Assembly: GCF_009653635.1 (NCBI RefSeq)
Contig: NZ_PPFD01000002.1
Coordinates: forward strand, 496,001-560,000
Length of the DNA: 64,000 nt
DNA from: Endozoicomonas sp. OPT23
GTDB taxonomy: Bacteria; Pseudomonadota; Gammaproteobacteria; Pseudomonadales; Endozoicomonadaceae
Direction of reading: 5' to 3'
In this document: in pieces, positions 1-64,000 of the stretch
Numbering within the stretch: the first letter of the stretch is position 1
How the letters are laid out: every line of letters starts with the position of its first letter
Made by a program: the position numbers and the translations under genes
The notes under the pieces: generated by a model
Databases searched by the model: none
Seen by the model: only the letters and a program-made list of their open reading frames with translations
What the model was told of the DNA's origin: nothing

Positions 1-2
1 AA

Positions 3-107
3 GTTAATCAGCTGGGTATTGATTTTTCCCAAAATAGGGAGATTTGTCTCCCTGCTCAGAGGGATGACATTGCTAGCTTTCCCTGTCATCAAGTACTCCG
101 GAAATGA
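3..107 (+). CDS. possible 3' end of a gene cut by the window edge
   Basis: The frame starting at base 3 is open from the window edge for 34 codons and ends in TGA at 105-107. The peptide has a normal, non-repetitive composition and ends VLRK. A small hairpin (GGGAGA-TTTG-TCTCCC) lies inside it. There is no start, no motif and no neighbour to support a function, and frame 1 is also open in this stretch, so coding is only a possibility. Confidence 0.2.
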   Translation, partial: VNQLGIDFSQNREICLPAQRDDIASFPCHQVLRK

Positions 108-259
108 CAAAAACAGAACATCAGCAATATTTTTAGCTCTATTGAATTATAAAATTATTTTTTCTATTCGATCAGAACATATGTGAATAAATGAAGAAGT
201 AACTGCTAGCAACCAGTACCGGCGGAGTTATATCAGTGTGAATGGCTGAAAAAGTTTAT
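108..259. other. AT-rich spacer with no recognised gene
   Basis: This is AT-rich sequence between the possible gene end at the left edge and the stop codon of the minus-strand gene that follows. I see no convincing ORF, RNA gene or terminator in it. Confidence 0.4.
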
Positions 260-541
260 TCAGCCTTCTTTCAGTTCTTTTGCTATCTCTCTGGCTTTTT
301 CGATAGCTTTATCAAAACCTTGTTTGAACAGGTTTTTTTGTATTTGAGTCTGCAGCTCTTCTGGTGAAATAGCACTCTCATCTGATGAAGCAAGCATTTC
401 CTTATTTTTCTGATCTCGTTGTTGCAGATCAGAAAAACGTTCAGCGTCAGCGGGATCTATCTGCTGTACAGGTTCATTCGGTGGTACTTGAGGGTGCTCA
501 GAACCTGGTTGTATTGGATCAGAGTCATTATTGGTGATCAT
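260..541 (-). CDS. small charged hypothetical protein (93 aa)
   Basis: I do not recognise this protein. It is soluble-looking and has no signal peptide or membrane segment. The first ~30 residues are Pro/Asn/Gln-rich and look disordered. From about residue 30 it carries a DPADAERFSDLQQ stretch, and the C-terminal third is a basic/acidic predicted helix rich in Lys and Glu. A segment of this 'AERF..LQQ' kind occurs near the N-terminus of some small T3SS proteins (inner-rod or HpaP-like), and T3SS genes start about 2 kb away. That link is only a guess. The gene stands alone and diverges from the small gene at 742. Confidence 0.5.
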   Translation of the reverse strand: MITNNDSDPIQPGSEHPQVPPNEPVQQIDPADAERFSDLQQRDQKNKEMLASSDESAISPEELQTQIQKNLFKQGFDKAIEKAREIAKELKEG

Positions 542-741
542 AATTTCGGCTTCCGGGGTTAATTTGACGCTCTAGTAAGATCGTCATCTAGCCTTAGAGT
601 TGAAGGGTAAGCAGGGATGCGAAGAAATTGGTTCTAGCGGAGACAGTTTCTTATTTCCAATATATGTAAGCTACTGATCACCAATCCGTAAAGGCTGACA
701 CCCCTTCGCCGACATCTGTTTTGTCATACAGGGAGATTATT

Positions 742-1047
742 ATGAGTGGTCAGCATTTCACCTTAACTATTAGTCAAAGCACCACCGATTCTGGTGATTT
801 CGCCATTCATATGAATGAAGAGGGCAAGAACGAACAGTTGCTGGTACATCTGCGGTTTATGTCTCAGCCCATGCTGGATGAGAAGTATCTGGATGATGTT
901 GTTGGAGTGCTGGCTCGAAAACTGGCCAAAAGAATCATTGAATGGCGGGTAGCTCCTGATATTAACCCTGAAGCACTTCCTGATGTTCAGGATGAAGCTC
1001 GTGCTGTTGTTGATGCCATGATTGATCGAATGAAAAAAGAAGGTTGA
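742..1047 (+). CDS. small hypothetical protein (101 aa)
   Basis: I do not recognise the family. An in-frame GTG/TTG-type start is possible near 721, but the ATG at 742 follows an AGGGAG motif at good distance and is preferred. The product is acidic, has no signal peptide, and has a predicted beta-rich first half (FTLTISQS, QLLVHLRF) followed by helices containing VVGVLARKLAKRI and ending MIDRMKKEG. It lies just upstream of the radical SAM gene with a ~95 bp gap, so the two may be co-transcribed. Codon use looks like that of the neighbours. Confidence 0.55.
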   Translation: MSGQHFTLTISQSTTDSGDFAIHMNEEGKNEQLLVHLRFMSQPMLDEKYLDDVVGVLARKLAKRIIEWRVAPDINPEALPDVQDEARAVVDAMIDRMKKEG

Positions 1048-1142
1048 GCTGTAGCGATTCCGCTGCAGAGTCCACGTCAATTCCCTATAGGATGTTAACA
1101 GTGTGACCAGTATGTTGGTGGGATTTGCACTGGTAACATTCC

Positions 1143-2033
1143 ATGGACATGACCCGTTACGTCAACACCTTTGGTCGCTATCTACGAGCAAAGCATGGCG
1201 AGAAAGTTCATAAAATCTCTGTTAATGCTTCATTCACCTGCCCCAACCGGGATGGTTCAAAGGGCATTGGCGGCTGCACATTCTGCAATAACGATTCTTT
1301 CAGCCCAAAAAATACTGAGTCCGGTGATATTACCGACCAGATCATTGCTGCTAAGCAACGTGTCAGTGAGCGAACAAAAGCCAAAAAGTTTATTGCTTAC
1401 TTTCAGTCGTATAGTAATACCTACGGTGATCCTGAGGATCTGAAAAGATATTACGATGAAGCTCTTTCTGACCCGGATGTCATTGGCCTCGCTGTTGGCA
1501 CAAGGCCTGACTGTGTGCCTGATCCGGTTTTGGAATTGCTGTCTGGATATCAAAGTCAGGGCTATGAAGTTTGGCTGGAGCTGGGTCTGCAATCCAGTTT
1601 TGATGAATCACTGATTGCTATTAATCGCGGTCATGGTTTTGCTGAGTATGTAGATGCTGTGGAACGGGCCAGAAAATTTGGTTTAAAGATTTGTACTCAC
1701 CTCATAATGGGCCTACCGGGTGAAGAGCCTGAAGACACACTAAAGACATTTGATCGAGTTATTGAGCTGGGTGTTGATGCTATCAAGGTTCACCCTCTTC
1801 ATATTGTTAAAGGCACTCAGCTCGCCAGACAGTGGAAGCAGGGTCAGGTGCCCGAGCTGACTGTTGAGCAATACACCGATACTCTGGCAGAAATTATCCG
1901 TCGTGCACCAAAAGACCTTTTGTTTCATCGATTGACTGGTTCGGGTGAGCGGCAGTATTTGTTAGCCCCTGATTGGGTGATGAACAAATGGGATGTCCTT
2001 GGAACCCTGTATAGAAAGCTGGAGGCTGCATAA
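1143..2033 (+). CDS. yhcC: YhcC-like radical SAM protein (TIGR01212 family)
   Basis: This is a 296-residue radical S-adenosylmethionine protein close to the usual length of E. coli YhcC (~309). The [4Fe-4S]-binding cysteines are C33, C45 and C48 in a CPNRDG...GGCTFCNN context, with the C-X11-C-X2-C spacing of this family rather than the common CX3CX2C. Further family landmarks are GTRPDC (~120) and LGLQS (~147), and the C-terminus ends in LYRKLEAA. The natural substrate of the family is not known; relatives act on RNA or cofactors. The first ATG at 1143 is used and a second lies two codons in. It is followed at 50 bp by an acetyltransferase gene. Confidence 0.88.
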   Translation: MDMTRYVNTFGRYLRAKHGEKVHKISVNASFTCPNRDGSKGIGGCTFCNNDSFSPKNTESGDITDQIIAAKQRVSERTKAKKFIAYFQSYSNTYGDPEDLKRYYDEALSDPDVIGLAVGTRPDCVPDPVLELLSGYQSQGYEVWLELGLQSSFDESLIAINRGHGFAEYVDAVERARKFGLKICTHLIMGLPGEEPEDTLKTFDRVIELGVDAIKVHPLHIVKGTQLARQWKQGQVPELTVEQYTDTLAEIIRRAPKDLLFHRLTGSGERQYLLAPDWVMNKWDVLGTLYRKLEAA

Positions 2034-2082
2034 ACCTTGCCGATTAACTAGCTGTTAAAAGGACTTTTTCGGGCTAGTTAAT

Positions 2083-2619
2083 ATGCGTTTTGATTTAGGC
2101 AATGGTTACTGTATCAGAAGCTTTTTATATGGCGATGCTGCCTCTCTGGCTCGACACGGTAATAACTGGGAGATCGCCAAGAATCTCAGGGACAGTTTTC
2201 CACACCCTTATACGGTTGAGCATGCTCGTGTATGGATTCAGCATATTAAAGAGCATGAAGCTGATACCCGTTTTGTTATCGACTTTGAAGGCGAAGCGAT
2301 TGGCGAAATAGGTTTTGTCAGTCAGCTGGATGTGCATCGTCATGTTGCCGAGATTGGTTACTGGGTTTCTCAGGTGCACTGGGGAAAAGGCATAATGACA
2401 AAAGCCTTAAGCCGTGTATGCCAGTACGCAATGGATGATCAAGGTGTGGTACGCATCTATGCTGATGTCGTTGATCATAATCAGGGTTCAGCGCGTATTC
2501 TTGAAAAGGTTGGTTTTCAGAGAGAAGCTGTTTTCCGCAAGCATATTTATAAAGGTGAGGAGTTCTACGACCAGCTGGTCTTTGGTTTACTTCGCCCAGA
2601 CCTCAATACTGATTGCTGA
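2083..2619 (+). CDS. GNAT-family N-acetyltransferase (RimJ/RimL-like)
   Basis: At 178 residues this has the length and layout of the RimJ/RimL branch of GNAT acetyltransferases. It shows the IGEIGF beta-strand motif (~71-76), an EIGYWV strand, the acetyl-CoA loop HWGKGIMTKAL (~99-109; Q/RxxGxG/A-like) and the typical C-terminal LEKVGFQREAVFRKH block. The reaction is acetyl-CoA-dependent N-acetylation; the substrate cannot be told from sequence. Its stop codon lies inside a 12-bp stem hairpin facing the convergent sctV gene. Confidence 0.85.
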   Translation: MRFDLGNGYCIRSFLYGDAASLARHGNNWEIAKNLRDSFPHPYTVEHARVWIQHIKEHEADTRFVIDFEGEAIGEIGFVSQLDVHRHVAEIGYWVSQVHWGKGIMTKALSRVCQYAMDDQGVVRIYADVVDHNQGSARILEKVGFQREAVFRKHIYKGEEFYDQLVFGLLRPDLNTDC

Positions 2620-2650
2620 ATACCTTTCTGATAGCTATAGGTATTCAGCA
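2614..2650. terminator. hairpin between convergent acetyltransferase and sctV genes
   Basis: A perfect 12-bp stem (TGCTGAATACCT / AGGTATTCAGCA) has a 13-nt loop and includes the TGA stop of the acetyltransferase gene. No strong T-run follows on either strand, so its use as an intrinsic terminator is inferred from position between convergent genes. Confidence 0.5.
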
Positions 2651-2684
2651 GTTTCAGTGACTTCTACTGATAAGATTCACCTGC

Positions 2685-4772
2685 TTAGATACTGATTCTT
2701 CCGAGAGGTTGAACAGTAATTTCTTCAGTCAGTTCCTGATGTGAAAGCACTGCCAGATCATAGACTTCCAGTTCCAGTAGCTTACGAACATATCGACGTA
2801 TATCCATCGAGGTGATCAGCACCGGTTTATGTTCGAGGTGACCAATCTTACCCACAGTATTTTTTACGGTCTCTACAAAGCGTGCTGACTGGGAAGGATC
2901 GAGAGCCAGGTAGCTACCTGCTGATGTTTGACGAATACCACCTCTTATAGCATCTTCAACATCCTGATCGAGCAGATAAACCGGCAGCATATTCTTGCCG
3001 TTCGAGTATTTATAGCTGATATACCGTTTCAGGGAGGAGCGAACATACTCTGTCAGCTGAACCACTTCTTTTTCTTTGTGCCCCCAAACAACCAGCGCCT
3101 GAAGGATTGCCCGCAGGTTTCTGATGGAGATATCTTCTGACACTAGTCGCTGGAAGATTTCAGTAATCTTGTTAACGGGTAACAGTCGTTGAACTTCCTT
3201 GATCAATTCGCCGAAAGAGCTTTCCATTTTCTCAAGTAAGTAACGGGTTTCCTGAATACCGATAAATTCTTCCGAGTATTTTTTCAGTACATGCGCTAGA
3301 TGGAATGTCAGGATTTTTGGTGCATCCATATAGTTGACGTTGTTTTTCTCCAGCTTCTCTGTGAATTGCTCTTCAGCCCACAAAGTATCGAGACTGGGTA
3401 GAAAATCCTCTTCATGGTCAAAAGGAATTTTTAGCATTTCAAGATGGTCAACGGTCTCTCTGACAAAAACGAAACCGGGGCGGAAATAACCCGATGCTAC
3501 AGGCACTTCCTGCAGCATGATCGAATAGGTGTTGTCCTGCATAGAGTCATTAAAACGCAGGTGAATGCCGGGGAAAGGTACACCTAAATCCATATAAAGA
3601 GCTTTTCTGACTTTCAGTAACTCGTCGTTCAACATCTGTGTATCGAGAGTTTCCTGGATGGAGGTTGGCACATCGATAATCAAAGGCAGTGTCTGAGTGA
3701 ATTCTTCCTGCTGATCCAGTCTGGACTGAGCATCACCGGCAGTTTCTGTGGCGGCAGCCATGGCTGGGATGCCACCTCTGGTTTCAGCTTCTCTCTCTTT
3801 TGATTCTTTTCGAAGCAAGTAGTAGCCACCACCACCGATGCAGCCCGCTAAGGCAAGGAAGATCATTGTTGGAAAGCCGGGAATCAAGGCAAAGCAAAGC
3901 AGCAGGACACCACCCACCAGTAAAGCTTTAGGCTTATCTAATAGCTGATCACCGATTTCATTACCCAGATCTTTCGAGTCTTCGTTAGATACTCGAGTAA
4001 CGATGATACCTGCAGTGATGGATATCAGCAGGGCTGGAATCTGGGCAATCAAACCATCACCCACAGTCAGGATGGCATAAAGTTGAAGCGCTTCACCCGC
4101 GCTCATATCAAGCATGGTGGTACCTATGGCAACACCGGCAGTGATGTTTACAAAGATGATGATCAGTCCAGCGATGGCGTCACCCTTAACGAACTTCATG
4201 GCACCATCCATTGAACCGAACAGTTGGCTCTCTTTCTGGACCAGCTCTCGTCGTCTCTGAGCTTCTTCCATTTCAATAGAGCCGGCACGGAGGTCAGCAT
4301 CGATACTCATCTGCTTACCAGGCATACCGTCGAGAGAGAATCGGGCACTTACCTCAGCTACACGCTCGGAACCTTTGGTGATAACCAGAAACTGCACAAT
4401 GGTGATGATAAGGAAGAGCACGATACCAACAATCAGGTTGCCGCCCACCACGAAGTTACCAAAGGTATAAACAATTTCACCGGCGTCAGCCTGAAGCAGT
4501 ATCAAACGGGTTGTTGTAATGGAGAGTGACAATCGAAACAAAGTGGTCACAAGAAGAACGGCTGGAAAGGATGAAAATTCTAATGGTGACAACAGATATA
4601 TCGAGGTCATCATCAGAATAAATGAGAGGCCCATATTAAGGGCAATCAGAAAATCCACCAGGAAGGTGGGCATCGGCAAAATAATAAGACCAATGATGGC
4701 AACCAGCAAAGCGGCCAGTACCAGATCGTTTCTTTTTCCGAGTTTATTGAGCCCTGTGAGTACCGGATTCAT
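2685..4772 (-). CDS. sctV: T3SS export gate protein SctV (YscV/LcrD/InvA family)
   Basis: This is the major export-apparatus protein of the type III secretion inner membrane complex; it forms a nonameric ring that passes substrates into the SctRST channel. It has 695 residues, normal for the family. Hydrophobic segments fill residues ~17-130 and ~198-320. The family-defining cytoplasmic loop [18 protein letters not shown] is at 144-161, and the soluble C-terminal domain covers ~355-695. The ATG at 4772 gives a compact N-terminus ending just before the first membrane segment. It lies about 55 bp downstream of sctY in an sctX-sctY-sctV run, the order used by Yersinia/Pseudomonas Ysc-type systems. 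The overall similarity is to virulence SctV rather than to flagellar FlhA, based mainly on this neighbourhood. Confidence 0.93.
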
Positions 4773-4828
4773 GGTTCACAATCAGCCTGATTAGTAGGGG
4801 AGAGAGTCTGGCTGAACTGGCAAAAGAG

Positions 4829-5122
4829 CTATTTTACTGCTGCTTTCTTTCTCTTCTTGAGCAGAGCTCGCCCCTTGATCCATTTGATGGCCCGGGTGTC
4901 CATTCCAGGCTTTGCGTACTGCAGAAAAGTATCGGCGGAGCGTATGGAATCTTCAGGTCGGTCAGCCTGCAGATAGGCGTAACTGAGCATGCGGTGAACA
5001 TCGAGATTAGCTGGCTCCAGTCGACGTACTGCTTCCAGTAGGGCAATGGATTTTCTGGGTTGCAGGTATTCCATATAATAAGAAGCTTGTGACAGTAACC
5101 ATTGCTTGAGAGGTTTGTTCAT
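4829..5122 (-). CDS. sctY: T3SS chaperone SctY (YscY-like)
   Basis: This small (97 aa) basic protein has a TPR-like helical repeat (SIALLEAVRRLEPANLDVHRMLSYAYLQ..., ~residues 23-52). It sits exactly between an sctX-like gene and sctV, as yscY does in the Yersinia virA operon. YscY binds YscX and both are needed for early secretion and for SctV ring function in Ysc-type systems. The family is ~110-115 aa, so this one is slightly short. The C-terminus is Lys/Arg-rich. The call rests on the TPR character plus gene order; sequence identity alone would be weak. Confidence 0.75.
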   Translation of the reverse strand: MNKPLKQWLLSQASYYMEYLQPRKSIALLEAVRRLEPANLDVHRMLSYAYLQADRPEDSIRSADTFLQYAKPGMDTRAIKWIKGRALLKKRKKAAVK

Positions 5123-5139
5123 GACACTTTTCTCTAAGG

Positions 5140-5511
5140 TTAACCGGCCACCAGAACATTTCTGGTAATCATCAAATACTCAAGAAGCTCTTTGGATTCT
5201 TTGAGAACATTCAGCGCTGCCTGAATCTCCGGTCCTTGATCTTTATGCGCCTCAAGCACGTTCAGCGCCATATTCACCATCATGTGATGTTCATCAGGAG
5301 ATAAAGCGGCTGTTTTTTCACTCAGACTGAGTGCGTATTTTCTTTCTCTGTTCTGGAAAGTCCGGCCCATATCAAGAGCCTTCCAAAAATGGGCGGGGAT
5401 ACTTTCACCGGATGGCTTGAAAGAAGACTTATCCTTTGGAAAATCCTTCTCGTCAAAGTCATCTCTGACTCTGGAAATACTTGATAATCCGCTATTAAAG
5501 GAAACATCCAT
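5140..5511 (-). CDS. sctX: T3SS early substrate SctX (YscX-like)
   Basis: At 123 residues this matches the length of Yersinia YscX (122). The C-terminal half resembles YscX in pattern (PEIQAALNVLKESKELLEYLMITRNVL, aligning with the ELQAAAALLK...LLQIILNLL end of YscX from memory). The N-terminus is polar, as expected for a secreted early substrate. YscX partners with YscY and SctV; here the three genes are consecutive with 17- and 56-bp gaps, so one operon is likely. A promoter should lie in the AT-rich interval before 5858. The YscX/YscY pair marks the Ysc family of systems, which makes this locus Ysc-like rather than SPI-1- or SPI-2-like. Confidence 0.72.
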   Translation of the reverse strand: MDVSFNSGLSSISRVRDDFDEKDFPKDKSSFKPSGESIPAHFWKALDMGRTFQNRERKYALSLSEKTAALSPDEHHMMVNMALNVLEAHKDQGPEIQAALNVLKESKELLEYLMITRNVLVAG

Positions 5512-5857
5512 GATCGTGCTCGCTGCGTAATGAATCCTGTATAAGATCGGCGCAGAATAGATAATCCGAAGCGTTCACTATTGTGAATATTTCCCTTCAT
5601 TTACTGTGATGAGAAATATTCGTTTGCTGATGACTGATTTATTTGCAAACCATTAGAGTTACAAGGCATTCTTAGTAGAGTCGGTTTAAAAAGCCGTTAT
5701 TTGTATTTGAAATAAAAAATGTATTTATAATCAGAAAAAGTTTTACTTGCCGTTAACATAGATATTTGAAGATTTATTTATAGTCAGTAGTTATTTGATT
5801 AGTTGTTTTAGAAGTTGTTTGAGAAGTTTTTGAAGTGAGCAGGGAGGCTCTCGTCGA
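5512..5857. promoter_or_regulatory. AT-rich divergent intergenic region between sctX and sctC
   Basis: These 346 bp separate the minus-strand sctXYV operon from plus-strand sctC and should hold both promoters. The stretch 5640-5830 is markedly AT-rich, with runs such as AAATAAAAAATG and repeated TTAGTTGTTTTAGAAG / TTGTTTGAGAAG motifs. Such composition often goes with H-NS-type silencing or an AraC-type activator. I could not identify a specific operator or a clear -35/-10 pair. Confidence 0.4.
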
Positions 5858-8026
5858 ATGGACTCAAGGCAATCTGAATTACTTGGTATCAGGGCGGTCA
5901 TTCTTGCAGCCAGTTTCCTGTTCATTACGTCTGCAGTTCTATTCACGGAATCACTGAACGCTGTTGTTACGCCAGGGCAGGAGGGTGTTCGTCGTCATAT
6001 TGTTCGGCCCGGTGAAACTCTTGGAATCATTGCCCAGAACTACGGCTTTGAAATGAATGAGTTGGCGGAATACAACAAGATCAACAGCCCAAACAATCTT
6101 ATGGCGGGTCAAACCATTTATCTGCCTGACCCTCAACCAGCGCCGTTCGCTCCCAACCAGGCTATGCCTGTTCCAGTGCCAGAACAGATTCTGGATACCA
6201 GTGTTTTTCCCCCGGAAGAAATTAAGCCGGATGAAAAAGAGTACTACCAGCTCCAGCAATGGATGGGCAGTCAGAAAGAAACATCGGGCGTTGATTCGGT
6301 TGATTACAACTATTCCATTAAAGCGCCAGCTCCGGAATCAAAAGCGGGCTTTGATATCCCTCTCGATGTTTCGGAAGAAACGGTTAAGAAAGTGAATGGT
6401 GAGGAAGCAGCTAAGGTTGCTGAAAGTGATACTCCCGGTGACGATACCAAAGCAGACCCTGATCTGGCTGAATTTATTGATGACTCAGCCTCTCCGGCTC
6501 TGGATGTTTTTGGTGACCGACCCTATGCCTACTATGGCAGTGGCGAGGAATTGTCAGAAACACTGCAGAACTTTGCTGCCAGTTACTACCTTCCAGCCGT
6601 TATTGCTGAAGATGTGTTGGGTGAAGTGAATGGCAAGATTGGCCCTTTGACTCCTGTCGATTTCCTTGACCATATGGCCAACATCTATGGGTTCATCTGG
6701 TATTTTGATGGCCACACGCTTTATGTCTACAGCGGTAATGCAGCTCAACAGAAGATTATCAGTCTTGAATACATGTCTACGGAAGAGTTTAAGAAAACTC
6801 TGAAAAAAGTAGGGATCTGGGATGGACGCTTCTTCTGGAAAGAACAGTCAAAGGATGGTCTGGTCTATGTTTCAGGGCCTCCAAGATATATTGAAATGGT
6901 CTCTCAGACTGCTGACTTGCTGGATAAAAAGGAAGGTGTCAGACAGAAGAGTAAGCTGACCATTCGGATGTATCGTCTTAAATATGCCTGGGCAACGGAT
7001 AAACAGTTTAATTTTCGAGGGCAAGAGGTCACCGTTCCAGGAGTAGCAACTCTTCTCAGAAGCATTATTGCGGGTGGCGGTATTGCCAGTGTTAAGAAAA
7101 AAACAATTGATCCATTAACAGTGCAGCCTGCGAAAGGAGTCGTTAAAAAAGGCATTCAGCAGAGACAGTTTCCTGCAGAAGCTGACCCCTTAAATAAGGG
7201 GCCAGAGCTTGAGGGCAATTACATTAATGCAGATCCTCGTCTGAACGCAGTTATTGTCCATGATCTGGAAGCAAAAATGCCTATGTATGAGGGACTCATT
7301 GAATCTCTTGATAAACCGTCTTCTCAGGTTGAGGTCAGTGTTTCCATCATTGACGTTAATACCGATGATATTGAAGCACTGGGCGTCGACTGGAACAATA
7401 CTCGGGGAGCAGCAGGTACAGATCCTGGCAGTTCAGAAGTGAATTTCGATTTAAGCAAGTCTTCACATAAGGACAGCTTTTCAAGCTTTACCACAGTACT
7501 GGGACTTAATGTCGGTAGCTTTAATGCGCGAGTAAATCTGCTTGAGGATGAAGGGCGGGCAAAGGTTGTTTCAAAACCTTCTATTCTGACATTGGATAAT
7601 CTGGAGGCCATTTTCGATAACAGCAGTACATTCTACGTACCGGTAGCCAGTCAGGAAGATGCCGAGCTGTTTCCGGTTACTTCAGGAACAGTGGTTCAGG
7701 TCACACCCCGAATAGTGCGGGAGGATACAGGAAGACGTATTCACATGAATGTGAATATTCAGGATGGCGGTGATACCAAAGATGCGAATCTAACTATTCC
7801 CAGAGTTAATAACAGCTCTATCAGTACTCAGGCCATAGTTAACGAAAATGAAAGCTTGTTGATCGGAGGCTTTTATAAAGAGTCTGAAAGTCAAAAAGCG
7901 ACCAAGGTACCTGTGTTAGGTGATATTCCTGTCTTTGGTAAGCTGTTCAGAGCGGATCGTAAGCAGGTATCCAGTCAGGTTCGATTGTTCCTGATCACCC
8001 CTAGAATTCTTAATAACGGAGCCTGA
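5858..8026 (+). CDS. sctC: T3SS outer-membrane secretin SctC with an N-terminal LysM domain
   Basis: This is the secretin that forms the outer-membrane ring of the injectisome. It has 722 residues. An N-terminal hydrophobic segment at ~11-30 looks like a signal peptide. Residues ~46-90 form a LysM domain (HIVRPGETLGIIAQNYGF...NLMAGQTIYLP), followed by a Pro/acidic linker (~91-220). The N0/N1 secretin domains begin at ~222 (YAYYGSGEELSETLQNFAASYY), and the C-terminal secretin domain (~490-720) includes VPVLGDIPVFGKLFR near the end. A LysM module is not part of well-known SctC proteins such as YscC and suggests direct peptidoglycan anchoring. An AGGGAGG ribosome site lies ~10 nt before the ATG. 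The gene diverges from sctX. Confidence 0.9.
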   Translation: MDSRQSELLGIRAVILAASFLFITSAVLFTESLNAVVTPGQEGVRRHIVRPGETLGIIAQNYGFEMNELAEYNKINSPNNLMAGQTIYLPDPQPAPFAPNQAMPVPVPEQILDTSVFPPEEIKPDEKEYYQLQQWMGSQKETSGVDSVDYNYSIKAPAPESKAGFDIPLDVSEETVKKVNGEEAAKVAESDTPGDDTKADPDLAEFIDDSASPALDVFGDRPYAYYGSGEELSETLQNFAASYYLPAVIAEDVLGEVNGKIGPLTPVDFLDHMANIYGFIWYFDGHTLYVYSGNAAQQKIISLEYMSTEEFKKTLKKVGIWDGRFFWKEQSKDGLVYVSGPPRYIEMVSQTADLLDKKEGVRQKSKLTIRMYRLKYAWATDKQFNFRGQEVTVPGVATLLRSIIAGGGIASVKKKTIDPLTVQPAKGVVKKGIQQRQFPAEADPLNKGPELEGNYINADPRLNAVIVHDLEAKMPMYEGLIESLDKPSSQVEVSVSIIDVNTDDIEALGVDWNNTRGAAGTDPGSSEVNFDLSKSSHKDSFSSFTTVLGLNVGSFNARVNLLEDEGRAKVVSKPSILTLDNLEAIFDNSSTFYVPVASQEDAELFPVTSGTVVQVTPRIVREDTGRRIHMNVNIQDGGDTKDANLTIPRVNNSSISTQAIVNENESLLIGGFYKESESQKATKVPVLGDIPVFGKLFRADRKQVSSQVRLFLITPRILNNGA

Positions 8027-8118
8027 TGCTTGCCATCATGTTCCGACGAGAGAGAATATGTATCTGATGTCTATTCCTGTCATAATCTTCTGCTAGCTCA
8101 TTGTTGTTTTGGACATTC

Positions 8119-9027
8119 ATGCACTCAGTTGAAGCTCTCTATAAATGCCGCCGTATTGTTGCCATTGGTGGTGGTCATGGTCTTGGCAAAGTTATGGCCA
8201 GCCTTGGGTTTCTCAAGGACAGGCTGACGGGTATCGTTGCCACTACGGATGACGGTGGCTCCACTGGCCGACTCAGAGAAATGAGTGACTGCATTGCCTG
8301 GGGAGACCTGCGCAACTGTCTCAACCAGCTATGCGCTGACAGTCCAAACCTTTCCCGTATTCTGTTCGAGTATCGCTTCAAGGAAGACAGTGGTGATCTT
8401 TCTCACCATAATCTGGGTAACCTGATCTTTTTGGCTATGGACCAGATGTGTGTAAGACCGCTGGATGCAGTGAATCTGATCCGACAAATACTGCAGGTTG
8501 AAACCCAGCTGATTCCCATGTCCGAACAACCAGCGAGTCTCGCTGGCATCATTAACGGTGAACAGGTTGTTGGTGAGACAACGATTGATGGTCTTGAAGT
8601 CACTCCTGAAAAGCTGATGCTTATTCCCGAGATTAAGCCAACAAAAGAAGCAATTGAAGCGATTGAGGAGGCTGATGTTATTATTCTTGGGCCGGGAAGT
8701 TTTATGACCAGTGTATTGCCGGCCTTGCTGATGGAAGATGTTTCCCAAGCCATTTTGAACAGTACAGCGAAGAAGATATTTGTAGGGAATATAAACCCTG
8801 AGATATCACCTGTAAGAAAGATGGCTATCAGGGAAAAGCTGGATTGGCTGCAATCAATGACAGGTGTATATCCGGATATTTTGCTCTGGCCTTCGGAGAG
8901 AAGCTTACCGTCCGGTATCAAATGCGAAATCAGGTATGAACCACTGACTGACGCTATTCAAACCGGTGCGCACAGTAAGAAAGGTTTGCGAAAAGCACTG
9001 GATAAAATTGCAGCTGAATTTATTTGA
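8119..9027 (+). CDS. ybhK: YvcK/YbhK-family protein (CofD-like fold)
   Basis: This protein belongs to the gluconeogenesis-factor family that includes B. subtilis YvcK and E. coli YbhK. It has a CofD-like Rossmann core but no demonstrated transferase activity; members bind nucleotide sugars and influence cell-wall metabolism. Visible landmarks are RIVAIGGGHGLGK near the N-terminus, ATTDDGGSTGRLR, GDLRNCL, HHNLGNLI and ADVIILGPGSFMTSVLPALL. The frame is open from a TTG at 8101, but the ATG at 8119 places the GGGHG motif at the usual distance and gives 302 aa, as in YbhK. It lies ~90 bp after sctC on the same strand. Its 3' end is followed by a palindromic repeat element. Confidence 0.9.
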   Translation: MHSVEALYKCRRIVAIGGGHGLGKVMASLGFLKDRLTGIVATTDDGGSTGRLREMSDCIAWGDLRNCLNQLCADSPNLSRILFEYRFKEDSGDLSHHNLGNLIFLAMDQMCVRPLDAVNLIRQILQVETQLIPMSEQPASLAGIINGEQVVGETTIDGLEVTPEKLMLIPEIKPTKEAIEAIEEADVIILGPGSFMTSVLPALLMEDVSQAILNSTAKKIFVGNINPEISPVRKMAIREKLDWLQSMTGVYPDILLWPSERSLPSGIKCEIRYEPLTDAIQTGAHSKKGLRKALDKIAAEFI

Positions 9028-9036
9028 GATTCAAGC

Positions 9037-9205
9037 CTAAGAGGCAGCTTGAAAAGTATCTGTTCTACTGCGGTCACAGTAAATTGGTCTAAAAATGTGG
9101 TTTTGTTCGTCAAATAGCCAACTATTCTCCTCTCAAAACCGCATTTTCATCCTCAATTTTCTGCAGTCCTCGCTACGGACGATACTTATCAAACAGCCTC
9201 TAAGG
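9037..9205. mobile_element. palindromic MITE-like repeat, copy A (~167 bp)
   Basis: This is an imperfect palindrome. Its ends are versions of AGAGGCTGTTTGAAAAGTAT in inverted orientation, and an inner inverted repeat pairs TCTAAAAATGTGG with CCGCATTTTCATCC. It matches the reverse complement of copy D (47378-47543) almost base for base over the full length. The ends carry TTA/TAA, compatible with insertion at TA. No coding capacity is seen. It lies between the convergent ybhK and glycosyltransferase stops and could act as a bidirectional terminator. Confidence 0.8.
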
Positions 9206-9215
9206 CGTCTGGTTA

Positions 9216-10451
9216 TCAGATGCTTTTTTCCTTTGGCTGAGTTGAACTGCTCCTGATATTTTCGTGTGGCAAGACACTTTTAAGTGAACCATTACGCTTA
9301 TTGAACAATAAATATATTTGAGCCAGAAATACTCTGCTGTATGAAGCAAGCCGGAAGATGATCTTTCCCGGCAAGCTGGAACTGCTGCTTTTATCTGATC
9401 TTAAGGAGATCAGAGATAGAACTGATATTACTGAAAAGAAATAACTAACAGATTGAAAAAACGGGTATTCTGAAGCTAAAAATGCTGCTGTCGCGATAAT
9501 AACCAGAACGAAAAATGGTGTTGCCAATCTTAGAAATGACCAAGAAAAATAATGGAAGAATATGCGCCCGTATCCTGGATTTAGAAATGACAGTCTTCTA
9601 TAAACGTGCTTGCAGGTGGCTATTTCCTGTTGAAGCATTAAATGAGTTTGATCCATTTCTATTGCATGTCTGGTTTCAAGAGAAATAATTCTTGGATCAT
9701 AAATAGCCTGATAACCGTAGTTGATAATAGACGCTGAAATACCCAGGTCATTTTTTATTTTGGTAGGACACAGCTGACGAAACAGCTCTGTTCTGAATGC
9801 ATAGAAAGCCCCGTCAGCACCGAGTTCCGGAAATGAGTATTCACTGCATCGTGTCATATATCTCTCAATTAAACCTGATGCTTTTTGGTTTAGCCCGAGA
9901 GTGTGAGCAAAATGATACTGACCACAGACAATGCCAGTTTCTCTGTAATTAAGCTGTGCAGCCGTGATTAAAAGGCTGTCTGTGGAGAGCAGTGTAGACA
10001 TATTTGATACCGAAGTGACGTCGCTGTCGTCAAAATTCAGAATACTGTTGATAAGAGAGTTTTCGGTTTGATTATGTGCTACTTCAATGACTTCAATATT
10101 CAAATGGCAGTTTTGTTGCTCACCAGTTACCTGTTTGATTTCTCTGGCTATATGGCCCGTACAGTCACTCACCAAGAAAGATATTCTTAGCTTGTGTTCC
10201 GGATAATCTATTGCTGCCATATTGCTGATTTTTTCACGTATTAATATTACAGAGCTATTAACAGGGATAATCAGGTTTACCCGCGGCAACATGTAATCCA
10301 GAGGCGTCTGACTAAATTTTCGGTGGTAAAAGTCGGGAAGCTCTACAGATTCGGCTTTTGACTTTATATGTATATAAGCCGGATAAATAATAAGATGATA
10401 AAAAACCAGAGTGAAGGCGCAGCCAAATGCTGTCAGCAAAAACCACTGCAT
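9216..10451 (-). CDS. membrane protein resembling family 2 glycosyltransferases, degenerate active site
   Basis: This 411-residue protein has an N-terminal membrane helix (~3-25), a GT2-like central domain, and two or three C-terminal membrane helices (~300-350), the layout of membrane-bound processive GT2 enzymes. Family-like blocks are LPRVNLIIPV (~56), PEHKLRISFLVSD, ELGADGAFYAFRTELF and NDLGISASIINYGYQAIYDP. The segment where GT2 enzymes carry the metal-binding DxD/SDAN motif reads SVSNMSTL, with no acidic pair, so catalysis is doubtful. The gene begins at ATG 10451 and is followed by another glycosyltransferase-like gene ~190 bp away on the same strand, suggesting a surface-polysaccharide role. 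Confidence 0.6.
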   Translation of the reverse strand: MQWFLLTAFGCAFTLVFYHLIIYPAYIHIKSKAESVELPDFYHRKFSQTPLDYMLPRVNLIIPVNSSVILIREKISNMAAIDYPEHKLRISFLVSDCTGHIAREIKQVTGEQQNCHLNIEVIEVAHNQTENSLINSILNFDDSDVTSVSNMSTLLSTDSLLITAAQLNYRETGIVCGQYHFAHTLGLNQKASGLIERYMTRCSEYSFPELGADGAFYAFRTELFRQLCPTKIKNDLGISASIINYGYQAIYDPRIISLETRHAIEMDQTHLMLQQEIATCKHVYRRLSFLNPGYGRIFFHYFSWSFLRLATPFFVLVIIATAAFLASEYPFFQSVSYFFSVISVLSLISLRSDKSSSSSLPGKIIFRLASYSRVFLAQIYLLFNKRNGSLKSVLPHENIRSSSTQPKEKSI

Positions 10452-10638
10452 TAGTGCTTAGCCTCGGGATATCGGTAAAAATGAGAAACAGTAGTTGCCA
10501 TTACTTTTTAAACCACCCGGCAAGAGATCGACGATTATTGAAAAGTTGTAATTAAACTATGGTTTGAGTTGTTTTTTTGACAGCTCTATTGACTAGAAAC
10601 TACCTGAATACTCATACCTTTAAATCAGTGTAGGCAGT

Positions 10639-11778
10639 TTAAAACAGGGATTCCTGCTGACTATTCAGTGGCTGATCAGCGGTCAAATGATGGATGAGTT
10701 TGTTCAACTGAGCTGCTTTATTTTGGTAGGATTCCAGTCGTGCAATCTCTTGCCTTATATCTTTTCTTGATGTATCCGAGAGTGCGCGCTGAAGAGTCTG
10801 TGAGAAGGGCTCTTTATTTCCTTGAATGCAAATGCACTGATGATAGCTATCGGGGTAATCTTTTTGTACAGCAGCAACGGGTGTTCCTGAAGCCATATAT
10901 TCCTGAAGAAGTATAAGATCATCAGGTTCTATCGCATCAGTGGCGACAGGGAAAAGGGACACATCCCAGTTTTGAAGGTATCCTGCTGCACAGCTGTCAG
11001 ATTTTTCTCCCAGAAATTCGACATTAGGAAGTTCTTCCAGAACCCCTTTCTTACACTTTATTCTTCCCACGAACAGGAATTGCCAATTTGGCAAAGCTGT
11101 TGCTGCTTGAGCCAGTAATTCTATATTCAGTCTTTGGGTAAACTCACCAAAATAACCGGCTACAGGCTGAGTATTTTTGAAATTGCCAGGATGCTTCTGT
11201 GGTGTGGAAAAAGACGGATAATCGATGCCAGAGGTAAATACAATCGTTGACAGCTCTTTGGCGTACACATCAGAGATATCACTGAAAGTTAATTTACATT
11301 TGGTTGCTAGATTACTGGCAGAAGCTAGTGATGAAGACTTTTTGTGTCTGTGCCAGCTGTGAAAATAAATACTTTTGGTGCTAACGGTAAGCTGCGATAA
11401 ATAGGGAAGTTCTGGCTGAGTATAGAAAATAAGAGGTTGCTTGAATCGGTATTGACTGTTCAGCTGTTCTAATCTGGCGGTCAATGTCCTCTCATTGAGT
11501 CGTCGTACAAGAGTTAACCCATTAACAGGTAGTAGAGTTGTTGATTGAAGGATTAGATTATCTGGGGGATTCAGTGCATTGTGGTTATTCAGCGAACCAA
11601 AACGGTCTTTGAGATTTTTTCTGACTATTTGCCTAAGTTGTTGAAGCAAATAGTCTGGTGTCAAATACGAGTAACTAAGCCAGACAACTCTATGGTGGAG
11701 TGTAAGCTCATTGATTAGCAGCTGCTGGGCTCGTGAGTTCAGTTCCCAGTCTTTGCCAATAAAAATCAGATCAGCCAT
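10639..11778 (-). CDS. glycosyltransferase, GT-B fold (GT1/GT4-like)
   Basis: This protein of about 379 residues starts at MADLIFIGKDW; the frame is open to 11805 but the ATG at 11778 gives a cleaner GT-B N-terminal strand. The N-terminal half has a Rossmann-like start and HHRVVWLSYSYL. The C-terminal half carries VAGYFGEFTQRLN, LPNWQFLFVGRI, VEFLGEKS and DDLILLQEYMASGTPVAAV, the acceptor/donor layout of GT4-type nucleotide-sugar glycosyltransferases. There is no signal peptide, so it is cytoplasmic. The sugar and acceptor cannot be predicted. It sits with a GT2-like gene and a c-di-GMP protein on the same strand. Confidence 0.7.
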   Translation of the reverse strand: MADLIFIGKDWELNSRAQQLLINELTLHHRVVWLSYSYLTPDYLLQQLRQIVRKNLKDRFGSLNNHNALNPPDNLILQSTTLLPVNGLTLVRRLNERTLTARLEQLNSQYRFKQPLIFYTQPELPYLSQLTVSTKSIYFHSWHRHKKSSSLASASNLATKCKLTFSDISDVYAKELSTIVFTSGIDYPSFSTPQKHPGNFKNTQPVAGYFGEFTQRLNIELLAQAATALPNWQFLFVGRIKCKKGVLEELPNVEFLGEKSDSCAAGYLQNWDVSLFPVATDAIEPDDLILLQEYMASGTPVAAVQKDYPDSYHQCICIQGNKEPFSQTLQRALSDTSRKDIRQEIARLESYQNKAAQLNKLIHHLTADQPLNSQQESLF

Positions 11779-11885
11779 ATGTGCCGACCTGATATATGAA
11801 CTCAATGACTGGTTTGCCTGCCATAAGTACCATCTGATGTTCCAGCGAAGTCTCGCTAGTCAAATCGCCTGTTAGTAGGTGAGCT

Positions 11886-13784
11886 TTAGAACTGAAGGCT
11901 TTTCGGCTGGTGGGGGCTATGAGAATAAGACTGTAGATAGCTGTTCAAATCAGAGGAAGACATTGGTTTTCCATAGAGAAACCCCTGTCCTTCGTGACAA
12001 CCTGATTGAATCAGATGTTGCTCCTGCTCACCTGATTCCACTCCTTCTGCAATAACGGGTAAACCAAAACTGTTTCCCAGCTGAATAATTGCATCAACGA
12101 TTACACTGTTCTCTTTGTTCTCAGGAAGTCCTTCAATAAAAGATTTGTCGATCTTGATCTTGTCGAAGGGAAACTGCTTCAGATAACTGAGAGAAGAGTA
12201 TCCGGTACCAAAATCGTCCAGAGATAACTTTATTCCCAGTGCCTTGATCTGTTGCAGCTGATCTGAAGCAAGTTGAGAGTCCTCCATAATGCTGGATTCT
12301 GTGACTTCAAGCTCCAGAAGGTGAGGAGGAATATTGTATTTTCGCAGTAAGTACTGAATGCGGTTGGTAATGTTTTTGTCTTTTAGCTGGATCACCGAGA
12401 GGTTAACCGATATGCGCAGATCTGGATAACCTGCCTGATGCCAGTTATGAAGCTGATGGCATGCAGATTCAAGAACCCAGTCTCCGATAGGTATAATATC
12501 AAGGTTGTTTTCAGCCATAGGTATAAAATCAGCAGGTAAAATCAGACCTTGCTCCGGATGTTGCCATCTCAATAAGACTTCCACACCAACGATTAAGCTG
12601 CTTTGGTAATCAACCTGAGGTTGGTAAACAAGGTTCAGCTCGTGATGTGATAGAGCGTCGTGGAGATCCTGTTCAAGCCGTTTCTTCTGACGAATCTCTG
12701 AATCAATACTGGCAATATAAAACTGGTAGCGTCCCTGACTTCTCGACTTTGCCAGCATCATGGAAAAATCGGCCTGCTTTATGAGTTCGTCGACATCACA
12801 GCTATCCTCTGGAAAGAGAGTTATACCGACAGTGGCATTGATGGGCAGTTGTTTGTTATTAATCTGAAATGGCTGCTTAATCCTGGTAATTAGCTTTTGA
12901 GCCAGTTCGGCTGCTTTGAAAGGTTCTTCCAGTTGCTCCATTATTATTAGAAAACGATCTTCACCCAGTCGGCCAAGATAGTGTTTCTCATCGAGGATAC
13001 CTCTGAGCCGGTCGGCGACTTTAATAAGAGTGTGTTCAGCGTCGTCAAAGCTTAACTCGGCCCTTAGCGGTTTGAAATCATCAAGCCCCAGACATAAAAC
13101 GGCGGATAACTGGTTATCTGATGAAGCTCCGATCAGTTGCTCAAGTTTCTTTTGAATGCACCTTTCAGTAGGCAGGCGTGTGACATAGTCATATTCCGAA
13201 GAGTTAAATAGATGGTTTAACCTGCTTTTCAGTTGTTGTTTATTGAATAACCAGGGGGAAATCAAAAACAGTAAAGTTGATAGCAGTAGTGATAACGCCA
13301 GTCCGGAAATCAGTGTTACCAGAGACCGCCATTCAAGCTGACTACCATACCAGTCAGAATTTATTTCAAGATTCAAATAGCCATAAAGCTGTCCTTTAGG
13401 CTCTGCTATGGAGAGTTGGTAGTTGATGGATTTTCCCAGAAAAATCTGTGTGAACCAGCTTGGGGAACTATTGACTGTTTTTCTTGTTGATTGCACCAGA
13501 ACGTCTCCATCTGGTAATCGAAAATCAGCCTGAATGACAAAAGGTGCAGAGAGTAACCTATTGATAACTCGAGTAGCCTGATGACTGCTTTCACCTGTTA
13601 CAGGTTGGGTCTGATTCAGCAATTGGAAGGCATCGCTGACCATTTCCTTTCGCGTTTTAACTGTATCAAAGGTAATGAGGATGCTGCTGGTTATGAGAGC
13701 AAGAATCACTGATGTCAGAAAAACAGACTTAAGTAACCTGGCTGAGATATTACGGTGTAATTCCTGAAAACTGGTGAATTCCAT
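11886..13784 (-). CDS. membrane GGDEF-EAL protein, probably a c-di-GMP phosphodiesterase
   Basis: This c-di-GMP signalling protein has two membrane helices (~10-32 and ~150-175) bracketing a periplasmic sensor region, then GGDEF (~200-350) and EAL (~375-625) domains. The GGDEF signature reads GEDRF, so cyclase activity is doubtful. The EAL domain is well kept: EVLLRW, NLS, ELEVTESSIM, LDDFGTGYSSL, KIDKSFIEGL and VIAEGVES are all present. It therefore most likely hydrolyses c-di-GMP, perhaps with the degenerate GGDEF as a regulatory site. The frame extends to 13874, but the ATG at 13784 (MEFTSFQELHRN) puts the first helix at the usual place and is preferred. Neighbouring glycosyltransferases suggest control of surface polysaccharide or biofilm. 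Confidence 0.85.
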   Translation of the reverse strand: MEFTSFQELHRNISARLLKSVFLTSVILALITSSILITFDTVKTRKEMVSDAFQLLNQTQPVTGESSHQATRVINRLLSAPFVIQADFRLPDGDVLVQSTRKTVNSSPSWFTQIFLGKSINYQLSIAEPKGQLYGYLNLEINSDWYGSQLEWRSLVTLISGLALSLLLSTLLFLISPWLFNKQQLKSRLNHLFNSSEYDYVTRLPTERCIQKKLEQLIGASSDNQLSAVLCLGLDDFKPLRAELSFDDAEHTLIKVADRLRGILDEKHYLGRLGEDRFLIIMEQLEEPFKAAELAQKLITRIKQPFQINNKQLPINATVGITLFPEDSCDVDELIKQADFSMMLAKSRSQGRYQFYIASIDSEIRQKKRLEQDLHDALSHHELNLVYQPQVDYQSSLIVGVEVLLRWQHPEQGLILPADFIPMAENNLDIIPIGDWVLESACHQLHNWHQAGYPDLRISVNLSVIQLKDKNITNRIQYLLRKYNIPPHLLELEVTESSIMEDSQLASDQLQQIKALGIKLSLDDFGTGYSSLSYLKQFPFDKIKIDKSFIEGLPENKENSVIVDAIIQLGNSFGLPVIAEGVESGEQEQHLIQSGCHEGQGFLYGKPMSSSDLNSYLQSYSHSPHQPKSLQF

Positions 13785-14157
13785 ATCAGCCTGTTCTTGA
13801 TTGAAATATTGAGGTCTGGTTGTTGAAAGCCATAACTCTGATATGAGGCAGTAGATGAGATGGCTGCAAATCATGCACTGTGAAGTTAACTATAGGAATG
13901 TGAAAGCACCTGATCTAATACAAAATTGCGATCTATTAATTTGATTCTAATTCTTAAATAGTTGGGCTAATGCACTGGCAGAAGGTGGTTTTTTATGTAT
14001 CTACAGTTGAGCCGTTAAGTTTTTGACTGCGCTGTTCGCGTACTGATTAGCTTTTGTTTTCACTGCTAGTTCGGTGTCAGTTCGGTTGGACTCTTTTCTG
14101 GCTGATAAGGCTAACCTGAAAAGTATCAGATTGTTTTAGCCTTCAGGGAGTGAGGAT
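13785..14157. promoter_or_regulatory. divergent spacer between the GGDEF-EAL and STAS genes
   Basis: About 370 bp hold the promoters of two divergent genes. A GGGAGTGAGG ribosome site precedes the STAS gene at 14145-14154. I see no clear operator, RNA gene or additional ORF with coding character. Confidence 0.35.
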
Positions 14158-14490
14158 ATGGAGTTCAATAGTTGGCATGGAGAGAAGTGTGATGTGGTCA
14201 ATGTTGGTTCATCACTGGTTGCTGAAACTATTGCCGAGGTTACTCCGGAGCTTGATCATCTGGTTCAGGATTGTCAGGACAACATACTGATTGATATGAG
14301 TGATCTGGAAGAGCTCGATTCTTCCGGAATCAGTGTGCTGGTTTATCTCTTCAGACGGTTAAAGCTAGAGAAGCGGGAAATGGCAGTACTTGGACTACAC
14401 GGCAAGCCTGATGAGCTGATTCATATGATGCGAATCGATAAAACCATACCTCAATTCAAAAGCTACGATGATTATCTGACACGTCACTAG
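14158..14490 (+). CDS. STAS-domain protein (anti-sigma-factor antagonist type)
   Basis: This is a single STAS domain of 110 residues. The phospho-acceptor loop is LEELDSSGISVLVYLFRRL (~57-75), with the conserved D-S-S-G where SpoIIAA-type proteins are phosphorylated on Ser. Such proteins bind and release anti-sigma or switch kinases and often feed into biofilm or c-di-GMP control. No partner kinase or phosphatase gene lies nearby. A strong ribosome site (GGGAGTGAGG) precedes the ATG. Its TAG stop is formed at the left edge of a MITE-like insertion. Confidence 0.85.
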   Translation: MEFNSWHGEKCDVVNVGSSLVAETIAEVTPELDHLVQDCQDNILIDMSDLEELDSSGISVLVYLFRRLKLEKREMAVLGLHGKPDELIHMMRIDKTIPQFKSYDDYLTRH

Positions 14491-14754
14491 GGGCTGTTGA
14501 GGTTTTATAGCGAGCTCAGTGGTTCGTAAAGTGGTCTTCTGCAAGACGGACTGGTGCAGTGTGTAGTTATTCTACATCAAGCCAGTCCAACGAAGTCAGA
14601 AGGCCACTTTACGAACCACCCGAAGGGCAAAAGCCAGAATTCCCACGCCGTTGTTGTAGTGGTTTGAAAGACATGAGTATTCCTGCACCACTACGCCTAG
14701 TCACGGAAACACTGGCTTTGGCTGAGCACGCAATAAAACCTCAACAGCCCCTAG
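14487..14754. mobile_element. MITE-like element with perfect inverted ends and TA target site
   Basis: The ends are perfect 22-bp inverted repeats: CTAG followed by GGGCTGTTGAGGTTTTAT at 14487-14508, and its complement at 14733-14754. Reading the TA within each CTAG as target duplication gives the IS630/Tc1-mariner pattern. An inner 21-bp inverted repeat (14521-14541 against 14597-14617, one mismatch) can form a long stem. The short ORF inside shows no transposase motif, so the element would need help in trans. It abuts a half copy of the other palindromic family on its right. Confidence 0.75.
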
Positions 14755-14778
14755 ATACTTTTCAAACAGCCTCTTAGG
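14755..14778. repeat. half copy of the AGAGGCTGTTTG repeat family (copy B)
   Basis: ATACTTTTCAAACAGCCTCT plus TTAG matches the right terminal repeat of copies A, C and D. The left half is missing, apparently lost or displaced beside the neighbouring element. The TAA stop of sanA (complement of 14774-14776) falls inside it. Confidence 0.7.
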
Positions 14779-15439
14779 TCGGTGGTGTTTCACCAATCAT
14801 GATCTTGGGCCCAAGAAATTTTGGATCAGTACTCAGTAAATGCACTTCTATCACTGCAAGAACTCTGGCCAGTATTTCTCTGGTTTTGTTCTGCCAGTCA
14901 GATTGAGAACCATCTCCGGCGTTAAAGGCTATGGCATCAATGCCTTTATTGACTGCGATATAGACTGCTCGTTTGTTGTGATAGGCCTGTGAGATAACGA
15001 TAAAGCGGTGTTCGCCAAAAACCGAGTCAGCCCTGACGATAGAATCCAGAGTTCGAAAGCCGGCATAATCCCTATAGATACGATTTTCGGGAATACCCAT
15101 TTTCAGCAGGTCACGTCTGATGGTGGTGGGCTCATCGTAATAAGGCGTACTGTTATCGCCACTGATCAGGATGTAATCGATCTTGCCAGCCTGAAAGAGC
15201 TTTTTGGCCGATTCAATTCTCAGAATGTAATGATCATTGATACCGCCTTCACGAGAATAGCGACTGGTACCAAGCAGTAAGCCGACACGGCTGTATGGCA
15301 GCTGATCAGTATCTGAATACAGTCTTCCAGTGGTTTCGCTATCGACCAGCCAGTTACAGTAACCGATAAAAGCAACTGCTGACAGAATGGTTATGAGCAA
15401 CCCTGTAACCCACACCTTTAGGGTTGACCAGCTTCCCAT
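14774..15439 (-). CDS. sanA: SanA-like inner-membrane protein (DUF218/YdcF superfamily)
   Basis: At 221 residues, this has one N-terminal membrane helix (~10-30) and a DUF218 domain outside. Landmarks are LLLGTSRYSREGGINDHY, YILISGDNSTPYYDEPTTIRRDL, YRDYAGFRTLDSIVRA and FIVISQAYHNKRAVYIA, all typical of E. coli SanA (239 aa), which affects envelope permeability and vancomycin exclusion at high temperature. The biochemical activity is unknown. The stop codon lies in a mobile-element terminus, so the C-terminus may have been reset by insertion. Confidence 0.9.
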   Translation of the reverse strand: MGSWSTLKVWVTGLLITILSAVAFIGYCNWLVDSETTGRLYSDTDQLPYSRVGLLLGTSRYSREGGINDHYILRIESAKKLFQAGKIDYILISGDNSTPYYDEPTTIRRDLLKMGIPENRIYRDYAGFRTLDSIVRADSVFGEHRFIVISQAYHNKRAVYIAVNKGIDAIAFNAGDGSQSDWQNKTREILARVLAVIEVHLLSTDPKFLGPKIMIGETPPT

Positions 15440-15510
15440 CAGGAAGTCCTCAAATGATTTTCCAATTCACAGTAAACCATATACTGATATCTTGGTAAAA
15501 GTAGGGGTTA

Positions 15511-16650
15511 TCACTGCTGAATGAGAAGCAGCTTTTTCTTGATCAAACGGACTATAAAATCAGATGCCTTTTGTTCAGGAAAGAGCGAAGGTGAGGAGCT
15601 CTTTTTCTGACTTAACGATTGAACGCTTTTGGCAACGTCTTTCGGGGTGCTGGCTAGTTCAGCTAAGCCCTGAGTGATTAGAAAATTACTGAACTCCGGT
15701 TCGGCGATATAGAGAACTGGCTTGCCTTTATAAGCCGCCATTACCGATATAGTCGACTTATGAACGGCTATTACGCTGGCAATTATGCTGAGTTGTGTTG
15801 TTGAGAACCCTTTTCCACTGATGACCCGCACATTACTCGCTTGCAGCTTTTTGACTTCTGATCTTTCAAGAGAGCCATCTGTTTTGGGGTGATAAGTGAT
15901 AAGGCATTGATATGAAGAAAGCTGCTTACAGCCAAGGATATAGGTTCTGAGGTATTGTGGGTAAGTCGAATCATAACCGCCAGCGAAAAGAGCAACCCTG
16001 TCATTGGGGTTCAGTTTCAGTACAGAACGTATTTTCTCTGGCTCTGTCGTTTTATAAATCTTGTCCCAGGCTTCCAGTGCAGGCTGACCTGTAACTACGA
16101 CGTTGGCGTGCTTCTCTTGTGCAATCACAGAAAAACTATCTGCAGTGACCTTGCCTGCAACATGAAATTCATCAACGTGATCGAGAGTTTTCAGGAAAGA
16201 CAAAACATAATTTTTTTTTTCTACGGGCTCAAAATTGTCATAGAAAGCGATTGTTTTCGTAGAAACGTCTTTATAAAGATTCAGAACCTGCGCCTGAGCA
16301 GCACTAGCCATTCCAGAATATATTATTTGGAATGAATACTGATTCTGCAGCTCTTTTAAAATCTTTGCGGAGAGTGGCAGTATTCTATTTGTTTTTAGAT
16401 CTTTTGGCAGATCCGTTGATAGCAATAATCTTTGAGGGTGGTGCTGAAAAATCTCTTCAGCTCTTCCAAAAGCAAGAATTCGGTAGCTGACTCCATTTTC
16501 TTTCAATACGCTTTCCAGTTGGATAAAAGCATTACTTTCCCCCTGATCATAAGCAACCAGCAGTAAGTCTGCCTTTTCAGAAGCGAAGAGGTTGAAGGTA
16601 AAAAACAGTAGCCAGAGTGAGCCAATTCGTTTGGCGTAATCTTTCAGCAA
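15511..16650 (-). CDS. exported protein with a GT-B-like domain, function unknown
   Basis: This 379-residue protein starts with a hydrophobic segment resembling a signal peptide (~9-24, LWLLFFTFNLFASEK). The rest looks like a two-domain Rossmann/GT-B protein: ADLLLVAYDQGESNAF, then VALFAGGYDSTYPQY, LITYHPKTDGS, VIAVHKSTISVMAAYKGKPVLYI. These resemble the donor-binding half of CDP-glycerol/polysialyl-type transferases or UDP-GlcNAc epimerase folds. A periplasmic location would be strange for a nucleotide-sugar enzyme, so it may be a repurposed fold, or the N-terminal segment may be a membrane anchor. It stands alone between sanA and trmA. Confidence 0.5.
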   Translation of the reverse strand: MLKDYAKRIGSLWLLFFTFNLFASEKADLLLVAYDQGESNAFIQLESVLKENGVSYRILAFGRAEEIFQHHPQRLLLSTDLPKDLKTNRILPLSAKILKELQNQYSFQIIYSGMASAAQAQVLNLYKDVSTKTIAFYDNFEPVEKKNYVLSFLKTLDHVDEFHVAGKVTADSFSVIAQEKHANVVVTGQPALEAWDKIYKTTEPEKIRSVLKLNPNDRVALFAGGYDSTYPQYLRTYILGCKQLSSYQCLITYHPKTDGSLERSEVKKLQASNVRVISGKGFSTTQLSIIASVIAVHKSTISVMAAYKGKPVLYIAEPEFSNFLITQGLAELASTPKDVAKSVQSLSQKKSSSPSLFPEQKASDFIVRLIKKKLLLIQQ

Positions 16651-16759
16651 AACCGGTAACCCTGTTAATAATTATTCTATGGCTTCAGGGTAGACGTTTT
16701 TATGAGCAGAGCTTGCAGAAGTGGCCGCTCAGAGATTAAACCTGAGTGGCCAGAAACGA

Positions 16760-17845
16760 TCAGCGGCGAGTCAGATAAACACCCATTTCACGGTGATGGG
16801 TATAAGGGAACTGGTCAAACAGAGCAATTCTCTCAATCTTATGGGTTTCACTGATTACCTGAAGGTTTTCATGAAGTGTCTCCGGATTGCAGGAGACATA
16901 AACAATATTGTCGAATCTCTGGACCAGAGCTTCTGTGCCTTTATCCAGGCCGGCTCTTGGCGGGTCAACAAAGATGGTAGAAACCTGATAGCTGTCGAGA
17001 TCGATATCTTTCAGCCTTCTGAATTCTCGCTCTTTATTCATGGCCTGAGTGAACTCTTCACTGGAGAGTCGAGCAATTGCAACATTCTCAACATTATTCA
17101 GTTCAAAATTCTCATGGGCTGAATGCACAGATGTTTTGGAAATTTCGGTCGCCAGCACTTTGTCGAAGTGTTCTGCCAATACACAGGTGAAGTTACCGTT
17201 ACCGCAATAAAGCTCGAGCATATCGCCGGAGCTGTCCTTGCAGACATTACTGGCCCAGGACAGCATTTTTTCATTTACGCCAGCATTAGGCTGAGTGAAG
17301 CTGTTTTCCACCTGTGTATAACTGAAGGCTTTACCTTGCACATTCAGCTGCTCAACCACATGGTCTTTGTTAAGTACCAGCTTCTGCTTTCTGGCACGAC
17401 CAATAATGCCAATGTTGTGTTTGTCCTGAAGTGCTTTGGCTGCAGTCTGCCACTCATCATTGAGTTGTCTGTGATAGAGCATGCTAACTAGTGCTTCACC
17501 AGTCTGGGTTGTCAGGAACTCAAGCTGAAACAGACGTTTCTTCAGAATCTCTTGCTGCTCGATATCCTTCATCAGAGGCATCATCAGCTCATTGATTTTC
17601 TCTGACCCGGCCGGAAAGGCGTCAACGTTGAAAGGTGTTTTGGTTTCAGGATCAAACATGCGATAGAAGCTGTGATCACCTTCATGCCAGATGCGGAACT
17701 CTGCCCGCATACGGTAGTGCTCTGGCTTAGAGCGAAACACTTCCAGTTCAGGAATATTAAAGTCCTGAAACTCTGCGTTTGTCTGGGTTACTTTTTCAGA
17801 CAATTGCTCTTCGTACTTTTCTGGCTGGACTACGGCTAGTGACAT
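16760..17845 (-). CDS. trmA: tRNA (uracil-5-)-methyltransferase TrmA
   Basis: TrmA makes 5-methyluridine at position 54 (T54) of the T-loop of tRNAs using S-adenosylmethionine. The product is 361 residues (E. coli 366). Visible are FRIWHEG near the N-terminus, the SAM-binding LELYCGNGNFT, VFVDPPRAGLDKGT and the catalytic-cysteine motif VSCNPETLHENL, ending in HREMGVYLTRR. The absence of a TRAM domain and [4Fe-4S] cysteines fits TrmA rather than RlmD. It is preceded by a terminator, so it is transcribed separately from the permease gene upstream. Confidence 0.95.
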   Translation of the reverse strand: MSLAVVQPEKYEEQLSEKVTQTNAEFQDFNIPELEVFRSKPEHYRMRAEFRIWHEGDHSFYRMFDPETKTPFNVDAFPAGSEKINELMMPLMKDIEQQEILKKRLFQLEFLTTQTGEALVSMLYHRQLNDEWQTAAKALQDKHNIGIIGRARKQKLVLNKDHVVEQLNVQGKAFSYTQVENSFTQPNAGVNEKMLSWASNVCKDSSGDMLELYCGNGNFTCVLAEHFDKVLATEISKTSVHSAHENFELNNVENVAIARLSSEEFTQAMNKEREFRRLKDIDLDSYQVSTIFVDPPRAGLDKGTEALVQRFDNIVYVSCNPETLHENLQVISETHKIERIALFDQFPYTHHREMGVYLTRR

Positions 17846-17912
17846 GATGCTCTTCAGTAAAACAGGGAGGCTGATGTGTTGCCATAAGCTCTGGCAGGGC
17901 AGCGGTCCCGAA

Positions 17913-17943
17913 ATAAAAAAACGGCCCGTATTATGGGCCGCTT
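17913..17943 (-). terminator. intrinsic terminator after the NCS2 permease gene
   Basis: Read on the minus strand, GCGGCCC-ATAATAC-GGGCCGT is followed by TTTTTTTATT. It has a GC-rich 6-7 bp stem and a T-run in the right orientation to end the permease transcript before trmA. Confidence 0.85.
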
Positions 17944-17987
17944 TTTATCAATCCGCTATGACTATTTCCAGTTGAAAAAGCCGGTTC

Positions 17988-19280
17988 TTAGCTGAATACA
18001 GCCAGCTTGACAGCGAACAGGATAGACAGAATAACCATGGCTGAGTTCAGGTCTTTCGCTTTACCGCTCAGCAGCTTAATTGTTGTGTAGGAGATAAAGC
18101 CGAAAGCGATACCGGTGGTAATGGAGAAGCTCAGTGGCATGGACACAGCAGCAATCACCACAGGAGCGGCTTCGGTCAGGTCGTCCCAGTCGATCTTCAC
18201 CATGCTGTGAGTCATCAGTACCGCAACAAAGATCAGTGCTGGTGCCGTCGCATAAGCTGGAATCATTCCGGCCAGAGGTGACAGGAACAGGCAACCCAGG
18301 AACAGCAGAGCAACAACAACTGCAGTCAAACCAGTACGGCCACCTACGGAGATACCGGAAGCACTCTCGATGTAACTGGTGGTGGTAGAAGTACCAAGAC
18401 CGGCACCTGCCATGGAGGCAACAGAGTCGGCCATCAGGGCACGACCCAGTCGTGGAAACTTGCCGTCTTTATCCAGTAGGTTGCCTCGTTGAGCAACAGC
18501 AACCAGCGTACCGGAGGTGTCAAACAGATCTACAAACAGGAAAGAGAAGATGATGCTGAGCATACCAATTTCCAGCGCACCCATAATATCCAGCTGCAGA
18601 AAGGTAGGAGCAACACTTGGAGGCATGGAAACCATGCCGTTGTATTGAATCTCACCGGCAATCAGACTGATGACAGTCACTGCCAGAATGCCAATCATCA
18701 CCGAGCCGGTCACATTGCGATGGTAAAGTGCAACGATCAGCACAAAGCCCAGAGAAGTCATAATGGCACTCCAGGAACTCATATCACCCAGAGTCACCAG
18801 AGTGGCCGGGTTATCAACAATGATGCCAGCGTTCTTCAGAGCGATGAAACCAAGGAAGAGACCGATACCAGCAGCGATACCGCCACGCAGTGAGAGTGGA
18901 ATACTGTTGATGATCCAGCCTCGAATCTTGAAGACACTCAGCAGGAAGAAGCAGACACCGGACAGGAATACCGCACCCAGAGCCACTTGCCAGCTGTAAC
19001 CCATCTGGCCAACCACAGTGAATGCGAAGAAAGCGTTCAGTCCCATACCCGGAGCCAGAGCAACAGGGTAGTTAGCATACAGACCCATGATCAGACAGCC
19101 GATGGCTGCCGCAACACAAGTTGCAACAAAGACCGCACCCTGGTCCATACCAGTGCTGGACAACATGCTTGGATTAACAAAGATAATGTAAGCCATGGTC
19201 AGGAAGGTAGTGATACCCGCCAACACTTCAGTCTTCACATTCGTCTGATGTTCTTTCAGTTTGAATAGTCGTTCTAACAT
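17988..19280 (-). CDS. NCS2-family purine permease (AzgA/AdeP/GhxP-like)
   Basis: This is a 430-residue inner-membrane transporter with about 12-14 hydrophobic segments. The start RLFKLKEHQTNVKTEVLAGITTFLTMAYI is characteristic of the AzgA-like NCS2 branch, as are ALAPGMGLNAFFAF (~75-88), LFVDLFDTSGTLVA and GTSTTTSYIESASGI. This branch imports adenine, guanine or hypoxanthine by proton symport. The exact base preference cannot be told. It is a single-gene unit ending in a good terminator; the long upstream region carries DnaA-box-like sites. Confidence 0.9.
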   Translation of the reverse strand: MLERLFKLKEHQTNVKTEVLAGITTFLTMAYIIFVNPSMLSSTGMDQGAVFVATCVAAAIGCLIMGLYANYPVALAPGMGLNAFFAFTVVGQMGYSWQVALGAVFLSGVCFFLLSVFKIRGWIINSIPLSLRGGIAAGIGLFLGFIALKNAGIIVDNPATLVTLGDMSSWSAIMTSLGFVLIVALYHRNVTGSVMIGILAVTVISLIAGEIQYNGMVSMPPSVAPTFLQLDIMGALEIGMLSIIFSFLFVDLFDTSGTLVAVAQRGNLLDKDGKFPRLGRALMADSVASMAGAGLGTSTTTSYIESASGISVGGRTGLTAVVVALLFLGCLFLSPLAGMIPAYATAPALIFVAVLMTHSMVKIDWDDLTEAAPVVIAAVSMPLSFSITTGIAFGFISYTTIKLLSGKAKDLNSAMVILSILFAVKLAVFS

Positions 19281-19953
19281 GTTGTTTTAGTCGTTAGGGA
19301 GTAAAACCCTCAATATATCCTTTTTTATTTCTTTAGGGAATATATGGGTATCTACTTATATTTGTCACTATCGTGCTGTTATCTCGATCCTTTTTTATTC
19401 AGGATCATAGTGCCTACTTGTGATATTGCTGGTTGTAACCACCAGATGTAGTGGTGCGGCCATTCGCTGTTCAAAAAATGAACACTTTGCTGGCGCTCTT
19501 GTTATTAGTGCGATTGAGAGTGAATGTATTGATTCGCTAACAGGTTTATCCACAAAAGCTGTGGTTAAAAAGATCGTTTTCCATGGTTTGCTGTGAGTTG
19601 TTTTTTTGAACGACGGAGGTTAGTAAGAATCCATTATTAGTGTATGTATTTAGGTGTTTTCCGAGGCTCTTGGTTTGGTTTTTTGTGTAATTTAACGACA
19701 TAAATCAAATTGTTGAAATAATAGATACACCGTTTATGTGGATAACTTTTTGTTTTTGTGCGGTTATCCAGTTATGTAGATAACTTCAAAGCTGATTGCT
19801 GAGCTCGGTGTATAAGTATTGAGGGTAATGCGGTTTTGGAGTGAATGGCACAGGAGTGGGGACGGTAGTAATATCTTACAGGCTGCTGAGAAATCTTATT
19901 CAAAAAAAGGCTAAGTATAAACTCAGCCTTTTTGGTGTTTGGTTTGATGAAAA
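19281..19953. other. long intergenic region with several DnaA-box-like 9-mers
   Basis: These 673 bp contain no credible gene. Perfect TTATCCACA boxes occur at 19546-19554 (plus) and 19737-19745 (minus, TGTGGATAA). Near matches occur at 19764-19772 (TTATCCAGT) and 19775-19783 (TGTAGATAA, a TTATCTACA box). Three sites thus fall within 47 bp in AT-rich DNA. It could be a DnaA-titrating or DnaA-regulated site, or chance. The usual oriC neighbours dnaA, mnmG and rpmH are absent. Confidence 0.45.
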
Positions 19954-21027
19954 TCAGGCTACAGCAGCAAAACTACCTGTATGCAGCTCTCTGGCGCGAG
20001 AGTCCAGCTCTGCCAGTAATGAGGCGATGCGGGTCTTTTCCTGTTCACGGGCTTCACTGCTTCTCTGAGCGCGTTGTTTACGGTGACGCTCAATGGCCTC
20101 ACGGATACGCAGCTCTTTCGGGCAAATCGGCTTGGCGACCGTAATTTCCTTTTCGATAGGCTTGGCTTCTACCGGCATTTCTATCGGTACTTCAACAGGT
20201 TCTACTACTACAGCTGTTGTTATCTCTGCTTCCACTTCAGTTTCAGTAGAGATCTCCGGCTTGGCCTCCAGTTGAGAAGCCGCAGTAGCATCGCCTGCCA
20301 GACAGGCATCCGCTGCTGCAGTAATGGCAGCCAGCTGAGCCGTTATATCGTCGCTCAACTCAATGTTGTTCATGCGAACCATGGCATTGGCGCGTGAACC
20401 ACTGGCCTTGGCTTCAGCTATCCGGGCTTTCTCAGCCTTCGCGGCAGCCTGTTCAGCGGCCTTCTCCTGTTCCATTTCCTGTTTGAGAGTGGCAAGGGTC
20501 TGAACAATGCTCTCTTTGGTTACAGCCTCTTTTTTAGGGGGCGGTGTTGCAGCAGGAGACCTCTTGTTTGCAGATGAGCCAGAAGCTGACTTGGTCGCTT
20601 TGGTCTCAGGTTTAGCGTTTTCGTCTTCATTTTTAATGGCGAGACTTGGAGGGGTGTCTGAATCACCATCATCCATGTCGGCAAAAATAGAAGCCAGCTC
20701 TTTTTCGATACTGGATTTACGCTGGCGCTTCTTCTTTTTCGGCAGAATCTTAACGGTACTGGTTTTATAACCGCGCAGGCTTTCTGCACCGAAGAAATCA
20801 ACAGCATCCTGTTCGAGCTCGCAAAGCTCTTCCCGGGATTCGGCTCTGTCCCACTCTTCTACAGTGAACACCTCCTCACCTTGTACCCGGATTTCCCTGT
20901 ACAGGGGGTAGTCCATATCCTGGTATGCGGCAGCAACCATTCTTTCCCACTGGCTTTCGAGGTCGTTACGAGTACTACCTACATAAACCTTTTTGGTCGC
21001 TTTATTGGTGACGGTAAAGATAATCAA
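19954..21027 (-). CDS. protein with N-terminal GIY-YIG nuclease domain and long charged tail
   Basis: Residues ~1-92 resemble a GIY-YIG domain: IIFTVTNKATKKVYVGSTRN gives the two signature strands, with QWERM in place of the Arg helix, and LCELEQDAVDFFG supplies the conserved Glu. From ~95 the chain turns Lys-rich, then becomes a long Ala/Glu/Lys-rich low-complexity region to residue 357 with a helical QEMEQEKAAEQAAAKAEKARIAEAKAS stretch. The domain could be a DNA endonuclease as in homing or repair enzymes, but no DNA-binding domain is recognisable in the tail. It has no signal peptide and no operon partner, and ends ERHRKQRAQRSSEAREQ...ELDSRARELHTGSFAAVA. Confidence 0.6.
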   Translation of the reverse strand: MIIFTVTNKATKKVYVGSTRNDLESQWERMVAAAYQDMDYPLYREIRVQGEEVFTVEEWDRAESREELCELEQDAVDFFGAESLRGYKTSTVKILPKKKKRQRKSSIEKELASIFADMDDGDSDTPPSLAIKNEDENAKPETKATKSASGSSANKRSPAATPPPKKEAVTKESIVQTLATLKQEMEQEKAAEQAAAKAEKARIAEAKASGSRANAMVRMNNIELSDDITAQLAAITAAADACLAGDATAASQLEAKPEISTETEVEAEITTAVVVEPVEVPIEMPVEAKPIEKEITVAKPICPKELRIREAIERHRKQRAQRSSEAREQEKTRIASLLAELDSRARELHTGSFAAVA

Positions 21028-21321
21028 CGCTGGGTGACCTTGCTACTGACGATGACAGGCGCGCAATTATACCTGCCGATTTTTTTCTGGGTAGTGGGTA
21101 TTGTGCACTATCAAAAATAGAAGACCTGCCAATAGCCTTTTTAATGATATTCAGGATTGAATCTGTGGTTGTGTAATAACCGTCGTGTATATGCTTTAAA
21201 CCCTCTATTTTTTGGTTTTTCATGAAGGATGGCTGCTGCTTGAAGGATGATGGCCGCTATTTTGACAATAGGGTGGGATCGTCTAGGGTCAAAAATAGAG
21301 GCCACGGAAAGGCAATAAATA
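21028..21321. promoter_or_regulatory. divergent spacer with an AAAATAGAGG inverted repeat
   Basis: This region lies between the GIY-YIG gene and the lectin gene. CCTCTATTTTTTG near 21203 and CAAAAATAGAGG near 21289 form an inverted pair, and a third CAAAAATAGAAG lies near 21112. It may contain operators or just repeat debris. No RNA gene is seen. Confidence 0.35.
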
Positions 21322-22656
21322 ATGAAGCAAAAAAATACTGTTTTTTTTACAGGGAAAAAAATCTGGCTTATTCAGACTGCTTTGCTCCTTTTATTCGCTT
21401 TTCCGGTTTGGGCTGAGGTCGAATCTGACTCCTTTGCTACAAAGTTTATGTTGAAGCAGAAAGGGGGGCAGTACTGCCTTGCTCTTGATGTAAAGGCTGA
21501 TGAGTTCTCTTCCTGTGTTTTTCAGGACCCTGATGACAATGGTCTGTGCTATCCCCGTAATAGAGCTGTGCTTAAGATCTGTGATGAGCAAGCGGATGCT
21601 CAGCGCTGGAGTTTTAATTACCAGAAGAAGCGCATCTATTATCAGGGTTATTCCACGGCTATGTGTCTTTCCAGAATGGTGGAGACGGTTGAGATGTTGC
21701 CCTGTTCTGATTCGAGCCAGGGGCAAATATGGTTTTTCAATGAGAGTGAAGCGTTAGTAACAGCCGCTGATACAGAGTTTCCACTGGGATATTTGAGGTT
21801 GCTTGGTCAGGATGAATTCGACCCCAAGTCACTTGGCTTTGTTTTTTCCAGTGCTGATATGGGGAAGCGGGAGTGTTTTAGAAGTCCGTTAAGCGGTTCA
21901 ATCGAGTGCGCTCTGTCTGGAGCGGCTGATGTGCCTGAAAAAAATGATGTATCAGAGCCGGGTAACAGTGAAGAGGGGTCGTCATCAGGCAATGATTCAG
22001 GACAGAGTGATGATAGTGAAAAGGGAGTTGATAGCGAGAAGCCGACTAATGAAGAATCTGCTCCTGATGATACTCCTGCACCACCAGAGCGTCCCGCCAT
22101 TAGTTGGGATGATCCGCAAGGGTTGTTCTGGATCTCTGATAAATTGACTCAGGATATGGAATTGACCTACACCGTCAATAATATCTGCCTGCAGGTAGAG
22201 GAGCCCATCTCTTGTCTGCAGAACAATGACTACGATAGAACCTGTTATTCGGGACGAAAAATGATGACTGCAACCTGTCTGGGTCAGGATGAATCACTCT
22301 GGAAGCATGATTTGAAGACCAAGCGTATTTATAACAAAGCAGCGGGTTATGGGTATTGCCTGACATGGGTACAGAATCACTTTCTGCTACTGCCCTGTTT
22401 TGCCGGAGGCAGTCCTGCTCAGAAGTGGTATTTTGGTCTCGGTACTAATGGTAAGCCGCTGGAGTATGGTCGTTTGAAGAGTTCTGCTCAGGGTGCCCTC
22501 TATCCTTTTGATTATCTGAAAGTGCTGGACCTTCCCTTGTCCTATGGCAGTGCTTCAGGTGTCAGTAAGGATAGAAGTGTTAAGTACGAGCCTTTTGGGG
22601 AACTCTGTGGTTTTGAGCCCATAGAAGGTAAATGGACCGGTGACTGTGCTAATTAA
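21322..22656 (+). CDS. exported protein with two ricin-type (beta-trefoil) lectin domains
   Basis: The protein has 444 residues. A signal peptide spans ~1-30 (lysine-rich start, then IWLIQTALLLLFAFPVWAE). Two cysteine-containing beta-trefoil-like domains lie at ~40-165 and ~270-420, each with QxW-like repeats (DAQRWSF, QGQIWFF, ESLWKHD, PAQKWYF) and paired CLA/CLTW motifs. Between them is an acidic Ser/Glu/Asp/Pro linker (~195-255). Such domains bind galactose-type glycans; the arrangement suggests a secreted or surface glycan-binding protein without an obvious enzyme part. Secretion beyond the periplasm could use the T2SS. The AATAAATAATG start lacks a strong ribosome site. Confidence 0.75.
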   Translation: MKQKNTVFFTGKKIWLIQTALLLLFAFPVWAEVESDSFATKFMLKQKGGQYCLALDVKADEFSSCVFQDPDDNGLCYPRNRAVLKICDEQADAQRWSFNYQKKRIYYQGYSTAMCLSRMVETVEMLPCSDSSQGQIWFFNESEALVTAADTEFPLGYLRLLGQDEFDPKSLGFVFSSADMGKRECFRSPLSGSIECALSGAADVPEKNDVSEPGNSEEGSSSGNDSGQSDDSEKGVDSEKPTNEESAPDDTPAPPERPAISWDDPQGLFWISDKLTQDMELTYTVNNICLQVEEPISCLQNNDYDRTCYSGRKMMTATCLGQDESLWKHDLKTKRIYNKAAGYGYCLTWVQNHFLLLPCFAGGSPAQKWYFGLGTNGKPLEYGRLKSSAQGALYPFDYLKVLDLPLSYGSASGVSKDRSVKYEPFGELCGFEPIEGKWTGDCAN

Positions 22657-23110
22657 AGGACAAATCCCTGATCATGATGATGGCGTCTTCAGAGGTGCTG
22701 TGCTGGGTGGCTGGGTAATAGTTGGCTCGGCGACCCACTTCACTGAACCCGGTTTTTAGATACAGGTTGAAAGCAGCGTTGTTTGACTCCCTGACTTCCA
22801 GAAAGAAGGTATCGCAACTGTCGCTGGCCAGATCACTCAAATGCTCAACGATCTCATAACCAACACCTTTTCCATGGTGCTCTTTGGCTACTGTCAGAAT
22901 GAGCAGGCTAGCTTCATCCGCTACGGTCATTACCACGCCTTGGCCAACAATCTCTCCATTCAGTTCAGCAACCTGGCAGATATGCCCCGATTCAAGGCTG
23001 TCGATGTAATGCTTCTCTTTCCATGGGTGCTGACTGGCAGCAGCTTCAATTCGGCTGACGGCAGGAATGTCCTGCAGGGTCATCGAGCGAAAAACGAGCG
23101 GTGTATTCAA
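22649..23110 (-). CDS. rimI: ribosomal protein bS18-alanine N-acetyltransferase RimI
   Basis: This GNAT enzyme acetylates the N-terminal alanine of ribosomal protein S18. It has 153 residues (E. coli 148). The first strand is FRSMTLQDIPAVSRIEAAASQHPW, followed by the acetyl-CoA loop VAKEHHGKGVGYEIVEHL (Q/RxxGxG type), FLEVRESNNAAFNLYLKTGF and RRANYYP. It is the last gene of leuA-holD-rimI; the holD-rimI pairing is the same as in E. coli. The tail overlaps the lectin gene's end by 8 bp on the opposite strand. Confidence 0.92.
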   Translation of the reverse strand: MNTPLVFRSMTLQDIPAVSRIEAAASQHPWKEKHYIDSLESGHICQVAELNGEIVGQGVVMTVADEASLLILTVAKEHHGKGVGYEIVEHLSDLASDSCDTFFLEVRESNNAAFNLYLKTGFSEVGRRANYYPATQHSTSEDAIIMIRDLSFN

Positions 23111-23163
23111 TAGAGTTACAACTTTTTTAGATCAGACTGGTTAGGAGTGCTGGTTTAAGTGAG

Positions 23164-23985
23164 TCAGACCAGTTTCGATTTCAAAGGGGACAGGTCTTTC
23201 CAAGTCTCTGACTTCAGCGCGGGTACTTTCATCAACTCATTCAAACCGTGGCTGGCGACAAAATACTGTTCAGCATGCAGGCCTGGCTGAATGCCTCTGA
23301 GTTCATCAAAATTGCGTTGAGGGTCAATGACAAATCGAGCGGCAGCCTGACCAAATAATAAAACAACCTTTCTGCGGGCAAGACCAAACTGGTTACTCAG
23401 ATAAGCGCAGACGGCATCGGCTGCGTTGTTGTCGTCCATGCTGAGATGAGTCATCAGGCCAAGACTTTCCATAGGCCAGACGAATTCGCTGAATTCATAA
23501 TTCTGCTGGGGCGCAGGAATATCCAGTGCTCGTAAAATGTCATTGAGCAAACGTTGGTGAAAGCGTGAAAACTGATTCAGGCCGGTGTGAGGCATCTCGG
23601 CAATAACCAGACAGTCTTCATTGACTGACAGACTGACAAGTCTGAATTTACTGGTTGTCTTCTGGTTGGTAGCAAGAGGCTCAGGCTTCTCAGCAGGTTG
23701 AGGCTCAGTGATCGTTTCTTTTGCAGGTGTTTCTTTCTCAGTTTTTTTCTCGGCAATTCCAAGCAGGCTCTTCGCATGCAGAACGCCGCTGGCGGATGCA
23801 ACCTGATTGGTTTCACTGAGAATTGGAGAGCTTTCTTGAAGCTGCGCAGAAGCCTCTTCCTCCTCAGGAAAATCAAAAACCCTGGGAGGAAGAGAGTTGG
23901 ACAGAATCTTTCTGGGGAACCATGCCTGGATTCCCATGGCGTCAAGATAGTTTTGACGGCTTCTTTCGCTGATTCTGCCCTGCAT
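23164..23985 (-). CDS. holD: HolD-like DNA polymerase III psi subunit, long form
   Basis: This 273-residue protein lies directly upstream of rimI. Near its N-terminus, YLDAMGIQAWFPRKIL resembles the LQQLGITQWSLRRP peptide by which E. coli psi binds clamp loader. A Glu/Pro-rich linker follows (~45-105), and then a C-terminal domain with VIAEMPH, LLNDILRALDIP and VVLLFGQAAARFV, ending PALKSETWKDLSPL. The last parts resemble a uracil-DNA-glycosylase fold, which psi is known to share. E. coli psi is only 137 aa, so the linker and C-terminus are extended here. Its start is 5 bp after the leuA stop, indicating one operon. Role inferred: linking clamp loader to chi/SSB. Confidence 0.7.
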   Translation of the reverse strand: MQGRISERSRQNYLDAMGIQAWFPRKILSNSLPPRVFDFPEEEEASAQLQESSPILSETNQVASASGVLHAKSLLGIAEKKTEKETPAKETITEPQPAEKPEPLATNQKTTSKFRLVSLSVNEDCLVIAEMPHTGLNQFSRFHQRLLNDILRALDIPAPQQNYEFSEFVWPMESLGLMTHLSMDDNNAADAVCAYLSNQFGLARRKVVLLFGQAAARFVIDPQRNFDELRGIQPGLHAEQYFVASHGLNELMKVPALKSETWKDLSPLKSKLV

Positions 23986-23990
23986 GAATG

Positions 23991-25541
23991 TCAGACGTGC
24001 CCTGTTTGTGGGTTAGTTTTGGTACGCTGACTGTGCAAAAGATTGAGCGCATTGATATAGGCTTTGGCAGAAGCGATAACCACGTCGGTATCGGTGCCGG
24101 AACCATTGACAATGCGGCCATCCTTTTCAAGGCGGACGCTGGCGTCGCCTTGGGAGTCAGTACCACTGGTAATTGCGCTGACATTATACAATGCCAGATG
24201 AGCCTGTGAATTGGCAATGCTCTCTATTGCTTTAAAGATGGCATCAACCGGACCATCACCCTGGCTGCGAGCTTCCATAGGCTCTCCATCCACCTCGATA
24301 GTCAGTGTGGCTTCCGGTGTAGATTGGGTGGTCGAGCAGGCTTGGAGATCAATCAGTCGATACTTTTCTTCTTCACTGTTAGAGCGAACATCGCTAACCA
24401 ATGCCTGAAGGTCGTCATCAAAGATTTCAGATTTTTTGTCAGCGAGTACCTTGAAGCGACCAAAGGCTTCATTCAACTCTTCCTTGCTGTCGAAGCTGAT
24501 GCCCAGTTCTTCCATTTTGGATTTAAAGGCGTTACGTCCGGAGAGTTTGCCGAGGGTCAAGCGGTTGGTGTTCCAGCCAACATCTTCTGCTCGCATGATT
24601 TCGTAGGTTTCACGGTTCTTCAGAATGCCGTCCTGATGAATGCCGGACTCATGAGCAAAGGCGTTAGCGCCAACAATGGCTTTGTTGGGTTGAACCGGGA
24701 AGCCGGTAATGCTGGAAACCAGTCTGGAGGTTGGAACAATATGTTGAGTGTTAACGCCAGTGCTTACTTTCAGCTCATCCTTACGGGTTTGAATGGCCAT
24801 CACGATTTCTTCGAGAGAGGCATTACCAGCGCGTTCGCCCAGACCGTTGATAGTACATTCAACCTGTCGTGCACCATGAACAACCGCAGACAATGAGTTG
24901 GCAACGGCCAAACCAAGGTCGTTGTGGCAATGAACAGAGAAGATGGCTTTATCGGCGTTAGGAATACGCTCAATCAACTGACGAATGGTGTCGCCATATT
25001 GATGCGGCAAGGCATAGCCAACGGTGTCCGGAATGTTGATGGTGCGAGCGCCAGCGTCAATAGCTGCTTCAATGATACGGCAAAGAAAATCTATTTCTGA
25101 GCGACCAGCGTCTTCACAGGAAAACTCGACATCATCAATCAGGTTGCGAGCCCGTTTCACAGCAGTTACTGCCTGTTCAACCACCTGGTCTGGTGTCATA
25201 CAGAGTTTGTGCTGCATATGGATTGGTGACGTGGCGATAAACGTATGAATACGGCCACGGGCTGCTGGTTTTAACGCTTCAGCTGCACGGTCGATGTCTG
25301 CAGGAAGAGCGCGAGACAGACTGCAAACAGCACTGTCCTTAATAGTTTTTGCGATGGTGTTTACCGCATCAAAGTCGCCTGGGCTAGCGATAGCAAAGCC
25401 GGCCTCGATAACATCAACTTTAAGCATTTCCAGGGAACGGGCTATACGCACCTTCTCGTCTTTGGTCATGGCTGCGCCGGGGCTCTGCTCACCGTCACGC
25501 AAAGTAGTATCAAAGATAATGACCTGATCGTTATTCATCAC
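23991..25541 (-). CDS. leuA: 2-isopropylmalate synthase LeuA
   Basis: LeuA condenses acetyl-CoA with 2-oxoisovalerate, the first committed step of leucine synthesis. It has 516 residues (E. coli 523). The catalytic domain starts [16 protein letters not shown] and includes [17 protein letters not shown] (metal-binding HxH), [22 protein letters not shown] and [12 protein letters not shown]. The C-terminal ~110 residues form the LeuA regulatory dimer domain that binds leucine. A 280-bp leader upstream encodes a leucine-rich peptide, so transcription is probably attenuated by leucyl-tRNA supply as well as feedback-inhibited. Other leu genes are not in the window. Confidence 0.96.
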
Positions 25542-25635
25542 TGCCTCATTCTTATAGCTGTTTTATAAACAATCTAATACGCAATTCAGTCCGGCTGTAT
25601 AAGCTCGGTTTGCGATTATTGAAATTATGAAAATT

Positions 25636-25703
25636 TACTGACCGCTTGAGTCAGAAGGCTTGAAAGCCGGGGGTCGAAGGTGAAATCAAATATACTGCTC
25701 AAG
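25636..25703 (-). promoter_or_regulatory. likely leu attenuator region (competing hairpins)
   Basis: Just after the leader-peptide stop the minus strand reads GGCTT-TC-AAGCC and then CTGAC-TCAAGCG-GTCAG followed by TAAATTTTC, a possible terminator. CTTGAG overlapping the leader stop can pair with CTCAAG in the loop of the second hairpin, giving an alternative fold. This fits attenuation. The stems are short, so the exact structure is uncertain. Confidence 0.5.
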
Positions 25704-25815
25704 GCAGTAGTAGAAGCAGGCGGGCAGGACGAAAGAAGGTTTTCAGGGCGAAAGAGGCCACAGCAGGTGAAACTGCTTTTGGGTTGATGCTTTGGTGTGG
25801 TGCTACTGCATTCAT
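25699..25815 (-). CDS. leuL: leucine leader peptide (38 aa), five consecutive Leu codons
   Basis: This short gene is in a different frame from the longer random ORF spanning the area. ATG at 25815, 38 codons, TGA at 25699-25701. It ends RPARLLLLLP, with the run CTG CTT CTA CTA CTG: five Leu codons including two rare CTA. This is the classic design of an amino-acid attenuation leader: ribosome stalling at the run when leucyl-tRNA is scarce would favour read-through into leuA. It lies 157 bp before leuA and 42 bp after a good sigma70 promoter. No strong ribosome site is obvious in the AACTCACG before the ATG. Confidence 0.8.
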   Translation of the reverse strand: MNAVAPHQSINPKAVSPAVASFALKTFFRPARLLLLLP

Positions 25816-25856
25816 CGTGAGTTCTTGATGTTATTGCGTATGAAGTAGGTGTTTGC

Positions 25857-44495: not shown

Positions 44496-44706
44496 ACTTG
44501 GCACCTTCTTTTATTTTTATAGGTATGTGATTTATATCCGTTGCTTTCATTGACCTCTTTTGTCTGTCTAGGTTCCCTCCTACTGGTTTCAATCTTTATC
44601 GGGCTTTATAATTCGCCACCATGTAGCCGTGAGCAGACCGCTCAGGTCGGTAAATCGCATGGCATCACTCTCTTGATACCCCTGAACTCAGGGCTGGAAA
44701 CGAATT

Positions 44707-45798
44707 ATGGGCTTTAAGTGTGGCATCGTTGGTCTGCCCAACGTTGGTAAATCAACTCTGTTCAATGCGCTGACCAAAGCAGGTATTGATGCTGAGAACT
44801 TCCCTTTTTGTACTATCGAACCAAATGCTGGTGTTGTCGCCATGCCAGACCCGCGTCTGGATAAGCTGGCTGCGATTGTAAAGCCTGAGCGTGTTCTACC
44901 AACCACTATGGAATTTGTGGATATTGCAGGTCTGGTGGAAGGTGCGTCCAAAGGTGAAGGTCTGGGCAACAAGTTCCTGGCTAACATCCGTGAAACTGAT
45001 GCTATTGCACACGTTGTTCGTTGCTTTGAAAATGACAACGTCATTCACGTGGCCAACAAGATCGATCCTGCTGCTGATATCGGCATTATCAACATCGAAC
45101 TGGCTATGGCCGATCTGGAAAGCTGTGAAAAGCAGCTGCAGCGTGTCGTGCGTGTTGCAAAAGGTGGTGACAAAGAAGCCAAGGCTCAGAAAGATCTGCT
45201 GGAAAAAATTATTCCGCATCTGGAAGAAGGTAACCCGGTTCGCTCTCTGGAATTGAGTGATGCTGAGCAGGAGCTGACCAAAACTCTGCATCTTCTGACC
45301 ACCAAGCCAACAATGTATATTGCCAACGTTGACGAAGATGGTTTTGAAGATAATGAATACCTGGATGTAGTGAAAGGCATTGCGGCTGAAGAGGCGGCTG
45401 TTGTTGTGGTTGTTTGCAACAAGCTTGAATCTGAAATTGCCGAGCTGGAAGACGAAGAGCGTAACGAATTTCTGGCTGATCTGGGAATGGAAGAGCCGGG
45501 GCTGGATCGTGTGATCCGTGCCGGTTATGAGTTGCTGAACCTGCAAACTTACTTCACCGCTGGTGTGAAAGAAGTACGTGCATGGACTGTAAAGGTGGGC
45601 GCAACTGCACCTCAGGCGGCCGCTGTTATTCATACCGATTTCGAGCGTGGTTTTATCCGTGCTGAAGTAACCGCATACGACGACTTTATTCAATACAATG
45701 GTGAGCAGGGCGCGAAAGAAGCCGGCAAGCTGCGTGTTGAAGGTAAGGAATACATCGTAAAAGACGGCGATGTCATGCACTTCCGTTTTAACGTTTAA
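44707..45798 (+). CDS. ychF: ribosome-binding ATPase YchF (Obg family)
   Basis: YchF (EngD) is an ATPase of the Obg GTPase family that binds ribosomes and affects redox response and translation initiation. It has 363 residues as in E. coli. Motifs: G1 [14 protein letters not shown] at the N-terminus, [19 protein letters not shown], the ATP-specific NKLE in place of NKxD, and the C-terminal TGS domain. It closes the conserved block; genes between pth and ychF are extra. Confidence 0.97.
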
Positions 45799-45825
45799 TA
45801 ATAGATAACCAGTATCGTGTGAATT

Positions 45826-45859
45826 TCTGTCAGCTGGCTTGTCCGAATGCCTGACAGAA
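45826..45859 (+). terminator. hairpin after ychF
   Basis: TTTCTGTCAG / CTGACAGAAA is a 10-bp stem with a ~14-nt loop and no T-run after it. It is placed between ychF and the tRNA promoter, so it may terminate or process the ychF transcript. Confidence 0.5.
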
Positions 45860-45938
45860 AGGAACTCTGCTTATCTATCGGTAAGGCGTAATCCCTGTAG
45901 GTATTTACTGAAAATGCCGAAAAAAGCAGCTCAATTGG

Positions 45939-45967
45939 TTGACAGGGAAGGGTTAAATCCTGAAAAT
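45939..45967 (+). promoter_or_regulatory. tRNA promoter, first unit
   Basis: TTGACA, a 17-bp spacer and GAAAAT, followed by a GC-rich GCGTCGC discriminator typical of stringently controlled stable-RNA promoters. It lies 17 bp before tRNA-Met. Confidence 0.75.
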
Positions 45968-45984
45968 GCGTCGCATCTTTCGGG

Positions 45985-46061
45985 GGCTAGGTAGCTCAGT
46001 TGGTTAGAGCACATCACTCATAATGATGGGGTCGGCAGTTCGAATCTGCCCCTAGCTACCA
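45985..46061 (+). tRNA. tRNA-Met, elongator (anticodon CAT), copy 1
   Basis: This 77-nt cloverleaf includes CCA: acceptor GGCTAGG/CCTAGCT with a G-T wobble at the first pair, D-arm GCTCAGTTGGTTAGAGC, anticodon loop CTCATAA, T-loop GTTCGAATC. The G-U first pair and Watson-Crick-like stem argue for elongator rather than initiator Met, which has a mismatched 1-72 pair and a three-GC anticodon stem. Confidence 0.93.
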
Positions 46062-46138
46062 TATTTCAATTACTGTTATTCACTGATTGACAGTAATTTG
46101 AAACGTGTTAACTTCGAAAGCGTCTGAAAAGACATTGC

Positions 46139-46213
46139 TGGGGTGTCGCCAAGCGGTAAGGCATCAGGTTTTGATCCTGACATGCGGGGGTTCGAATCCC
46201 TCCACCCCAGCCA
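46139..46213 (+). tRNA. tRNA-Gln (anticodon TTG), copy 2
   Basis: This is identical over its 75 nt to the tRNA-Gln at 36450-36524. It follows tRNA-Met by 77 bp; a TTGACA at 46087 may be part of a separate promoter, but the -10 is poor. Confidence 0.97.
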
Positions 46214-46246
46214 TTTAGTTATTCTCTTTCTTTTAAAGAAAGCTTC

Positions 46247-46275
46247 TTGACAAAATTGTCCTGAATGCAGAGAAT
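46247..46275 (+). promoter_or_regulatory. tRNA promoter, second unit
   Basis: TTGACA, 17-bp spacer, GAGAAT and a GCGTCCC discriminator, the same layout as the first tRNA promoter. It lies 16 bp before the second tRNA-Met. Confidence 0.7.
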
Positions 46276-46291
46276 AGCGTCCCGATTTGAT

Positions 46292-46368
46292 GGCTAGGTA
46301 GCTCAGTTGGTTAGAGCACATCACTCATAATGATGGGGTCGGCAGTTCGAATCTGCCCCTAGCTACCA
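46292..46368 (+). tRNA. tRNA-Met, elongator (anticodon CAT), copy 2
   Basis: This 77-nt sequence is identical to copy 1 at 45985-46061. It is followed by tRNA-Gln copy 3 after 42 bp, repeating the Met-Gln order of the first unit. Confidence 0.93.
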
Positions 46369-46410
46369 TTCAATATCGGGAATTAACGTTGAGATATTGA
46401 ACGTTAAAAT

Positions 46411-46485
46411 TGGAGTGTCGCCAAGCGGTAAGGCATCAGGTTTTGATCCTGACATGCGGGGGTTCGAATCCCTCCACTCCAGCCA
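46411..46485 (+). tRNA. tRNA-Gln (anticodon TTG), copy 3
   Basis: It is identical to the other two tRNA-Gln copies except for a compensated acceptor-stem change: TGGAGTG with CACTCCA instead of TGGGGTG with CACCCCA. The pair is kept, showing that the copy is functional. Confidence 0.97.
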
Positions 46486-46493
46486 TATTAGAA

Positions 46494-46527
46494 AAGCCTG
46501 TTAGTGAAAGCTAACGGGCTTTTTTTA
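46494..46527 (+). terminator. intrinsic terminator of the tRNA cluster
   Basis: AAGCC-TGTTAG-TGAAAG-CTAACG-GGCTT followed by a run of Ts: a long stem and T-run right after the last tRNA-Gln. Confidence 0.9.
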
Positions 46528-46586
46528 TGCCTGCTAAAAAAGCATAATCCTCTCTTCTTTTTTCCTTATCCTTCATTTTCCTCTCC

Positions 46587-47381
46587 ATGGAGTCAGGTTT
46601 GGACATTGTTCTCTCATTAGACTGGGCGCTGCTGCTGTTTTTTGTAGCACTCGCTGCAGGGTTTGTTGACTCTATCGCTGGTGGCGGTGGTTTGATTACT
46701 GTTCCAGCTCTCCTGGCAGTAGGGTTGTCCCCGGCTCAGGCGCTGGCAACAAACAAGTTGCAGAGTTGTGGTGGCTCGTTCACTGCCAGCCTCTACTTTG
46801 TTCGCCGTGGGTTGGTGTCTCTAAAAGAGATGCGCTTTGCCATTGCTATGACCTTTATAGGGAGTGCTTTTGGCACGATTCTGGTGCAGTCCATCGATGC
46901 AAGCGTTATGGAGAAGGTGATTCCTTTTCTGATTCTGGGGATAGCAGTCTACTTTATTCTCTCAAAAGGCGCCTCAGCGGCTGAGGATAAGCAGCAGAAG
47001 ATCTCTCTGGTTGCTTTTTCTTGCACTGCAGCGATGGGTATAGGCTTTTATGATGGTTTCTTTGGGCCGGGTACGGGCTCATTTTTTGCCATAGCTTTCG
47101 TCAGTCTGCTGGGTTTTTCGCTGACCAAGGCGACAGCTCATACTAAGGTACTGAATTGCACCAGTAACCTGGCGGCACTGTTGTTCTTTGTGTTGGGTGG
47201 ACATGTTGTTTGGGTGGTTGGTTTGGTGATGATGGCTGGACAGTTTATTGGCGCCAGGTTGGGTTCCAGAATGGTGGTCAGCCGAGGGCAGCAGATTATT
47301 CGACCAATGATTGTGCTGATTGCTGTGACGATGAGTGGGAAATTACTCTGGGAGCAATATTCTCACCTTTTGTTTTCTTAG
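46587..47381 (+). CDS. yfcA: TSUP-family membrane permease (YfcA/TauE-SafE type)
   Basis: This 264-residue inner-membrane protein has ~8 hydrophobic segments. The signature repeats of the family are both present: GFVDSIAGGGGLITVPALL...LATNKLQS in the first half and GFYDGFFGPGTGSFFAIAF...AHTKVLN in the second. TSUP proteins export sulfite, sulfoacetate or other small anions; YfcA itself has unknown substrate. The TAG stop (47379-47381) is provided by the end of a palindromic repeat, so the C-terminus may have been trimmed by that insertion. Confidence 0.9.
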   Translation: MESGLDIVLSLDWALLLFFVALAAGFVDSIAGGGGLITVPALLAVGLSPAQALATNKLQSCGGSFTASLYFVRRGLVSLKEMRFAIAMTFIGSAFGTILVQSIDASVMEKVIPFLILGIAVYFILSKGASAAEDKQQKISLVAFSCTAAMGIGFYDGFFGPGTGSFFAIAFVSLLGFSLTKATAHTKVLNCTSNLAALLFFVLGGHVVWVVGLVMMAGQFIGARLGSRMVVSRGQQIIRPMIVLIAVTMSGKLLWEQYSHLLFS

Positions 47382-47543
47382 AGGCTGTTTGAAAAGTATC
47401 GTCCGTTGTGAGGATTGCAGGAAATTGAGGATAAAAATGCGGCTCTGAGAGGAGAATAGCTAGCTATTTGACGAACAAAGCCGCATTTTTAGACCGATTT
47501 ACTGTGACCGCAGCAGGGCAGATATTTTCAAACAGCCTCTTAG
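47378..47543. mobile_element. palindromic MITE-like repeat, full copy D (~166 bp)
   Basis: The ends TTAGAGGCTGTTTGAAAAGT and the inverted partner ...CAAACAGCCTCTTA enclose an inner inverted repeat (AAAAATGCGGCT / AGCCGCATTTTT). It is the reverse complement of copy A with few differences. No ORF. The left end carries the stop codon of yfcA; the right end lies ~45 bp before cls. Confidence 0.82.
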
Positions 47544-47588
47544 TTCTGGGTTATTATTCATAGCCCATTATTAATATCTGAATAGCGA

Positions 47589-49055
47589 ATGGATATCAGC
47601 TGGCTCAGTGTTTTATTTGGTGCTGTCTATATTGGTCTGATTATGGCCTTTGGCATCAACGTCATAATGCAAAGACGTCCAGTCGGAGTGACTCTGACCT
47701 GGCTCTTGCTGCTGTTTATCCTTCCGGTTGCTGGTTTCTTCTTCTATTTACTCTTTGGTTCCAGAAGATTGGGGAGTCGACGCCTTAAGAGGATAGAAAG
47801 TCTATATCCTGATTACGCCCAGTGGTCTGAACACCTTTCCAGAGTGCTTGAGGTGCATCAGGAGTCCTGCCCTTCCCGAGCTGTTCATACCGGTGTTTAT
47901 AAACTGGCAGAACAGACGCTGGGTATTCCTGTACTTCCTTCCGATCGACTTCAGCTGTTTCACGAAACCGACAACATTCTTGAAGGGCTGTTAAACGACG
48001 TTAATGGCGCACAAGAAAGTATTGTCCTTGAGTTTTATATCTGTGAGCCGGAAGGTCGTATTGCGCAGCTGGCTGAAGCGGTTATTGCTGCGGCAAGGCG
48101 AGGTGTTGAGTGTGCAGTTGTGCTCGATGCAGTAGGAAGCTGGTCATTTTTGAAGAGCGACTGGCTGCAGCGATTTCGTAAAGAAGGTATTAGTGTTACT
48201 GAGTCCATGCCAGTAGGTTTGCTGCGAATGCTGTTTGAAAGAGTCGATATTCGTAACCACCGAAAGCTGCTGGTAGTGGATGATCAGATAGCCTGGAGTG
48301 GCAGCTTCAATCTGGTCGATCCTGTTCTGTTTAAACAGGATGCCAGTGTCGGGCAGTGGGTCGATGCCATGATTCGTCTTGAGGGTGTGCCTGCTCATGT
48401 CTTATCAACCATTGCGCTCTGGGATAAAGCGATGGAAACTGGTGAAAATCACCCGCTGTTTCATACCAACTACCAGATGCCCGAGTCTTCGCTGAGCTGT
48501 TATACGGGAGCCGACGTCCATGTGCTGCCTTCCGGTCCGGGTATTGATCGAGAGCGTTTGCATCAGGTTTTGCTGACTGCTATCTATGAAAGCAAGGAAG
48601 AACTACTGATTTCTACGCCTTACTTTGTCCCGGATGAGTCTTTGTTGCAGGCACTCAAGACGGCTTCCATGCGCGGAGTTGATGTCCAACTGCTGGTGCC
48701 TTATCGAAACGATTCCAGAATGGTGCACTATGCCAGTCGTTCTTATTACGATGAGTTGCTGAGTGCCGGCATAAAAATTCACCAGTTCAAAGGTGGGCTG
48801 CTGCACACCAAGTGTGTTTTGGTGGACCGTTCTACTGTGCTGTTCGGGACGGTGAATCTCGACATGCGCAGCGTCTGGCTCAACTACGAAGTGACCATGA
48901 TCATCTACGGCCATGCTTTTGGCTTGACGATGACAACGCTACTGGAGCAATACATTCAGCAGTCTGAGCTGGTTGACGCTAAACGCTGGAATAAAAGACC
49001 CTTCTCTAAAAAGCTGCGTGAAAATCTTTTTCAGATATTTAGTCCGCTACTTTGA
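47589..49055 (+). CDS. cls: cardiolipin synthase (ClsA-like)
   Basis: Cls condenses two phosphatidylglycerols to cardiolipin in the inner membrane. It has 488 residues (E. coli ClsA 486). Two N-terminal membrane helices (~4-26, 36-58) precede two PLD domains with HxKx4D motifs: NHRKLLVVDDQIAWSGSFN (~220) and HTKCVLVDRSTVLFGTVNLDMRS (~400). This two-TM layout is ClsA, not ClsB/C. It stands alone. Confidence 0.94.
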   Translation: MDISWLSVLFGAVYIGLIMAFGINVIMQRRPVGVTLTWLLLLFILPVAGFFFYLLFGSRRLGSRRLKRIESLYPDYAQWSEHLSRVLEVHQESCPSRAVHTGVYKLAEQTLGIPVLPSDRLQLFHETDNILEGLLNDVNGAQESIVLEFYICEPEGRIAQLAEAVIAAARRGVECAVVLDAVGSWSFLKSDWLQRFRKEGISVTESMPVGLLRMLFERVDIRNHRKLLVVDDQIAWSGSFNLVDPVLFKQDASVGQWVDAMIRLEGVPAHVLSTIALWDKAMETGENHPLFHTNYQMPESSLSCYTGADVHVLPSGPGIDRERLHQVLLTAIYESKEELLISTPYFVPDESLLQALKTASMRGVDVQLLVPYRNDSRMVHYASRSYYDELLSAGIKIHQFKGGLLHTKCVLVDRSTVLFGTVNLDMRSVWLNYEVTMIIYGHAFGLTMTTLLEQYIQQSELVDAKRWNKRPFSKKLRENLFQIFSPLL

Positions 49056-49521
49056 GTCCCTTCCTTAATATTTCTATTCTTCTTTGAATTTTATAAATCA
49101 GTAATGATTATATTTATTTTGAAAGAGTAATTTTTAATTCATTGATTGAATTAGTCGAACGCCTTAACTTGATTGGTGAATTTGTTAATTCACTCCGTAT
49201 TAAGTCTGATGAAGTTTCAATGTTAAGTTTTTTCTCAAATTAATTCATCGAATCACAGTGATTTAATATTTACTGACACAAGACAACTTCTGTACAATTA
49301 ATAACACGTATTATCGATAGTACATCACAGTCTCCCTATTGGTATTAATCGGTCAATATCGTCGATTTTGTTTCAGGTCATAGGATGGCCGCGTCGTTTA
49401 AATGGAAATTGCAGAATAGCAACAGCCGCTAAATGTTAATTACCGGTTATCGGCCTCTCTTTGCTCGAATTTTGCCTTTCAGTGGGATGTTAAGTTTTTA
49501 ATCACTGAGCTGAGTTTTCTC
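49056..49521. promoter_or_regulatory. AT-rich region upstream of the first nuclease gene
   Basis: These 466 bp have a low GC content and no credible ORF. They include inverted GTGAATT...AATTCAC near 49175-49195. Promoter elements for the nuclease gene should be here, but no convincing -35/-10 pair was found. Confidence 0.35.
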
Positions 49522-52344
49522 GTGTCTAAAAAAACTATGAAACAAAATCTGGCGCTGACTGCGCTGGCTTCTGCTGTTATGGCAGCTTCTTCTGTTGCGC
49601 CTGCTGATTTGATTATTAGTGAGTATGTTGAAGGTACGGGCTATAATAAGGCGATTGAATTATTTAATACTGGCGATGTAGCTGTAGATTTAGCACGCTA
49701 CAAACTGGTGATGTTCGATGAAGGTAATAAGTCAAAGGTTAATGAAGTTTCTTTGACTGGTAGCCTTGAGCCTAATCAGATCTACCTTATTGCTAAGAGC
49801 AACAAAAATAATAAAACACCACTCAAATTAAAAACTGATGGTGGTAAAGCTGACTCTGTAAGTTCTAGTAAGTTTTTTAATTTTAATGGTGACGACCCTG
49901 TAGAGTTGCAGCTGCAAGATGGTACAACTGTTGATGCAGTAGCTGCTAAGAAAGATACCTCTCTATCACGAAAAGTTGGTGTAGCTACGCCATCGGAAGC
50001 ATTTGATGCTGATCAATGGAGTGAGGTTAAAATAACAAAAGACTACACTTACAACCAGTTGGGGTTTAGGCCTGGTGAGCAAGGTGCTGAACCAACTCCA
50101 CCAACTCCACCAACGGCCTGGGACAGTTCTAGCGCCACCATTACCCCAATCAACGAAATTCAAGGTGATAGCTTCCGTAGCCCGGAGGTTCCTGATGGTA
50201 AATACGAATCTGAAGATGAGTATGCTGTTCAGGGTATCGTAACAAAGAAAGTGTCTACTCTTTACAAAGGGTTTTTCCTACAGGAAGAGACAGGGGATGG
50301 TAATGATAAAACCTCTGAAGGTATTTTTATCTATACTGGCGGGGCTGCACTGGCAGGCTTGGATGAAGGTGATCGGGTAGTCGTTAAGGGCAAAGTTAAA
50401 GAAAACTATGGCCAGACCCAAATCAATATTGGTAAAACTGACAAGGGTGCGCTCAAGTTCGACGTAAAAGCAAAAGCTGCCACTCCGGAAATCACCCCTG
50501 TAGAGCTCATTTTCGGTAGTTCGGAAACCTTGAAAAGCCAGCTGGAAAAATACGAAGGTATGCTGGTAAGTACTACGGATTCCAACCTTGTTGTAACGAG
50601 AAACTTTGGTTTTGATTTCGACGGTTTCCGCAATAACATGGTGTTGTCTCTAGAGAAGCCGCTCTACAAACCAACTCAAAAGCATGCTGCACTGAGTGAT
50701 GAAGCTAAAGCATTGGCAGCTAAAAACACCAGTAATCAGCTATACGTTGAAACGGATGAGAAGCCAGCAAACGGTGTTATTCCCTACTTTACAGAATTTG
50801 ATGCTGACAACGATTATATTCTGATCGGGGATAAGGTGGATAAGCTCGAGGGTGTGCTGGGATACAGTCATGACCAATTCCGTCTGGTTGCAAAAACAGG
50901 TGAAAACCTCGAAGCAGGAAACTTTGTTCACAAATTCTCAAAACGGACTTTGGAACCTAAAGCTAAAAAAGGGGAAAATCTTCGTATTGCCAGTTTCAAC
51001 GTTCTTAATTACTTCAATAAGAGTGTTGGTGGCGACGATAATCCGTCAAGTGGCAATCAAAATCGCGGAGCCTCGTCAGAGACTGATTTTGCTAAACAGA
51101 GAACTAAAATCATCAATGCTATGGTGGCCATGGACGCTGATGTTATCGGTTTGATGGAAATTGAAAACAATGGTTTTGGTGAAAAATCTGCTATTCAGGA
51201 TCTCCTGAACGGTTTGAATGCAGAGATGGCGCAAGGGAATGAGTACGCATTTGTTAAGTCTCCAGATGGTGGTGTGGTTGGTTCTGACGCTATCGCAGTT
51301 GGCATGATTTATCGACCCGGCAAGGTTGCGCTAAAAGGAGCGTCTGAAGTAATTGTAATGCCGTCTCAGTCATTCACTTATCAAGGCAAGCTAAAAGGTG
51401 AAACGACTGAAAAGACGCAGAACAAATATCAGAGAAACTCTCTTCTTCAAACGTTTGTGGTAAAGGTTGATGGTAAAGAGCAACCTTACGAATTTACCGC
51501 TGTTGTGAACCATTTCAAATCCAAAGGTTCTGAATGTCATAACGATTATGCAGAGTACAAAGGCTTTGGTAATGCTGCAGATGGTATTCCGATAAAGCTG
51601 AGTAAAGGGTCTTATAAAATTGATAAAACTAATAGAAATGAGAAAGCTACAAGAATTGATCAATACCAAGAAGATCTTCAGGGTAGCTGTAACGAGTTCC
51701 GTGTTTCGGCTGCAGAAACTCTAGGCAAGTACCTGAAAGCAAATAATGATGGTGAGAATGTCCTTATATTGGGCGATCTGAATGCCTATGGGAAAGAAGA
51801 TCCGGTTAGACTACTGACTGATTACCAGTGGAAAGATGGTGATAGAAAACTAACCACAGCACCTTATACCAAGATTGGAACAGCTGATCTGGATGGTGAA
51901 AGTGGTCGTGCACTCACACAAGGCTTTGGTTATGTTAATCTGGCGGATCATGTAGCTGAACGTGAGAATGAAACAGATGTCTTCTCTTACAGTTATGGTG
52001 GTGAGTTAGGTAGCCTTGATCATGTTCTAGCCTCTCAGAAAATGATTGACGAGAATGTTATTGCAGATGTAACGGACTGGCATATCAACTCTGTTGAAAA
52101 CAGCTTGTTTGAATACTCTCGCGAGTATTCTGGCAGCATTGAGAAGTCTGATAATGTCTACAGTTCTTCTGATCATGATCCGGTTCTGATTGATCTGAAT
52201 CTTGGTGGAGAGGTTGTAAGACCGGAACCTGCAGAACCTTCTTCAGGAAGTGCCAACAGCTCCGGTGGCGGTAGCTTCGGTTTCCCAATGCTGGGTCTTG
52301 GTCTTCTGTCTCTGTTCGGTCTGCGTCGTAAGCGCAAGGTGTGA
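49522..52344 (+). CDS. extracellular nuclease, ExeM/NucH type, with GlyGly-CTERM tail
   Basis: This 940-residue exported nuclease has a signal peptide (~8-27, ALTALASAVMAASSVAPA). Then comes a lamin-tail-like domain (~28-170, LIISEYVEGTGYNKAIELFN), an OB-fold domain (~205-340, AVQGIVTKK...GFFLQEE), and an endonuclease/exonuclease/phosphatase domain (~485-900) with ASFNVLNYFN, LMEIENNGFG, VVNHFKSKGSECHN, LILGDLNAYGKEDP, LGSLDHVLAS and SSDHDPVLIDLN. The last ~25 residues, SGGGSFGFPMLGLGLLSLFGLRRKRK, form a GlyGly-CTERM signal: glycine motif, hydrophobic helix, basic tail, processed by rhombosortase after T2SS export. A GTG at 49522 is the ORF start; the ATG at 49537 is an alternative. The gene is notably more AT-rich than its paralogue downstream. 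Confidence 0.92.
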   Translation: MSKKTMKQNLALTALASAVMAASSVAPADLIISEYVEGTGYNKAIELFNTGDVAVDLARYKLVMFDEGNKSKVNEVSLTGSLEPNQIYLIAKSNKNNKTPLKLKTDGGKADSVSSSKFFNFNGDDPVELQLQDGTTVDAVAAKKDTSLSRKVGVATPSEAFDADQWSEVKITKDYTYNQLGFRPGEQGAEPTPPTPPTAWDSSSATITPINEIQGDSFRSPEVPDGKYESEDEYAVQGIVTKKVSTLYKGFFLQEETGDGNDKTSEGIFIYTGGAALAGLDEGDRVVVKGKVKENYGQTQINIGKTDKGALKFDVKAKAATPEITPVELIFGSSETLKSQLEKYEGMLVSTTDSNLVVTRNFGFDFDGFRNNMVLSLEKPLYKPTQKHAALSDEAKALAAKNTSNQLYVETDEKPANGVIPYFTEFDADNDYILIGDKVDKLEGVLGYSHDQFRLVAKTGENLEAGNFVHKFSKRTLEPKAKKGENLRIASFNVLNYFNKSVGGDDNPSSGNQNRGASSETDFAKQRTKIINAMVAMDADVIGLMEIENNGFGEKSAIQDLLNGLNAEMAQGNEYAFVKSPDGGVVGSDAIAVGMIYRPGKVALKGASEVIVMPSQSFTYQGKLKGETTEKTQNKYQRNSLLQTFVVKVDGKEQPYEFTAVVNHFKSKGSECHNDYAEYKGFGNAADGIPIKLSKGSYKIDKTNRNEKATRIDQYQEDLQGSCNEFRVSAAETLGKYLKANNDGENVLILGDLNAYGKEDPVRLLTDYQWKDGDRKLTTAPYTKIGTADLDGESGRALTQGFGYVNLADHVAERENETDVFSYSYGGELGSLDHVLASQKMIDENVIADVTDWHINSVENSLFEYSREYSGSIEKSDNVYSSSDHDPVLIDLNLGGEVVRPEPAEPSSGSANSSGGGSFGFPMLGLGLLSLFGLRRKRKV

Positions 52345-52376
52345 ATATTTAGTCAATAATTAGCTTAAATATATTA

Positions 52377-52406
52377 ATGGCGGCTCAATTGAGTCGCCAT
52401 TTTTTT
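52377..52406 (+). terminator. intrinsic terminator after the first nuclease gene
   Basis: ATGGCGGCTCAA / TTGAGTCGCCAT, a 12-bp near-perfect palindrome with one mismatch, is followed by a T-run. It separates the two nuclease genes into independent transcripts. Confidence 0.85.
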
Positions 52407-52696
52407 AAATTTATAATTCAAATTAGGCGAGTGTCTTATTAAATAGTTGTTATGGGTTTGTTATCTTCCGATGCACTCTGTTGCTTTGTTTGTGAAATAG
52501 AACACACTTTTACCACCTTATTACAAGTATGATCGCTCGTCTGGACTACTTGTGCTGCTGTACTGTTTTTACTTCATCAGCCTCTCACGGAACGAATCTT
52601 CAAAAAAACGTCACTGACTGTTCATATATTAATTTTAAAATCTGATCAGTTTTCAAAAGTGCATTTTATTATTTAAATTCTCAACCGGGGGTTCCA
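52407..52696. promoter_or_regulatory. spacer upstream of the second nuclease gene
   Basis: About 290 bp of AT-rich DNA without an ORF. CCGGGGGTTCC lies just before the ATG at 52697 and may provide the ribosome site. No specific operator was recognised. Confidence 0.3.
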
Positions 52697-55600
52697 ATGA
52701 CTGGTCAAAACCTGAAGCTCAGCTTGATGGCATCGGCTGTTCTGGCAGCATCGTCAACGGCGTCTGCTGATTTAATTATCAGTGAGTACGTTGAAGGCAG
52801 TAGTTATGAAAAAGCCATTGAGCTTTATAATTCTGGCGACGTTTCAATTAATCTGGCTGATTATCAGTTGGTTAAATTCACCAACGGCAGTGAAACCAGT
52901 AAAAGTACTTTGCAGTTAACCGGTTCCCTTCCAGCCGGAGCCACTTATGTTATTGCCCATAATAGAGCCAGTGTCGAGCTGCAAGATAAGGCGCAACTGG
53001 TTAATGGCTCTGTCATCAATTTTAATGGTGATGATCCGGTTGCCTTGCAAAATAAAGCCGGTGATACCCTGGATTTGATGGGGCAGTTTGGCAAGGTTAA
53101 ATTTGGTAAAGACAAGACCTTAGCCCGTAAGGCTGGCAGTACGCCTTCTGCAGAATACGATGCCGCTCAATGGGATCAACTGGCTAAAAATGCTATTGAA
53201 GGCTTGGGCAAGGCTCCGGGTGGAGTCGTTGTACCACCTACGCCTGTTTGGGAGTGTCAGGGTGAGTTGACTGAAGTCTTTGATATTCAGGGCTCCGGCG
53301 ACAGCAGCCCTCTGGTTCCGGAAGGTTCATTTGCCGGTGGCCAGGTAACCGTTCAAGGTATCGTGACCAAGCGAGTAGAATCCCTTTATAAAGGCTTCTT
53401 CCTGCAAGCAGAGCAGGGCGACGGTGATGAAGCAACTTCCGACGGTATCTTTGTCTTTACCGGTGATGCTCCGGCGGCTTCTATAAAAGAAGGCAGCCGT
53501 ATATGTATGCAGGGACAGGTTCGCGAATACTTTGGTCAGACACAGCTCTCACTAACGGAAGCTAACTTCCAGATTCTGGAAGAAAATGCTGCAGATATAG
53601 AAGCAGTACATATGGAATTTGACCCGTCTACTGCGCTGGAGAGCCAGTTGGAGCAGTACGAAGGTATGCTGGTCAGCACGACGGGTTCTGATCTTGTCGT
53701 CACCCGTAACTTTGGCTTTGACTTCGACAGCTTCCGGAACAATATGGTGTTGTCACTGTCCACTCCGCTTTATAAACCAACCCAGAAATTTGCAGCTCTC
53801 AGTCCTGAAGCTAAACAACTGGCCGCTGAAAACGATAAAGGGCAGCTGTTTGTAGAAACCGATGCCAAGCCAGGCGATGGTGAGGTTCCATACTTTGATG
53901 AATTCAATGCTGAAACCGGCTATATCCGGGTAGGCGATAACGTTGAAAACCTTGAAGGTGTTCTGGCTTACAGCTTTGGCGAGTACCGACTGATTCCTGA
54001 AACCGCTGAGCAGCTTGATGCAGCAGACTTTGTTCATGATTTTTCAGATCGTGAAGATCAGCCGGATTTGTCGGCCGACCACGATTTGAAAGTTGCCAGC
54101 TTTAACGTATTGAATTATTTCAACTCCGGTGTCGGTGGTGACTCTAACCCTCTGGGTCAGAACCGTGGTGCAGGCAGTAACCAGGCTGACTTTGAAAAGC
54201 AGCGCACCAAGATTGTCAGCGCAATGATCAGCATTGATGCCGATATTCTTGGTTTGATGGAAATCGAGAATAACGGTTTTGGTGAAAAATCAGCCATTCA
54301 GGATCTGGTCACTCACCTGAACGCCGAGCTTTCGGAAGAAGACCAGTATCGTTTTGTTCGTACTGCTGATAATAGTGTGATTGGTACCGATGCCATCGCT
54401 GTGGGCATTCTTTACCGTCCCGCTAAAGTATCTCTGGCAAAAGGGTCCGAACTGATCGAAATGCCAATCCAGAGAGCAGAGTATCAAGCGCTTGAAAGTG
54501 GTAATGAAGTAACTAAAAGTCTGTTCAAAGGGCAGCGAAATACCCTGGTTCAGGAGTTCACAGTCAAGCTGGATGATGGTCAGACTCGACCGTTGACCGT
54601 TGCTGTTAACCACTTCAAATCCAAGGGTTCTCAGTGCTTCAACGACTATGCCGAGTACGAATGGCCTGTTCCTTTGAGAGGCAGTCGTGTTGATGAGCGA
54701 AATGCCGGGCGTGTTGCTGACTTTGAAGAAGATTTGCAGGGCAGCTGTAATGAGTTCCGCCTGTCTGCGGCAAAAGTGCTTGGCGACTATATGCGTGAAA
54801 ATAAGGCTGGCGATGTTTTGTTGCTGGGTGATTACAACGCTTATGGTAAAGAAGACCCTGTACGTCTGCTGACAGACTACGATGGTACTGGCCGCCAACT
54901 GAAGACGGCGCCGTATACCTTGATTGGCGACGAACCTCTGACAGGCGTTGAGGGTGAAGTTCTGACCGATGGTTATGACTACGTTAACCTTGCTGAGCTG
55001 GTGCACGGTACGGATGCCTTCTCTTACACCTTCTCTGGCGAGCTGGGCAGTCTGGATCACGCTATAGGTTCCGGCTCCATCACAGCCAAGCTGGCGGAAG
55101 TGACTGACTGGCACATCAACTCTCTGGAAAATAACCTGTTTGAGTACAGTGGCAGATTCTCCGGCAGTCTGGAAAAGTCGGATAACAGCTTCAGTTCTTC
55201 TGATCATGATCCGGTTATTCTGACGCTGGACTACAGCCTGTCAAAAGCTCAGCGTGTTGAGCTGGACGATATGGACGACGCCAGGGTTATTCTGGAAATG
55301 ACAGACTATCGCAGTGACAGCTTTGCTCGCTTCGGTATTGCCAGGCCTGAGCTGGCTCGTGCAGATATTGGTCAGGCCGGTTTCCTGAGCGCAGAAGAAG
55401 ATAAGCGTTATCTGGCGGCCTACGAAACGCTTGAGTCATCAGCTTCTGTTGAGTTGAACTCCGTTTCTACCGCTTGGGCACTGGTTCTTGAGCGCAGTTT
55501 TGCAAAGACTGACCTGCTTGAAATGAGCAGCGAAGAGCTACGCCGTGCCAAGCTGGATGTTTCCCGTAGTGATGTGACCCGTACAGCCATCGCGCTGGAG

Positions 55601-55801
55601 CTGGCAGAAGAGTTGAGTCTGGATGACCAGTGGCTGGCAGCCGCTATCCTGGACAACCCAAGAGCGTCTCATCAGAAAGTGTTGATTAATATTCTGGGTA
55701 TGGACTTTGATCGTCGTGCACTGCGTAAGCAGGTCAATAATATAAAGTCTGAAATGCAGCCTGCTGTTCAGCATGAGCGTTGGGATATTATTAATGGCTA
55801 A
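52697..55801 (+). CDS. extracellular nuclease, ExeM/NucH type, with extra C-terminal domain and no GlyGly-CTERM
   Basis: This 1034-residue paralogue of the upstream protein has the same N-terminal domains: signal peptide (~5-25), lamin-tail-like (SADLIISEYVEGSSYEKAIELYN), OB-like (VQGIVTKRVESLYKGFFLQAE) and EEP nuclease (~450-855: ASFNVLNYFN, LMEIENNGFG, VNHFKSKGSQCFN, LLGDYNAYGKEDP, LGSLDHAIGS, SSDHDPVIL). It has no GlyGly-CTERM; instead a ~180-residue helical acidic domain follows (YSLSKAQRVELDDMDD...), unlike anything I recognise. It is expected to be freely secreted while the other passes through rhombosortase. Probably an old tandem duplication; strong identity is confined to the EEP and OB parts. 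Confidence 0.9.
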   Translation: MTGQNLKLSLMASAVLAASSTASADLIISEYVEGSSYEKAIELYNSGDVSINLADYQLVKFTNGSETSKSTLQLTGSLPAGATYVIAHNRASVELQDKAQLVNGSVINFNGDDPVALQNKAGDTLDLMGQFGKVKFGKDKTLARKAGSTPSAEYDAAQWDQLAKNAIEGLGKAPGGVVVPPTPVWECQGELTEVFDIQGSGDSSPLVPEGSFAGGQVTVQGIVTKRVESLYKGFFLQAEQGDGDEATSDGIFVFTGDAPAASIKEGSRICMQGQVREYFGQTQLSLTEANFQILEENAADIEAVHMEFDPSTALESQLEQYEGMLVSTTGSDLVVTRNFGFDFDSFRNNMVLSLSTPLYKPTQKFAALSPEAKQLAAENDKGQLFVETDAKPGDGEVPYFDEFNAETGYIRVGDNVENLEGVLAYSFGEYRLIPETAEQLDAADFVHDFSDREDQPDLSADHDLKVASFNVLNYFNSGVGGDSNPLGQNRGAGSNQADFEKQRTKIVSAMISIDADILGLMEIENNGFGEKSAIQDLVTHLNAELSEEDQYRFVRTADNSVIGTDAIAVGILYRPAKVSLAKGSELIEMPIQRAEYQALESGNEVTKSLFKGQRNTLVQEFTVKLDDGQTRPLTVAVNHFKSKGSQCFNDYAEYEWPVPLRGSRVDERNAGRVADFEEDLQGSCNEFRLSAAKVLGDYMRENKAGDVLLLGDYNAYGKEDPVRLLTDYDGTGRQLKTAPYTLIGDEPLTGVEGEVLTDGYDYVNLAELVHGTDAFSYTFSGELGSLDHAIGSGSITAKLAEVTDWHINSLENNLFEYSGRFSGSLEKSDNSFSSSDHDPVILTLDYSLSKAQRVELDDMDDARVILEMTDYRSDSFARFGIARPELARADIGQAGFLSAEEDKRYLAAYETLESSASVELNSVSTAWALVLERSFAKTDLLEMSSEELRRAKLDVSRSDVTRTAIALELAEELSLDDQWLAAAILDNPRASHQKVLINILGMDFDRRALRKQVNNIKSEMQPAVQHERWDIING

Positions 55802-55994
55802 ATCAAAATAAGGCTTATGTCTTTATTTTTTGTTAGTGCTTAGTGACTGTAAGTATTTATCGAAAGTGAATGCTTACGTCACTATTATCTGTCTGCAGTT
55901 TTCTGATTTCTTAGAGAACTGTAGACAGTTTAAGTCATTGAAATTATTGTTTTTTAATGTAGTCTGCCTGCCAGTCCTGTTTTAAGGAGTGAAC

Positions 55995-56675
55995 ATGGAT
56001 TGGGTAAATCTTAATGATAAAATCAACCAGCTTGTCCAAGCGAAAAAAATAGAAGAAATTCGAGCCAGCCTTGATTCCTTATTAGCGCTAACAGAATCAG
56101 AAAGTTGTTTGTATCTACTGACTGACAAGAATTCCAAAAAGTTTAAATCTTATTACGCCGCACCAGGTTCAAATAGTTCTCAGTACTTTGTAGAAAATCA
56201 GATGAATCATCAGCGGGTCACCATGCTGGTTAATAACCCTGTAGATTCAACCTCGCAGAGTATTTATGCTGCTATTGTCTCGATACTTGAGTCATATCAT
56301 CGATACAGTCTGCAGATTCCAGTTGGAGAGCGCTACCTGTTGCAGATAATTAGCTTTAGAAAGGAAGCTGCTTTTTCACAAGAACAAGTCCAGCACCTTA
56401 ATATTATTGCTACAGCATTGCTGCCGTGGGGGAATTATATGGTGGAGCAATGTGAAAAACGACAGAGGGCAGCGGTTGAATTTTCAGTAGAGCCTCTTAC
56501 AAAAGCTGAATCAGATGTTTTAGACTTGTTGGCAAAAGGTATGGATGGGAGTGAGGTTGCTGAGGCTCGGGGAGTCAGTAAGGAGACTGTTCGGTCGCAG
56601 ATTAAGTGTTTGCTGCAGAAGACTGGAGCCAGACATCAGAATGAGTTGTTGAGACGTTATTATATACAGCTTTAA
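55995..56675 (+). CDS. LuxR-type HTH transcriptional regulator
   Basis: The ATG at 55995 follows AAGGAG by 5 nt; a GTG at 55989 is inferior. About 226 residues. The C-terminal HTH is clear: LTKAESDVLDLLAKGMDGSEVAEARGVSKETVRSQIKCLLQKTGARHQNELLR (~162-220). The N-terminal ~140 residues do not show the conserved Trp/Asp/Tyr pattern of acyl-homoserine-lactone receptors, so the signal is unknown. It lies directly after the nuclease genes and could control them. A strong hairpin follows. Confidence 0.85.
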   Translation: MDWVNLNDKINQLVQAKKIEEIRASLDSLLALTESESCLYLLTDKNSKKFKSYYAAPGSNSSQYFVENQMNHQRVTMLVNNPVDSTSQSIYAAIVSILESYHRYSLQIPVGERYLLQIISFRKEAAFSQEQVQHLNIIATALLPWGNYMVEQCEKRQRAAVEFSVEPLTKAESDVLDLLAKGMDGSEVAEARGVSKETVRSQIKCLLQKTGARHQNELLRRYYIQL

Positions 56676-56714
56676 CAGCAGGCAGAGCTCTTTATAATTA
56701 CTTTTACTTATCTA

Positions 56715-56748
56715 AAGTGAAATAGCCTGCGGGCAGGCCATTTCACTT
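56715..56748. terminator. strong hairpin between the LuxR-type gene and the convergent exported gene
   Basis: AAGTGAAATAGCCTGC / GCAGGCCATTTCACTT is a 16-bp stem with one mismatch. It can serve convergent transcripts; no T-run follows on the plus side. Confidence 0.65.
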
Positions 56749-56796
56749 ATACACGAAGCAGACTAATTCTTAAGCAAAAACTCGTTGAGTAGGAGC

Positions 56797-57903
56797 TTAA
56801 ATGCTGTCTTGATCCAGCCAGAGTTCCTGGTATTGACCATTGTCTGTACGCTGAATTCTTACGGGGCTGCGTTCAGCGTTAATAATACCACCTTCATAAT
56901 CGCCATCAAGCTCACCGCTGCAACTTCTGGCGAACCATGCAGGGGGATTATTGCCATTCCAGTTCATCTGGCCGGTCAGTTTGATTCCACCTTCGATAGC
57001 CATAGAGCTGGATCCACATTCAAAGCTCTTTGCGGTTACAGCGGTTTCATCATCATTGACGACCTCAATGGATGAGCCGTTTTCCACTTCAAGCGCACTT
57101 TCGGTAGTCAATTTGTCTGCAACCAGAGAGCTGCTTGTTTCCAGGTCTATTTCGCCTTTCGCTTCAATTGCGCCAGCAGTCATAGAAGAGTTGTTGAATA
57201 CGGATAAATCGCGCTCAATTTTCAGGGGCGTGTGCTCACTGATAAGAGAAGAATTATCTACAAGCTCAATCTTTTCTGCAGGATTAGCTAAACCTGACTT
57301 CAATACAATTGAAGTATTAGCTCTAGCCAAAAGAGAAAGATTGTTCAGGTCGCCGCTCTCAAACGATAAAGTGGATGATTCCACAATGACGTTAGGCAGG
57401 ATGTCGGGGTCATCGTCATGGTCAGTTGTAGATTTGGGTTCAGGTAATGTTACATTTTTAAATTCAACGGATGCTTCGCGAGCAATTCGTACACTTCCAC
57501 TTTGGATTGTGACACCTTGCAAAGTGATGTTGCTTTGGTTCAGGATGGCAAAGCTTGCAGGAGCATTCTGCTCAATAAAAACGGTACCTCCGTTGATCGT
57601 TACATCGTCTTTGAAAATCTGAACGGGCCCTGCACATTCTCCAATTACATTAACTGTCAGATCACCAGCAAACTTGGCATTGAGCATATACTCTCTCAGC
57701 GCCTGTGGAGTACTGGTGCAATCAATGCTTTCAGAGGAAGCGCCGATTTTATCTTCTAGGTACTTGAAATTTGCGTTTACAGATTCAGCAGTAGCAGGCT
57801 GATCTTTCTGAAACACATTCAGCTGATCAATTGCCAGAGCACTTCCAGAAGCCACAGAAATCATGGCAGCCAACAGAGTTGTTTTCATTTTATTCATCAT
57901 CAT
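56797..57903 (-). CDS. exported protein with predicted beta-helix
   Basis: This 368-residue protein has signal peptide KTTLLAAMISVASGSALA. After a short helical segment (FQKDQPATAESVNANFKYLEDKI) the chain is a run of short beta repeats (VTINGGTVFIEQN, ITLQGVTIQSGSVRI, VEFKNVTL...) in the style of a right-handed beta-helix such as pectate-lyase-like folds. No catalytic residues are recognised. It lies 17 bp downstream of the Ca-binding-repeat lipoprotein gene on the same strand, so the two form one operon. It is probably secreted or surface-exposed. Confidence 0.65.
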   Translation of the reverse strand: MMMNKMKTTLLAAMISVASGSALAIDQLNVFQKDQPATAESVNANFKYLEDKIGASSESIDCTSTPQALREYMLNAKFAGDLTVNVIGECAGPVQIFKDDVTINGGTVFIEQNAPASFAILNQSNITLQGVTIQSGSVRIAREASVEFKNVTLPEPKSTTDHDDDPDILPNVIVESSTLSFESGDLNNLSLLARANTSIVLKSGLANPAEKIELVDNSSLISEHTPLKIERDLSVFNNSSMTAGAIEAKGEIDLETSSSLVADKLTTESALEVENGSSIEVVNDDETAVTAKSFECGSSSMAIEGGIKLTGQMNWNGNNPPAWFARSCSGELDGDYEGGIINAERSPVRIQRTDNGQYQELWLDQDSI

Positions 57904-57920
57904 TTTCCTTAATCTTAAAA

Positions 57921-59738
57921 TTACTGCCAGCTAGAGCCGTCATTCCAATCGAACTGATCCCAGACAGCCCCATCTTTACTTGGGTCTGGAGTTGTATCGC
58001 AGGCATCACCAAGACCGTCATTGTCGGCGTCAGCTTGATCCGGGTTTGCTGTACCAGAGCAGTTATCGGATTTATTGCCTATGCCGTCTTCATCGGTATC
58101 GTGCTGCTCGTCCGCATCATTCGGGAACTTGTCGGCATTGTCGCCTACACCATCGCCGTCAGAATCAGCCGACTCATCTTTGTCGGTTGGGAAGGCGTCT
58201 TCCTTGTCAGAGACTCCGTCACCATCTGTATCACTTTTTAGAGGGTCCGTGCCGCTAACCAGTTCCTCTTCATCACTGATGCCATCGTTGTCATCATCAG
58301 TATCTTCATTGTTACCGATATTATCTCCGTCGGTATCTAAAGATTCTTCAGGATCCAGAGGGAAGGCGTCGTCATCATCAGTAACATTATCACCGTCATC
58401 GTCGGTGTCTTTGTTATTACCGATGCCATCACCATCGGTATCAACAGATTCAGTTGGGTCCAGAGGGAAAGCGTCGTCACCATCAGCAATATTATCACCG
58501 TCATCATCGATGTCTGTGTTGTTGCCAATACCATCTTTATCTGTATCAACAGACTCAGCGGGGTTTAGAGGGAAGGCGTCATCTTCATCAGTAACACCAT
58601 CACCGTCGTCATCGGTGTCTTTATTGTTACCAATACCATCTTCGTCAGTATCTACGGTTTCAGATGGGTCAAGAGGGAGTGCATCATCCTCGTCGAGGAC
58701 TTTGTCACCATCATCGTCGTCATCGATATTGTTATCAATACCATCGCCGTCAGTATCAAGTGCTCGGTTTGCGTCCTTGGGGAACGAGTCATCCTCGTCC
58801 CTTGCACCATCGTTGTCGTCATCCGTATCGGCATTGTCACCGATGCCGTCGCCATCAAAGTCAGCCCATTCCGAAGCATCTTCTTTAAAGGCATCTGCAT
58901 TGTCGCCTACGCCATCACCATCGGTGTCAGTGTCTTCGCTGGCGTCTTTTGGAAAAGCATCATTGCTATTGTTGACGCCGTCACCATCCCAGTCATTATC
59001 ACCAATGCTTGGTTTCAGGGTTGGAATACCATCATCATCTTTCTCAATTATGATGATTCCCCCTTCAGGGAGCCCGTCATAAACTTCTTTGAGTTTATCT
59101 ACGATGCTGTCATCGATAGGGGAATCATCACTGAAATCACTGTATTCTTCAGGGATAGCATCGAGTTCAACCAGTAGTTCTGCTTTTTCGGCTGCTGCCT
59201 GATTACCTGCTTCAATAAAGTCGCCAAGAAGCTCCTCTTCAGGAATGCCAATTTCTTCGGAAACTTGCTCTTTGGCATCATCAAGGCTGATTTCTGCTTT
59301 ACGCATCTTGATATCAACCATTGTCGACAATGGTGTTACTTCAGTCTGGCCTGCAGGTGCAGACATCACATAACCGGTAGTGACCTTTTTGCCTTCAGGG
59401 CTTTCAGCCGTGATGGTGGATTCATCTACGGTTTTATTAGGAATTGCCTGAACAACAACAGGATATTGACCAGGGTTGTCTATTCCAGTGACATTCAGCT
59501 CAGCTTTACCACCTTCTCCAGTTTCAGAAAATGGCTCACCTTCGTCGTGGCGGTAGTTATTGTCGATATCCAGCCAAACTTTGGCGTTACGCAAATAACC
59601 GTCGATTGCTGTTACTGACAGAGTAGTGTCTTGAGGGTCTGGAGTTGGTGATGAGCTATCACCTCCTCCTCCACCGCCACCACAGCCTGTCAGCGTAACA
59701 AGCATTACGGCACTTGCCAGTGCATTCCGTACGTGCAT
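57921..59738 (-). CDS. lipoprotein with thrombospondin type 3-like Ca-binding repeats
   Basis: This 605-residue lipoprotein has lipobox LVTLTGC (Cys ~19), followed by a run of glycines. Residues ~40-235 form a globular part (SVTAIDGYLRNAKVWLDIDNN... ending near IIIIEKDDDGIPTL). From ~250 to ~590 comes a chain of DxDxDGxGD-type loops; about six units are 35 residues long (DTDGDGIGNNKDTDDDGDN VTDDDDAFPLDPEESL type, 105 bp). Such repeats bind Ca2+ and stiffen surface or secreted proteins. The C-terminal FDWNDGSSWQ follows a last Cys pair. The gene diverges from gspC and is co-directional with the beta-helix gene. Confidence 0.85.
   Translation of the reverse strand: MHVRNALASAVMLVTLTGCGGGGGGGDSSSPTPDPQDTTLSVTAIDGYLRNAKVWLDIDNNYRHDEGEPFSETGEGGKAELNVTGIDNPGQYPVVVQAIPNKTVDESTITAESPEGKKVTTGYVMSAPAGQTEVTPLSTMVDIKMRKAEISLDDAKEQVSEEIGIPEEELLGDFIEAGNQAAAEKAELLVELDAIPEEYSDFSDDSPIDDSIVDKLKEVYDGLPEGGIIIIEKDDDGIPTLKPSIGDNDWDGDGVNNSNDAFPKDASEDTDTDGDGVGDNADAFKEDASEWADFDGDGIGDNADTDDDNDGARDEDDSFPKDANRALDTDGDGIDNNIDDDDDGDKVLDEDDALPLDPSETVDTDEDGIGNNKDTDDDGDGVTDEDDAFPLNPAESVDTDKDGIGNNTDIDDDGDNIADGDDAFPLDPTESVDTDGDGIGNNKDTDDDGDNVTDDDDAFPLDPEESLDTDGDNIGNNEDTDDDNDGISDEEELVSGTDPLKSDTDGDGVSDKEDAFPTDKDESADSDGDGVGDNADKFPNDADEQHDTDEDGIGNKSDNCSGTANPDQADADNDGLGDACDTTPDPSKDGAVWDQFDWNDGSSWQ
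58250..58990 (-). repeat. in-gene tandem repeats of 105 bp
   Basis: This is the DNA counterpart of the Ca-binding repeats: about six copies of a 105-bp unit with small differences, giving a GA/TC-rich, Asp-coding stretch. Copy number may vary between strains through slippage or recombination. Confidence 0.75.
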
Positions 59739-60130
59739 GTTTGATTCCTTGTACGCTGGTCGATTTTATTAAAAATTCGGGCTGGCAGATTTTGACTTTC
59801 GGAGGGAAAAACTCATCACCCATCTGGGGGAAAGGGGTTGAGAAGTGTTCTTTTTTTTTCTTTAAGCTTCAGGAATTTAAGCGTGTGGTATATCGTTGCG
59901 AGTATATTGATCAGAATCAGTTTGAGTTGTGTTTTTTTGGTAAAGATTCGGTAATTCTGTATATTTCCTGTTCAAATTGAATGCTCTACTTTTCACTCGG
60001 TTTATGACAGGGTGACTTCTTTTAGTAACGCAATTTTAATATCCTAGAGGAGCGAATGCGCGAAAAGTATTCGATGTGAGAGATTGGATGGATAAAAAAA
60101 GTAACCTGTTACAGGGAAGCGAACAATAAT
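59739..60130. promoter_or_regulatory. divergent spacer between the lipoprotein gene and gspC
   Basis: These 392 bp contain a T-rich run (59849-59868) and the CGGAGG/GGGGGAAAGGGG motifs, but no RNA gene or clear operator. They should hold the promoters of the T2SS operon and of the lipoprotein operon. Confidence 0.35.
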
Positions 60131-61012
60131 ATGGCTGTATCGCACTCTGAGTTTTTGGGTAAAACAGTATCGGTGATTCAGAGTCAGCAACGAAAGCTGA
60201 CTTTTTTGCTTGAAGCTTTTCTTGTTATTGCCCTGATGTATCTTTTGTCCGGAGTGATCTGGCAATTTCTGAATAAGTCAGATGAGTCACTTGTTCAGTC
60301 TCCACAAGTATTATCGACAGCAGTGGCGTCTGGGCAGAATCAAACGCTGTATCGAGAGTTATCAGACTTCCACTTCTTTGGTAAGACAGTTACCAACAAG
60401 CCTGAGCCGGTTGTTGTAGAAAAAGATATTCGTGAAATCCCCCGTTCAACATTGCCACTGAAGCTGGCGGGTCTACTGGCTCATCCAAATCCTGAGCGTG
60501 CACTGGCTATTATTGAAAGCCGTGGCAAGCAAGGGAGTTATCGCCTGGGAGAAACCATTGAATCCCATCGAGCCGAAATAACTGCAATAAAGCCAGACAG
60601 GGTCATTGTTACTGTTAACGGAAAAGAGCAAGCTTTGATGCTTTATCCCGAGCAGAAAACGTCGACAGTTTTCCAGCCAAAAGCAGTCGCAGAAACACCG
60701 GCCACTAATAAGAGACTCAAAACGCTGGTTGAGAAAGCCAGACAGTCCGGCAATATCACCGATTTGATCAGCATCTCCCCGGTCAGAAAAGAAGGGGAAC
60801 TGATTGGCTACCGATTGAATCCGAGTAAATACCCTGAACTCTTTAAACAGGCTGGATTACAGCGAGGTGATGTTGCCGTTTCTGCCAACGGTAAAGACCT
60901 GACCGATCCGCTGGAATCTCTCGAATTATTAAATAATCTTGCAACACTTCAACGGGTCGACCTGACGGTTGAGCGTGAGGGCATGCTTTATCAGGTTGAA
61001 CTGTCACTATGA
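60131..61012 (+). CDS. gspC: type II secretion protein GspC
   Basis: GspC links the inner-membrane platform of the T2SS to the secretin. The 293-residue protein has a cytoplasmic N-terminus, one membrane helix (~24-48), the homology-region domain (~75-170, FHFFGKT...LKLAGLLAHPNPERALAIIESRGKQGSYRLGETI) and a C-terminal PDZ domain (~200-293, ISPVRKEGELIGYRLNPS...FKQAGLQRGDVAVSANG...). Overlaps gspD by 4 bp, indicating coupled translation. Confidence 0.95.
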   Translation: MAVSHSEFLGKTVSVIQSQQRKLTFLLEAFLVIALMYLLSGVIWQFLNKSDESLVQSPQVLSTAVASGQNQTLYRELSDFHFFGKTVTNKPEPVVVEKDIREIPRSTLPLKLAGLLAHPNPERALAIIESRGKQGSYRLGETIESHRAEITAIKPDRVIVTVNGKEQALMLYPEQKTSTVFQPKAVAETPATNKRLKTLVEKARQSGNITDLISISPVRKEGELIGYRLNPSKYPELFKQAGLQRGDVAVSANGKDLTDPLESLELLNNLATLQRVDLTVEREGMLYQVELSL

Positions 61013-63018
61013 AAAAAGTAATCGGACTCAGTCATTGTCTTAAAGCGGTTTGTCTCTCGGCATCCCTGCTGATGGCGCAGCCAGTATTTTCTACGGATTT
61101 TGCCGCCAGTTTTAATAATGCCGATATTCGTGAGTTTATTAATACGGTCAGTTCCGGACTCGGAAAAACCATTATTATCGACCCTGCCGTTAAAGGTAAG
61201 GTAACGGTCCGCTCTTACGAGCAGTTGAATGAAGAGCAGTATTACCAGCTGTTTCTCGGCGTGCTTGAAGTGAACGGCTTTGCGGTGCTTGAGCAGAAGA
61301 ACAATATTCTCAAGGTTGTCCGTAACAAAGACAGTAAAACCTCAGCATCTCCGCTGAATAATGGTTCCGGCAGTGCTGACGACCGAATCGTTACCTGGGT
61401 TATGCCTATTGATAACGTACCGGTTCGAGATCTGTCACCGATTCTGCGTCAGCTGAATGCTTCCTATGGCAATGTGGTTAACTTCAATCCGGCAAACACT
61501 CTGATTGTTACCGGTCGTGCCGTTAACGTAGAGCGACTGGTTTCCATTGTTGAAGAAATTGATAAAGCGGGTGTTAAATCCGTAGAGGTGGTTTCCCTGA
61601 AGCATACTTCTGCGCAGGAAATGGCGCGTATTCTGACCAGTGTTTATCTGGGTAAAACAGATACGCTGACCTCAGTTGTTGCTAATGATCAAGGTTCTCA
61701 GATTATCATTTCCGGCAACAGCTCCAAGATCAAGCGGATGAAAAAGCTGGCACTGCAACTGGATTCCGAGAGAGCTACTGGTGCTGGAAACAGTCGTGTG
61801 TTCTATCTGAAATACGCCAGAGCCAAGGAAATTAAACCGGTTCTGGACGGTATTGCTGCTTCATTCTCGGGCGCTGCTGCTGGTAAGAAAACACCCGGAA
61901 GTAAAGTCAGTATTGAAGTTCATGAGCAAAATAATGCTCTGGTCATTTCCGCCCAGCCTGAATTAATGAATGAACTGGAAGCCCTGATTGGTAACCTCGA
62001 TATCCGTCGTGCCCAGGTGATGGTGGAAGCCATTATTGCCGAGGTGGGTGAAGGTGACGGTGTAAATCTGTCTTTGCAACTGGCCAGTACACAGGGTTCT
62101 ATTGTTCAGTTCCAGGATGGTTCTAATGTTCCTATAGGGCAAATTATTGCTGGTGTAGCTGATGCTCAGGGTGAAAAGGGCACAACGGTAATAGATGACG
62201 GGAAAACGACAATAAATCCGGATAAACCCGGTGATTACAGTACATTGGCAAATGCTTTAGGGAGACTCTCAGGTTCTGCTTTTGCTATTTCTTCTGGTAA
62301 CTGGGGCGCACTGTTGCAAGCGGCCAGTACTTCTTCAAAAACCAATGTGCTCTCAACACCGAGCCTAATGACACTGGATAACGAGGCTGCTTCTTTTATT
62401 GTCGGTGACGAAGTACCGACTCTGACCGGCTCTACCTCCAGCAGCAATAACGACAATCCTTACCAGACCATCGAACGCAAGCAGGTCGGTGTCAAACTGG
62501 TGGTGACTCCACAGATCAACGAAGGCGATGCGGTACGTCTGGATATTGAACAGGAAGTGTCGAAAGTAAATGGTCGTACGCCTGTTGACGTAACCTTCTC
62601 AACCCGTCAGGTGAAAACCTCAGTTATGGTTCGCAGCGGTGATACGGTGGTTATTGGCGGCTTGATGGATGACGACGTTCAAGAGAGTGTTTCCAAGGTG
62701 CCTCTATTGGGTGATATCCCGATTCTGGGCCACCTGTTTCGTTCGACCAATAGCAAAAAAGTTAAGCGTAACCTGATGGTCTTTATCCGTCCGACCATTA
62801 TTCGTAATGATGACCGCCTGAAGACTGTCAGTGCCAGCAAGTACAGCCTGATTCGAGCTGAACAGTTGTTGCAGGATGAACGCGGTATCAGCCTGATGCC
62901 CGATCAAAATGTACCGGTACTGCCTGAATTGAGTGATGCTGATCGTTTCCTGAAAGAAGTTCAGGGCAGCATTCAGAAGTCAGATGACAGCCGCAAGCAA
63001 CAAGCGGGTGATAGCTGA
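61009..63018 (+). CDS. gspD: type II secretion secretin GspD
   Basis: GspD forms the outer-membrane channel of the T2SS. It has 669 residues. Signal peptide ~1-28, N0 domain ([29 protein letters not shown]), N1-N3 domains, and the secretin core (~330-600) including [57 protein letters not shown] short C-terminal tail follows. Overlaps gspC upstream and gspE downstream by a few bases. Confidence 0.97.
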
Positions 63019-64000
63019 TGGAAGCCACAGCAGTCAGTCGCATTCAGCTGCCGTTCAGCTACGCCAACCGTTTTCGTGTCTTTGTTGAGTACGACAGTGA
63101 TCAGCCGGTTGTTTGTTATGAAAAGACTCTGTCGCCAGCTTGTCTGATCGAGATTCGTCGTATTCTGGCTCAGCCCTTTACTGCGCGAAAACTGTCCGAA
63201 GAAGAGTTTTCTGTTCGGTTGGCAGCGATCTATCAGCAGGATTCTTCAGAAGCGCGTCAGCTGATGAATGATATTGGCAGTGATGCTCAGCTGCAGGCAC
63301 TGGCTGATGAATTGCCAGACAGTGAAGACCTGCTGGAAGCTGATGATGGCGCGCCAATTATTCGCATGATCAACGCCATGCTCAGCGAATCCATTCGTGA
63401 CGGCGCGTCGGACATCCATATTGAAACCTTTGAAAACCAGCTGGTTATTCGTTTCCGTATTGACGGCGTGTTACGGGAAATTCTGCGACCACAGCGAAAA
63501 CTGGCGGCATTGCTGGTATCCCGTATCAAGGTCATGGCCAAACTGGATATTGCCGAGAAGCGTGTGCCACAGGATGGTCGAATCTCTTTACGACTGGGTG
63601 GTAAAGCGGTCGATGTTCGTGTGTCGACACTGCCAACCCGACACGGTGAACGTATCGTAATGCGTTTGCTGGATCGCAGCAGTGTGAAATTTGATCTCAG
63701 TCGTCTGGGTATGTCTCCCCGAATCTGTGACGGGCTTCGTCAACAGTTGCATAAACCCCATGGTATCCTGCTGGTCACCGGTCCAACAGGTTCCGGTAAA
63801 AGTACGACCCTTTATTCTGGTATCAGTGAAATCAACACCCCCGGTCGCAATATTATGACCGTGGAAGACCCTGTGGAGTATGACCTCGAAGGCATCGGTC
63901 AGACTCAGGTTAATCCGAAAGTGGATATGACCTTTGCCCGTGGCCTGCGTGCCATTCTGCGTCAGGACCCTGATGTGGTGATGATTGGTGAGATTCGGGA
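63018..64000 (+). CDS. gspE: type II secretion ATPase GspE (cut by window end)
   Basis: The ATG at 63018 overlaps the gspD stop as ATGA. About 327 codons are present and the frame is still open at 64000. Seen: N-terminal domain, [25 protein letters not shown] (~115), [10 protein letters not shown], Walker [13 protein letters not shown] (~255), the aspartate box VEDPVEY and Walker [12 protein letters not shown] at the end. GspE powers pseudopilus assembly. The tetracysteine and C-terminal part lie beyond the window. Confidence 0.95.

Follow-up and report, generated by a model that had tools for sequence, protein, structure and literature searches.

Wall-binding domains fused to secretins, or working beside them, have been described in several machines. 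PMC9239104 describes LspD, the type II secretion system (T2SS) secretin of Legionella, as carrying a peptidoglycan-binding type of domain, SPOR-like, ahead of N0. PilQ, the type IV pilus secretin, has AMIN domains, also a wall-binding type, in the same place (passages of PMC9239104 and PMC7545093). TsaP, a LysM-like partner of PilQ, provides LysM-type anchoring of a secretin, but as a separate protein that is not fused to it (a passage of PMC9239104). A LysM acquired by a type III component is described for FliO in several Myxococcota genomes (passages of PMC12403147); FliO, however, is a flagellar export-apparatus protein and not a secretin. Fifteen-fold symmetry predominates among secretins (PMC9239104), and in known secretin structures the N terminus ahead of N0 is periplasmic and not exposed at the surface (a passage of PMC9239104). 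Among injectisome secretins (SctC), the last 18 residues of MxiD are described as binding the pilotin MxiM (PMC10019453). For injectisomes it is understood only in part how the secretin contacts the wall and finds its route to the outer membrane, and pilotins vary between systems.

Endozoicomonas sp. OPT23 encodes a SctC in which a LysM domain stands ahead of N0. The features of the locus are given below; the window is the whole stretch of 64,000 nucleotides that was analyzed.

2685..4772, minus strand: sctV, export gate (TIGR01399, 953 bits against a cut-off of 692)
4829..5122, minus strand: sctY, T3SS assembly chaperone (NF052415, 60.8 bits, below the cut-off of 70; a homolog adjoins sctC in 24/27 named loci)
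5140..5511, minus strand: sctX, divergent from sctC (TIGR02502, 41.4 bits against 30; PF09474, 43.8 against 25)
5858..8026, plus strand: sctC, T3SS secretin with N-terminal LysM, 722 aa, ATG start
5858..5962, plus strand: predicted signal peptide, residues 1-35 (about), cleavage after LNA, by eye from the sequence
5996..6127, plus strand: LysM domain, residues 47-90 (PF01476, PDB profile matches, dN/dS)
6128..6523, plus strand: Pro/acidic linker, residues 91-222 (composition, dN/dS, length range)
6302..6313, plus strand: DYNY motif in the linker, residues 149-152 (DYN[YF] in 24/35 orthologs)
6548..6730, plus strand: N0 domain, residues 231-291 (T3S_SPI-1_N0, PF21304, 25.5 bits, slightly below the cut-off of 27)
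6965..7327, plus strand: Secretin_N region, residues 370-490 (PF03958 within the region)
7541..8011, plus strand: Secretin domain, residues 562-718 (PF00263)
8012..8026, plus strand: final four residues and stop of SctC (tail counts; the InvG and MxiD chains continue for 45 residues beyond the matched stretch)

The sctC gene is preceded by a good ribosome site (AGGGAGG at 5841-5847), and its product matches the SctC model TIGR02516 with 484 bits against a cut-off of 238.45, the match starting at residue 223. The Pfam domains follow the order expected of a SctC, N0 then Secretin_N then Secretin, the N0 model being marginally sub-threshold. The best PDB matches are the model SctCs MxiD (E 4e-67) and InvG (1.4e-63), which share this N0-to-secretin core; the MxiD match starts at residue 226 and that of InvG at residue 257, and the LysM and the long linker are unmatched in both. 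The initial annotation had proposed a LysM at about residues 46-90 ahead of N0, separated from it by a Pro/acidic linker of some 130 residues. Both elements stood up. Pfam LysM matches residues 47-90 with an E-value of 1.1e-11 and 44.9 bits, well above the gathering score of 20.9, and the Secretin model matches as well. The linker (residues 93-222, 130 residues) contains 12.3% Pro and 21.5% Asp/Glu, compared with 4.6% and 12.4% in residues 223-722. Unlike LspD and PilQ, the 722-aa SctC has no SPOR or AMIN match at E <= 1 in Pfam.

The LysM region of SctC alone matches solved LysM domains in the PDB. A profile made from 34 of the 35 orthologous LysM segments (L022 was omitted) finds 27 distinct sequences in the PDB at E <= 0.001, the best being 4uz2 (1.7e-25). 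By name these are mostly LysM, chitin-binding or cell-wall proteins, including MltD (1e0g), together with one phage baseplate subunit. The beta-alpha-alpha-beta LysM fold predicted for residues 47-90 rests on homology to solved LysM domains. LysM domains can bind chitin oligomers. Since chitin receptors and chitinases are among the profile matches, the SctC LysM could be imagined to bind a chitin-like glycan of the host or the environment instead of the bacterium's own wall. That reading is very improbable given the periplasmic, unexposed position of the pre-N0 segment in known secretin structures.

The genes around sctC belong to the same kind of machine. In 24 of these 27 named LysM loci sctC has homologs of sctV and sctY beside it, and a homolog of sctX was found in 16. 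Some 11-20 kb upstream of where the window starts, a further cluster encodes a SycD-type chaperone, SctB (a weak match), SctW (below cut-off with the LcrE model, above it with the TyeA model), SycN, SctI (marginally below cut-off), SctJ and SctL. The sctJ gene is 19 kb from sctC, and SctD is encoded on a different contig of the genome. Judged from the parts searched (SctX, Y, V, chaperone, B, W, SycN, I, J, L and D), the predicted system is a scattered, Ysc-like injectisome. LysM-SctC is a lineage-specific variant of SctC and not a new kind of machine.

Several other features of the window were recorded. A 93-aa ORF at 260-541 matches nothing in Pfam or NCBIfam at E <= 1 and is present in 5 of the 27 named loci. 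Two large tandem ORFs (49522-52344 and 52697-55801) each have a Lamin Tail Domain and also match, weakly, an endonuclease/exonuclease model; they are possibly secreted nucleases. About 4 kb from them are T2SS genes, one GspC-like (60131-61012) and one for GspD (61009-63018). At 45985-46485, tRNA-Met and tRNA-Gln genes alternate in tandem, two of each.

We surveyed SctC across 57 genomes of relatives, 36 of them members of the family (Endozoicomonas and its kin). An SctC ortholog is present in 35 of the 36, and no ortholog was found in the remaining family genome, G021 (94% complete). The LysM and N0 models each match all 35 orthologs at E <= 0.01. The concordance of 35 genomes rules out an assembly artifact as the source of the fusion. 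A search of named loci by family alignment, which is biased toward nearer relatives and so may miss rare LysM-SctCs elsewhere, found 74 loci, 27 with a LysM and 47 with none; two of the latter (L091 and L102) are without their N terminus. The 27 were assigned to family members and largely duplicate the 35 genomes. One record, titled Salinisphaera sp. G21_0 (L052), contains an Endozoicomonas-type locus and is probably mislabeled.

Outside the family, none of 73 SctC N-terminal segments, two of them without an N terminus, matched LysM, AMIN or SPOR in Pfam at E <= 0.1, and the N0 model matched in 50 of them. These 73 are what is left of 80 segments after removal of seven that duplicate other loci by coordinates and identity. 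Several outside frames have long upstream extensions (e.g., L103, L107, L113 and L142), which were considered as LysM carriers and have no LysM match; several such extensions are frames that are merely open upstream of the likely start. The initial annotation's statement that classic SctCs have no such module therefore holds for the 73 outside segments, as it does for MxiD and InvG, where the matched stretch is the N0-to-secretin core only. In wider genome draws, with at most four candidates scored per genome, SctC was found at E <= 1e-60 in 2/369 genomes of the class draw, 14/398 of the phylum draw (the OPT23 genome is counted in both) and 34/390 of the order draw, where 18 of the 34 are family members. 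We recognized no LysM-bearing T3SS secretin in the literature covered, i.e., titles, abstract openings and some passages of freely available journal papers. The word LysM does not occur in the main text of PMC3459982.

Three family genomes encode a second SctC that has no LysM: L041 in G019, L043 in G012 and L044 in G017. The LysM is therefore tied to this injectisome and not to the envelope as such.

The LysM-SctCs form one side of a single branch (SH-aLRT 99) in both of two trees. The first, under LG+G4, was built from 95 core sequences: the 35 LysM-SctCs plus 60 of the 68 others (eight short cores or repeats were omitted). The second contains 42 hand-picked sequences, 18 LysM-SctCs and 24 others with nearer outsiders added, under a mixture model. 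Both are quick trees in which long rows were flagged. Gain of the LysM in the family ancestor would be a simpler reading than loss elsewhere, a preference that change counts cannot settle. A single change on the trees would also fit one chance fusion, and the LysM might then be a neutral, functionless leftover. This is largely refuted, and scarcely credible, since the domain is retained in 35/35 orthologs and its dN/dS (residues 45-91; pooled, like all values here, over 12 hand-picked pairs) is 0.086 against 0.223 in the adjoining linker. The core values are 0.043 for N0, 0.053 for N1, 0.069 for the N3 region and 0.049 for the secretin domain. The LysM is under purifying selection near the level of the core, and the linker is looser. 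Four LysM positions are invariant (I58, L69, N73 and P90), and nine others are held in at least 90% of sequences (H47, V49, E53, L55, A59, Y62, G63, G84 and Q85). Linker length ranges from 25 to 163 residues among the 35 orthologs. Despite this otherwise high variability, DYN[YF] persists in 24 of the linkers (L006-L029), and a role as a partner-binding peptide is possible.

The C-terminal end of LysM-SctC differs from that of the model SctCs, too. MxiD and InvG have 45 residues beyond the matched stretch, whereas only 1-4 residues follow position 719 in all 34 complete LysM-SctCs (3 in the OPT23 protein); the 35th ortholog, L038, is cut by a contig end and was excluded from this count. A protein that ends 1-4 residues past the secretin domain cannot accommodate the C-terminal S domain by which the pilotin is bound in Shigella. 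The S domain, usual but not universal in SctC, is absent from LysM-SctC. The absence of a tail in LysM-SctCs is new here and sharpens the contrast with pilotin-using SctCs. Among LysM-less SctCs, tails were measurable in 67 of 68 sequences (not in L118; L133 and L148 are one gene), with a median of 72 residues and a range of 1-219. In 13 of the 67 the tail is 12 residues or shorter, so tail loss alone is not special.

It is close to an even call, leaning slightly against, that the missing tail has nothing to do with the LysM: a pilotin not recognized as such, or another route, would insert the ring, and the LysM would add only stability. The tail can be absent without a LysM, as those 13 sequences demonstrate, and the presence of the LysM and the absence of the tail coincide on a single branch, which gives one event to learn from, so that a causal link cannot be proved. 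Matches to the YscW family (PF09619) also fit an independent pilotin, being present in 28 of the 57 genomes, including 24 of the 36 family members. The OPT23 match, which by eye resembles a lipoprotein, is an ORF of 242 aa lying roughly 370 kb away from sctC. The E. coli control genome matches PF09619 as well, so that a match does not imply a T3SS pilotin. The InvH and MxiM families matched 0/37 genomes each, and the controls were equally silent, for which reason these zeros are not evidence of absence. On this sequence evidence, a pilotin for LysM-SctC may exist. Against an unrelated loss of the tail, the near LysM-less SctCs do have tails: 34-169 residues in all seven of the nearest in the first tree, and 82 residues in three further ones (L158, L159 and L174; f285). 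The second SctCs L041, L043 and L044 have tails of 90-169 residues. The tails of these SctCs are candidate S domains at most.

The extra LysM and the missing tail suggest a different anchoring of the injectisome. Given the domain type and the analogous arrangements in LspD and PilQ, we infer, soundly in our view, that the SctC LysM would grip peptidoglycan directly. Our preferred explanation, which we think probable, is that the injectisome is clamped to peptidoglycan by flexibly tethered LysM arms, and that the N-terminal LysM was gained in the family ancestor. In exported SctC the LysM would be periplasmic, sitting at the end of a flexible tether of 25-163 residues that is rooted in the N0 ring. 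With about 15 subunits, the number usual for solved secretins, a ring would carry about 15 such arms, which would bind the glycan strands of peptidoglycan around the lower channel, and this binding would dock, center and stabilize the basal body. Since the S domain is missing, part of the holding role of the pilotin may have passed to wall binding or to a motif of the linker, DYN[YF] for instance. A stronger version is doubtful, namely that the family swapped C-terminal pilotin capture for N-terminal peptidoglycan capture, the wall itself holding and positioning the ring during assembly in a self-anchoring injectisome. An unrelated loss of the tail would compete with this stronger version, and is compatible with the clamp.

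The LysM domains may instead bind chitin-type glycans, as considered above, or serve in localization. As a module for placement or recruitment, not a mechanical anchor, the LysM would recognize septal, polar or trimmed peptidoglycan, or guide the secretin to openings in the wall. A single LysM on a tether of such variable length is as well suited to recognition as to bearing load. An injectisome locus of the Burkholderia cepacia complex is described as containing genes for a LysM protein and a putative lytic transglycosylase (PMC8565462). However, the family LysM model, which is tuned to the family, finds no further match among the remaining ORFs (80 aa or longer) of the window and of loci L041-L131, and the roughly 15 copies per ring would provide avidity in either case. 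The present evidence does not separate placement from anchoring, and we consider placement alone unlikely. The initial annotation had seen in a secretin that grips peptidoglycan a different way to dock the injectisome. Of that interpretation the architecture and its rarity (35/35 family orthologs, 0/73 outside segments) were borne out; the docking, under the clamp explanation that we prefer, is still a proposal.

The bacteria that share this secretin are mostly marine and animal-associated, and many have corals, sponges, ascidians or mussels as their hosts, in part according to record titles. Within the family, the LysM-fused, tailless clade can be set against the tailed, LysM-less second SctCs that three of its genomes also encode, a natural comparison by which the question of whether wall binding can substitute for a pilotin becomes directly testable.
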